Positions 1-35,316 of a DNA stretch of 35,316 bases are shown in pieces. A model generated the notes under the pieces. It did no database searches. It saw only the letters and a program-made list of their open reading frames with translations, and was not told where the DNA came from. The position numbers and the translations under genes were made by a program. Origin of the DNA: a virus; IMG/VR virus record IMGVR_UViG_3300021057_000027, positions 1 through 35,316 of that record. One strand, given 5' to 3'. How positions within the stretch are numbered: the first letter of the stretch is position 1; each line of letters begins with the position of its first letter.

Positions 1-201
1 TAAGATATAAACTTCGGAATTCTTAGGATGGAGTTCGAGAACTCGAGCGAAGGCTCTGTCGGCTGCATGAAATCCCTTTTGTGCGGCCTCTTTGCCTGCC
101 CGTTGCTTTTCTTTGTCCTGCTGCTCTGGTGTTTTTAATAAACGAATGAATGCCGTAAAACCAGCAAGCAGAGAAACTAAAAAAGCCTGTAACTTTACCA
201 T
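1..201 (-). CDS. Small membrane-anchored protein, cut by left edge
   Basis: The ATG at 201 opens a frame that runs off the window after 67 codons. The N-terminus (MVKLQAFLVSLLAGFTAFIR) is a hydrophobic helix suited to a membrane anchor. A charged, helical Lys/Glu/Gln/Ala-rich stretch follows. The gene overlaps the preceding holin-like gene by 7 bases (ATGGTAA), so it is probably translationally coupled. An anchor plus a soluble helix after a holin-like gene could fit an inner-membrane spanin, but nothing here proves it. I do not recognise the family. If the two window ends were joined, the next codon would be TAA, giving a complete 67-residue protein. Confidence 0.55.
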   Translation of the reverse strand, partial: MVKLQAFLVSLLAGFTAFIRLLKTPEQQDKEKQRAGKEAAQKGFHAADRAFARVLELHPKNSEVYIL

Positions 202-371
202 GCAATCTCTTTTTTAGTAACAAAGCGCAAGACCATGTTAATCACGCCTAAAACCGTTGTTACCATCTCAGGAGACATTTCAACTCCGGACTTGCTGGCC
301 GTAAAAATACCGATAATGCTGATAATGTTTACCCAAAGCGTTTTCGATTCATACCATTTTTTACTTTCCAT
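195..371 (-). CDS. Holin-like small membrane protein (58 aa)
   Basis: This is a 58-residue frame beginning MESKKWYESKTLWVNIISII. It has one hydrophobic segment (about residues 11-24), a short polar turn, a second moderately hydrophobic helix (about 36-50) and a basic tail (VTKKEIAW). The layout of a charged 'KTLW' start, two helices and a basic tail is common in small phage proteins annotated as holins at the tail/lysis end of siphovirus late operons. The start overlaps the upstream coiled-coil gene by 11 bases and the stop overlaps the next gene's ATG. A holin role is inferred from size, topology and position. No endolysin lies beside it within the window. Confidence 0.5.
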   Translation of the reverse strand: MESKKWYESKTLWVNIISIIGIFTASKSGVEMSPEMVTTVLGVINMVLRFVTKKEIAW

Positions 372-624
372 CCTGTCCCCCTTTGGTGTTTAAGGTTTTC
401 TCAGCCTGTACAATTTGAGCCTCAACATCTGCAAGCTGATTTTGCAGCCCTGTTATAGTTTGATTGTATTGATCCGTCGTATCCTTGATGGCTGTCTGAA
501 GAAAAACCTTGTCCTGATTAAGCTCATCAATGGTCTTTCTGATAAACTTCTTTGTAACAATGGTTTGCTCAACCTCAACGGTTCTTTCATCGATCTTCTT
601 GATCTTGTGTTCGAATGTTCTCAT
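361..624 (-). CDS. Coiled-coil protein, unknown function (87 aa)
   Basis: The ATG at 624 is chosen because AAGGAGA lies 8 bases upstream. An ATG ten codons earlier has no such site. The protein (MRTFEHKIKKIDERTVEVEQ...) is almost wholly helical and charged. From about residue 25 to 80 it shows a heptad-like pattern typical of a coiled coil, with Gln/Asn/Asp-rich faces. It has no signal peptide or membrane segment. It sits between the fibre-like gene and the holin-like gene, where phages often carry small accessory tail or chaperone proteins. I do not recognise a family. Confidence 0.6.
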   Translation of the reverse strand: MRTFEHKIKKIDERTVEVEQTIVTKKFIRKTIDELNQDKVFLQTAIKDTTDQYNQTITGLQNQLADVEAQIVQAEKTLNTKGGQDGK

Positions 625-637
625 ATAATTGGTCTCC

Positions 638-1393
638 TTATGAACCGATAGCAATGATGCTTTCTAGATAAGAGAATCCGGGGCCGCCAGATTTCATATG
701 TTTAAGCTGAATTGTGACGTCGTAATTTGTGCCATTTGATAACCCCGAAACATCAATTGTAAAAGTGACATACTCAGGTGTTACGCGATCTTCGGAGCCG
801 CTAACGTTCCCGCTCTGTCCGCCAATATCAACCTTCAAATTGGCTTTGTCATCAGCGTCACCGGTATTATTGTTTTGCCAGATTTTGGCGTGGATGGTTA
901 CTGTGCTGACGGTAGAAATCTTTGTCCATTTAAAAACCGGGATGACTGTTTCATAGCTTGAACTGTTGGTTGACATTCCCCAAAAAGCGTATTCGTTACC
1001 TGTGCTAGGCACGAGGCCAGTTCCCTTATATATAGTTCGAACGCCCGCTGCCAGCGTGAACGAAAATAAAACATTGCTAAAAGCTCCCTGTGTAAAATCT
1101 TTCCAAGATGCTGAAGCTCGCCCGTAAAACTTTTGCTCATCAGAACGATAAAAAACCATCCCTTCAGGAGGCGATCCGGGAAAAGAAGATCCGTTTCTAA
1201 TAACGCCGCTATCAGCCAAACACACGGCAAGCCTAGTTTTAAGATCAGTGGCGCTTCCAGCAACATCTGTTCCTAATTCAGTTTCGATAGCGTTAACTTC
1301 TTCTTGAAGGTCGTTGATATGCGATGCATCAACAAGATCAACTTTGTTCGTTTTGCTTGTAAAGGTTTTAATTGCTCCCGGATATTGAACCAT
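638..1393 (-). CDS. Putative tail fibre / receptor-binding structural protein (251 aa)
   Basis: ATG at 1393 preceded by GGAGAAACAAC. Residues about 1-50 are helical (VDASHINDLQEEVNAIETEL), resembling the trimerising start of phage fibre proteins. Residues about 60-95 contain a short 'PEGMVFYRSDEQKFYGR' module like those placed before fibre heads. Residues 105-251 are beta-rich, with alternating Thr/Ser/Val and few charges, as in a jelly-roll receptor-binding or carbohydrate-binding tip. It lies after the hub-like gene, where siphovirus fibre and tip proteins are normally encoded. The host-recognition role is inferred from position and composition only. Confidence 0.55.
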   Translation of the reverse strand: MVQYPGAIKTFTSKTNKVDLVDASHINDLQEEVNAIETELGTDVAGSATDLKTRLAVCLADSGVIRNGSSFPGSPPEGMVFYRSDEQKFYGRASASWKDFTQGAFSNVLFSFTLAAGVRTIYKGTGLVPSTGNEYAFWGMSTNSSSYETVIPVFKWTKISTVSTVTIHAKIWQNNNTGDADDKANLKVDIGGQSGNVSGSEDRVTPEYVTFTIDVSGLSNGTNYDVTIQLKHMKSGGPGFSYLESIIAIGS

Positions 1394-1607
1394 GTTGTTT
1401 CTCCATTATTTTCCGATCAATATATTCAATTTGCTCGTTATAGTTTTGAACCTGCGCTTGCATTCGTAAGATCATTCTTTGCAGTTCAGCTCGTTCACGT
1501 TGCAAATCAGCCCTTAAACTTTCTAAAGTGTGTCCGTGGTTAGTGATGTTGACATCAACCTTTTCCTGAATGTCTTCATCTTTCAAAATTTCAAAAGGGT
1601 TCATCAT
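1368..1607 (-). CDS. Short coiled-coil protein between hub and fibre genes (79 aa)
   Basis: This 79-residue frame overlaps the stop of the upstream hub-like gene (TTATGATG) and runs 26 bases into the fibre-like gene, so the three genes look translationally coupled. Residues about 22-68 (ESLRADLQRERAELQRMILR onward) form a strongly charged heptad pattern that predicts a coiled coil. The ends are short and unstructured. Either of two adjacent ATGs (1607 or 1604) may be the start. The position suggests a linker or chaperone for the fibre. No named family is recognised. Confidence 0.6.
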   Translation of the reverse strand: MMNPFEILKDEDIQEKVDVNITNHGHTLESLRADLQRERAELQRMILRMQAQVQNYNEQIEYIDRKIMEKQHGSISGSN

Positions 1608-2734
1608 AAGCTCACCGTTCTTAACTGCTCAATTTCATATTCCAAACGTTTAATATTTTCCGCAATGCTCGGACGAAACTGTCCTAAATCAAGGTTGATG
1701 CTCATGTTTTCGTTGTCATCTATCCGGTAATTAACACGATTGATTTGATAGTTGATGCGGCCTGTATATAGGATCGTTCCATAAGTTTTTTCTCCGTAAG
1801 TAGTCCCTCTGGCAATAAGCTGAAAAAGCGGAATTGGGATAGTTTCCTCAATGAACAGATCATCCAGAATCTGACAAGACGCGCGGCGGATAACGTCTCG
1901 ATATTCAGCCAGTATGGCTGAAGCAAACTGTTGAGCTACCGCGTCAGTGGTAATGGCTGAATTTACAACAACGCGGTCACGTCGGCCGAATTTGGCCTGA
2001 CTGGCTAAATCGTTATATGCACTTCCCGATGGACTTGTAGTAAAAGGCGTCCCAGCCACATCTCCACCCTGAATGATTACCCGGTTGATGATGTCTTTAA
2101 ATGAATCGTCAGTAATGAAGCTAGTGACTTTGCCCGCTATCGGGAAGTAAAAGCCGACATCCGAACTTCGTTCTTTGAAGTAAAATTTACGGTCTTGATC
2201 TACACCCCATTCACGGCTGCCTGTGATATCAGCCAACGTCTGAATTGCACTTAAAGCATCCGTATTAAAGGAAAGATTGTTGGGCGTGAAACTTGTAGCC
2301 TCAATATCTCCAACGTCATAAGTTATGTCTGTATTTGGCGTAATATAAGTATCCAGAATATCCTTAACGATGACGCTAATCTCTGTGCTCGTGTAATCTT
2401 CATCAACATAAATATTTTTGAGCTGTGCTTGATAACCGTGTCCACGAACCTGAATATATTCGTTATCAAACTTGACAGATGGCGCCTTTGATTCAATTAA
2501 ACCCTGATAGCGAAGGTCAAAATTTCCGGTGGATTCGTTCTTCTTTTTGATCTTTATGTTAAATGATCCACCGATATATTTTTCAGTGCAAAATTGCTTT
2601 GGAAGGTCAAATTGAAACGATCCACACCCACCAATACGGCTGAAGTCCCATGATGGGTTCATGATTTCCGCATCAAGAACTTCCAGAAGATTGAACTCAC
2701 GATCAGATAATTCAAAACGATATTTACGCTTCAT
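1604..2734 (-). CDS. Tail baseplate hub-like protein (376 aa)
   Basis: It directly follows the Dit-like gene with a 4-base overlap. Its content matches the phage tail hub family (gp27/Tal N-terminal type, also called siphovirus Gp37-like). There is an N-terminal beta domain beginning 'RFELSDREFNLLEVLDAEIM', a 'YQGLIESK' strand, a 'VRGHGYQAQL' segment near residue 100, and a central alpha/beta part with 'ALSAIQTLADITGSREWGVD' near 185. The C-terminus (about 345-376) is helical, ending in a short coiled coil. No C-terminal peptidase or lysozyme domain is visible, so this is the short form of the hub. The hub would close the tail tube tip. Confidence 0.7.
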   Translation of the reverse strand: MKRKYRFELSDREFNLLEVLDAEIMNPSWDFSRIGGCGSFQFDLPKQFCTEKYIGGSFNIKIKKKNESTGNFDLRYQGLIESKAPSVKFDNEYIQVRGHGYQAQLKNIYVDEDYTSTEISVIVKDILDTYITPNTDITYDVGDIEATSFTPNNLSFNTDALSAIQTLADITGSREWGVDQDRKFYFKERSSDVGFYFPIAGKVTSFITDDSFKDIINRVIIQGGDVAGTPFTTSPSGSAYNDLASQAKFGRRDRVVVNSAITTDAVAQQFASAILAEYRDVIRRASCQILDDLFIEETIPIPLFQLIARGTTYGEKTYGTILYTGRINYQINRVNYRIDDNENMSINLDLGQFRPSIAENIKRLEYEIEQLRTVSL

Positions 2735-3954
2735 AGGTATTTATCGAACCAATCAAATTTAATAGTTCCGTTAGCTGTTCCTGTAAACGTGGCCTTCAGT
2801 GAATTGGCCCCCGGGACAAGGCGGATAAAGTCCCCCGCCCCGCTAAAATTGGCAATGTCGTTGGCGCCGTCGTTTTCAACTGTAGCCGCGTCAGTATCGA
2901 TGATTAAGGATTCACTGGCCGCTATTGTTCCTGAGTAGGACATAATCTCCCCAGTGGTCAGATTCTCAATTGTGACGGCAGTTATTGAACCGCCTCCGGG
3001 AGCTGTGACTTTGATAATAGGCTTCGAATAAACCTTGCCATTATTGGTAATAGTCCAGCTTGTGGGAGATGATGCAAGAGTTTGAGAATCTCGATTCTTG
3101 TTAAGGCCTCTAAAAAATGGATCGACCGATCGAAGCCGAAGATCAAATCGAATCATTTTCATGGCCGCTATAAACTCATGACTGAATGATTCGACAAAGA
3201 CCCTAAGCCGGCGATCATCATAAATATAGAAATCGCTCTTCACATCTTCGAGCGTTGGCGTTTTGCGATGCGGAGTTAAGGCGGCAAGCAGAGAGTCAAA
3301 GGTTGATCTAGCTGTAGAAATCGAATTGTCCGCAACTGTTCCTTTAATGGATAAGGTTAAATCGTTATAGTTCATCGAATTAATCAGGCTGCCGTCACGA
3401 CGAATGACGTTATAGGATTTAATGTCAAACGATCTGGAAGGCCTGATTGATTCAACGTAAGTAGAAAGATCAACGAATGTAGTGTTTCCTTCAACTAAGA
3501 TTCCACCATCAAAATAAGCGGTTGTATTGCCAGTATTAACTTGATCCTCAACTCTTAAGCGGGTTGCCGAAGCATCAATATTTCGGGTCACTTCCAGAAA
3601 CTCCCAATCGCCGCCCCCTGTGTGATAGCTGGAAGTGGAGGTTCCCACCCCATCACTAATGGCGATTCTGGCTCTATTGGCGACAGAGCACTTAACCCAT
3701 TTACCGTAAGTCATGCGGCGGCCAAGATAAGATGCGTAACTGCTTAAGTCGTGGTACAGGGTGACATCGTTTCCAACCCTTGTGACAGCCGCGCTATAAA
3801 TTCCCTTCTTAACGTGAGTTGATTCTCTGGCTATTGTGGCTCCCGTCCCGGATAAAGTGTGCTCAGTTGGGGCCGATGTTGTGCCATTGACCCAATCTTC
3901 GAAATCCGACCATTCCAGAAGATTTTCTGGACTAATTTTAATATCTGTATTCAT
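2731..3954 (-). CDS. Distal tail (Dit)-like protein with N-terminal carbohydrate-binding-like module (407 aa)
   Basis: The start overlaps the tape-measure stop (TAATG) and the stop overlaps the hub start. Residues about 1-165 read like a galactose-binding/CBM-type beta sandwich ('NLLEWSDFEDWVNG', then 'AYFDGGILVEGNTTF'). Residues about 165-407 resemble the distal tail protein fold: a 'SFDIKSYNVIRRDGSLINS' opening, 'FFRGLNKNRDSQTLASSPT', and a terminal 'LVPGANSLKATFTGTANGTI' strand pair typical of Dit-like C-terminal domains. Order after the tape measure supports this. The extra N-terminal module could add host-glycan binding, which is an inference. Confidence 0.72.
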   Translation of the reverse strand: MNTDIKISPENLLEWSDFEDWVNGTTSAPTEHTLSGTGATIARESTHVKKGIYSAAVTRVGNDVTLYHDLSSYASYLGRRMTYGKWVKCSVANRARIAISDGVGTSTSSYHTGGGDWEFLEVTRNIDASATRLRVEDQVNTGNTTAYFDGGILVEGNTTFVDLSTYVESIRPSRSFDIKSYNVIRRDGSLINSMNYNDLTLSIKGTVADNSISTARSTFDSLLAALTPHRKTPTLEDVKSDFYIYDDRRLRVFVESFSHEFIAAMKMIRFDLRLRSVDPFFRGLNKNRDSQTLASSPTSWTITNNGKVYSKPIIKVTAPGGGSITAVTIENLTTGEIMSYSGTIAASESLIIDTDAATVENDGANDIANFSGAGDFIRLVPGANSLKATFTGTANGTIKFDWFDKYL

Positions 3955-5771
3955 TAAATACCCCTCGCATAACGTGATTCGCGTTCCAGCTCAAGACCGA
4001 TTTCTTGCGCGATACTTCGAACCTCTCGTGGCGATCCAATGGACTGAGCAAAGATCTGAATAGTTATCCCGCCACCACCGCCACCACCGCCCAAATCAGC
4101 GCGGCCATCAATTGGCTGTGTAATGATTCGCTCTGGCCCGCGTTCCCCGGCCATAAACAAAGTGGGCTTTGAAACAAGGTCATCCCCACCAAAGGCCCGC
4201 GGCAAGGCTAAGGCTTGTGCTAATCCAACCGTAGATGTCAAACCTGCCTGAGCCGGCGCCGCGTTAGCCCCTAAGGTTGCCAAAGAAGCAAGAGCGGCCG
4301 CGGGCGCCCATGCCGCTGCTAACTGAATTGCCATGATATTTAAGAAACCCTGCATCGCGGCCCCCAAAGTCTTTGATATGGCAAAGGCCACGGCCTTTTG
4401 CGCTAGGAAGTCAACGATGACTTTGATCATCTGTTCGCCAAATTCTGCGAAGGCTTCCTTGGCTGATTTGGCGCCCCGGACGATCGAAGATATTGTTGAA
4501 GCCAATCCTTGATTGAACGTTGCTAAAGCATTCGCATATAGTTGAGTAATGGTAGAGAAGGCCTGCATTTGGATATCTTGCCACGTCTTCATTAAAGCCA
4601 TATTGCTTTGAAGATTAGCCTCAAACTGCAAACGATCTTCATTCTCAAGAATTCGTTTAAGATCATAAAACTTTCTCAAATCTTCTTCACGCTGCCTTAA
4701 TCGATCCAGCTCCTCTTTATTTTGAACAATGCTGATTGTGCCTAGATCAACTTCCTTTTGCTTCATTTCGTTGATCGTGGCAAATAGGCGTGAGCGCTGA
4801 ATCAAAAGTTCATTGATACGCTCTTCAGTCTTTTCCGTTCCGAATAGTTGCCGGGACAGCCTCTTCTGTTCTTCGGAGATTTTCTTATTTATCGCTTCAG
4901 CTTGAGCGACCATAAATTCAAGCTGATTGTTGAACGACTTTCCTTTGCTAGATGCATTTGTGGCTTCATTGGCTTCTTTTAATTTCTTACTGTAGAAATC
5001 AAGCGCCGTTGTTAAAACGGTAATAGATTCTTTGATCAATCCAAAGTTGCTTAAAGCCTTGCCGATTTCGCCGGAAAAATCTTTCCACGTAGCCTTTAAG
5101 GACTGAATAATCTCGAGCTGCGATTTTCCTCCAATGTTGACCTTCGAAATGATATCGCCGCCAGCTTCCAGAACTTCATTTAAGAAAGCCTGTCGCCTCT
5201 CCGCATCGGACAAATCTTCGGCCGCTTTGCCTAACTGTGAAGCGTACTTGCTATATGCTGCCTCTGCATCGACAATGATTCCTAAGTTATCGAGGATCAT
5301 CTTTGACTGCCGGCCGATACCAAGAGTTATGCTGTCAAACATCTCGGTGACATCTGTTCCGAATGCTCTGGCTGACGCTCTAGATATTTCCATTAAACGG
5401 CCAAGCTGTGACGGATCAAGGCCTAATACAATTGCACGAGACGCGCTGCTGATAATCTCAGAGGTAGAAAGAGTTTCCCCTGACATCCTTCTTAGATCAG
5501 CGATTATCTGATTTGATGATGCCCCAACAGACTTTGCTAGATTTTTAAATGATTCTTCCTGCTGACTAATCCTCGCGCCCGCTTCAACAGCTTCCAAAGC
5601 CGAAGCAAAAGCTTTGACCGCTTGCTGTGCAACATAAATCTGCGCCGCAATGGCTACAAAATTCTTTCTCGCCTTGCTGGCAAAAGATTCCAGATTCTTC
5701 TCTGTCTTCTTGAGACTTTCCGAAGCCTGATCGTTTAGCTTGAGGTTTATATTAAGATTTGAGTCGGCCAT
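3954..5771 (-). CDS. Tail tape measure protein (605 aa)
   Basis: This is the longest tail-cluster gene and follows the frameshifted chaperone genes, the canonical place for the tape measure. The N-terminus (to about residue 130) has the 'LNDQASESLKKTEKNLESFA' pattern common to phage tape measures and a long alpha-helical body. A hydrophobic part follows around residues 455-525 (AFAISKTLGAAMQGFLNIMA and an Ala-rich run), as expected for a protein that enters the host membrane. A glycine run near residue 565 precedes the last domain. At roughly 0.15 nm per residue the tail would be about 90 nm, an estimate from the general tape-measure rule. No peptidase motif is visible. Confidence 0.88.
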   Translation of the reverse strand: MADSNLNINLKLNDQASESLKKTEKNLESFASKARKNFVAIAAQIYVAQQAVKAFASALEAVEAGARISQQEESFKNLAKSVGASSNQIIADLRRMSGETLSTSEIISSASRAIVLGLDPSQLGRLMEISRASARAFGTDVTEMFDSITLGIGRQSKMILDNLGIIVDAEAAYSKYASQLGKAAEDLSDAERRQAFLNEVLEAGGDIISKVNIGGKSQLEIIQSLKATWKDFSGEIGKALSNFGLIKESITVLTTALDFYSKKLKEANEATNASSKGKSFNNQLEFMVAQAEAINKKISEEQKRLSRQLFGTEKTEERINELLIQRSRLFATINEMKQKEVDLGTISIVQNKEELDRLRQREEDLRKFYDLKRILENEDRLQFEANLQSNMALMKTWQDIQMQAFSTITQLYANALATFNQGLASTISSIVRGAKSAKEAFAEFGEQMIKVIVDFLAQKAVAFAISKTLGAAMQGFLNIMAIQLAAAWAPAAALASLATLGANAAPAQAGLTSTVGLAQALALPRAFGGDDLVSKPTLFMAGERGPERIITQPIDGRADLGGGGGGGGITIQIFAQSIGSPREVRSIAQEIGLELERESRYARGI

Positions 5772-6054
5772 ATTCTTCTTTAACCTTTTGATTTTGCTGA
5801 TTGCCGATAAACATCATGGCATCAATAAACTTATTGGGTTGACTTAACCAGCCGCCACTATTAGGAAGAACGCCTTTTTCAAGAAAGCTGTAAGACTTGA
5901 TATACCAATATGCCGCTTGATCGACATAGACCGATGGGCATCGCTGGAATTTATATTCCCCGATTTGCCACCGCCCGGGTATCGGATGATCTATTGTTTT
6001 ATACGCCCCACACTCCCGGTCACATTCATGATGTAGAGCGATTACGAGTTTTTT
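5752..6054 (-). CDS. Tail assembly chaperone frameshift extension (gpT-like part of gpGT)
   Basis: After the gpG-like gene, the -1 frame stays open for 98 codons (beginning ...KKLVIALHHECDRECGAYKT) and ends at a TAA at 5754-5752, 18 bases inside the tape-measure gene. This frame has no start of its own. Upstream of the slip site it is closed by a TAA eight codons before, and no ATG, GTG or TTG occurs until deep inside. It must therefore be reached by a -1 shift at A AAA AAC (6054-6048). The product would be gpG fused to this C-terminal domain, as in lambda gpGT, where the T part binds the tail tube subunit. The domain is rich in aromatics (AAYWYIKSYSFLE) with three cysteines near its start. 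Confidence 0.85.
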   Translation of the reverse strand, partial: KKLVIALHHECDRECGAYKTIDHPIPGRWQIGEYKFQRCPSVYVDQAAYWYIKSYSFLEKGVLPNSGGWLSQPNKFIDAMMFIGNQQNQKVKEEYGRLKS

Positions 6055-6368
6055 CTGTCTTGCTCCGTGAGGTTGTTAATCTCACCGACTTTTGCTACAA
6101 GTTCAGTAATAACGCCAACCGGGAGGGATTCGATGATCTTTCTTTTCGGTAGAGCTGAATTAATGTTCTTAATCTCAACGGTGGACTTGTCGATCATGTT
6201 GATCAGATAATCACCCTTCAGGTTAAGAACGCCATCTTCGGCGAATTGAGAAAGATCAATCATGTCAGCTCCGCTTAAAGGCCGAAGCACAAACACGGTC
6301 TTTGGTTCCGTGTTATCGTCCTTTGATACAAATTCAATTCGCTGCTCAATATCGATAATGCCAATCAT
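6042..6368 (-). CDS. Tail assembly chaperone (gpG-like, 108 aa)
   Basis: ATG at 6368 is preceded by GGAGGGG. The product starts MIGIIDIEQRIEFVSKDDNT and is a small acidic alpha/beta protein, placed between tail tube and tape measure like lambda gpG. The tail-chaperone role is to coat the tape measure during assembly and be lost from the virion. Its last codons run through a slippery heptamer, then TCG TAA, so most ribosomes stop here and a minority shift -1 into the gpT-like frame. Identification rests on position, size and the frameshift. The sequence alone would not name it. Confidence 0.82.
   Translation of the reverse strand: MIGIIDIEQRIEFVSKDDNTEPKTVFVLRPLSGADMIDLSQFAEDGVLNLKGDYLINMIDKSTVEIKNINSALPKRKIIESLPVGVITELVAKVGEINNLTEQDRKNS
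6048..6054 (-). promoter_or_regulatory. Programmed -1 ribosomal frameshift site, A AAA AAC
   Basis: On the minus strand the heptamer A-AAA-AAC is in the phase required for a -1 slip relative to the gpG-like frame. The zero-frame stop TAA follows two codons later (6044-6042). A possible downstream stimulator is CCGGG pairing with CCCGG about 40 bases further on. I did not fold it. Confidence 0.85.
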
Positions 6369-6391
6369 AAAACCCCTCCATCAATTTTTAA

Positions 6392-7321
6392 TTAAGTGTA
6401 CACAAGCGTTAATTCATCATCGCCAGCGTCAGAGTTTGAAGCCAATTCCCCTTTAATAGTTTCGATTGCGATCCCATCACGATCACCATATTCGATGTCA
6501 ACTGCATTAAACTTTGGAGCTGATAAAGTCAGAATATTTCCAGCCGTAGCTCCTAAGACATAAGAAAACGCTCTAGGTGATGCCAAAACATCAGCGCGCC
6601 AGTCGTAATCACTAATATTGACCATTTCTGGATCAAAACTTAGATTCGGTTTGCGGGAAGTAATGAACAATCCAGCCAAGGCGTTTGAAGAACTGAGCGA
6701 AGGCCGCTGTGAAATGACATTGGCCATGTCGATTTCGATCTTCTCGGCGATCAGACTTGTCACGGCATTAACGGATAAAGTTCCAGCCTTACATACCGGC
6801 GGTGTGGTTGATTCATAAGTCGGGCTAGGAAGAGCTGTATCAGTAGGATCAGCATATAATCCCTGCATCGTCCATTCAGCCAGTCCAATTTGTCCCGCTT
6901 GTAGAGTTAGCTTGACGTTTCCTACGGCTCCCAAAATCTTATGCCGTCTACCATCCAGATAAAAATAAAGCGTACATGAGCTTATTGGAGATGATGCGGG
7001 CGCATATGTAACGCTTGAAGCAGCGACTGTTTCAGAAAAGCCGCAAGCTTGAAACAAAGCCCCAACGCGTGGAGCTGTTCCAACTGATCCAGAACCGAAA
7101 ATCTCAGTCTGAAACGTAACTTCGATCATCTTCATACCGGCCAAAGACGCTTTTTTACTATATGTTTTTAGCGATAAATTTCTTTCCGCGGCCTGAAAAA
7201 CTTCTTTCACTCGCGGATTAATGGCGATGATTGCGTTTGCTGATTCCGTTGGCGTTGGATCGCTCCCGTAAGTCGTTTCCTTCTTAGCAAACAAAACTTG
7301 TCTATGAATTACCTTTGGCAT
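6392..7321 (-). CDS. Major tail tube protein (309 aa)
   Basis: Strong ribosome site AAAAGGGGGAACAG before ATG at 7321. The protein is beta-rich and of typical length for a siphovirus tube subunit. It opens 'HRQVLFAKKETTYGSDPTPT', a start pattern seen in phage tail tube proteins, then 'VTFQTEIFGSGS', a central 'KLTLQAGQIGLAEWTMQGLY' and a terminal 'LVYT'. It lies between the tail terminator gene and the chaperone genes, the usual place for the tube subunit. No immunoglobulin-like decoration domain is evident. It should polymerise as hexameric rings around the tape measure. Confidence 0.82.
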   Translation of the reverse strand: MPKVIHRQVLFAKKETTYGSDPTPTESANAIIAINPRVKEVFQAAERNLSLKTYSKKASLAGMKMIEVTFQTEIFGSGSVGTAPRVGALFQACGFSETVAASSVTYAPASSPISSCTLYFYLDGRRHKILGAVGNVKLTLQAGQIGLAEWTMQGLYADPTDTALPSPTYESTTPPVCKAGTLSVNAVTSLIAEKIEIDMANVISQRPSLSSSNALAGLFITSRKPNLSFDPEMVNISDYDWRADVLASPRAFSYVLGATAGNILTLSAPKFNAVDIEYGDRDGIAIETIKGELASNSDAGDDELTLVYT

Positions 7322-7333
7322 CTGTTCCCCCTT

Positions 7334-7783
7334 TTAACGTGTAGTGTCTGTTTGTCTTGTTAGAACCTCGATTTCAATTCCAACGCTACGAACAGGAAAT
7401 TGATCCAGGTCAAATGTTGATGTTCTAATCCATGTATAAATTGCGTTCCCGCCTAGTGTACGGTCACCTGAAATGGCTTTTTTAATATCATTCTCAACAT
7501 CGAGAATCCCTTTAATGGAGCTGCCATCGCCAACCATCTGATAACTCGGGTCGGGTATGTTTACGTATCCAATAACCGCAAAGAATATTCGTAAATCAAC
7601 CGATTGATAAACGTCTCTTTCACTAGATTCGTCAACCCGTAGCGGCTCAAGTACGATTGCGGGGAACTGATTGATTGTGTCACGCGCCCCTAAGAAGATG
7701 AGGTTGTCATCCACATAACTTAAAGCTGAACTGTTTTGAAGCTGTGTCTTTATCTGTGCGATTATAGTGTCCGTACTAGCCAT
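7334..7783 (-). CDS. Tail terminator / tail completion protein (149 aa)
   Basis: It is a small protein of mixed alpha/beta type starting 'MASTDTIIAQIKTQLQNSSA', with the strand pattern 'FPAIVLEPL', 'VDLRIFFAVIGYV' and a late 'DQFPVRSVGIEIEVLTRQ'. This matches the general plan of phage tail terminator proteins (gpU-like), which cap the tube and join it to the head. Its start overlaps the gp10-like connector gene by 8 bases, and the tail tube gene follows 12 bases later. Order and fold pattern support the call. Similarity by sequence is weak, as is normal for this family. Confidence 0.68.
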   Translation of the reverse strand: MASTDTIIAQIKTQLQNSSALSYVDDNLIFLGARDTINQFPAIVLEPLRVDESSERDVYQSVDLRIFFAVIGYVNIPDPSYQMVGDGSSIKGILDVENDIKKAISGDRTLGGNAIYTWIRTSTFDLDQFPVRSVGIEIEVLTRQTDTTR

Positions 7784-8375
7784 TTAACTCTCTATCCACC
7801 GATCCTAAGATAACGTCGGTAATCCTTGATTTAACTTCGCTCAATGTTGAAGAAAGGTATTTTTTTGCCGGAATAGTAACTTGCCTTTTTAATACAAATA
7901 AGGGCCTGATTGACTTCTTTCCGCGCTTCTCATAGATGATCAAGTTCCCATTTTTGTTACGTCTAACAAAGGTGTTCGGGTATTGTCGAGCTGATGGATA
8001 GCGCGTTGCTCCTGCCGGTGTTAATGCTCCCGGCAACGGAACGGTTAAATACTTTCTATTTTTAGCTCGAATCGTTCCGCCAGTTTCAAGAATGTTGGCA
8101 TACGCAACACGTTTTCCAGTTCTAACCCCGCTTCCCACCTGTGTTAATATCCCGCCCGATTCAAACACGGTTTTGCTGCCAATGCTTTGTGCTAAACGGC
8201 CAGTGCGCCGTTTTAGAATCTTGTTTGATAAATTTGTCTTCAACCTTCTCTCAACTAAAAGCCCGGCGTTGTCCATCGCTCGAACAAGCGCCTTAGCCTT
8301 TTTGGCTGGATTGACACGGTCAAGCTTTGACTTCAACCGATTTATATCTGATGGCGAAATTTGAAGATCAAGCAT
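7776..8375 (-). CDS. Head-tail connector / HK97 gp10-like protein (199 aa)
   Basis: ATG at 8375 (MLDLQISPSDINRLKSKLDR) is chosen over a 46-codon longer frame, because it overlaps the upstream gene by only 8 bases and starts the conserved part. The protein is very basic, with 'RTGRLAQSIGSKTVFESGG', 'VAYANILETGGTIRAKNRKY' and a terminal helix. These are hallmarks of the HK97 gp10 / minor head-tail joining family, where 'Y...LE.GG' is typical. A segment 'TVPLPGALTPAGATRYPSAR' is an added loop. It should sit at the neck joining the portal complex to the tail. Confidence 0.75.
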   Translation of the reverse strand: MLDLQISPSDINRLKSKLDRVNPAKKAKALVRAMDNAGLLVERRLKTNLSNKILKRRTGRLAQSIGSKTVFESGGILTQVGSGVRTGKRVAYANILETGGTIRAKNRKYLTVPLPGALTPAGATRYPSARQYPNTFVRRNKNGNLIIYEKRGKKSIRPLFVLKRQVTIPAKKYLSSTLSEVKSRITDVILGSVDRELNG

Positions 8376-8922
8376 ATCGTTTATAGAGTTCGATGATTTT
8401 CCACGCCTCGGCCCGCAACTTATCCGGCTTATAAATAATCTCGTCTGAAACGGCTGTGTTAACCTGTGCGATGTGTTCGATGTAATCAGCAAACACAAGC
8501 ATCTCACAAGCACTTTTTAAATCTTCGGGTATTGTTGAATACCCGGCACTGTAGACAACCTTAATATTCTGCCTTCCCCTTGTGAAAGTAAGACCGTCTA
8601 AAACAATCTTCCCTTCATTCGCATAAATCATATAATCACTCGAACTTATTTGAGAAGATGCGCCATATGAACGATCTGGATCATCAAAAAGAGAAGTGAC
8701 GCTGACAATAGGAAACTGCCTTAAAAGAAGAGTATCCGTACCGTCACCGTCATAAAGCGAGTTCTCGTCATTTGAGTTGTAAGTTGTCTGTTCGAAGTCA
8801 CGACCACAAAACACTTTGATTTGCTTTTCCTTTTGAGTAATAAGGTTTCCAAGCAAAGTATCGTGTGTCGATAACGTCATATTGAAGTTTGTTTTTATGC
8901 TTGCTACGGTTGTAAATGGCAT
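8368..8922 (-). CDS. Head-tail connector, gp6-like (184 aa)
   Basis: The helical start 'FTTVASIKTNFNMTLSTHDT', followed by 'LITQKEKQIKVFCGRDFEQT', matches the phage gp6/gp15-type connector (DNA-packaging adaptor). A beta insertion comes next ('YDGDGTDTLLLRQFPIVSVT', 'VVYSAGYSTIPEDLKSACEM') and then the usual C-terminal helices. 'AGYSTIPEDLKSACE' is a particularly common motif in these proteins. The adaptor ring binds under the portal after DNA packaging. It overlaps the gp10-like gene and abuts the small membrane gene (TAATG). Confidence 0.85.
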   Translation of the reverse strand: MPFTTVASIKTNFNMTLSTHDTLLGNLITQKEKQIKVFCGRDFEQTTYNSNDENSLYDGDGTDTLLLRQFPIVSVTSLFDDPDRSYGASSQISSSDYMIYANEGKIVLDGLTFTRGRQNIKVVYSAGYSTIPEDLKSACEMLVFADYIEHIAQVNTAVSDEIIYKPDKLRAEAWKIIELYKRYA

Positions 8923-9179
8923 TAAGGAACCGTCCTTTTTAACAAGGCCTTGAATTCAGCCATGTCCTGTAACATATAGTCAATCTTTATTCCCATTGCC
9001 TTAATCTCTGCAATCTTAACGCGATCATCATTTATCATTTCGATGATCGCGCTGTCTCGCTTTATCGATTCATCATTAATGGTTTCTAACTTGTAAAAAC
9101 CATATGATGCTATTGGTACAACAACGACCGTGACGATCTTTACAAAAATATCGATGTATTTTTGAACGGTTCTTGTCAT
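8922..9179 (-). CDS. Small single-pass membrane protein (85 aa)
   Basis: ATG at 9179 has AGGAA six bases upstream. A GTG one codon earlier is possible. The sequence starts MTRTVQKYIDIFVKIVTVVV, with a hydrophobic helix at about residues 11-30, then a charged helical tail predicting a coiled coil (ESIKRDSAIIEMINDDRVKI). It ends KALLKRTVP. Such proteins are common in phages and may be holin-like or superinfection-related, but nothing decides between these. It is unusual to find it among connector genes. It belongs to the inserted envelope-type block at 8.9-14.7 kb. Confidence 0.6.
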   Translation of the reverse strand: MTRTVQKYIDIFVKIVTVVVVPIASYGFYKLETINDESIKRDSAIIEMINDDRVKIAEIKAMGIKIDYMLQDMAEFKALLKRTVP

Positions 9180-9188
9180 CACAGATTC

Positions 9189-9428
9189 CTATTCGCTTAA
9201 ACAACTTCCTACGGCCTGAGCTGCCTCTATTTCAGCCTCAACTTCTTCTAGTTCTGTTTGAGCGCCAGCAATGCGAGCCTCAATCGAAGCCTTCCTCTGA
9301 AACGTCTCATTGCAATTAACGACAATCTCCTGCTGCTTTGCGTATGATTCATCCGTAACTTTTTCAACGGTTTGAGCAAAAGCAGAAGTCGTTATAAACA
9401 GAGTCAAAATCGTAATTAATTTTTTCAT
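9189..9428 (-). CDS. Small secreted coiled-coil protein with signal peptide (79 aa)
   Basis: AAGGAGG precedes ATG at 9428. Residues 1-19 (MKKLITILTLFITTSAFAQ) are a textbook Sec signal peptide with an AFA-Q cleavage site, giving a mature periplasmic protein of about 60 residues. It is acidic and helical (AGAQTELEEVEAEIEAAQAV), with two cysteines (NCNE and SCLSE) that could form a disulfide. It lies directly after the large signal-peptide repeat protein and may be its partner. I recognise no family. No lipobox cysteine is at the cleavage site. Confidence 0.65.
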   Translation of the reverse strand: MKKLITILTLFITTSAFAQTVEKVTDESYAKQQEIVVNCNETFQRKASIEARIAGAQTELEEVEAEIEAAQAVGSCLSE

Positions 9429-9437
9429 ACATCCTCC

Positions 9438-11336
9438 TTACGTACAGTTACCACCACCATCAATTTGAATGTAGTTTGTTCCGTTACAAATACATAACTC
9501 ACTCATTGAGTCATCGTAATACAGTGTTCCCTCTACTGCTGTTGCACATGATGGATCAGGTGTATCAGTAGGCGTCATCATTAACGTCTTTTTATTTGCG
9601 ATGTGAAGCTGTGCCATTGGCCCTGTTGTACCGACACCGATATACCCACCGTCACTCAAGAACGTCATAGAGTTTGTCTTTGATCCAAAGGCAGCCGATC
9701 CCGTGTCGATACGGAATTGGTCGTTTCCAGCCGCACGATAATAAATGTCAACTCCACGAGCATTTGTTTCATCCAACAAAAATCCAGCCAGGCCGACATC
9801 ATTTGTGGAGGTTTGGATAGTAACAACTGCGTTATCATCAGCGTCATTTACTCCTCGAATAGCTAAATCCGTCGGAGCGCTGTTTGTGCCGATGCCAACG
9901 TTACCGTTGGAATCAACATAAATACCCTCTGTCCCGCCATCACCTGACAATCTTTGACCATTCAAATTGACTATCCCATTAAACTTTGTTGTTCCATTAA
10001 CTTCTAACAAAGCCACGGGTGCATTGGTTCCAACTCCAACATTTCCACTTGAGTTAATACTAAAATAATCATTGGTTCCAAGTGTTCCTCCTGAAGAAAT
10101 GATGAAGTTGTCATTGTTGCTGTCATCCATCCCAAGAATCCATTTATCGGTGTTGTCTGTGCGCAACTTAATGTAGGCGTCACGGGTCGATGAAGCCGAC
10201 GTTGTATCTGAATCGACGATTAACCCAGCTTCGTTGTTTGTCGAGGAAATGGTCACAGTTTTTGCCCCTGTGGCACCTCCAAATGTTGCTCCATTTGTTG
10301 ATGTAAGGGAAATAACAGATAACGCACCTGCCCCAGTTAACCGCATTGTTTCTGACGGAGTTGTTGCAGCACTCGCCGTGGTGTACCAAACAAAATCTGT
10401 TTGAAGAGATGATGCTGTATGGTTACCACCAGCTACAGCAGAGAATGTCGCTGCTGCTGATCCAGGAGCTGTCAAGTTTGTATCATTTGAACGGAAGGAA
10501 ATCCCACCGATCAAATCTCCTGTTACGATGGCTGCTCGGCTACTACGTAAACCAAGTTGCTCGCCGCTGTTTGCTGTAACAGATGTAGTAGGTACAACTA
10601 AAGGCATTGTCGGATCAGTTATCCCAATACCGACTCTACCTGAAGAATCGATGCTAAGTCGGACGTTGGCTTCGTTTGATATATCAAAACTATTTGGATT
10701 AGCTTTAGATGCAATAGACCATGTATCCCCTGAGTCATCACCATCATCTGCGTCTAACGTCAAAGCAGCATCGAGCCCTTCAGACCCCTGCACTTCTAAC
10801 AAAGATTCGGCTGTAGACATCCCTCCAATAGCAATGTTGCCAGTACTATCAATACGCATACGTTCTAGTACTGCACCACTGGCGTTTGAGGTTGTATTTT
10901 TGGTCATAAACAGCAGTGAGCCACCCTTGTTATTCACTCCGTGATTAGTCGTAGCTATCGCTCGAATTACAGCAGCAGCGTCTGACGTAGACACAGAATC
11001 GTCAGCATCAAAACGAACTTCACCTAAGACTTCGTTTGCAGTTGTTGCGGTGTCTTCTCTCAATAACGTCATAATACCTGCCGTAGCCGATCCGATATGT
11101 AGCTGTGCAATTGGAGAAGTGGTTCCAATCCCAACATTTCCATTGTCATCAATGACAACATTTGTACTGTTCTGAACCGTTCTTCCACCGGTTCCGTCAA
11201 ATCGAACAATTCCGTTATCGGTTGATGATGCCGGCCCCTGAAAACCGCTCACATCAACGCCGCCAACACGAATTTCGGCCAAAACCGGTGAGGCCGAAGC
11301 CAAGATCATCAATAGGAGAGTTAAAAACCTTTTCAT
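9438..11336 (-). CDS. Large secreted fibre-like repeat protein, GIGT repeats (632 aa)
   Basis: GGAGG precedes ATG at 11336. Residues 1-20 are a Sec signal peptide ending VLA-E. The mature part carries six spaced copies of a motif 'G-N-V/I-G-I/V-G-T-x-x-P-x-A-x-L-x-I', at about residues 67-81, 166-182, 233-242, 431-446, 478-490 and 564-579. Between them lie beta-rich, Ser/Thr/Asn/Asp-rich segments. Such repeats occur in tail-fibre-like and adhesin-like proteins, often before an S74 chaperone domain. None is visible here. The C-terminus (about 590-632) has four cysteines (SCATAVEGTLYYDD, ELCICNGTNY, NCT). The signal peptide in a head-tail operon is odd, because virion fibres normally assemble in the cytoplasm. 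A surface-displayed adhesin or decoy is as likely as a virion part. Confidence 0.7.
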   Translation of the reverse strand: MKRFLTLLLMILASASPVLAEIRVGGVDVSGFQGPASSTDNGIVRFDGTGGRTVQNSTNVVIDDNGNVGIGTTSPIAQLHIGSATAGIMTLLREDTATTANEVLGEVRFDADDSVSTSDAAAVIRAIATTNHGVNNKGGSLLFMTKNTTSNASGAVLERMRIDSTGNIAIGGMSTAESLLEVQGSEGLDAALTLDADDGDDSGDTWSIASKANPNSFDISNEANVRLSIDSSGRVGIGITDPTMPLVVPTTSVTANSGEQLGLRSSRAAIVTGDLIGGISFRSNDTNLTAPGSAAATFSAVAGGNHTASSLQTDFVWYTTASAATTPSETMRLTGAGALSVISLTSTNGATFGGATGAKTVTISSTNNEAGLIVDSDTTSASSTRDAYIKLRTDNTDKWILGMDDSNNDNFIISSGGTLGTNDYFSINSSGNVGVGTNAPVALLEVNGTTKFNGIVNLNGQRLSGDGGTEGIYVDSNGNVGIGTNSAPTDLAIRGVNDADDNAVVTIQTSTNDVGLAGFLLDETNARGVDIYYRAAGNDQFRIDTGSAAFGSKTNSMTFLSDGGYIGVGTTGPMAQLHIANKKTLMMTPTDTPDPSCATAVEGTLYYDDSMSELCICNGTNYIQIDGGGNCT

Positions 11337-11358
11337 CAGTTGCCTCCGAATAATATTT

Positions 11359-11871
11359 TTAGTTTAAAGTTTCGGCCATAACTGTTACGTAAACCGTCCC
11401 AGTTGCATTTGCGTTTGTAACAGTAATATTTAATTCATCGCCATCTTCTAAGATGATTCCACCCTCTGGAAGATAGAAAAGATCTTGCTGAGAAGTTAAC
11501 CCCTGGCTTACTAACAAGGTGTCGTATGTAGCATTTGTTAAACTATCCAAATAAATCTTCACTGTTTCAGTAATAGCCACGCTGGCATGAACAAAGATCG
11601 CCCGAACCCTGACCTTATCTGAGAAGTTTGTGGTGTAGTTCATGGCTGCGGAGGATAAATTTTGAGAAGATTCTTTTCTTGATACAGTTACTGAAGTTGA
11701 GCTTGTAACCAAGTATCCGGAGGAATTGACCTTCACCGGCACAATACTTGATCCGCTGTAACCATAGATCACTTGCGAACCTGCGACGTTTGCGTCGGTT
11801 TCTGTTTTTGCATACGAGTTGCCCACTAAAGCGAGCAATAGGAAAACCAAAATCGATACTTTCTTAAACAT
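11359..11871 (-). CDS. Secreted beta-rich protein with signal peptide (170 aa)
   Basis: GGAGGGTTGTT precedes ATG at 11871. Residues 1-21 (MFKKVSILVFLLLALVGNSY) form a signal peptide, with cleavage near SYA-K. The mature protein is beta-rich and low in charge, with 'VIYGYSGSSIVPVKVNSSGY', 'VRVRAIFVHASVAITETVKI' and 'LEDGDELNITVTNANATGTV'. This pattern resembles small beta-sandwich or jelly-roll proteins of phage surface parts. It has no cysteine. It is the first of three consecutive signal-peptide genes and overlaps the end of the GT4 gene, so it may be co-expressed with the glycosyltransferases. Its target is unknown. Confidence 0.65.
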   Translation of the reverse strand: MFKKVSILVFLLLALVGNSYAKTETDANVAGSQVIYGYSGSSIVPVKVNSSGYLVTSSTSVTVSRKESSQNLSSAAMNYTTNFSDKVRVRAIFVHASVAITETVKIYLDSLTNATYDTLLVSQGLTSQQDLFYLPEGGIILEDGDELNITVTNANATGTVYVTVMAETLN

Positions 11872-12979
11872 AACAACCCTCCATTTTCTTTGCCTTGACG
11901 TCTTGTATGATTTGATAAAATCTTTGTGCTGATTGTTTCCATGTAAATTTATTTAAAATTCGTGAACTTGCCTTTTGACCCTTTTTTAACGCCACTGAAT
12001 AATTCGACATAACCATCAACATCTTTCTCAGTAGGTCGTTAACATCGGGACAATACCCTTCTGCGATCATTTCATAATTTAAAAGCTGTTGGCTTACGAC
12101 TTTGTAATTGATCTCATATCCAACGGAATCATCGAAATAATCTCGGCATCCAGTAACCGGCGTTGCAATGGATGGAATACCCGTTGCCATTGCTTCGCAT
12201 AAGGTAAGACCCCATCCTTCGCCGAATGTGGGGAATAAAAAGCAATGTGAAGACTCATAAAGGTTGATCAACTCAGGCAAAGGAAGCCTTCGCGAATCCC
12301 AAACAACATTGTTGTGCTTACCTAATACGATAACTTTGTCCGCATTATCTGGATTCTTTGCACGTTTAAGCATTTCCTTATATTGAGCGTGATTTTCTTG
12401 CCGCAATTTTCGACGATTCTTCCAAAGCTTAGGCACATATTCTTTGCGGTTTAACTTTGGCGTTGTGGTCTTCATGTAAATTTCAACATGAGGGTTATTT
12501 TCAAGAACCTTCAAAACTTCAATTACAAGCTGATATCCTTTGCGTGGATTTGGCGCGCCAACCCAAAGGAATCGGAATTTTTCTCCCATATTTACGCGAG
12601 GAAGCGATCTCTGCTTAAACTTATAAATGTTTTCATCAACCCCTTCGTGGCAAACATATATCGGCCCATTAAAAGCGGGTGAAAATAAGTCCCGGCAAAA
12701 AGAACAGGGAACAACTAAGACATCCGCCCGATTAATGCGCTGTATATATTTATTTGGAAGCTCTAAGAACTCCCACATTGTGAAGAGAACGTTGAGTTTG
12801 CCGGGAACTGGAACGAAAAGGTCGGCGGGACAAATACTGACGGCAATATCTGCATCGTCAGAATATTCAAAATATTCTTCACAAAACTTCTTCATTGAAG
12901 AATTATGATGATTGTATCCTAGAGCGTTTCCAACAATGTCATGCTCTCTGGTTGTCCACTGGACTTTAATTTTTTGCAT
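11864..12979 (-). CDS. GT4-type glycosyltransferase (GT-B fold, 371 aa)
   Basis: The ATG at 12979 (MQKIKVQWTTREHDIVGNAL) is preferred to a start 24 codons earlier, which lies wholly inside the upstream small gene. The C-terminal half carries the family 4 signature: 'VGAPNPRKGYQLVIEVL' (nucleotide-sugar lobe), a 'LPLPELINLYESSHCFLFPT' segment, then 'GEGWGLTLCEAMATGIPSIA' with the E-x7-E pair. It lacks a signal peptide or membrane helix, so it works in the cytosol on a nucleotide sugar. The acceptor could be a surface glycan or a virion protein. It is the last of three transferase genes between the capsid and connector genes, each overlapping its neighbour. Confidence 0.85.
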   Translation of the reverse strand: MQKIKVQWTTREHDIVGNALGYNHHNSSMKKFCEEYFEYSDDADIAVSICPADLFVPVPGKLNVLFTMWEFLELPNKYIQRINRADVLVVPCSFCRDLFSPAFNGPIYVCHEGVDENIYKFKQRSLPRVNMGEKFRFLWVGAPNPRKGYQLVIEVLKVLENNPHVEIYMKTTTPKLNRKEYVPKLWKNRRKLRQENHAQYKEMLKRAKNPDNADKVIVLGKHNNVVWDSRRLPLPELINLYESSHCFLFPTFGEGWGLTLCEAMATGIPSIATPVTGCRDYFDDSVGYEINYKVVSQQLLNYEMIAEGYCPDVNDLLRKMLMVMSNYSVALKKGQKASSRILNKFTWKQSAQRFYQIIQDVKAKKMEGCYV

Positions 12980-13157
12980 TCTTTTTAGTTCCGGATTTCT
13001 TTTGCTCTGCAATCTGATCTTGTTCCTTCTGTTCTTCGCCTTCCTCTCCAACGTATTCCAGCCGAACGTTGCTGATTAAACAGCTTCGGTCTGTTTTAGT
13101 CGGAAACTTTAAAATCTCTTTCGACAAAGGATTTTTATATAAATAATTTTTGATCAT
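12966..13157 (-). CDS. Small charged protein within the glycosyltransferase cluster (63 aa)
   Basis: GGAGGCCGTCA before the ATG at 13157 is a good ribosome site. Both ends overlap neighbouring transferase genes (23 and 14 bases). The N-terminal half (MIKNYLYKNPLSKEILKFPT) is compact, with one cysteine. The C-terminal half is low-complexity Glu/Gln/Lys (EEGEEQKEQDQIAEQKKS), probably disordered. No family is recognised. Its position between two transferases suggests an accessory or carrier role for that group, but this is guesswork. Confidence 0.6.
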   Translation of the reverse strand: MIKNYLYKNPLSKEILKFPTKTDRSCLISNVRLEYVGEEGEEQKEQDQIAEQKKSGTKKNAKN

Positions 13158-14028
13158 TGACGGCCTCCATCATTAATCTTTCAATTGTTCCCCAGAAAAG
13201 CGAAGGTCGATTTAGCAAGTATCTTTCCATCTCTGCGACTGATCCCTCGAACCACTCTTCGCCCTTTTGTTGAATGTTATCGTTTGAAATAAGCTTGCAT
13301 CCTGCCAGCTTTGCCTCAATCGCTAAACGCGGACAAGAATCTCCGCCCTTTGGCATCATCACAACACCTTCGCATCGGCCAAGCTCTTGAAGTAATTGGT
13401 CGTACTTCAGATTTGAGACTATCCTCTTTGTAAGACCATTCTTCTCACAATAAGAAACAGAATCCTCCACACCTTTAATCCATGAAGATGAATCAACAAT
13501 TAACCACCCGGAGCGTTCATTGCTCTGTTCTCTAATATCTTTGATTTTTTGAATGTCTTTTGGATCAAATACAGAGGAAAGAATGATATTGTTGGCCTCT
13601 GTTAACGTGATAAACCTCTCAAGATACAAATCTCTTTGCTGCGCGCTCATCCAAAAAACGACGGCCGCATTCTTATAAAAGTTCGCAATCTCTTTTCCGA
13701 AGTATCTGTGACAATCGCAATCTGCGGATTCCATCGCCCTATGAAGTTCGATTGACCGATAAATACAAAATTTATAGTCGTATTCGATCACGGCATAATT
13801 TAAGTTTTCGATTACGTCCTTTAAGTACAGATATTTAAATTGGGTAAAGTTGCCGAAAACCCAAAAACTATCTTTATTGCTGAGGATAAAATCTCTTGTT
13901 ACTTCAATGGCTTTAACCTTATGAACAGTCATCGAAGCGGCATTGATCAGAGCTTCGCTTGTTAGTTCAGCTCCTCCCAAAATTTCATCTGCGAAAAAGT
14001 CCGCGACAAAGATAATCTCTTTACGCAT
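13135..14028 (-). CDS. GT-B type glycosyltransferase, divergent (297 aa)
   Basis: The ATG at 14028 (MRKEIIFVADFFADEILGGA) overlaps the end of the GT2 gene by 8 bases. The first part has the 'GGAE' loop typical of the N-terminal Rossmann lobe of GT4-like enzymes. The C-terminal lobe has 'RSGWLIVDSSSWIKGVEDSV' and 'GVVMMPKGGDSCPRLAIEAK'. The last segment is where the E-x7-E pair would be, but the first acidic residue is replaced (D-S-C-P), so only the second Glu is clear. The enzyme may be active with altered donor geometry or may be degenerate. The cytosolic substrate is unknown. It probably acts with the GT2 and GT4 on either side. Confidence 0.7.
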   Translation of the reverse strand: MRKEIIFVADFFADEILGGAELTSEALINAASMTVHKVKAIEVTRDFILSNKDSFWVFGNFTQFKYLYLKDVIENLNYAVIEYDYKFCIYRSIELHRAMESADCDCHRYFGKEIANFYKNAAVVFWMSAQQRDLYLERFITLTEANNIILSSVFDPKDIQKIKDIREQSNERSGWLIVDSSSWIKGVEDSVSYCEKNGLTKRIVSNLKYDQLLQELGRCEGVVMMPKGGDSCPRLAIEAKLAGCKLISNDNIQQKGEEWFEGSVAEMERYLLNRPSLFWGTIERLMMEAVNDQKLFI

Positions 14029-14665
14029 TCTGAAGTACCATTTCCTTGATAACGTTCTGACCGTATTGATTAACCTGCTTTTGCCATGCCGATCTTTCAT
14101 GTCCGTATCGGAAGTAATAAACTGGCTTATCAAAATATTTAAATCTAGCCCCACTCTTTGCGGCCCTCAGCCACAAGTTCCAATCAGCAGCCGGATCAAT
14201 TCTGTAACCACCTAAATCATCAAAAAGCTTTCTTCTAATAAAACTTCCGTGAGGCAAATAATTATTTTCGTGTAGCATTTCAGGGGTTACGCTCTCAAAA
14301 TGCCCCCACGATCCACCGCTTGTTAGATAAACTGGAAAATGGATAACATCAGCGTTATCTGCGAACCGATGCTTTCTCATCAAACTCAAAAGGTGTCGTA
14401 AATTTACCAGTGAAAAATAATCGTCATCACAAAATGAACAAACCCAGTCACCCGTTGTTTGAGCGATTACGTGATTAAATCCTTCGACGATTGTCCTTTC
14501 CTTACCATCACTAAGAATCTTTACGTGATTGCTTACGGTTTTACTGGCCCGACTATCGCCATCGAGATAAACAAGGATTTCGTCAAAATCCATCGCTGTT
14601 TCGATGCATTTGTCGAGCCATTCCTCAACCGGATTTTTAGAATTAATTGCGAGACTGATTTTCAT
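14021..14665 (-). CDS. GT2-type glycosyltransferase (GT-A fold, 214 aa)
   Basis: The start MKISLAINSKNPVEEWLDKC is followed by the GT-A elements: 'DEILVYLDGDSRASKTVSN', a donor-binding 'GFNHVIAQTTGDWVCSFCDD' and the acidic 'DDDY' metal motif near residue 80. Downstream are 'GSFIRRKLFDDLGGYR' and 'DWNLWLRAAKSGARF', typical of GT2 enzymes. At 214 residues it is a minimal catalytic domain with no membrane helix. It begins just after the terminator hairpin of the capsid gene. No clear Shine-Dalgarno sequence lies before its ATG, so its expression may be low or depend on read-through. The sugar and acceptor are unknown. Confidence 0.85.
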   Translation of the reverse strand: MKISLAINSKNPVEEWLDKCIETAMDFDEILVYLDGDSRASKTVSNHVKILSDGKERTIVEGFNHVIAQTTGDWVCSFCDDDYFSLVNLRHLLSLMRKHRFADNADVIHFPVYLTSGGSWGHFESVTPEMLHENNYLPHGSFIRRKLFDDLGGYRIDPAADWNLWLRAAKSGARFKYFDKPVYYFRYGHERSAWQKQVNQYGQNVIKEMVLQNA

Positions 14666-14678
14666 GTTGTTTTAAGAA

Positions 14679-14702
14679 AGCGGGGAGGGTTTCCTCCCCG
14701 CT
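14679..14702 (-). terminator. Intrinsic terminator after the capsid gene
   Basis: A perfect 10-bp G+C-rich stem (AGCGGGGAGG / CCTCCCCGCT) with a 4-base loop sits 20 bases past the capsid stop on the minus strand. It is followed by TTTCTT, a short T-rich tract. It probably reduces rather than abolishes read-through into the glycosyltransferase genes. Confidence 0.75.
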
Positions 14703-14721
14703 GATTTCTTTAAACTACGAA

Positions 14722-16002
14722 CTAGGCCGCGGTTACCAATCGGCAGAACGCATTAGCTTGAGCAATGTTCAAGCCCCATGCGGTCACCATGCGGAACCGT
14801 GTTTCGTTGTAATCGAAACGGCCGTATGGATCGACATCGATTCTCATAGATCCGATTCGGCGTCCGATGTAGAAATACTTAAAGTTTCCTACAACAACGA
14901 AAGCTGTACTTGCGCCAGTTGAACTTGGGCCTTTAGATGAAGTGATGTAAGGCACTTCCCAAACGGTTCCAGGTGTGATAGCGCCCGGATCATTAAGGAT
15001 GTAACGATTGTTGCTGTCCTTAACATCTCGGAGGAATCGCTTGATTGATTTATTGAAAATCATCGTTAAGTTGTAATCCAACCCGGCGGGAATTAAGGAA
15101 ATCATCTCGTTGATGTTTCCAAAACTGATGGAGCTGAAGTTTGACAATCCAGTTGCCATAACGACGGACTTTCCAGCGGCTGCTGTTAAGACACCAGAAA
15201 CAGGGCTTCCGGTACCGTTTAGGACTTGATTATCAAGTTCGAGAAGGGTTCCATAAGAGAATTGCTCTGTTAAAAGCGAAACAACGTCAATAGCGCTGTC
15301 TCTTAACAATTGATTTGTGGCTATTGCATAGCCGGTTAAATCTTTCGTTGTCAAAGTAACTTGACCGAAAGTAGGCTCGCCTTGTGTCATTTGAGCGGCT
15401 TCAGCAACCCAGTTGACAGATGCAAGGGTCAACTCTGTAGGCAGCTTCAAAGTGTCAGATGACATAGGGACAACCGTACACTGATTTAAAGCGAATGTAC
15501 GATCGCGACCGATGTCAACGATATCAAAGGCGAATTCGTCAGGAACTAAATATCCGCCTTCGGCGTTTGTTCCAGCGTCCATCGTGGCTTTGGCTGCATA
15601 ATTCTTATAAAACTCGTGCAAGTCTTGTTTTGCTTGCATATCTTGTAAAGCTGATGCTTTCATGACGTCGATCATGAACTTGCTGAACTCGTTAACTGAT
15701 TCTTCGTTGTTCAGTGTCCGTAAAGTGGACATCTTTCCACGAATCGATTGACCCTGATGATTGAGGTTATAGCCTTTATATTTATTCGATCCTACAATTG
15801 CGGGAGCGCCTACTCGTTTAACGGGTAAAGACTCTAACTTCGCTAATTTTTCTTTGATTTCTTCAAGCTGCTTTTGGCTTGCGGAAAGCTCATCTTGAGA
15901 TTTCTTTAACTGCTCGCCGAAAGATGATTTGACAGCTTCCAATCCTTCATTGATTGATTTCTGAAGGGTCTCTTGCATCTTCAAAAGTTGTTCTTTTTCC
16001 AT
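14722..16002 (-). CDS. Major capsid protein, HK97 family (426 aa)
   Basis: ATG at 16002 preceded by AAAGGATCGACAAC. Residues about 1-110 are a charged coiled-coil delta/scaffold region (KKSQDELSASQKQLEEIKEK) that the upstream protease should remove. From about 130 the HK97 capsid fold is recognisable: 'ATMDAGTNAEGGYLVPDEFA', 'LPTELTLASVNWVAEAAQMT', 'LTGYAIATNQLLRDSAIDVV' and a terminal 'RFRMVTAWGLNIAQANAFCR'. The length is typical for a capsid that carries its own scaffold. Gene order portal-protease-capsid confirms the call. A terminator follows, fitting high expression of this gene alone. Confidence 0.95.
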   Translation of the reverse strand: MEKEQLLKMQETLQKSINEGLEAVKSSFGEQLKKSQDELSASQKQLEEIKEKLAKLESLPVKRVGAPAIVGSNKYKGYNLNHQGQSIRGKMSTLRTLNNEESVNEFSKFMIDVMKASALQDMQAKQDLHEFYKNYAAKATMDAGTNAEGGYLVPDEFAFDIVDIGRDRTFALNQCTVVPMSSDTLKLPTELTLASVNWVAEAAQMTQGEPTFGQVTLTTKDLTGYAIATNQLLRDSAIDVVSLLTEQFSYGTLLELDNQVLNGTGSPVSGVLTAAAGKSVVMATGLSNFSSISFGNINEMISLIPAGLDYNLTMIFNKSIKRFLRDVKDSNNRYILNDPGAITPGTVWEVPYITSSKGPSSTGASTAFVVVGNFKYFYIGRRIGSMRIDVDPYGRFDYNETRFRMVTAWGLNIAQANAFCRLVTAA

Positions 16003-16038
16003 GTTGTCGATCCTTTCGCGCCTATTAGGCGTTAATTT

Positions 16039-16920
16039 TTAAACCTTAGTGAACTGTTCCTTTAACTTCTGACCTAATTGATTAATGGCCTCAGTTGTGC
16101 TCTCTGGCACCTGATCATTAATCAACGAATCTATGTAATGGCCATCTTTGCGGCTCATTATTGCTTCAATATCTTTTTCAACGATCTCAACCACTCGTTT
16201 GACAAGGTCTTCCTCATGGTCTTTTAAATACTCAGCGAATGCTTCCTTTGCGATCTGCTTGATCCGATTCGTTTCCTGCTCTAATTCTTCATTCGCATCA
16301 ACTTCTTTGACATCAGGTATAAAGAAAAATTTGTTTTCCTTGTTCTTCTCGAAGCAATCTTTGATTAACCGCTCCATAACTTTGATATCGTTGTTATTAA
16401 TGGCGCCTTTGCTGATAGCTTCAGCAATGCCTTTTTCCGTAACCAAAGCATTTGGATTTGCGGGAATGCTCACAAGAGAAATTTCGAGAAGCTCCTGTTT
16501 AAGAAATGTTCTTTTCGGGTCTTTTGGGCCTTCACCCCACTTATAATCAAGCGGTAAGAACCCAACGCTCGAAGCGTTCATGAACCCGCCTTTATACAAA
16601 CCCTTGTAGACATCAGCCACGGGATTAACTCCTGACGGCGGGAAAAGAATCTTGAAGATCAATTTGTTGTCTTCAATTCGAACTTTAGCTTTACCGATTG
16701 CCGGTTCCCAATACATATGGGATGGCAAAACAACCGGATTCTTTTTGAATTGCTTTAAATCCCATCCGTCAAGACGTAAAACCTCGCCATCACGATCAGG
16801 ATGTTCAGTCGATCCAACAATCTCAATCTCATCATCTCCAACGGCCTTACACACCACATCCGGCATGTCGTAACCTAAGATTTCGACGCCATCTTTATTC
16901 TTTCCAAGGACTTGAGCCAT
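16039..16920 (-). CDS. Prohead maturation protease, HK97/U35-like (293 aa)
   Basis: Residues 1-180 match the herpesvirus-assemblin-like prohead protease. They show 'GSTEHPDRDGEVLRLDGWDL', the catalytic His in 'PVVLPSHMYWEPAIGKA' (about H68), the catalytic Ser in 'GGFMNASSVGFLPLDY' (S117 or S118) and 'LLEISLVSIPANPNALV' (third active-site strand). The extra C-terminal 110 residues are charged and helical, which may act as scaffold. It lies between the portal and capsid genes, the usual place. It should cleave the capsid delta domain inside the procapsid. Confidence 0.93.
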   Translation of the reverse strand: MAQVLGKNKDGVEILGYDMPDVVCKAVGDDEIEIVGSTEHPDRDGEVLRLDGWDLKQFKKNPVVLPSHMYWEPAIGKAKVRIEDNKLIFKILFPPSGVNPVADVYKGLYKGGFMNASSVGFLPLDYKWGEGPKDPKRTFLKQELLEISLVSIPANPNALVTEKGIAEAISKGAINNNDIKVMERLIKDCFEKNKENKFFFIPDVKEVDANEELEQETNRIKQIAKEAFAEYLKDHEEDLVKRVVEIVEKDIEAIMSRKDGHYIDSLINDQVPESTTEAINQLGQKLKEQFTKV

Positions 16921-16932
16921 ATTGACTACCCC

Positions 16933-18927
16933 CTAAATTAATTTCCCATACATTGAACAACGACAATTTATGACTTCTTCAGCCGGCCCTTCACCGCCGG
17001 GATAATCCAAGCCATTTGGAAACTTCTGTTTTACTCCGACTGACATTCCATGAAGTTCCTGATGACTTTCTCTGACAACCTCATCTCCCGCGGTCAACCA
17101 TACCTTCTTTTCAACGCCGATTTCGTCGTAATATTCAACCGTTCCGCCATTAATCGCCCCCGTTGATTCTGTGCGAGCGATCATCTTTGCTTTGTTTCCG
17201 ATCACGTTATATTGTCGGCTTATCTTTTCAGATAAAGTGTTGATACTGTCGCCTTGCGAAATACTCTGATTGATCAGATTCGTAATGCTCTTACCCCATC
17301 GATCAATGATTGTTTTGCTGGCCTGCGTGCGAAGCGCTAAATAAGAAGTCAGCCTTGTCTCAAATAAATTCTCGTTCTCAACATTCACACCGATTTGATT
17401 CTTTCCAGCCGCCACTCCCGCCGAAATCCCATCACGTATAAAAGGCTTCATTAAGTTTGCGAAGTCGTCAGATTCTTTGTCCCAATTAAAAGAAACGTTA
17501 ATATCCTTCGAAATACCCTTCTGATTGATCGTGTCCAGAAGTCTCTTTTTCTGATCAAGGAAGAACTTCCCGATCTTTCCTTCCATCCTCATCTCAAGGC
17601 GAGTTTGCTTTGCGATAAAAAACTTCTGGCTGTATTCAATAGACTTCTTATCGTCCAAATCCTTAAAGCTAAATGACTTCTCCTCGTCTTCATCGCTTAA
17701 ATCTTGAAGACTTAACAACGGGTTTTCATCGGAACTAATTGGGACAGTCCCCGCTGGAAGCCAAGCCACATCACCCCAAGCAACTTCTTCCATGCCAAGA
17801 TTCAATCGCTTATTAATCATGTTCAACGGATAACCCAAATCTTTATACTTGTGGGCCATGTCCAGCTTTTCCTTAAGGTCTTCTTGAAGAGCCAGAACGT
17901 TTGAATAATCAAAACGAATAACAACCCCCGGAAAGAACTTGTTCATGAATTGGGAGTTGATCTCACTCTCGATCCGCCTCATAATCGGCATGATCGTGTC
18001 AGTCCAGAAAACTTTCTTCTGGCCCATAAACGTTGCGTAATTTAAATCATCTGTGATGGAAAATAGCGCTTTTGGAACTCTAAACACACCCAAAACTTCT
18101 TCACGGTTATATCTGCGGGTTTCCAGAAATTGCATCTTCTGATGATCAGCGCCAACGGTCACCGGCTTAAGTCCAGCCTCAAGAACGGCCGTTTTAAAAG
18201 CGTTACTGGCCCCTTTGTGGCGTTTCTCAATCCATTCCGTCAGCCTGTTTCTCTGGACTTCTGACAAGCTCTTGTCCGTACTCAGCATGAAGCCGGGCGT
18301 TGCATCGTTCTGGAAGAAAACTTTGTTGTAGCAAAGACTTAGCCAGTCAATATCAATAACCTGTTCCAAAGGTTTTAGACTGGAAAGACCTCTATATTCG
18401 TTATTTGGGTTGAAATCCCGGAAATGGACAACTTGATCCATCGATAAGCGGTTTGTCCCATAACGCCAACCCGTAAGCATTCCGTTTTCGGTAATCTCAC
18501 TGAATTTAGTGGGGCTATACGTCCAAATCTCAGCCGGCGCTGCATTTGTCCCAGCTTGTTGACCTAACGAACTTTCAATTAACCAGAAACTCTCACCGTA
18601 AATCTTGTGAAAAATCACCGTAGCCTCGAGAAGTTCAGAGAATGACATCATCGGGTTAGGATTGCTGAACAATCTCTTTAGTCTCGGGTCTTTAACCTCG
18701 TTCTCGGTTCCGTCTTTGTAGAACTTAAAATCAACCTGCGTTACGTTGTCCGCCATAACGCGAATAGCCATAAAAACAGAAGAAACCTGTTGATATGGAT
18801 TTGAAACTCCATTGTTAAAGAGCAAATACTCTTTTCGAATACTCCAAAGCTTCTCAAAGCTCTTTTGATTTACATAATTCACGAGCTTTTCTTCGAATGC
18901 GTTCTTTATCTTTGCTATAAATCCCAT
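16933..18927 (-). CDS. Portal protein fused to a MuF (gpF-like) head domain (664 aa)
   Basis: Residues about 1-400 are an HK97-type portal: 'YLLFNNGVSNPYQQVSSVFM', 'ATVIFHKIYGESFWLIESS', 'VVHFRDFNPNNEYRGLSSLK', 'FRVPKALFSITDDLNYATFM'. After an acidic linker (about 410-440) the rest matches Mu gpF-like minor head proteins: 'IARTESTGAINGGTVEYYDE', 'VRESHQELHGM' and the closing 'PAEEVINCRC' (C655, C657). In most phages these are two separate genes. Here one frame covers both with no internal start evident. The portal is the dodecameric DNA gate. MuF-type proteins are minor head proteins, in some phages ejected or toxin-bearing. No toxin domain is visible. Confidence 0.9.
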   Translation of the reverse strand: MGFIAKIKNAFEEKLVNYVNQKSFEKLWSIRKEYLLFNNGVSNPYQQVSSVFMAIRVMADNVTQVDFKFYKDGTENEVKDPRLKRLFSNPNPMMSFSELLEATVIFHKIYGESFWLIESSLGQQAGTNAAPAEIWTYSPTKFSEITENGMLTGWRYGTNRLSMDQVVHFRDFNPNNEYRGLSSLKPLEQVIDIDWLSLCYNKVFFQNDATPGFMLSTDKSLSEVQRNRLTEWIEKRHKGASNAFKTAVLEAGLKPVTVGADHQKMQFLETRRYNREEVLGVFRVPKALFSITDDLNYATFMGQKKVFWTDTIMPIMRRIESEINSQFMNKFFPGVVIRFDYSNVLALQEDLKEKLDMAHKYKDLGYPLNMINKRLNLGMEEVAWGDVAWLPAGTVPISSDENPLLSLQDLSDEDEEKSFSFKDLDDKKSIEYSQKFFIAKQTRLEMRMEGKIGKFFLDQKKRLLDTINQKGISKDINVSFNWDKESDDFANLMKPFIRDGISAGVAAGKNQIGVNVENENLFETRLTSYLALRTQASKTIIDRWGKSITNLINQSISQGDSINTLSEKISRQYNVIGNKAKMIARTESTGAINGGTVEYYDEIGVEKKVWLTAGDEVVRESHQELHGMSVGVKQKFPNGLDYPGGEGPAEEVINCRCSMYGKLI

Positions 18928-20123
18928 ACTAGAATTTCGCTTTCCTCCATGTCACCGATACCATACCGAAGCGCATCCATCGAATGATCAAGAAACTTAA
19001 GCGGCTCATCTATGTGATTACCGTCTTTAGCTTCTCTCCACTTGTATGATTGAATTTCTTTGATGACATTAACTGAGTTCTTTGTGATGTGTAATTTCTT
19101 GCGCTTTACAACGTCAATTCCATCCTTAACGCTGTTTCGTCCCTTCCTCGCGCCCTCAATCCAAAAACCGGCTCTTGTGATTTCCTCAATCCGGTCAGGC
19201 TCGGCACTATCGGCTTTGATTAATATCTGCTTTTCTGGCATCAGCTCATTTATCCGACTAATAAGGTCGGTATTTGTCAGCTTTGACTCGTAAATAAGCT
19301 CTTCGATGTAAACATTGACTTTATCTTTGATGCCGATCTTTAAAAGAGCTGTAGGATTGTTAAATCCGAAATCCAAACCATAAATAACTTCGTCGCAATT
19401 CTCGGGGAACTCATCCACAACATCCCAGTTGTTATATACAAGCCCTTGAAGACTTCCCCACTCTCCAAGCGCATAAATTTGATAGTAAGAGGTGTCCTGA
19501 TCCTTTAAACCCTCAAGAATCTCGATATATTCTTTGTCGAGGAACTTGTTATCTTTATAGGTCGTATGAACCCGAACGCCTTTTTGCTTCTCAAAGAACT
19601 CCCGATAAACCCAATTAAGCTTTGATATCGGGTTGAAACTTAAGAATATTTGTTTATATGAATCAGTTTCGCCTCGGATGCGAAGATCAATTTGCGTGAA
19701 GTCATCAAGAGTAAATTCTGTTGCTTCCTCTAACCACGCCCCTGTCATCCCTTCAATAGATTTAAGCTTGTCTGGTTCATCGAGACCTAAACACATGATC
19801 TCCGATCCACCCGTCCAACTTACGATCATTTCCTGCTTATAAATCTTTACGAGATGATCCAGCCCCCAGTCATTTATGTATTTCTTAACTAACGGAAAAA
19901 CTGACTTTCTAACGGCGGGTTGAGTTTTTCGGAATCCATAAAATCTGTGAACCTTCCCGCTTTCCATTGCGATAAGAATTCGGATTATCCACTTTTGAGC
20001 TAAGAAGTGACTTTTCCCCGATCCGGCTGATCCATAAACTGTCAAATAACGATTCTTCTCAGTGAGAAGCGGCAAATACTTTGAATTTATAACCTCTGGC
20101 AAACGCGAAAGATCGATTCTCAT
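18915..20123 (-). CDS. terL: Terminase large subunit (402 aa)
   Basis: The ATPase domain has Walker A 'YGSAGSGKS' (G31-S38) and a Walker B-like 'GAWLEEATEF' (E132/E133), then 'IFLSFNPISKLNWVY'. The RNase H-like nuclease domain shows three acidic sites: 'YGLDFGFNNPT' (about D251), 'IKADSAEP' (about D304) and 'LKFLDHSMDALRYG' (about D379/D383). The overall pattern is that of PBSX/phage-type terminases. It packages DNA through the portal and cuts concatemers. It overlaps the small-subunit gene by 4 bases and the portal gene by 13. Confidence 0.95.
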   Translation of the reverse strand: MRIDLSRLPEVINSKYLPLLTEKNRYLTVYGSAGSGKSHFLAQKWIIRILIAMESGKVHRFYGFRKTQPAVRKSVFPLVKKYINDWGLDHLVKIYKQEMIVSWTGGSEIMCLGLDEPDKLKSIEGMTGAWLEEATEFTLDDFTQIDLRIRGETDSYKQIFLSFNPISKLNWVYREFFEKQKGVRVHTTYKDNKFLDKEYIEILEGLKDQDTSYYQIYALGEWGSLQGLVYNNWDVVDEFPENCDEVIYGLDFGFNNPTALLKIGIKDKVNVYIEELIYESKLTNTDLISRINELMPEKQILIKADSAEPDRIEEITRAGFWIEGARKGRNSVKDGIDVVKRKKLHITKNSVNVIKEIQSYKWREAKDGNHIDEPLKFLDHSMDALRYGIGDMEESEILVWDL

Positions 20124-20473
20124 TCAAGGTCATTTTTAACCATTCCCGCTGGAAGCCCGATAACGATGTCAGTAAAACTGTTTTCGTTTTTATTAACCTG
20201 TACAGGCTTACCATCAACGCGATCCATGACTTGTGATATAGCGTTAAGGTCACCTTTAACCGCTTTTGATAACAATGAGAGCGCCACGACCTCGCGGAGC
20301 GACTTCTTAACCTTCCTCTTTTCTACCGGGTCTTTAAAATCAACATTCTTATCGAGATATTCGTTAAGAATGGTCTTAAAGTTACGGGTTCCCTTTGGCT
20401 TACCTTTAGGATTTCCGCTTTGACCCTTCTTAAAATACACAAGACCGCTTTGATCAGGATTTGGGTTTCCCAT
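20120..20473 (-). CDS. Small terminase-like protein, DUF5681 type (117 aa)
   Basis: The N-terminus 'FKKGQSGNPKGKPKGTRNFK' is the DUF5681 signature found in proteins encoded directly before phage large terminases. The rest is helical and basic ('LREVVALSLLSKAVKGDLNA', 'ISQVMDRVDGKPVQ'). This places it as the DNA-recognition subunit or its functional equivalent. No canonical Shine-Dalgarno sequence precedes the ATG at 20473. The leader reads TATTTTTATTTCT, so this first late gene may be started by a different mechanism. Confidence 0.82.
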   Translation of the reverse strand: MGNPNPDQSGLVYFKKGQSGNPKGKPKGTRNFKTILNEYLDKNVDFKDPVEKRKVKKSLREVVALSLLSKAVKGDLNAISQVMDRVDGKPVQVNKNENSFTDIVIGLPAGMVKNDLE

Positions 20474-20484
20474 AGAAATAAAAA

Positions 20485-20565
20485 TAGGCCTTCATCGGTC
20501 AGCGAAACATCTTTTCATTGGAATTAGATAGAGTTGAGGGTAATGTTCGCACCAACAAAGGCCTA
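20485..20565. repeat. 8-bp inverted repeat upstream of the terminase genes
   Basis: TAGGCCTT (20485-20492) and AAGGCCTA (20558-20565) are perfect inverted copies 65 bases apart, in the noncoding gap before the small terminase gene. cos or pac sites and late promoters are often in this gap. The repeat could belong to either or could arise by chance. Confidence 0.35.
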
Positions 20566-20581
20566 CAATGTTTTAAAAAGA

Positions 20582-20618
20582 AAAAGCCGAACGACCGCCG
20601 CGCGCGGGTTCGGCTTTT
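20582..20618 (-). terminator. Strong intrinsic terminator between early and late operons
   Basis: An 11-bp stem, AAAAGCCGAAC / GTTCGGCTTTT (20582-20592 and 20608-20618), has extra CCGC/GCGG pairing inside its loop. It is flanked by A-runs on the left, giving Us on the minus transcript. It ends the leftward early operon just before the late genes, so late transcription needs its own promoter or antitermination. Confidence 0.85.
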
Positions 20619-20657
20619 CTTAGAAACTAAACGGATTATCCCTTGATACTTCTTATC

Positions 20658-20861
20658 TCAATGCCGATTTTTTGATATGTCAATAACTTTTTTTAATCGG
20701 ATTTCGAATACTTGGTTTCTTCGCCTAATTTCCACCACTCCACCACTCTCGACGACATAATCGAGATGATTCTTTACGTTTTTGGCGAACATACTGTAAG
20801 CAATTGGAGCGGGATTATCAAAATCTATCACGGGTCTTTGAACTCTCCTAGATGGGACCAT
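20658..20861 (-). CDS. Small protein of unknown function (67 aa)
   Basis: The ATG at 20861 has GGGAGGT about 11 bases upstream and overlaps the GT2 gene by 34 bases. The gene ends just before the terminator. The body 'MFAKNVKNHLDYVVESGGVV' followed by 'EIRRRNQVFEIRLKKV' reads like a small alpha-beta fold and is vaguely similar to Phd-type antitoxin N-termini. No toxin gene is beside it. I cannot assign a function. Confidence 0.5.
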   Translation of the reverse strand: MVPSRRVQRPVIDFDNPAPIAYSMFAKNVKNHLDYVVESGGVVEIRRRNQVFEIRLKKVIDISKNRH

Positions 20862-21481
20862 CGTCTTTTGAAGACCTCCCTGTCTTGTTCAACATAAGAA
20901 TTTTTGTTGGAAACGTGAATTTGATCTGGAACGTAAGGGTGAAAAACTTCAGCCTTTTCGCAAACCTTAACGCGGCCGCCGGCTTCAATAACTCTTAAAG
21001 ACAAGTCCGGATCAGCGTAGTAACACTTATAACTTGGATCGAATAAATAGCCGACTCCGATTCTTTCAACCAACGATCTCTTGAGAAACGGAAAAGGCGA
21101 AAACGTCTTTCCGTAATAATGAAATGGAGAATACGGCGAAACTAATGGTGAGAGTATGGTGTCATCCTCAAGCTGCCTGACCATCTCATCAAGCCATCCA
21201 CGGTAAAAACGGCATTCGTCAGATATCGTCATTACGATATCGCCGCTTGAGTTGCGGTATCCAGCGTTTACGGCCTCGACAACGCCCGATCTTGGCATGA
21301 CTATTAATTTCGTTATTCTTGATAAACAATCAATATCATCTCCAAAATCCACTTCAGGAGCTGTTACAAGAATAGTCTCAAGATCAACAAAACTTGATGA
21401 CATCACAAGAATGTTGCAGATACACTCAACAGCATTGCGAGGTCTTAGGCTCGGAAGGATTATTGACAGCCTCAACTTCAT
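20828..21481 (-). CDS. GT2-type glycosyltransferase (217 aa)
   Basis: It starts 'MKLRLSIILPSLRPRNAVEC', the usual GT2 opening strand. 'LIVMPRSGVVEAVNAGYRNS' follows, then 'GDIVMTISDECRFYRGWLDE', where the metal-binding motif is reduced to D-E-C. 'YYADPDLSLRVIEAGGRVKV' carries the later catalytic Asp region. There is no membrane helix. This is a second glycosyltransferase locus, in the early or accessory operon rather than the late operon. The donor and acceptor are unknown. The unusual acidic motif may mean altered donor binding. Confidence 0.8.
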   Translation of the reverse strand: MKLRLSIILPSLRPRNAVECICNILVMSSSFVDLETILVTAPEVDFGDDIDCLSRITKLIVMPRSGVVEAVNAGYRNSSGDIVMTISDECRFYRGWLDEMVRQLEDDTILSPLVSPYSPFHYYGKTFSPFPFLKRSLVERIGVGYLFDPSYKCYYADPDLSLRVIEAGGRVKVCEKAEVFHPYVPDQIHVSNKNSYVEQDREVFKRRWSHLGEFKDP

Positions 21482-21644
21482 TTGAAACCAGCCTTTCTGC
21501 GATCACAACTTGCTCGGAATTGATAACAATATCCATTCCTAGATTTTTTACGTGATTTATAACCTTTTCTTTACTTTCAAAGACAGCTTCCTCACTAACC
21601 TGAACTTGCCATCCTTGATAGGTTTTAATTGCTTCAAGCTTCAT
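21426..21644 (-). CDS. Small protein before the GT2 gene (72 aa)
   Basis: GGTGGTGGGGAG lies just before the ATG at 21644. The protein begins MKLEAIKTYQGWQVQVSEEA, an alpha/beta pattern. It ends in a variable tail with two cysteines (SQCC) and overlaps the glycosyltransferase start by 56 bases. No family is recognised. The long overlap suggests coupled translation with the transferase. Confidence 0.5.
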   Translation of the reverse strand: MKLEAIKTYQGWQVQVSEEAVFESKEKVINHVKNLGMDIVINSEQVVIAERLVSNEVEAVNNPSEPKTSQCC

Positions 21645-21665
21645 ACTCTCCCCACCACCCTTCTT

Positions 21666-21800
21666 TTAACGATTTAATATTGCTTCGATGATCTTAAACC
21701 CAAAAACGATAATAAAAATCGATACTGCCCACGCCGATGAAACCTTTAGAGAAAACCAAAACAAATCTACCCAAGGCAAATCAAGAACTTCCTGAACCAT
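21666..21800 (-). CDS. Membrane miniprotein (44 aa)
   Basis: It begins MVQEVLDLPWVDLFWFSLKV and is followed by a strongly hydrophobic helix 'AWAVSIFIIVFGFKIIEAIL' and NR at the end. This is a single-pass membrane miniprotein with an amphipathic N-terminal helix. It overlaps the upstream gene by 20 bases and precedes the 72-aa gene by 21. Such proteins in phage accessory regions may alter membrane or exclusion functions. None can be assigned here. Confidence 0.5.
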   Translation of the reverse strand: MVQEVLDLPWVDLFWFSLKVSSAWAVSIFIIVFGFKIIEAILNR

Positions 21801-21975
21801 TGCACACCTCCGATTGTTTTGACTTTATTTGGCTTAGAATCCATTGATTCTCATTTTCGATAATCTCATCAGCCATCTTTTCAAATTCACAGAACAGATT
21901 TGCTGTTGGATAATCTTCATCGAAAAGATAATACCGGGACTTCAAGACCTCGATGATTTGCTGCTTGCGCGTCAT
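21781..21975 (-). CDS. Small acidic helical protein (64 aa)
   Basis: The ATG at 21975 (MTRKQQIIEVLKSRYYLFDE) is favoured over a start 27 codons earlier, because it overlaps the stop of the upstream membrane miniprotein by 4 bases. The protein is helical with 'NLFCEFEKMADEIIENENQW' and a Ser/Gly tail. There is no membrane helix or zinc motif. Function is unknown. It is part of the chain of overlapping small accessory genes. Confidence 0.5.
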   Translation of the reverse strand: MTRKQQIIEVLKSRYYLFDEDYPTANLFCEFEKMADEIIENENQWILSQIKSKQSEVCNGSGSS

Positions 21976-22085
21976 TTTTTGAAAAATAATTTTGTAATGA
22001 TTAGATAAATAGCGATAACTATAAAAGTAGCAACTAACTGATCTATAATGTTCCACAATATGAGAGGCTTCGTCAGAATGTTCAC
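21972..22085 (-). CDS. Membrane miniprotein, GTG start (37 aa)
   Basis: AAAGGAGG lies 7 bases before GTG at 22085, and this GTG overlaps the TGA of the upstream gene (GTGA). The ribosome site decides the start. A longer frame inside the neighbouring gene has no such site. The sequence reads VNILTKPLILWNIIDQLVAT then a long hydrophobic helix ending TKLFFKK, a single-pass membrane peptide with a basic end. Its role is unknown. Confidence 0.5.
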   Translation of the reverse strand: MNILTKPLILWNIIDQLVATFIVIAIYLIITKLFFKK

Positions 22086-22342
22086 GGCGTAACCTCCTTT
22101 AGCTTTTCTTGCTTGATCGCTCTTTCCATTTCTTCGAGCATCAGCAACCCGATTTTCTTTTCTATGCACGTTTCGGTACATAGGTTCATTAAGTCCATAC
22201 ATTGATTAACGTTCATATCATCAGGACACGGGACATAGCATTTAGCCTGGCACTCGTATTTATATTCTTCTTGCTCTTCGACTGTTACGTAAGCCTCGGC
22301 GGGGAAGGCTAGGAGTAGAATGAGCATCAATATCCATTTCAT
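22082..22342 (-). CDS. Secreted cysteine-rich small protein with signal peptide (86 aa)
   Basis: Residues 1-17 (MKWILMLILLLAFPAEA) are a Sec signal peptide ending AEA-Y. The mature protein has six cysteines in the stretch from about residue 31 to 60 (YECQAKCYVPCPDD, NVNQCMDLMNLCTETCIEKK), probably forming disulfides in the periplasm. A helical Glu/Lys tail follows. Secreted cysteine-rich peptides are unusual in phages outside lysogenic-conversion or exclusion roles. I recognise no family. It overlaps the next miniprotein start by 4 bases. Confidence 0.6.
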   Translation of the reverse strand: MKWILMLILLLAFPAEAYVTVEEQEEYKYECQAKCYVPCPDDMNVNQCMDLMNLCTETCIEKKIGLLMLEEMERAIKQEKLKEVTP

Positions 22343-22354
22343 TGCTTCCCCCTT

Positions 22355-22537
22355 TTATTTAATATTCCGACTAAGCTCTTTTAGAATGCCCAGAACCTGA
22401 AGTTCTATTGATAAACGACTGGTAATCATCTGAGCCCGACAATAACTGTCAATCCTGTCTTCAATTATTCTTGTAAATGTCGGAAATGTTCTTAACTTCT
22501 CAAGAATCGCTCTGTCTTCTTTGCTTATTTCATCCAT
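22355..22537 (-). CDS. Small helical protein (60 aa)
   Basis: It begins MDEISKEDRAILEKLRTFPT and continues as a mostly helical polar protein ending LSRNIK. There is no signal peptide, membrane helix or zinc motif. It fills the gap between the secreted cysteine-rich gene and the CxxC-type gene with short intergenic gaps, and the ATG follows a purine-rich GGGGAAGCA stretch. Function is unknown. Confidence 0.45.
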   Translation of the reverse strand: MDEISKEDRAILEKLRTFPTFTRIIEDRIDSYCRAQMITSRLSIELQVLGILKELSRNIK

Positions 22538-22562
22538 TGCTTCCCCTTTCGCTTGTCTAAGC

Positions 22563-22883
22563 TCATTCCGTTAGCTCCTTGAGTTGGGCTTTGATATTTT
22601 CTATCGCCTTTTGTTTATATGGTGTGCTATCAAAATATCCAGTGGGGAGCTGTTCTAGTTCCTCAATCCTTGCCTCTAGTTCCTTGCAGAGAATGTATTT
22701 TGCTAATAGCTCTCTTTCTTTTTCGGCCCCGCAATAACATTGATCCTCCTTTTTTGTATCATCAGCACACCCCCATTGATCTTTTGGGCACGAATACCAT
22801 GAGTCTTCGCAGTAGTAATGTGGTATGAATTTCTCAACGTCCCTACTTATTCGATCCACCATCTCTTTAGTTTCTTGGTTCAT
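22563..22883 (-). CDS. Cysteine-rich small protein (106 aa)
   Basis: GAGGGG lies four bases before the ATG at 22883 (MNQETKEMVDRISRDVEKFI), which decides the start over an in-frame ATG four codons earlier. Residues about 25-55 hold five cysteines (YYCEDSWYSCPKDQWGC, DQCYCGAEKE), suggesting a metal-binding or disulfide knot. The rest is coiled-coil-like (LEARIEELEQLPTGYFD). No signal peptide is present, so metal binding in the cytosol is more likely than disulfides. The family is unknown. Confidence 0.5.
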   Translation of the reverse strand: MNQETKEMVDRISRDVEKFIPHYYCEDSWYSCPKDQWGCADDTKKEDQCYCGAEKERELLAKYILCKELEARIEELEQLPTGYFDSTPYKQKAIENIKAQLKELTE

Positions 22884-22891
22884 GATTCCCC

Positions 22892-23155
22892 TCACAGGCT
22901 GTCGATATGTTGTTTTAAAGTTTTGGCTAATAACATAGTGTCATCTTCGTGTGATGCTGTTCCTGTTCTAAATCCGTAGGAGCGTTCACCAGTATTTATG
23001 AAATCTATTATGATTCGATTAAGGGTATTTACATCTACCAGCGTCTTGGTCTTGGCTTCGGCGTCTGAAATAGCCAATGCATGTTCTGCCCTTCCTAACA
23101 TTTTAGCCTTATAACCAGCTCTAAAAACACCGTCTAATATCTGGCTGATTCTCAT
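22892..23155 (-). CDS. Small phage protein, unknown (87 aa)
   Basis: AAGGAGG before the ATG at 23155 is an excellent ribosome site. The sequence MRISQILDGVFRAGYKAKML is helical, followed by 'VDVNTLNRIIIDFINTGERS'. There are no cysteines or membrane helices. It is soluble and slightly basic. The stop at 22892 lies nine bases before the start of the cysteine-rich gene. Function is unknown. Confidence 0.5.
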   Translation of the reverse strand: MRISQILDGVFRAGYKAKMLGRAEHALAISDAEAKTKTLVDVNTLNRIIIDFINTGERSYGFRTGTASHEDDTMLLAKTLKQHIDSL

Positions 23156-23219
23156 TTCTTTTCCTCCTTCTCTTGGGTTAAGTGACGTGATTCTCGATCA
23201 TTTTGAATTTTTCCCTTTC

Positions 23220-23414
23220 TCACCACATCCTTAAATGGTTTTCCCCGCACTGTGAGCAGAGCAAATCATGCGAAGGCTCGTAATGATAATCAGTCCAGCA
23301 AATCATGATCTTGTGATGCACAAGGCGTTTCCGGCACTTAAAACACCACCTCTTGCGAGTGTTGCTGTACCAAATGCAGTGTTTAATCTCAGTTTTTAGG
23401 ATATGTATCTTCAT
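23220..23414 (-). CDS. Small zinc-ribbon-like protein (64 aa)
   Basis: It contains CFKC (about residues 24-27) and CSQC (about 53-56), a four-cysteine zinc-ribbon arrangement, plus several His and Trp residues. It starts inside the last 26 bases of the DUF115-like gene. The ribosome site is weak (GAGTG). Small zinc ribbons in phage accessory regions often bind nucleic acid or partner proteins. No specific role can be given. Confidence 0.45.
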   Translation of the reverse strand: MKIHILKTEIKHCIWYSNTRKRWCFKCRKRLVHHKIMICWTDYHYEPSHDLLCSQCGENHLRMW

Positions 23415-23949
23415 TTAGTATTTTTAGACACTCCGCATAGGAAACTTTTACAAATGTCCTATATTTAGACTTAGGCGAAACATTAATAATTTGAGTTTTC
23501 CCATGTTCCACGGGGAACTTCTTGTTAAAAATCTCTGTGTCATCCTTATGGATCCTGACCTGCTTAATGTTGATCCCTGACTTGTAGTAAGGCCGGTAAT
23601 CATCGGAGTATCCATCAGCGCCAAACAAAAGGACTTTTGGAACCTGCCATTCGATACACATCAGCAAGAACTCATGTAACGAGTTGTAACCGCGGGCCGG
23701 CGCATCCCATAACGTTAACCTTGATCCTGTCTCTCCCCGCTGGTATGTATTCTCAGGAGAGAACGCTAAAACAAAGTCAACCTCACGACCCAAAACACTT
23801 TCAGCGATTGAATAGTCGTTTATAGCCCCGTAACACATGGGGAATTTGATCAACTCCTCACGATGAGCTTCAAAATCAGATAGTGAATGGCCCTGAAGGA
23901 TTAAAGCTACGGGTCGGCTGGATAATAAGCTTAGGAACTGGTCTTTCAC
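23389..23949 (-). CDS. DUF115 / MptE-like protein, possible glycan-related transferase (186 aa)
   Basis: GTG at 23949 is taken as start because GGAGAAG lies four bases upstream and GTGA overlaps the preceding stop. The N-terminal 'RPVALILQGHSLSDFEAHRE' matches the nucleotide-binding loop of the DUF115/MptE-like fold. 'MCYGAINDYSIAESV' and 'VDFVLAFSPE' follow, the usual second and third elements, and 'VPKVLLFGADGYSDDYRPYY' is typical further on. Relatives act in flagellin or surface-glycan modification and in pterin chemistry. In this phage, with three other transferases and one GT2 nearby, a surface or virion glycan role is the best guess. Confidence 0.65.
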   Translation of the reverse strand: MKDQFLSLLSSRPVALILQGHSLSDFEAHREELIKFPMCYGAINDYSIAESVLGREVDFVLAFSPENTYQRGETGSRLTLWDAPARGYNSLHEFLLMCIEWQVPKVLLFGADGYSDDYRPYYKSGINIKQVRIHKDDTEIFNKKFPVEHGKTQIINVSPKSKYRTFVKVSYAECLKILNEDTYPKN

Positions 23950-24233
23950 TTGTCTTCTCCATGCCAAACAACATGAACTTCTGAATGGCAATCATCTGGA
24001 ATGCTGGCCGTCTGAACCCATACCTTATAAATAGCCAGATACTTTCCATCTGGTAACGCCTCCACGCGCCCGTTACGGCCAGATAAAAAGGTTTCAGCCT
24101 CATCTTTGCGGTCAAAATGCTCAATCTTCTCTTCCCAGTAGCTTCTTGAAGTTTCGACAATGCAAGGCTGCATTTCGGCCGATGCTGGTGTGACTCCGAT
24201 AAAAACAATGGTTAAGAATAAGCAAATCAACAT
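23946..24233 (-). CDS. Small secreted protein with signal peptide (95 aa)
   Basis: AAGGA lies seven bases upstream of the ATG at 24233. Residues 1-19 (MLICLFLTIVFIGVTPASA) are a signal peptide with ASA-E cleavage. The mature protein is small, beta/alpha, with two cysteines (QPCIVE, DDCHSE) that could bond in the periplasm. It overlaps the DUF115-like start by 4 bases, so the two are coupled. The family is unknown. Confidence 0.55.
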   Translation of the reverse strand: MLICLFLTIVFIGVTPASAEMQPCIVETSRSYWEEKIEHFDRKDEAETFLSGRNGRVEALPDGKYLAIYKVWVQTASIPDDCHSEVHVVWHGEDK

Positions 24234-24257
24234 TTAAGAATCCTTCCTATTTAAGAA

Positions 24258-24357
24258 TGGAGAGCAGATTAACCGTGACACGACTTAGGTTATACGTGGC
24301 AAGATGCGGATTCTGACTCTCCAAATATTAAGGGGCCGCTAGAGATTCCCCAATCTC
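24258..24357 (-). ncRNA. Candidate structured RNA / pseudoknot in the gap before the secreted-protein gene
   Basis: Read on the minus strand, GAGATT-GGGG-AATCTC (24357-24342) is a 6-bp hairpin starting one base into the stop codon of the zinc-ribbon gene. Its GGGG loop can pair with CCCC at 24335-24332, giving an H-type pseudoknot. A second element follows: TGGAGAG (24323-24317) pairs with CTCTCCA (24264-24258), and TCAGA/TCTG-type pairing continues inside. I see no coding frame here and tRNA pairing does not fit. Its function, if any, is unknown. It could be a 3' end or leader structure for the downstream secreted-protein gene. Confidence 0.35.
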
Positions 24358-24547
24358 AGCCACACAACACGGCCCCGGTTTCTACAGCCTTCTTTCTAAA
24401 CTCTTCATAACCACAATTAACTTCAAGCATCTGCTGGCCTCTCTTTTTTGAAACCTTTGCAATACATATGGCTTTCTGAAAATCAGGACTCACGGAAGGC
24501 TGGATAATCAAGCTCGCGCCACACTTAGGGCATGGGTTGCTATTCAT
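24356..24547 (-). CDS. Small zinc-ribbon protein (63 aa)
   Basis: GAGGGG is five bases before the ATG at 24547 (MNSNPCPKCGASLII). A TTG one codon upstream is too close to that site. CPKC (residues 5-8) is one half of a zinc ribbon. The other half is less regular (CIAKVSKKRG, NCGYEEF, LCG). The gene overlaps the 29-residue miniprotein before it by one base (TGATG). It is probably a nucleic-acid or protein-binding accessory factor. Confidence 0.5.
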   Translation of the reverse strand: MNSNPCPKCGASLIIQPSVSPDFQKAICIAKVSKKRGQQMLEVNCGYEEFRKKAVETGAVLCG

Positions 24548-24636
24548 CAATGCCCCTCATCTTCCTCATCCCACCCAAAGAAGCCCGTGTCCATGTCGTT
24601 TTTGTTAATAATTTTATCCTCTACCCATTTAGTCAT
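24547..24636 (-). CDS. Acidic miniprotein (29 aa)
   Basis: AAAGGACGAAAT precedes ATG at 24636, a plausible ribosome site. The product starts MTKWVEDKIINKNDMDTGFF and ends in a run of acidic residues (WDEEDEGH). The stop overlaps the zinc-ribbon ATG (TGATG). It is the first gene downstream of the origin region in this direction. It may be a real small protein or a leader peptide that couples translation of the next gene. Confidence 0.4.
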   Translation of the reverse strand: MTKWVEDKIINKNDMDTGFFGWDEEDEGH

Positions 24637-24691
24637 ATTTCGTCCTTTCGCTTGTTTTTTTCGTTGATTTTTCTGTGCAATATTGGGCATT

Positions 24692-24992
24692 TGTTACAGT
24701 GTTACAGATGTTACAGATAAAATGAGCAAAACTCTTTGAGCTTATATATATAAATATTTATTTATTTATTTATTTTGGGTTAATTATCTGTAACAGTTGT
24801 AACATTTTTATAAACCATTGATTTTAAACAACTTAACTGTTACAGATAATGTTACAGATAACAGTAAAATCGACCCAATTATCTGTAACAATAAAAAATT
24901 TTTTCCAAAATCTACCGATTTATCTGTAACAAACCCGTTTTTCTGTAACATTTTTGCGTTTATCTGTAACATTTCAGCGTTTATCTGTAACA
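24692..24992. repeat. Iteron array with A+T-rich block: probable replication origin
   Basis: Nine copies of a 12-mer TTATCTGTAACA (one with a single mismatch) are present. On the plus strand they start at 24784, 24879, 24920, 24939, 24960 and 24981. In inverted orientation (TGTTACAGATAA) they start at 24709, 24838 and 24850. Partial copies are at 24692, 24700 and 24796. The last four are phased at 19-21 bp. A nearly pure A+T tract lies at 24741-24776. The array begins at the 3' end of the VapE-like helicase gene, whose last codons are made of repeat copies. Iterons plus an easily melted tract beside replication genes are the standard look of an origin. No other gene is supported in this 300-base stretch. 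Confidence 0.8.
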
Positions 24993-26251
24993 CTTTCTAA
25001 TGAGTATCCGCGGAACGTTTCGCCGTTCTTTCTGGTGACCTTAGTTTTGCCAAATCCAAGCTTTTTCATGACATTGGCAATCCTTAACGCAATGCTTCTG
25101 TTCATCTCTTTTTCAGCCCCTTTTAAAGCCTCAACGTAAATATCTTTAGCCGAAACTGCGTCAAACTTGCTCTGGTTCATCAATAACCATTGATAAATAG
25201 TAGGCTCCCATTCATCCTGAGCTTCGCGGCTTTGCTGTACTTCACTTGCTAACCCTAGAATCTTTTCATCTTTGATATAGAGCGGGAATCCCTGTTTATA
25301 GAGATTAAAGGCTTCCGCAAAGAGCTGGTCGCGATCTCTGGCCAGCTCTGAGACCTTTATCTTTCGAACCTCAATGGGTAAGAAACGCCTGTTTCCTGTG
25401 TTGTCGGTTAAATAGCCAGCGTTTGTTGGGTTGATAGTTCCGATAAATATTGATTTGCGAGGAAATTTGCGGGTTGTTCTCTGATAAGGAAGGCGGACTT
25501 CATCAACGCGGTTTGACAGAAACGCCTTAAGGCTTTCAATTTCTCGGCCAAAACATGGCATTTCGGGAACTTCAATAATCCAGTGGCGCTGAATCTTTTG
25601 AACGGTTTCTTTGTCCCGATCCAGCAGACTGACTTCCCCGAACCATTGGCCGCCTAAAACTTCTACAAGCTGGCTTTTGCCGATCCCTTGATTACCCTCC
25701 AAAATCATCATGTAATCGAATTTGCAGCCGGGTTTGTCCGCTCTCGCGCAAGCCGCCACAAGGATCATTTGGCCAACATATTGGGTATATGGATTTAAAT
25801 CAGCCCCGCAATAATAGGTTAGCCAGCATTCAAGGCGGGTGTTACCGTCCCACTTAAGGGCTGATAGGTACTCTTTAACTGGGTTGTATTTGTTCTTTAG
25901 AGCAATATTTATGACGGCTTCGTGTATCGTGTTGACTGTTGGCTCGATTCTGTAACGTCGAAGATACTCTTTGACTTGCAAAAGATCATGATCATCCAAA
26001 TGTTTTGGGAACAAATCGAATTCATGCCAAACTGCGTGGCGGACAACCTCAACGTCTTCCGTGAAAATGTTGTATCGAAAAAGCTTGTCCAGCTCAGGAT
26101 CGCAATTAAAGATGTTGATGATGTTGTTGTATGTGGGCCGAAGCTCTTTAGTCCTTCCCTTTGTGTCCCAATTAAGATGCGGAAAACTGCGAATAATGGA
26201 TTCGTTGTCCAATAACTCTGATTGCTGCTTTACGAAGTCTGAAGCTTTCAA
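24974..26251 (-). CDS. VapE-like SF3-family helicase/ATPase (425 aa)
   Basis: The TTG at 26251 is preferred (GGGGG five bases upstream, one base after the CHC2 gene stop). A GTG ten codons earlier lies inside that gene. The protein matches the virulence-associated E family. Its N-terminal region contains 'NPVKEYLSALKWDGNTRLEC', the ATPase core has Walker A 'MILEGNQGIGKSQ' (about residues 182-194), a Walker B-like 'WIIEVPEMP' and sensor 'KSIFIGTINPTNAGYLTDNT', and 'GNRRFLPIEV' follows. Phage VapE-type proteins are replicative helicases, usually paired with a primase domain. The final codons fall in the iteron array. It probably loads at those iterons. Confidence 0.88.
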   Translation of the reverse strand: MKASDFVKQQSELLDNESIIRSFPHLNWDTKGRTKELRPTYNNIINIFNCDPELDKLFRYNIFTEDVEVVRHAVWHEFDLFPKHLDDHDLLQVKEYLRRYRIEPTVNTIHEAVINIALKNKYNPVKEYLSALKWDGNTRLECWLTYYCGADLNPYTQYVGQMILVAACARADKPGCKFDYMMILEGNQGIGKSQLVEVLGGQWFGEVSLLDRDKETVQKIQRHWIIEVPEMPCFGREIESLKAFLSNRVDEVRLPYQRTTRKFPRKSIFIGTINPTNAGYLTDNTGNRRFLPIEVRKIKVSELARDRDQLFAEAFNLYKQGFPLYIKDEKILGLASEVQQSREAQDEWEPTIYQWLLMNQSKFDAVSAKDIYVEALKGAEKEMNRSIALRIANVMKKLGFGKTKVTRKNGETFRGYSLESVTDKR

Positions 26252-26252
26252 T

Positions 26253-26825
26253 TTAAACCCCCATGAGATATTTAACGGCACTGTTAAAGTCAGTTTGCTG
26301 AATTGTCATAACAAATTTGATGACGTCCCCGCTTTCCTTGCAGCCAAAGCAGTGATATGTGTTTGTGTCGCGATAAATAAAAAACGATGGCGTATCCTCT
26401 GCGTGAAACGGACAGACGGCTTTAATCTTTTTTGAAAAGTGAAATTCCTTTTCGAAGTTATAAATTTGTTCAATCGGAACGGCTTTCGCGCGCTCTACGT
26501 CTAAATATTCTTTTTGCCGGGGGTTAGGTTGGCCGTTTTTCTGTGGCTTGATAATCTTGGCAACTTGTTTAAGTCTTTCTAATCTCTCAATCTGTTTAAA
26601 CGGTTCAGTTGGCATGAAAACTTCAATAGCTTTTAGATAAAACCATTTTGAAAAAGCATCCATGTCTGACTCAGAAATCTGTGTGAGCGGCCCTTTGATA
26701 TCAAGGATTTTGCCCTTCCATTCGGCAACTAATTTCGGAAGGATTTTCACCGCTTCGGGAAATGTTTCGATTAACTCTTTTGAGGTCAAGGGCTTGTATG
26801 TTGGATTATTTGCTTCGCTTGTCAT
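26253..26825 (-). CDS. CHC2 zinc-finger primase-like protein, no TOPRIM domain (190 aa)
   Basis: The last 55 residues form a DnaG-type CHC2 zinc-binding domain: C138-x2-H141 in 'AVCPFHAEDTPSFFIYRDT', then C159-x2-C162 in 'TYHCFGCKESGDVIKFVM'. The first 135 residues are helical and basic with no recognisable fold. The catalytic TOPRIM/RNA polymerase part of DnaG is absent, and the next gene is the SF3 helicase. The protein could be an initiator or zinc subunit that works with a host primase, or part of a split primase. The start at 26825 overlaps the upstream small gene by 20 bases. Confidence 0.85.
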   Translation of the reverse strand: MTSEANNPTYKPLTSKELIETFPEAVKILPKLVAEWKGKILDIKGPLTQISESDMDAFSKWFYLKAIEVFMPTEPFKQIERLERLKQVAKIIKPQKNGQPNPRQKEYLDVERAKAVPIEQIYNFEKEFHFSKKIKAVCPFHAEDTPSFFIYRDTNTYHCFGCKESGDVIKFVMTIQQTDFNSAVKYLMGV

Positions 26826-26988
26826 TTTTAATTTTCTCGACGGGACAATAATTCATTTTCGAAACAATGTTTACGTGTATCGATTTACGATTGATTGTTT
26901 GCTGTGTACCCATCCCACAATAGACATTGCCTTTGTGGTGAGTGCAAAACGCGCATACGTGCTCAATTTTTGGACAAACTTCAAACAT
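26806..26988 (-). CDS. Small cysteine-rich protein (60 aa)
   Basis: It has five cysteines: VCPK, VCAFC, VYCGMG and YCPV. The spacing could bind zinc. It starts MFEVCPKIEHVCAFCTHHKG and overlaps the CHC2 gene. No good ribosome site precedes the ATG, and a strong terminator lies just upstream, so it would depend on read-through. A small zinc-binding accessory protein is possible. Function is unknown. Confidence 0.45.
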   Translation of the reverse strand: MFEVCPKIEHVCAFCTHHKGNVYCGMGTQQTINRKSIHVNIVSKMNYCPVEKIKNDKRSK

Positions 26989-27021
26989 TTAATTTAAAAG
27001 GAGGGGTAAAACTATTACTGC

Positions 27022-27047
27022 CGGGGGCGGCGGAATTGCCGCCCCCG
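27022..27047 (-). terminator. Strong intrinsic terminator-like hairpin
   Basis: A perfect 10-bp G+C stem (CGGGGGCGGC / GCCGCCCCCG) with a 6-base loop lies just after the stop of the gene at 27067. On the minus strand the following bases include only a short TTTT, so it may attenuate transcription into the primase-helicase genes rather than stop it fully. Confidence 0.65.
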
Positions 27048-27066
27048 TCTATATAAAGGGGAAATA

Positions 27067-27813
27067 TTATTCCCCGCCGATATCATCGGGTGTTTCGTCA
27101 TGAACTTGGATCACGTCTTTCTTCGGCCCAAATTCCTTGTACCACCGTTCAGCGATCTTGTAGTCTTCGTCGGCGGAATGTCCACAATCACGAATCTTAA
27201 GAACGAAATAGGTTCCTTCATCGTTCTTTTCTTGCTTTGGGAACAAGCGGTATTGATAGCGGAACATATCTCCACCACGATAACTTGCCAGCGAGTTAAG
27301 CTCTTTTCCCGCCTTAAACGACGATTTGGAAAAGCTAACAACTATCGGCATCGGAACGCCTGGAAAATATGAAAAGAAGTTTAGAAACTTTGTGGCTAAT
27401 GGAGCTTCGCCATTTGGCCCCCATTCGGCTTCTTTCTGAACTCGTGGATCGTGTGGGTCGCTTGACTTCCAGATCAGCGCTCCCGAAGCAAAATTCGGGT
27501 TATAGTTCGGGTCTTTTTTGTTCCGCGGATTAAACCTGGCCCAGTTTGTAAAGCGGAAAATCGGGACAAAGAAATCCGGTAGAGGCTCTTTGGTTAATGA
27601 GTTTATAATCATCCCGGGTTCTAAGCCTTCTAAACGATCAACAATTTCGTCTGATAAGCCCTGAAGAAGCTTTGCGCGTGGAATGACTAAATCTTCTCTG
27701 TCAGCGGCTTCCTCAAATCCTCGCCGTGGGTCTTCAATAGTAGCGATACTGGTTTGCTCAACTTTCTTGACTGCAATTGCGTTTGCTGCTTTTGATAATT
27801 TTGCTCTTGTCAT
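27067..27813 (-). CDS. Phage replication-region protein, ssDNA-binding-like (248 aa)
   Basis: GGAGAAGTCCC lies before ATG at 27813. The N-terminus is basic (TRAKLSKAANAIAVKKVEQT). The middle is beta-rich with 'FFVPIFRFTNWARFNPRNKK', and the C-terminus ends in an acidic tail (VHDETPDDIGGE). An acidic tail on a beta-rich core is typical of single-strand binding proteins, and the gene lies between the helicase/nuclease and primase genes. I did not find a defined SSB or OB motif, so the role is an inference. Confidence 0.45.
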   Translation of the reverse strand: MTRAKLSKAANAIAVKKVEQTSIATIEDPRRGFEEAADREDLVIPRAKLLQGLSDEIVDRLEGLEPGMIINSLTKEPLPDFFVPIFRFTNWARFNPRNKKDPNYNPNFASGALIWKSSDPHDPRVQKEAEWGPNGEAPLATKFLNFFSYFPGVPMPIVVSFSKSSFKAGKELNSLASYRGGDMFRYQYRLFPKQEKNDEGTYFVLKIRDCGHSADEDYKIAERWYKEFGPKKDVIQVHDETPDDIGGE

Positions 27814-27838
27814 GGGACTTCTCCGTTTTGGTTTTTGG

Positions 27839-28240
27839 TTAATTTGATTCGTAGAATCGGATTGAAGGCTTTACGTAATAGGTAATAAAGCCCGGAACTT
27901 CTTTGCCCTCTTTGATCATTTCACCAATTACCGAAGACAATGTATTCGTGTTTACGGTCTTCTTGATAATCTCTCGATAGCCCGCATCCGTCAGGAACTT
28001 GAAAACATCTTCTTCATGCTGAAGCGTGTAATTGGCATAAATGCGTTTGCTCTCCGGCATCGTTGCAAAGCCAATTCCTTCATATTTGGCTGTTGAGGTT
28101 TTGCCGGCATCTTCTAACGCCTGTATCAAACGGGTTTGTGCTTGCTCATACTCTTTAGAGGCCAGCTCAAAGGCTTCCTTTGTTTCGTCTCGCCTTTTCC
28201 TTTTCTCTTTAAGCTCTACAAGCATTTCGCGTTCTTTCAT
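27839..28240 (-). CDS. Coiled-coil phage protein, Gp157-like pattern (133 aa)
   Basis: ATG at 28240 overlaps the stop of the VRR-NUC gene (ATGA) and is preceded by GGGGGTGGGTGG. The first 50 residues are a charged coiled coil (KEREMLVELKEKRKRRDETK), then 'KYEGIGFATMPESKRIYANY' and 'FKFLTDAGYREIIKKTVNTN'. The arrangement of an N-terminal helical pair and a compact C-terminal domain ending 'ITYYVKPSIRFYE' is like phage Gp157-type or recombination-region proteins. I cannot confirm the family. Confidence 0.45.
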   Translation of the reverse strand: MKEREMLVELKEKRKRRDETKEAFELASKEYEQAQTRLIQALEDAGKTSTAKYEGIGFATMPESKRIYANYTLQHEEDVFKFLTDAGYREIIKKTVNTNTLSSVIGEMIKEGKEVPGFITYYVKPSIRFYESN

Positions 28241-28524
28241 GCCACCCACCCCCTTTCTTTGAGTATTTTTTTATATTCTTCGAGACTACGGACAACGTAA
28301 GCCGTTCCACCGGCGGACTGTATAGCCTTGATCGTGAACTTCTGAATCTTCGACACAGTCCCAGTTGGAGTTTTTATCTCGAAAAATAAATGCTCGCCGT
28401 TATGGATAACGAATAAATCTGGAATACCGGAATACCACTTGTCCGAAATCTTAAATAGAAACGCTGTCGGCAACGCTTCCCGCGTATAACTTATGATCTG
28501 TGACTTTATACGTGTTTCGTCCAC
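28237..28524 (-). CDS. VRR-NUC domain nuclease (95 aa)
   Basis: GTG at 28524 with GAGGGA upstream, overlapping the helicase gene by 74 bases. The whole protein is one VRR-NUC fold. The PD-(D/E)XK residues are visible in 'YSGIPDLFVIHNGEHLFFEI' followed directly by Lys: the D of IPD, the E of FFEI and that Lys. 'AIQSAGGTAYVVRSLEEYKK' closes the fold. This nuclease family appears as stand-alone phage proteins next to SNF2 or other helicases and cleaves branched DNA. It may act with the adjacent helicase on replication forks or recombination intermediates. Confidence 0.85.
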   Translation of the reverse strand: MDETRIKSQIISYTREALPTAFLFKISDKWYSGIPDLFVIHNGEHLFFEIKTPTGTVSKIQKFTIKAIQSAGGTAYVVRSLEEYKKILKERGWVA

Positions 28525-29932
28525 TTAAATAATCCCTCACCAATTCAAAATGATCTTTCTTGCCTTTTAAAACGTGTAGAATCTTTTCGTCGATTGTGTT
28601 TTCACAAAGAATATGAACATAAGTTGTAGATTCGGTTTGCCCGGCTCTATCGGTACGGCCGCGGGCTTGTTCATAGGTTTCCCATGAGTAATCAAGCGAA
28701 TAAAAAATCTGTAAGTGGCAATTGACGAATGTCAGGCCATGCCCGGCCGATTTAGGATGTGCGATTAAATATTGCTTCTCTCCCGATTTAAACTGATCAA
28801 TGGAAAGTTGCTTGTCAGCAGTCTTTCCGTATAAGAGGCAACACTTATCACCCAACTCTTTAGCGATCCGCTCAATATCCCACTGAAACACTGCCCAGAT
28901 AATCACCTGCTGATCCCCTGCTTCTTCCAGAATTTCGTTTAACTCGTTTAGTTTTGGGTTTGTCCCGGGGATAGATACAGAGTTGCCGCGCGTATCGATG
29001 GCAAAGCCGCTGGTTATTTGGCGAAGCTTCATGATTTTTGTAAGAGCTACCTGAGCGACGATGTCACTATTTTGAATCTCTGCGATGGCTTCCCTCTCCA
29101 TTTCCTTATAGATACGGCGCTGATCGTCAGTCATTTCGACAATACGGTTCTGATCAACTGTTGGCGGAAGGTCTAAGCAATCACGTTTCTTAACAAAGTG
29201 ACAAAGAGGCTTTAGACGATCCATAAATACGGTCTTCTTTGAAGGATGAAGCACGAGCTTAAAGCCCTTGCTGTAAAGTTCTTTGGCCGCCGATGGAGGG
29301 ATAAATCCGTTGGACATAATTTGATTACCTCGCCCATAGGCGAAGTACTCGGCGCGGAACGCATAAAAGCGTTGGTGGAAGACGTTGTCCTTTAGGAAGG
29401 CGATCTGCGGCCAATATTCCAGTTCACAATTTGGAGCGGGAGTTCCTGACATCACCACCCGATATTTAAAAGCGTCTTTCGCATTGATTAATGCTTTGGT
29501 GATTTTTGTTTCATGGTTCTTTATCTTTGAGCTTTCATCTAAGGCGATCATCCATTCTTGATCATGTGGTGACATTAGTTGATTTAGAAAGCCGCTGATT
29601 CGCTTTGTGAGTAGACCTTCATAGTTGACGATATAGATGTCTGCCTGCTCAACCTTCTTCGCTTTGTGAAGGTTTTGATATTTGTAGGAGGTGAACTTCT
29701 TAACATCTTCACCCCATGCGCCTTCTATTAATGCCAATGGACAGACTACGAATAGTTTTAGATTTTGATCCTGTTCGCGTAGTCTTCGGAAAGTCTCAAG
29801 CAGCCCTAAAGTTTTTCCACATCCGATCTCCCAATAAAGCGCTCCCACACCTTTATTCTTAAGGATGAACTCAACGCCTTTTTTCTGATGATCAAATAGC
29901 TGGTAATCTAATTTAACTCGTGGGTTTGCCAT
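28451..29932 (-). CDS. Snf2-type SF2 helicase/translocase (493 aa)
   Basis: Motifs in order are 'YWEIGCGKTLGLLET' (Walker A, about 36-41), 'FVVCPLALIEGAW' (Ia), 'WMIALDESSKIKNH' (motif II, D132-E133-S-S), 'RVVMSGTPAPN' (III), 'QQVIIWAVFQWDIERIAKEL' (IV), 'LIAHPKSAGHGLTFVNC' (V) and 'QARGRTDRAGQTESTTYVHI' (VI). The full Snf2-like core is present with no extra domain. Phage members lie near replication genes and remodel or reverse branched DNA. It is followed by the VRR-NUC gene with a long overlap, so the two are probably translated together. Confidence 0.9.
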   Translation of the reverse strand: MANPRVKLDYQLFDHQKKGVEFILKNKGVGALYWEIGCGKTLGLLETFRRLREQDQNLKLFVVCPLALIEGAWGEDVKKFTSYKYQNLHKAKKVEQADIYIVNYEGLLTKRISGFLNQLMSPHDQEWMIALDESSKIKNHETKITKALINAKDAFKYRVVMSGTPAPNCELEYWPQIAFLKDNVFHQRFYAFRAEYFAYGRGNQIMSNGFIPPSAAKELYSKGFKLVLHPSKKTVFMDRLKPLCHFVKKRDCLDLPPTVDQNRIVEMTDDQRRIYKEMEREAIAEIQNSDIVAQVALTKIMKLRQITSGFAIDTRGNSVSIPGTNPKLNELNEILEEAGDQQVIIWAVFQWDIERIAKELGDKCCLLYGKTADKQLSIDQFKSGEKQYLIAHPKSAGHGLTFVNCHLQIFYSLDYSWETYEQARGRTDRAGQTESTTYVHILCENTIDEKILHVLKGKKDHFELVRDYLSGRNTYKVTDHKLYAGSVADSVSI

Positions 29933-30147
29933 GATTTTCTTTCCAGTAATTTAATTTTTTCTTTGATGTGTATCGAAATTGGCTTTATTACCGGGGTTTC
30001 AATGGGCGTTATTTCGATAAAATATTCCCGGCCGTTAAAGATCACGATTCCCATTTTTCCTGATTCTGTGCGATAATAAATTTTGAGCTGTTTCAACTGA
30101 CTGAAGGAAAGCAACTTCCAGAAATCCTGAATAAAGGGTTCACACAA
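29908..30147 (-). CDS. Small protein before the helicase (about 79 aa, start uncertain)
   Basis: The frame is open over 29908-30276, but its upstream half overlaps the preceding gene in another phase. A TTG at 30147 (then CEPFIQDFWKLLSFSQLKQL) sits at that gene's stop and is the likely start, though without a good ribosome site. The product contains 'YYRTESGKMGIVIFNGREYF', an alpha/beta pattern, and ends KSWQTHELN. It overlaps the helicase ATG by 25 bases. Function is unknown. Confidence 0.4.
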   Translation of the reverse strand: MCEPFIQDFWKLLSFSQLKQLKIYYRTESGKMGIVIFNGREYFIEITPIETPVIKPISIHIKEKIKLLERKSWQTHELN

Positions 30148-30586
30148 CGTTTCTGATGTTCCAGTCAGGCTCTTTGAAGACAACGTTTTCCGGTTCAATG
30201 ATTTCAAGAATAAGCTGATCGTCGTTGCTATTAACAAGCTGACCTTTTCTGCTATAAAAACGCTTTGCTTCTGCATAAATTGCCTTTCGGTTTTTTATAA
30301 GCCACGGATGAGAGAACTGGTTGTATTTGATTGCTAAGGTATTTAAAGGGCGCTCTGTTCTTATAGAGGGTTCAGTCGTCTTGGCAGTTGGCACAGTCAT
30401 TGGACTGGCAGAGCGCCCGGGTATTGCTGGAATCGTCTTTTGGATGACCGGGAATCCTTCCCATCGATCTTTTCGATCAGTAGAAAGTATCTTTGATTCT
30501 ATCTTTTCTTTCCTAAACAAGCTGTGGCTGAGGTTCTTCATATATTGAGGGCGGCCGTAAAGGCTGTAGTCGGTAACCATTGGCAT
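30140..30586 (-). CDS. Basic phage protein of unknown function (148 aa)
   Basis: The frame runs from a GTG at 30607 (too close to its ribosome-site sequence) or, as chosen here, the ATG at 30586 (MPMVTDYSLYGRPQYMKNLS). The protein is basic and probably partly disordered. It has a Pro/Thr-rich middle (IPGRSASPMTVPTAKTTEPS) and a C-terminal basic helix (HPWLIKNRKAIYAEAKRFYS). There is no known motif. It lies between the transglycosylase and helicase genes and could bind DNA. Confidence 0.45.
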   Translation of the reverse strand: MPMVTDYSLYGRPQYMKNLSHSLFRKEKIESKILSTDRKDRWEGFPVIQKTIPAIPGRSASPMTVPTAKTTEPSIRTERPLNTLAIKYNQFSHPWLIKNRKAIYAEAKRFYSRKGQLVNSNDDQLILEIIEPENVVFKEPDWNIRNVV

Positions 30587-30615
30587 TAGTTTTTGACCTA
30601 CGGACACGCCCTTAT

Positions 30616-31158
30616 TTAGTTTTTAGTGTATTTGGCGTAATATTTTTGCGTGACAACCGGAAGGCTTTCGAAAGAGGCTCCGTTTCGATACCATTTAACA
30701 ACCCTACCGATCCCCCAGTTGTAAGCCGCCAAGCGATGCAATACCGTATCGTTAATTTTGTAAGCTCTAAAATATGCCGGAATTTTGACGTTGTAATACC
30801 ACTTCGCAACCTTCAAACACGTTTCATCATCAAGCATTTGTTCGATATCATATTGCTCATGTGGATGGTCTTGATTCCAATCAGCCAATGCCCCACCTGT
30901 GATTTGCCAGCAACCGCGGGCGTGTTCAAAATTCCCATATTTATGTTTGCATCCGCTGGATTCGATCATTGCGATTTTGTCCATGTCAATCTCAAACGCT
31001 TCTGCGCTGGATGAAAGAATCGTCCATGACACTATTAAGAGAAGCGTTACAACAAGCCCGATGATCAGGTTCGATAGAATGAACTTCTTTACCTTTGCCG
31101 GTTTTAATATTGGGAAATGCTTTCTCAGTTCTTTTTTATACTCATGGTCAAACAACAT
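30616..31158 (-). CDS. Membrane-anchored lytic transglycosylase (SLT-like, 180 aa)
   Basis: AAGGAGG lies six bases before the ATG at 31158. Residues about 26-49 (FILSNLIIGLVVTLLLIVSW) are a membrane helix or signal anchor, followed by SSSAEAFE. The soluble domain has the transglycosylase pattern: 'MDKIAMIESSGCKHKYGNFE' with catalytic Glu about 66, 'GCWQIT', and 'LAAYNWGIGRVVKWYRNGAS'. It would cut peptidoglycan in the periplasm. It lies in the early region, away from the holin-like genes, suggesting a role at entry, pilus-like assembly or regulated lysis. The position is unusual for an endolysin. Confidence 0.8.
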   Translation of the reverse strand: MLFDHEYKKELRKHFPILKPAKVKKFILSNLIIGLVVTLLLIVSWTILSSSAEAFEIDMDKIAMIESSGCKHKYGNFEHARGCWQITGGALADWNQDHPHEQYDIEQMLDDETCLKVAKWYYNVKIPAYFRAYKINDTVLHRLAAYNWGIGRVVKWYRNGASFESLPVVTQKYYAKYTKN

Positions 31159-31176
31159 AACTTGCCTCCTTTTTAC

Positions 31177-31398
31177 TTACCGGACTGACCCGATAAGATG
31201 TTCGATTTCCTCTGCCTTAGAACTCGGCTTTACCAATTTCTTTTCAAGCCATCGCTCAATATCAGAGATACGAAACTTTCGGCACTTGCCAGAAATCTTC
31301 AAAAATGGAATTTTCTTAGCTGAACACCACTGATCAATTGTTGCGGGTTCCACGTCGAGTTTTTCTGCGATCACAAACTTATCAACTAGCTTTTCCAT
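31177..31398 (-). CDS. Excisionase-like helix-turn-helix protein (73 aa)
   Basis: AAAGGA lies six bases before the ATG at 31398. The motif 'FVIAEKLDVEPATIDQWCSA' followed by 'KKIPFLKISGKCRKFRISDI' and 'ERWLEKKLV' is the HTH_17/excisionase pattern: a winged HTH with a recognition helix and the closing R-I-S-D-I-E-R-W-L. Such proteins act as Xis or as transcription factors. With a tyrosine integrase in the same phage, excision control is plausible, but the gene lies in the early leftward operon rather than beside the integrase. Confidence 0.75.
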   Translation of the reverse strand: MEKLVDKFVIAEKLDVEPATIDQWCSAKKIPFLKISGKCRKFRISDIERWLEKKLVKPSSKAEEIEHLIGSVR

Positions 31399-31440
31399 GT
31401 TTTTCCTTTAAATTCCGGCAAATTCCAGTAAGCCGGTTTG

Positions 31441-31617
31441 CTACAGCCATTTTTTTATGCCATTCTTGCCATCGCGTTGCTGGATACATTCCGCCAACAT
31501 GACATTGACCTCTTGGCCGAAGTCACGATTGCTTTCTTCTGTGTACTGATCGATCTTTTCTTTCATTTGGCGCGATATGAACGTTCTCAGCTCGCATGGG
31601 CGTTTTGATTTGGGCAT
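31441..31617 (-). CDS. Ribbon-helix-helix DNA-binding protein (58 aa)
   Basis: The frame starts MPKSKRPCELRTFISRQMKE and continues KIDQYTEESNRDFGQEVNVM. The short basic strand (ELRTFISR), then helix, turn (NRDFGQ) and helix (EVNVMLAECI) match the Arc/MetJ-type ribbon-helix-helix fold at the expected length. It would bind DNA as a dimer or tetramer. It lies between the Cro-like and excisionase-like genes in the early operon and probably regulates early genes. The ribosome site is weak. Confidence 0.6.
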   Translation of the reverse strand: MPKSKRPCELRTFISRQMKEKIDQYTEESNRDFGQEVNVMLAECIQQRDGKNGIKKWL

Positions 31618-31625
31618 AAAGTTTC

Positions 31626-31877
31626 TTATACGTTACTAGTTTTGTTACATACGGAGACCAAAAAAACCTTTAAGGGTTTTTTAAAGAAAGAGGCAATTAT
31701 TATTAATTCATTAATATCAGGAACGGAGATTCCGTTTTCCATGTTAAGGATGGTTTGTCGAGAGACATCAAGCCCTTCAGTCTTTAATTCGTTGGCCAAT
31801 GCATCAAGGGATAATCCCGCCTCTTCTCTTAACTCTTTTAAAACTTTGCCTGAAAAAACTAAATCTGAAAACATCAT
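31626..31877 (-). CDS. XRE/Cro-like regulator (83 aa)
   Basis: GGAGGTTACAC before ATG at 31877 is a good ribosome site. Residues about 11-66 form an XRE-type helix-turn-helix: 'VLKELREEAGLSLDALANEL', then 'VSRQTILNMENGISVPDINE' as recognition and following helices. It is first in the leftward operon, divergent from the repressor, the typical Cro position. It should bind the shared operators at 31,900-31,950 and favour lytic growth. Confidence 0.85.
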   Translation of the reverse strand: MMFSDLVFSGKVLKELREEAGLSLDALANELKTEGLDVSRQTILNMENGISVPDINELIIIASFFKKPLKVFLVSVCNKTSNV

Positions 31878-31900
31878 GTGTAACCTCCAATCAATGATTT

Positions 31901-31930
31901 AATGTAACATAATCAGTAACATATTGTCAA
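31901..31930 (-). promoter_or_regulatory. Leftward early promoter (PR-like)
   Basis: On the minus strand a perfect -35 TTGACA (31930-31925) is followed after 18 bases by a -10-like TACATT (31906-31901). The predicted start near 31894 gives a leader of about 17 bases holding the GGAGG of the Cro-like gene. GTAACAT occurs twice inside it (31904 and 31916), possible operator half-sites. Confidence 0.65.
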
Positions 31931-31950
31931 GAAATTTTGTCAAGAAATTT
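31925..31950. repeat. Tandem 13-bp operator-like repeats in the switch region
   Basis: TGTCAAGAAATTT occurs twice back to back (31925-31937 and 31938-31950). Each copy contains TGTCAA, whose complement TTGACA is the -35 of the leftward promoter, and the array abuts the -35 of the rightward promoter. Repressor or Cro bound here would block one or both promoters. The A-T-rich part may also be bound by other factors. Confidence 0.6.
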
Positions 31951-31977
31951 TGATGAGCATTACTAAAATGGTATACA
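31950..31977 (+). promoter_or_regulatory. Repressor promoter with leaderless start (PRM-like)
   Basis: TTGATG (31950-31955), a 16-base spacer and TATACA (31972-31977) form a good promoter. The expected transcription start is about 31984, so the repressor ATG at 31986 is at or within two bases of the 5' end. No Shine-Dalgarno sequence is visible, as in lambda cI from PRM. Confidence 0.65.
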
Positions 31978-31985
31978 CTGTAGTC

Positions 31986-32456
31986 ATGAAATTCGGAGAA
32001 TACTTAAGAGCTTTGCGAGAGCGGGCTGGCCTCGACCTAACTGAATTAGGTGACAAAATTGGCGTCACCTACGCTTACATTAGCAATTTGGAGCACAGCC
32101 GGGCGAAGCCACCGACCGCGGAACGCTGTAAACAAATATCAGCAGCCCTTAAATTAAGCGAGTCTGAAGAGAATAAGCTGCTTTATATGGCGTATGAGGA
32201 AAGAACTGAAGATGAATCAACTCAGTTTTTTGTCGAAACCGCGCCTATGTATGGCACATCCCGAAATAAGGCACTGGATGAGGCGTTAAGCGATCCAGAA
32301 ATAGTCAAGGCCTTGACTGATCCGGTGATTTTAAAATTAATAAAGATTGCGGCGAAAGGGCGAAAGGTCAGCCCGGAGACGCTTGTCTCTATTGTGGAGA
32401 AGCTTCCAAATTTTAACCAAACAAAAATAGAAGCTCTGATTCGATTAATTTCATAG
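31986..32456 (+). CDS. Phage repressor, XRE-type, short form without S24 peptidase (156 aa)
   Basis: ATG at 31986 begins MKFGEYLRALRERAGLDLTE. The HTH is in residues about 4-60 ('LGDKIGVTYAYISNLEHSRA' contains the recognition helix). The rest ('MAYEERTEDESTQFFVETAP', 'LDEALSDPEIVKALTDPVIL') is helical. There is no A-G cleavage site or Ser/Lys dyad of the LexA/CI S24 domain, so induction by RecA-driven self-cleavage is unlikely. Another trigger or an antirepressor would be needed. It probably keeps the lysogenic state by binding the switch region. Its mRNA is apparently leaderless. Confidence 0.8.
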   Translation: MKFGEYLRALRERAGLDLTELGDKIGVTYAYISNLEHSRAKPPTAERCKQISAALKLSESEENKLLYMAYEERTEDESTQFFVETAPMYGTSRNKALDEALSDPEIVKALTDPVILKLIKIAAKGRKVSPETLVSIVEKLPNFNQTKIEALIRLIS

Positions 32457-32483
32457 CCCTACTCTCCCCTTGCACGCTGTATA

Positions 32484-32525
32484 TGTAGGAATTTTCCTAC
32501 AACCCTTGTAAGACAATTCCTACAA
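32484..32525. promoter_or_regulatory. Pair of palindromic operator-like sites
   Basis: TGTAGGAA-TT-TTCCTACA (32484-32501) is a perfect 8-bp-armed palindrome. A second, imperfect one (32506-32525) has arm TTCCTACAA at 32517-32525 against TTGTAAGAC. Their centres are 23 bp apart, about two helical turns, fitting cooperative binding. A TATGAT at 32527 could be a -10 for the following genes. The regulator is unknown. Confidence 0.55.
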
Positions 32526-32601
32526 ATATGATTACATAGGCCTTTTTTAACAATAGGACAAGGGGACTTTGAGCTGATATTTATCCTAAAGGAGGATGTA
32601 A

Positions 32602-32829
32602 ATGGATATGACGTTAGACTGTAAACAATGCGGCGGATCAATGGAAAATCGAACCATTGCCAATAACAGCCAAACCTTTTGTGTTGGCTTAATTGTGTTA
32701 GGAGTGGTTCTGTGCTTCTTCTCTTTTCTGGTTGGAGCTATTGCAATTGTTATAGGCTTGTTTATGGGCTGTGGATCAAAGAAGTTTTGGGTTTGTCAGA
32801 AATGCGGAACAAAGATTGAGAAGGTCTGA
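32602..32829 (+). CDS. Zinc-ribbon membrane protein (75 aa)
   Basis: AAAGGAGGATGTAA precedes ATG at 32602. It has a split zinc-ribbon: CKQC in residues 7-10 and CQKC near 66-69, with two hydrophobic helices between them (FCVGLIVLGVVLCFFSFLV and GAIAIVIGLFMGCG). Both cysteine pairs should face the cytosol. Similar small proteins occur in accessory loci between repressor and integrase. It is the first of three genes behind the paired palindromes. A superinfection-exclusion or defence role is conceivable but unproven. Confidence 0.65.
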   Translation: MDMTLDCKQCGGSMENRTIANNSQTFCVGLIVLGVVLCFFSFLVGAIAIVIGLFMGCGSKKFWVCQKCGTKIEKV

Positions 32830-32830
32830 T

Positions 32831-33220
32831 ATGAGCATTGAAAACGTTGATCCATCTAAATTTAGAGATTTTGATCCCTATGATTACATTTTACATACTG
32901 CTCGAGAAATTGAGATACACCGAAAGGCAGGTAGGTTACATATTGCGGATTATCAAGCGGAGAACTTGCGATTCTTTATTGAAGCAACTCAGTTAAGTTC
33001 CAGCAACGAATCCAGAAAGCAAATGGCAGAATTGGGCGTTCAGATATCCGGATTAAAAACCGCAATCTGCGATCAATTGCAAAGCGGCATTGCAGAGGCT
33101 CAAAAAGCCGTTAGAGACGCAAATAAATCGGCGTGGGTGAATCTTACAATTGCGATCATATCTTTACTAATAAACGGGTTACTGGTTTTCATGCAATGGC
33201 AACAATCAACCCCGAAATAA
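32831..33220 (+). CDS. Coiled-coil protein with C-terminal membrane anchor (129 aa)
   Basis: ATG at 32831 lies one base after the stop of the zinc-ribbon gene. Residues 1-100 are helical (EIEIHRKAGRLHIADYQAEN, MAELGVQISGLKTAICDQLQ). Residues about 102-121 are a membrane helix (AWVNLTIAIISLLINGLLVF), leaving a short tail (MQWQQSTPK). This tail-anchored layout is that of a membrane-tethered coiled coil. It probably works with the zinc-ribbon membrane protein. No family is recognised. Confidence 0.6.
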   Translation: MSIENVDPSKFRDFDPYDYILHTAREIEIHRKAGRLHIADYQAENLRFFIEATQLSSSNESRKQMAELGVQISGLKTAICDQLQSGIAEAQKAVRDANKSAWVNLTIAIISLLINGLLVFMQWQQSTPK

Positions 33221-33504
33221 TCTGTCAGCTTGATCTAACGGGTGATGCTCAAGATTATAATAAAAAGCTCTACCTAAAAGAAATCGCCGCTTTAAAACGC
33301 AAGGCCTCCAAACCCCTCAAAGAAGCCTATACCTCCACCCTTTGGGAACAATTCCTCTGGTTATCTTACCGGATATATCAAAACAAGCTCTACGACCATT
33401 TAAAGGGCGATCTCTTCTATTTAGCAGAGAAGATCATTTTCCGGGACAAATCATCAGCAATGGCCAAAGGGACGTCTCGCTGGCCAAAAATGAAAGCTCA
33501 TTAG
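33196..33504 (+). CDS. Unknown protein upstream of integrase (102 aa)
   Basis: The start at 33196 (MATINPEIICQLDLTGDAQD) is inside the end of the coiled-coil gene (25-base overlap), so the genes are coupled. The protein is basic and helical, with 'LYLKEIAALKRKASKPLKEA', 'LWEQFLWLSYRIYQNKLYDH' and a basic tail. Its stop is directly followed by the integrase ATG, so it is probably co-transcribed with int. Its function is unknown. A DNA-binding or exclusion role is possible. Confidence 0.55.
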   Translation: MATINPEIICQLDLTGDAQDYNKKLYLKEIAALKRKASKPLKEAYTSTLWEQFLWLSYRIYQNKLYDHLKGDLFYLAEKIIFRDKSSAMAKGTSRWPKMKAH

Positions 33505-34542
33505 ATGCCACTTGTTAAACGAGGATTATTTTATTACGCGGACATTTACTATAGAGGAAAGCGGCTGCGAAAATCGCTAGGCAGTAACAAGCGCGTTGCT
33601 GAGGCCTTGTATAAGGATTTAGCTTTAAAGGTCGAAAAGGAAGAGGCTGGAATATATGTAAAAGATGTCCTCCTGTCTCAATTCTTCGAAGAATGCCTAT
33701 CATATGCGAAGACCAATCATCGTGCGTCAACGTATCTTCGCTATAAAGAAGCCTTTGATCATCTAAAAGATTTCGTGGAAAAAGAATCTGATGTCAAACG
33801 AATGTCTCATGTAACTGAAAAGTTCTTTGAGGACTATAAAGCTTTTCGAAAAGGCAAAGCCAAGAGCGGAACTGTTAATATTGAACTTAAAGTTTTTAAA
33901 TCTTATTTTAACCGCGCTGTGCGGTGGGGATATGCGAGAGAGAATCCGCTAAAACACGTTGAGCGGCTTGATACCTTTGACCAAAAAATTCCACGCTTTT
34001 ATTCGAAAGAAGAATTGAATTTAATTTGGGATTATGCGCCGCAACCATACAAAGACATCTTTACGATCTTTCCCTATTCTGGACTGCGAAGAAATGAATT
34101 ACGGTTCCTTGATTGCAAGGCCATTGATTTTGAGAATGACAGAATTAATATTACTCAAACATCTACATTCACACCGAAGACCGCCGAAAGATCAATTCCG
34201 TTACACAAGAAACTAATTCCGATTTTTGAAAAGCACATTGGCAATAGACGATCAGGGTTAATCTTTCCGACGAGAAAAGGAACTCCATACCCGGAAAACT
34301 ACTGGTGGAAGGTTCTTCAAAAAGTTATCGCAAAAATTAATTTAGAGCATCCGGATAAAGCAATTGATAATTGCGACATTCACACATTCCGCCACACCTT
34401 CGCCTCGTGGTTAATAATGAGCGGCGCTGATTTGCCCACCGTTCAAAAGTTATTAGGCCACGCCTCTATTAAAACCACCATGATCTACATCCATCTTTAT
34501 CAGCAACATTTGAAGGAAAACGTGGACAAATTAGACTTTTAG
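33505..34542 (+). CDS. int: Tyrosine site-specific integrase (345 aa)
   Basis: The N-terminal part (about 1-50) is the arm-binding-like 'KRGLFYYADIYYRGKRLRKS' module. A SAM-like core-binding domain follows (about 55-150). The catalytic domain has R195 in 'YSGLRRNELRF', a helix 'TAERSIPLHKKL', H293-x-x-R296 in 'IHTFRHTFASWLIM', H319 in 'LLGHASIKTT' and the nucleophile Y328 in 'TMIYIHLY'. All catalytic residues are present, so it should be active. It starts right after the preceding stop. Its likely site, with arm-type repeats, lies just downstream. Confidence 0.95.
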   Translation: MPLVKRGLFYYADIYYRGKRLRKSLGSNKRVAEALYKDLALKVEKEEAGIYVKDVLLSQFFEECLSYAKTNHRASTYLRYKEAFDHLKDFVEKESDVKRMSHVTEKFFEDYKAFRKGKAKSGTVNIELKVFKSYFNRAVRWGYARENPLKHVERLDTFDQKIPRFYSKEELNLIWDYAPQPYKDIFTIFPYSGLRRNELRFLDCKAIDFENDRINITQTSTFTPKTAERSIPLHKKLIPIFEKHIGNRRSGLIFPTRKGTPYPENYWWKVLQKVIAKINLEHPDKAIDNCDIHTFRHTFASWLIMSGADLPTVQKLLGHASIKTTMIYIHLYQQHLKENVDKLDF

Positions 34543-34543
34543 G

Positions 34544-34574
34544 ATGCAAGCGTTGGTCACACTTTGGTCACACT
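34544..34574. repeat. 31-bp direct repeat, left copy (arm-type site)
   Basis: It starts two bases after the integrase stop. It has one base different from the copy at 34803-34833. Inside it, TTGGTCACACT is itself repeated twice in tandem (11-bp period), which fits arm-type integrase binding. It flanks the putative att core on the left. Confidence 0.75.
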
Positions 34575-34591
34575 AACCCTCTAAAAATAGC

Positions 34592-34626
34592 GAAGCCCTC
34601 GTAAGTTGTTGATTTACAAGGGCTTC
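34592..34626 (+). terminator. Hairpin after the integrase gene
   Basis: GAAGCCCTCGTAA (34592-34604) and TTACAAGGGCTTC (34614-34626) pair with a single mismatch and a 9-base loop. It is followed by TAAATATA rather than a pure T-run. It may end integrase transcription or be part of the att structure. Confidence 0.5.
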
Positions 34627-34634
34627 TAAATATA

Positions 34635-34690
34635 CTCCCCCGCGAGGACTCGAACCTCGGAGACGATCCAAGCCATTTTCGCATGATTAT
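34635..34690 (-). other. tRNA 3'-end fragment: probable att core
   Basis: On the minus strand, CGAGG-TTCGAGT-CCTCG (34659-34643) is a perfect TpsiC arm. It is followed by the acceptor half CGGGGGA and a G at the discriminator position, then TATA with no encoded CCA. Bases upstream could be the variable arm and anticodon region of a Ser-like tRNA. The 5' half is missing, so this is not a functional tRNA gene. tRNA 3' ends are standard integration sites, and identity is kept to restore the host gene. Confidence 0.7.
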
Positions 34691-34708
34691 ATATGATTGA
34701 ACATGATT
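34683..34708. repeat. 10-bp-phased ATGATT repeats near the att core
   Basis: ATGATT begins at 34683, 34693 and 34703, an exact 10-bp period, so the three sites lie on one face of the DNA. This could be a binding array for an excisionase or a bending protein close to the core. They overlap the edge of the tRNA-like segment. Confidence 0.5.
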
Positions 34709-34802
34709 AACATTTATTCGGTATGTTTTTTAATATCAAACGGTTATGTTAAATAACTCCAAAAATACCGTTGTCCATAATTAGATATAATTGATCATTA
34801 TT

Positions 34803-34833
34803 ATGCAAGCGTTGGTCACATTTTGGTCACACT
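34803..34833. repeat. 31-bp direct repeat, right copy (arm-type site)
   Basis: It is identical to the left copy except for one base (34821 against 34562) and 259 bp away. It overlaps the stop codon of the leftward membrane gene by 7 bases. The pair brackets the tRNA-like core, as arm sites do in attP. Confidence 0.75.
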
Positions 34834-35252
34834 GATAAGATGTGGGCCATGATCACGCCAATTCCAAAACCCATCATTGCTTCGCATATTTTCCAAACAA
34901 AAATATTGGATGTTTTCTTATAGTTAGAAGCGGCGAAAATTGCAATAAAAATAAATGGGTACACAATCTGGTAAGGTGAGAATCCAGTAATGAGAGTTGC
35001 TGCGGGATATGAGCATCCAACCAAGAATTTTAAAGCCCACGGCGTGCGCTCCCCATAAGGAAGGCGGAAGGCTATATCTAAAAGAACGGCAAAGATCAGA
35101 CACTTCCACCATGCGATACCATAAAGAAAAGCACACACAGCCAGCAACGCCGGACATAGATCGCGGCGCGCCCATTTAAACCCTGTCCCACCAAGCGGGA
35201 ACAGAAGCGTTGGAATGGTCATTGCCGCGATCATCAGATATTCGGGGTTCAT
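34827..35252 (-). CDS. Polytopic phage membrane protein (141 aa)
   Basis: It has about four hydrophobic segments ('MIAAMTIPTLLFPLGGTGF', 'CPALLAVCAFLYGIAWWKCL', 'IVYPFIFIAIFAASNY', 'MMGFGIGVIMAHIL'). It contains 'PLGGTGFKWARRDLCPALLA' and 'LPYGERTPWALKFLVGCSYP', a pattern I know from hypothetical membrane proteins at the tail/lysis end of phage operons. Its start overlaps the stop of a partial upstream gene (CTATGA). It stands on the far side of the att region from the integrase, so it belongs to the phage. Function is unknown. Confidence 0.6.
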   Translation of the reverse strand: MNPEYLMIAAMTIPTLLFPLGGTGFKWARRDLCPALLAVCAFLYGIAWWKCLIFAVLLDIAFRLPYGERTPWALKFLVGCSYPAATLITGFSPYQIVYPFIFIAIFAASNYKKTSNIFVWKICEAMMGFGIGVIMAHILSV

Positions 35253-35316
35253 AGGTATTGATCGTTATCCCAATAAATATCACGCTGCTTGATGTATTCA
35301 TCATGATCCGGCTTTA
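35249..35316 (-). CDS. C-terminal end of an upstream leftward gene, cut by right edge
   Basis: The minus frame reads ...KPDHDEYIKQRDIYWDNDQY L and stops at TGA (35251-35249), overlapping the next ATG by 4 bases. Only 22 codons are visible, so no family can be given. The coupling and the acidic, helical composition support a real gene. In phages of this layout the preceding gene would be a tail or lysis-region protein. Confidence 0.45.
   Translation of the reverse strand, partial: KPDHDEYIKQRDIYWDNDQYL

Follow-up and report, generated by a model that had tools for sequence, protein, structure and literature searches.

A candidate cassette of Sec-exported fibre-type proteins in the late structural operon of a temperate siphophage

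Introduction

The fibres of tailed phages are understood as being made and assembled in the cytoplasm. Three consecutive genes inside a phage morphogenesis operon, all of them with predicted Sec signal peptides and one encoding a fibre-like protein of 632 aa, raise the question of what such proteins might do outside the cytoplasm and whether they belong to the virion. The presence of such cassettes in a clade of uncultured phages would imply either a phage-made late surface adhesin or receptor-masking system, or virion completion outside the cytoplasm.

The genes are located in a 35.3-kb virus (IMG/VR record IMGVR_UViG_3300021057_000027), and the whole stretch of 35,316 nucleotides is referred to here as the window. 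Its minus strand carries an HK97-type siphophage gene set comprising terminase, portal/MuF, protease, HK97-type capsid, glycosyltransferases, head-tail adaptor, neck, tube, tape measure, Dit and tail proteins. Since integrase and HTH regulator genes are present on the plus strand, the gene content points to a temperate siphophage.

Results

Gene organization

The position inside the morphogenesis operon, as described in the first-pass annotation, was confirmed: terminase, portal, protease and capsid genes lie upstream of the three genes, and adaptor, neck, tube, tape measure and Dit genes downstream. The ORFs encode proteins of 170, 632 and 79 aa (SP170, 11359..11871; FIB632, 9438..11336; SP79, 9189..9428; all on the minus strand) and are preceded by good ribosome-binding sites. 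An 86-aa ORF (TM86, 8922..9182, minus strand) is the last gene of the run, which corrects the original count of three. Together, the four genes fill the interval between a GT4 glycosyltransferase gene (13051-11864) and the head-tail adaptor gene (8922-8368, minus strand; phrog_442, E 2.5e-20), the first core gene past the cassette.

On the other side of GT4 (11864..13051, minus strand; Pfam Glycos_transf_1, E 1e-13) the glycosyltransferase block continues with a 339-aa protein (13135..14154, minus strand), which has no family match and by BLAST resembles the ORFs that occupy this position in relatives, and with a family-2 glycosyltransferase (14021..14665, minus strand; PF00535, E 4e-6). The block is followed by the gene of the major capsid protein with HK97 fold (14722..16002, minus strand; Pfam Phage_capsid, E 4e-48), which served as query for finding relatives. 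A further family-2 glycosyltransferase is encoded near the terminase genes (20828-21481).

Signal peptides

Signal peptides were called with a rule-based Sec/SPase I caller, later with a cut-off of 3.6, in all window ORFs of at least 60 aa. Above this cut-off, the caller selected SP170, FIB632 and SP79 alone, in agreement with the initial proposal of Sec signal peptides on three consecutive proteins. Lower scores were obtained for TM86 (3.08; judged to be a transmembrane segment) and for an ORF at the end of the window (2.38). The predicted N-termini and cleavage sites are MFKKVSILVFLLLALVGNSYA|K for SP170, MKRFLTLLLMILASASPVLA|E for FIB632 and MKKLITILTLFITTSAFA|Q for SP79, and they display the n-, h- and c-regions and the AxA-like sites of Sec signal peptides. 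When the three sequences were shuffled, 12, 3 and 22 of 5000 versions, respectively, passed the caller. Among the genes of related contigs, none of 502 core genes was positive, compared with 30 of 275 unlabelled genes past the glycosyltransferase and 9 of 643 elsewhere.

The signal is more diverged than the mature part of these proteins and is still a signal peptide. SP170 and its homologue in contig L003 share 5 of 21 residues in the signal and 92 of 149 in the mature part; in a four-cysteine family, 6-8 of 20-21 signal residues are shared versus 26-36 of 68-69 mature ones. Cysteine density is not higher in exported proteins (0.95 per 100 aa) than in their non-exported neighbours from the same slot (1.01). 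Cysteine enrichment was significant versus core genes only and was discarded as proof of oxidative folding.

FIB632 resembles phage tail fibres and secreted MAT fibres

FIB632 consists of a predicted Sec signal peptide (residues 1-20), a shaft of the trimeric-fibre type with GIGT capping loops, and a C-terminal tip. The GIGT repeats noticed at first reading are real: the capping-loop motif recurs at residues 68, 235, 433 and 566, and GIGT occurs a fifth time, at 481. A family search of the repeat region had been proposed against adhesin, tail-fibre and S74 families. Tail fibres were matched (PHROG 9942, E 1.2e-29; PHROG 18345, E 2e-17), and so was an adhesin among PDB sequences, the Bdellovibrio MAT fibre Bd2133 (8ond, E 6e-5, over the loop regions of Bd2133). 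An S74 domain gave no Pfam match in FIB632; the C-terminus is a small tip which contains all four cysteines of the protein (597, 615, 617 and 631). With PHROG 9942, FIB632 thus shares the family sequence but differs by its predicted export signal. As an AlphaFold model of FIB632 alone was unusable (pLDDT 37), the shaft was assigned by sequence only.

The N-terminal domain by which MAT fibres are defined (Bdello_MAT_N, NCBIfam NF053851) had no match in FIB632 at E 0.01, so that FIB632 is best classified as MAT-like and not as MAT. A chromosomal protein (L152) matches NF053851 at 1e-8, which is below the curated cut-off. Nor does FIB632 appear to be the main tail fibre of the phage, which encodes a separate, ordinary tail-end fibre or receptor-binding-type protein after Dit and a tail protein (638..1393, minus strand). 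The caller finds no signal peptide in the latter, and its N-terminus is related to a tail-end protein of contig L043 (iE 4e-4).

The small proteins of the cassette

SP170 is composed of a predicted Sec signal peptide (residues 1-21), a short N-terminal module (KTETD..GSQVIYGY.GS) and a beta jelly-roll domain. Its model (pLDDT 68) is a beta sandwich like the jelly rolls of viruses and phages, and a full-length homologue in L003 is 57% identical and has a signal peptide; a search against PDB sequences gave no match. SP79 combines a predicted Sec signal peptide (residues 1-18) with a short coiled coil containing two cysteines, and the family search gave no match above the cut-off. The small coiled-coil protein of contig L012 was considered as kin of SP79 and rejected, because the sequences do not align. 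TM86 is made up of a transmembrane segment and a coiled coil, shows no convincing family match, and may be an anchor or a holin/spanin-like protein. By predicted signals and domains, the earlier picture of an exported fibre-like protein with a small beta protein, here a jelly roll, and a coiled-coil partner is retained. PADLOC returned only weak matches and no named system.

The exported module is recurrent among related phages

Relatives were gathered via the capsid protein and via GT4 from IMG/VR contigs, which are fragmentary and metagenomic. They share the gene order portal, protease, capsid, variable genes, GT4, adaptor, neck and tube. The closest set consists of 25 contigs whose GT4 scores above 500 bits to that of the window. 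In 15 of them, one to three signal-peptide genes follow GT4 or the adaptor, neck or tube gene, two of these contigs (L041 and L046) having been judged by eye from the sequence; ten have none. Cassette presence requires five changes on the GT4 tree, at least two of them on well-supported branches. As at least 15 relatives carry similar predicted exported proteins and about ten equally close ones carry none, the module is recurrent yet dispensable.

The exported slot proteins of relatives have binding-type folds (LamG, right-handed beta helix, GIGT fibres and jelly rolls), and slot proteins without signal peptide also occur (449 aa and 121 aa in L054). Searches by tblastn with SP170, FIB632 and exported proteins of two relatives (L056 and L026) yielded no match in 50,697 phage records, and a scan of viral contigs with FIB632 found none. 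The only high-identity relative in a bacterial genome is a locus of a Deltaproteobacteria MAG (L018), which is devoid of the cassette; in G283, only the capsid gene is related, and more distantly. In the phylum to which this MAG belongs, GIGT fibre proteins with signal peptides are common on the chromosomes (loci L143-L159) and were found at 10 of 20 loci.

Modules and export signals are exchanged

The first approximately 35 post-signal residues of SP170 and its L003 homologue are common to a protein of L052, in which the C-terminal domain is swapped. Another post-signal module, with four cysteines, is common to proteins of L025, L040 and L057, the remainders of which diverge. In L003, the SP170 homologue and a GIGT fibre are placed together after the tube gene, so that the two seem to travel jointly.

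The SP170 jelly-roll domain was also detected without signal peptide. It directly follows the capsid gene in another phage locus (L139), and in L140, as judged from reading the sequence, it stands alone as a 110-aa ORF that immediately precedes a tailspike gene. This tailspike (10381-12449 of L140; PHROG 2234) carries a Sec signal peptide and ends a phage-like structural run; the locus is from the phylum of the MAG mentioned above. In L009, a slot protein (10373-12052) has a type IV prepilin-like N-terminus (GFTLMELL; MTHKKGFTLMELL) in place of a Sec signal, and its distal domain is common to an exported Sec-type protein of L026. The contrasts between signal-less and exported jelly rolls and between prepilin and Sec N-termini suggest that export itself is under selection.

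The cassette is coupled to the structural genes

GT4 and SP170 overlap by 8 bases, the gaps within the cassette measure 22, 9 and 6 bases, and TM86 and the adaptor gene overlap by one base. The genes of relatives are equally coupled, often by ATGA overlaps. In a consensus scan, nothing resembling a promoter was seen immediately ahead of the cassette, the weak minus-strand matches being located inside genes, nor was a terminator seen between the cassette and the adaptor gene. Because the genes abut or overlap and are not set apart by such signals, the cassette should be co-expressed late with the virion proteins and not autonomously in the lysogen. Between the capsid and the first glycosyltransferase genes (14679-14702), a perfect 10-bp G+C-rich hairpin with T-rich sequence on both flanks is a terminator or attenuator candidate, which may modulate read-through.

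The adjacent enzymes had been suggested to add sugars to the exported proteins. GT4 is retained in at least ten close relatives without cassette, in which it abuts the adaptor gene. Since it is present with or without the cassette, GT4 is not there to serve the cassette proteins, and this suggestion was abandoned. A GT4 gene between capsid and head-tail adaptor genes is kept in dozens of phage contigs (L003-L110). Virion proteins or the host surface are the probable targets of glycosylation by this conserved enzyme. Between capsid and GT4, L003 encodes a protein (9178-10092) whose CxxxCxYC motif resembles that of radical SAM enzymes; in the window, other glycosyltransferase-type genes occupy this place.

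Discussion

The explanation we favour, and hold to be somewhat better than even, is that the three genes form an accessory, late-expressed cassette of Sec-exported proteins of fibre or adhesin type, which would be used on the surface of the infected cell and in the lysate for occupying receptors or for adhesion to a matrix. The host Sec system would export and cleave SP170, FIB632 and SP79 late in infection. FIB632, putatively a beta-helical fibre of trimeric type that shares its architecture with phage tail fibres and secreted MAT fibres, would trimerize in the periplasm or outside the cell and bind glycans of the cell surface or matrix. The exported coiled coil of SP79 might serve as anchor or companion of the fibre, and TM86 could be a partner in the membrane; an anchor to the outer surface was not identified. 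Occupied receptors could lead to superinfection exclusion or keep released progeny off debris, a masking role that we infer, or the fibre might mediate matrix adhesion. Lysis would spread the exported proteins.

Several known systems resemble parts of the cassette. MAT fibres of Bdellovibrio bacteriovorus are described as surface-displayed proteins in which a signal peptide and a conserved N-terminal domain are combined with a trimeric shaft of phage type and with tips that are exchanged; one of them binds prey glycans (PMC10769870). FIB632 shares with them the signal peptide, a tail-fibre-like beta-helical shaft with glycine-rich capping loops, and the sequence match to Bd2133, and where MAT fibres have a variable tip it has its own four-cysteine tip. 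In contrast to MAT fibres, it is encoded by a phage in a late structural operon, lacks the beta-rich N-terminal domain of approximately 130 aa, and has an exported jelly-roll protein and an exported coiled coil as neighbours. The cassette also connects, in a concrete case, the fibre loci of phages with bacterial secreted MAT-type fibres. The shaft repeats are also common to the PHROG 9942 and 18345 families, which are annotated as virion tail fibres, whereas FIB632 adds a Sec signal peptide and is located at the head-connector junction.

PblA and PblB of Streptococcus prophages are tail-fibre-like proteins of phage structural modules found on, or released to, bacterial surfaces, and the pneumococcal PblB is predicted to carry a signal peptide; in S. 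mitis, the protein is a tail component and is released after permeabilization by the phage (PMC4508584). They are likened to the cassette here by description and differ from it in their Gram-positive hosts and in being single genes, not swapped cassettes beside a glycosyltransferase. The fOg44 endolysin uses the host Sec system late in infection (PMC6116005), but is a lytic enzyme and not a protein of fibre or adhesin type. A search of the open-licence literature for exported fibre cassettes in phage structural operons did not find this pattern, which is a weak sign of novelty.

An alternative that we rate as rather unlikely is that the proteins are virion appendages maturing outside the cytoplasm, with fibres being secreted, folded with disulphides in the periplasm, and docked when lysis mixes the compartments. 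For P22 and T4, it is a classical finding that tailspikes and fibres can be added to particles in vitro, and the slot falls between capsid and connector genes. Contigs L043 and L050 are without the cassette and encode a tail-end protein of 115-126 aa ahead of a non-exported fibre; in L006 and L046, 114-aa homologues of it without signals precede an exported one. Exported fibres can therefore adjoin virion-type partners, which keeps this hypothesis alive, and it gains further from the signal-less jelly roll directly after the L139 capsid gene and from the signal-peptide tailspike closing the structural run of L140. On the other hand, many close relatives do without the cassette, so that the particle does not require it; the window phage possesses a tail-end fibre of conventional type, and we know of no precedent for Sec-exported virion parts of tailed phages. 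The more general proposition that some tailed phages complete their particles outside the cytoplasm, with fibres, jelly-roll decorations and even tailspikes secreted by Sec, folded in the periplasm and docked at lysis, we consider decidedly unlikely.

The first-pass annotation had offered a lysogenic-conversion module or a captured host adhesin locus, and a captured locus carried as cargo that alters the lysogen surface would combine the two. The integrase and regulator genes are compatible with it, cellular signal-peptide GIGT proteins are common in the phylum of the MAG (10 of 20 loci), and PblB and lambda Lom provide precedents. A moron unit has its own promoter and terminator, however, and consensus scans gave neither a promoter immediately ahead of the cassette nor a terminator separating it from the adaptor gene; its genes overlap or abut their neighbours, which speaks against a conversion unit. 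With respect to capture, kinship to exported bacterial adhesins is upheld by the MAT match and the GIGT proteins of the phylum, whereas a recent capture is not indicated by the GC content of 0.41-0.45 versus 0.42 for the window, and many different cassettes reuse the slot. We regard this explanation as unlikely; an exchange of fibres between phages and bacteria, in either direction, is plausible.

That the N-termini are hydrophobic segments of ordinary virion fibres assembled in the cytoplasm is very unlikely. Virions are, it is true, the typical place of fibre and jelly-roll domains, and some homologous domains lack a signal; yet the full n/h/c architecture with AxA-type sites was found for 30 slot genes and for none of the 502 core genes, and the related L009 protein bears a prepilin-type signal instead of the Sec type.

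Apart from the cassette, the window encodes a membrane-anchored, lytic-transglycosylase-like protein (30616-31158) with a weak SLT match just under the Pfam cut-off, the gene of which is located near the regulator region and not among the late genes.
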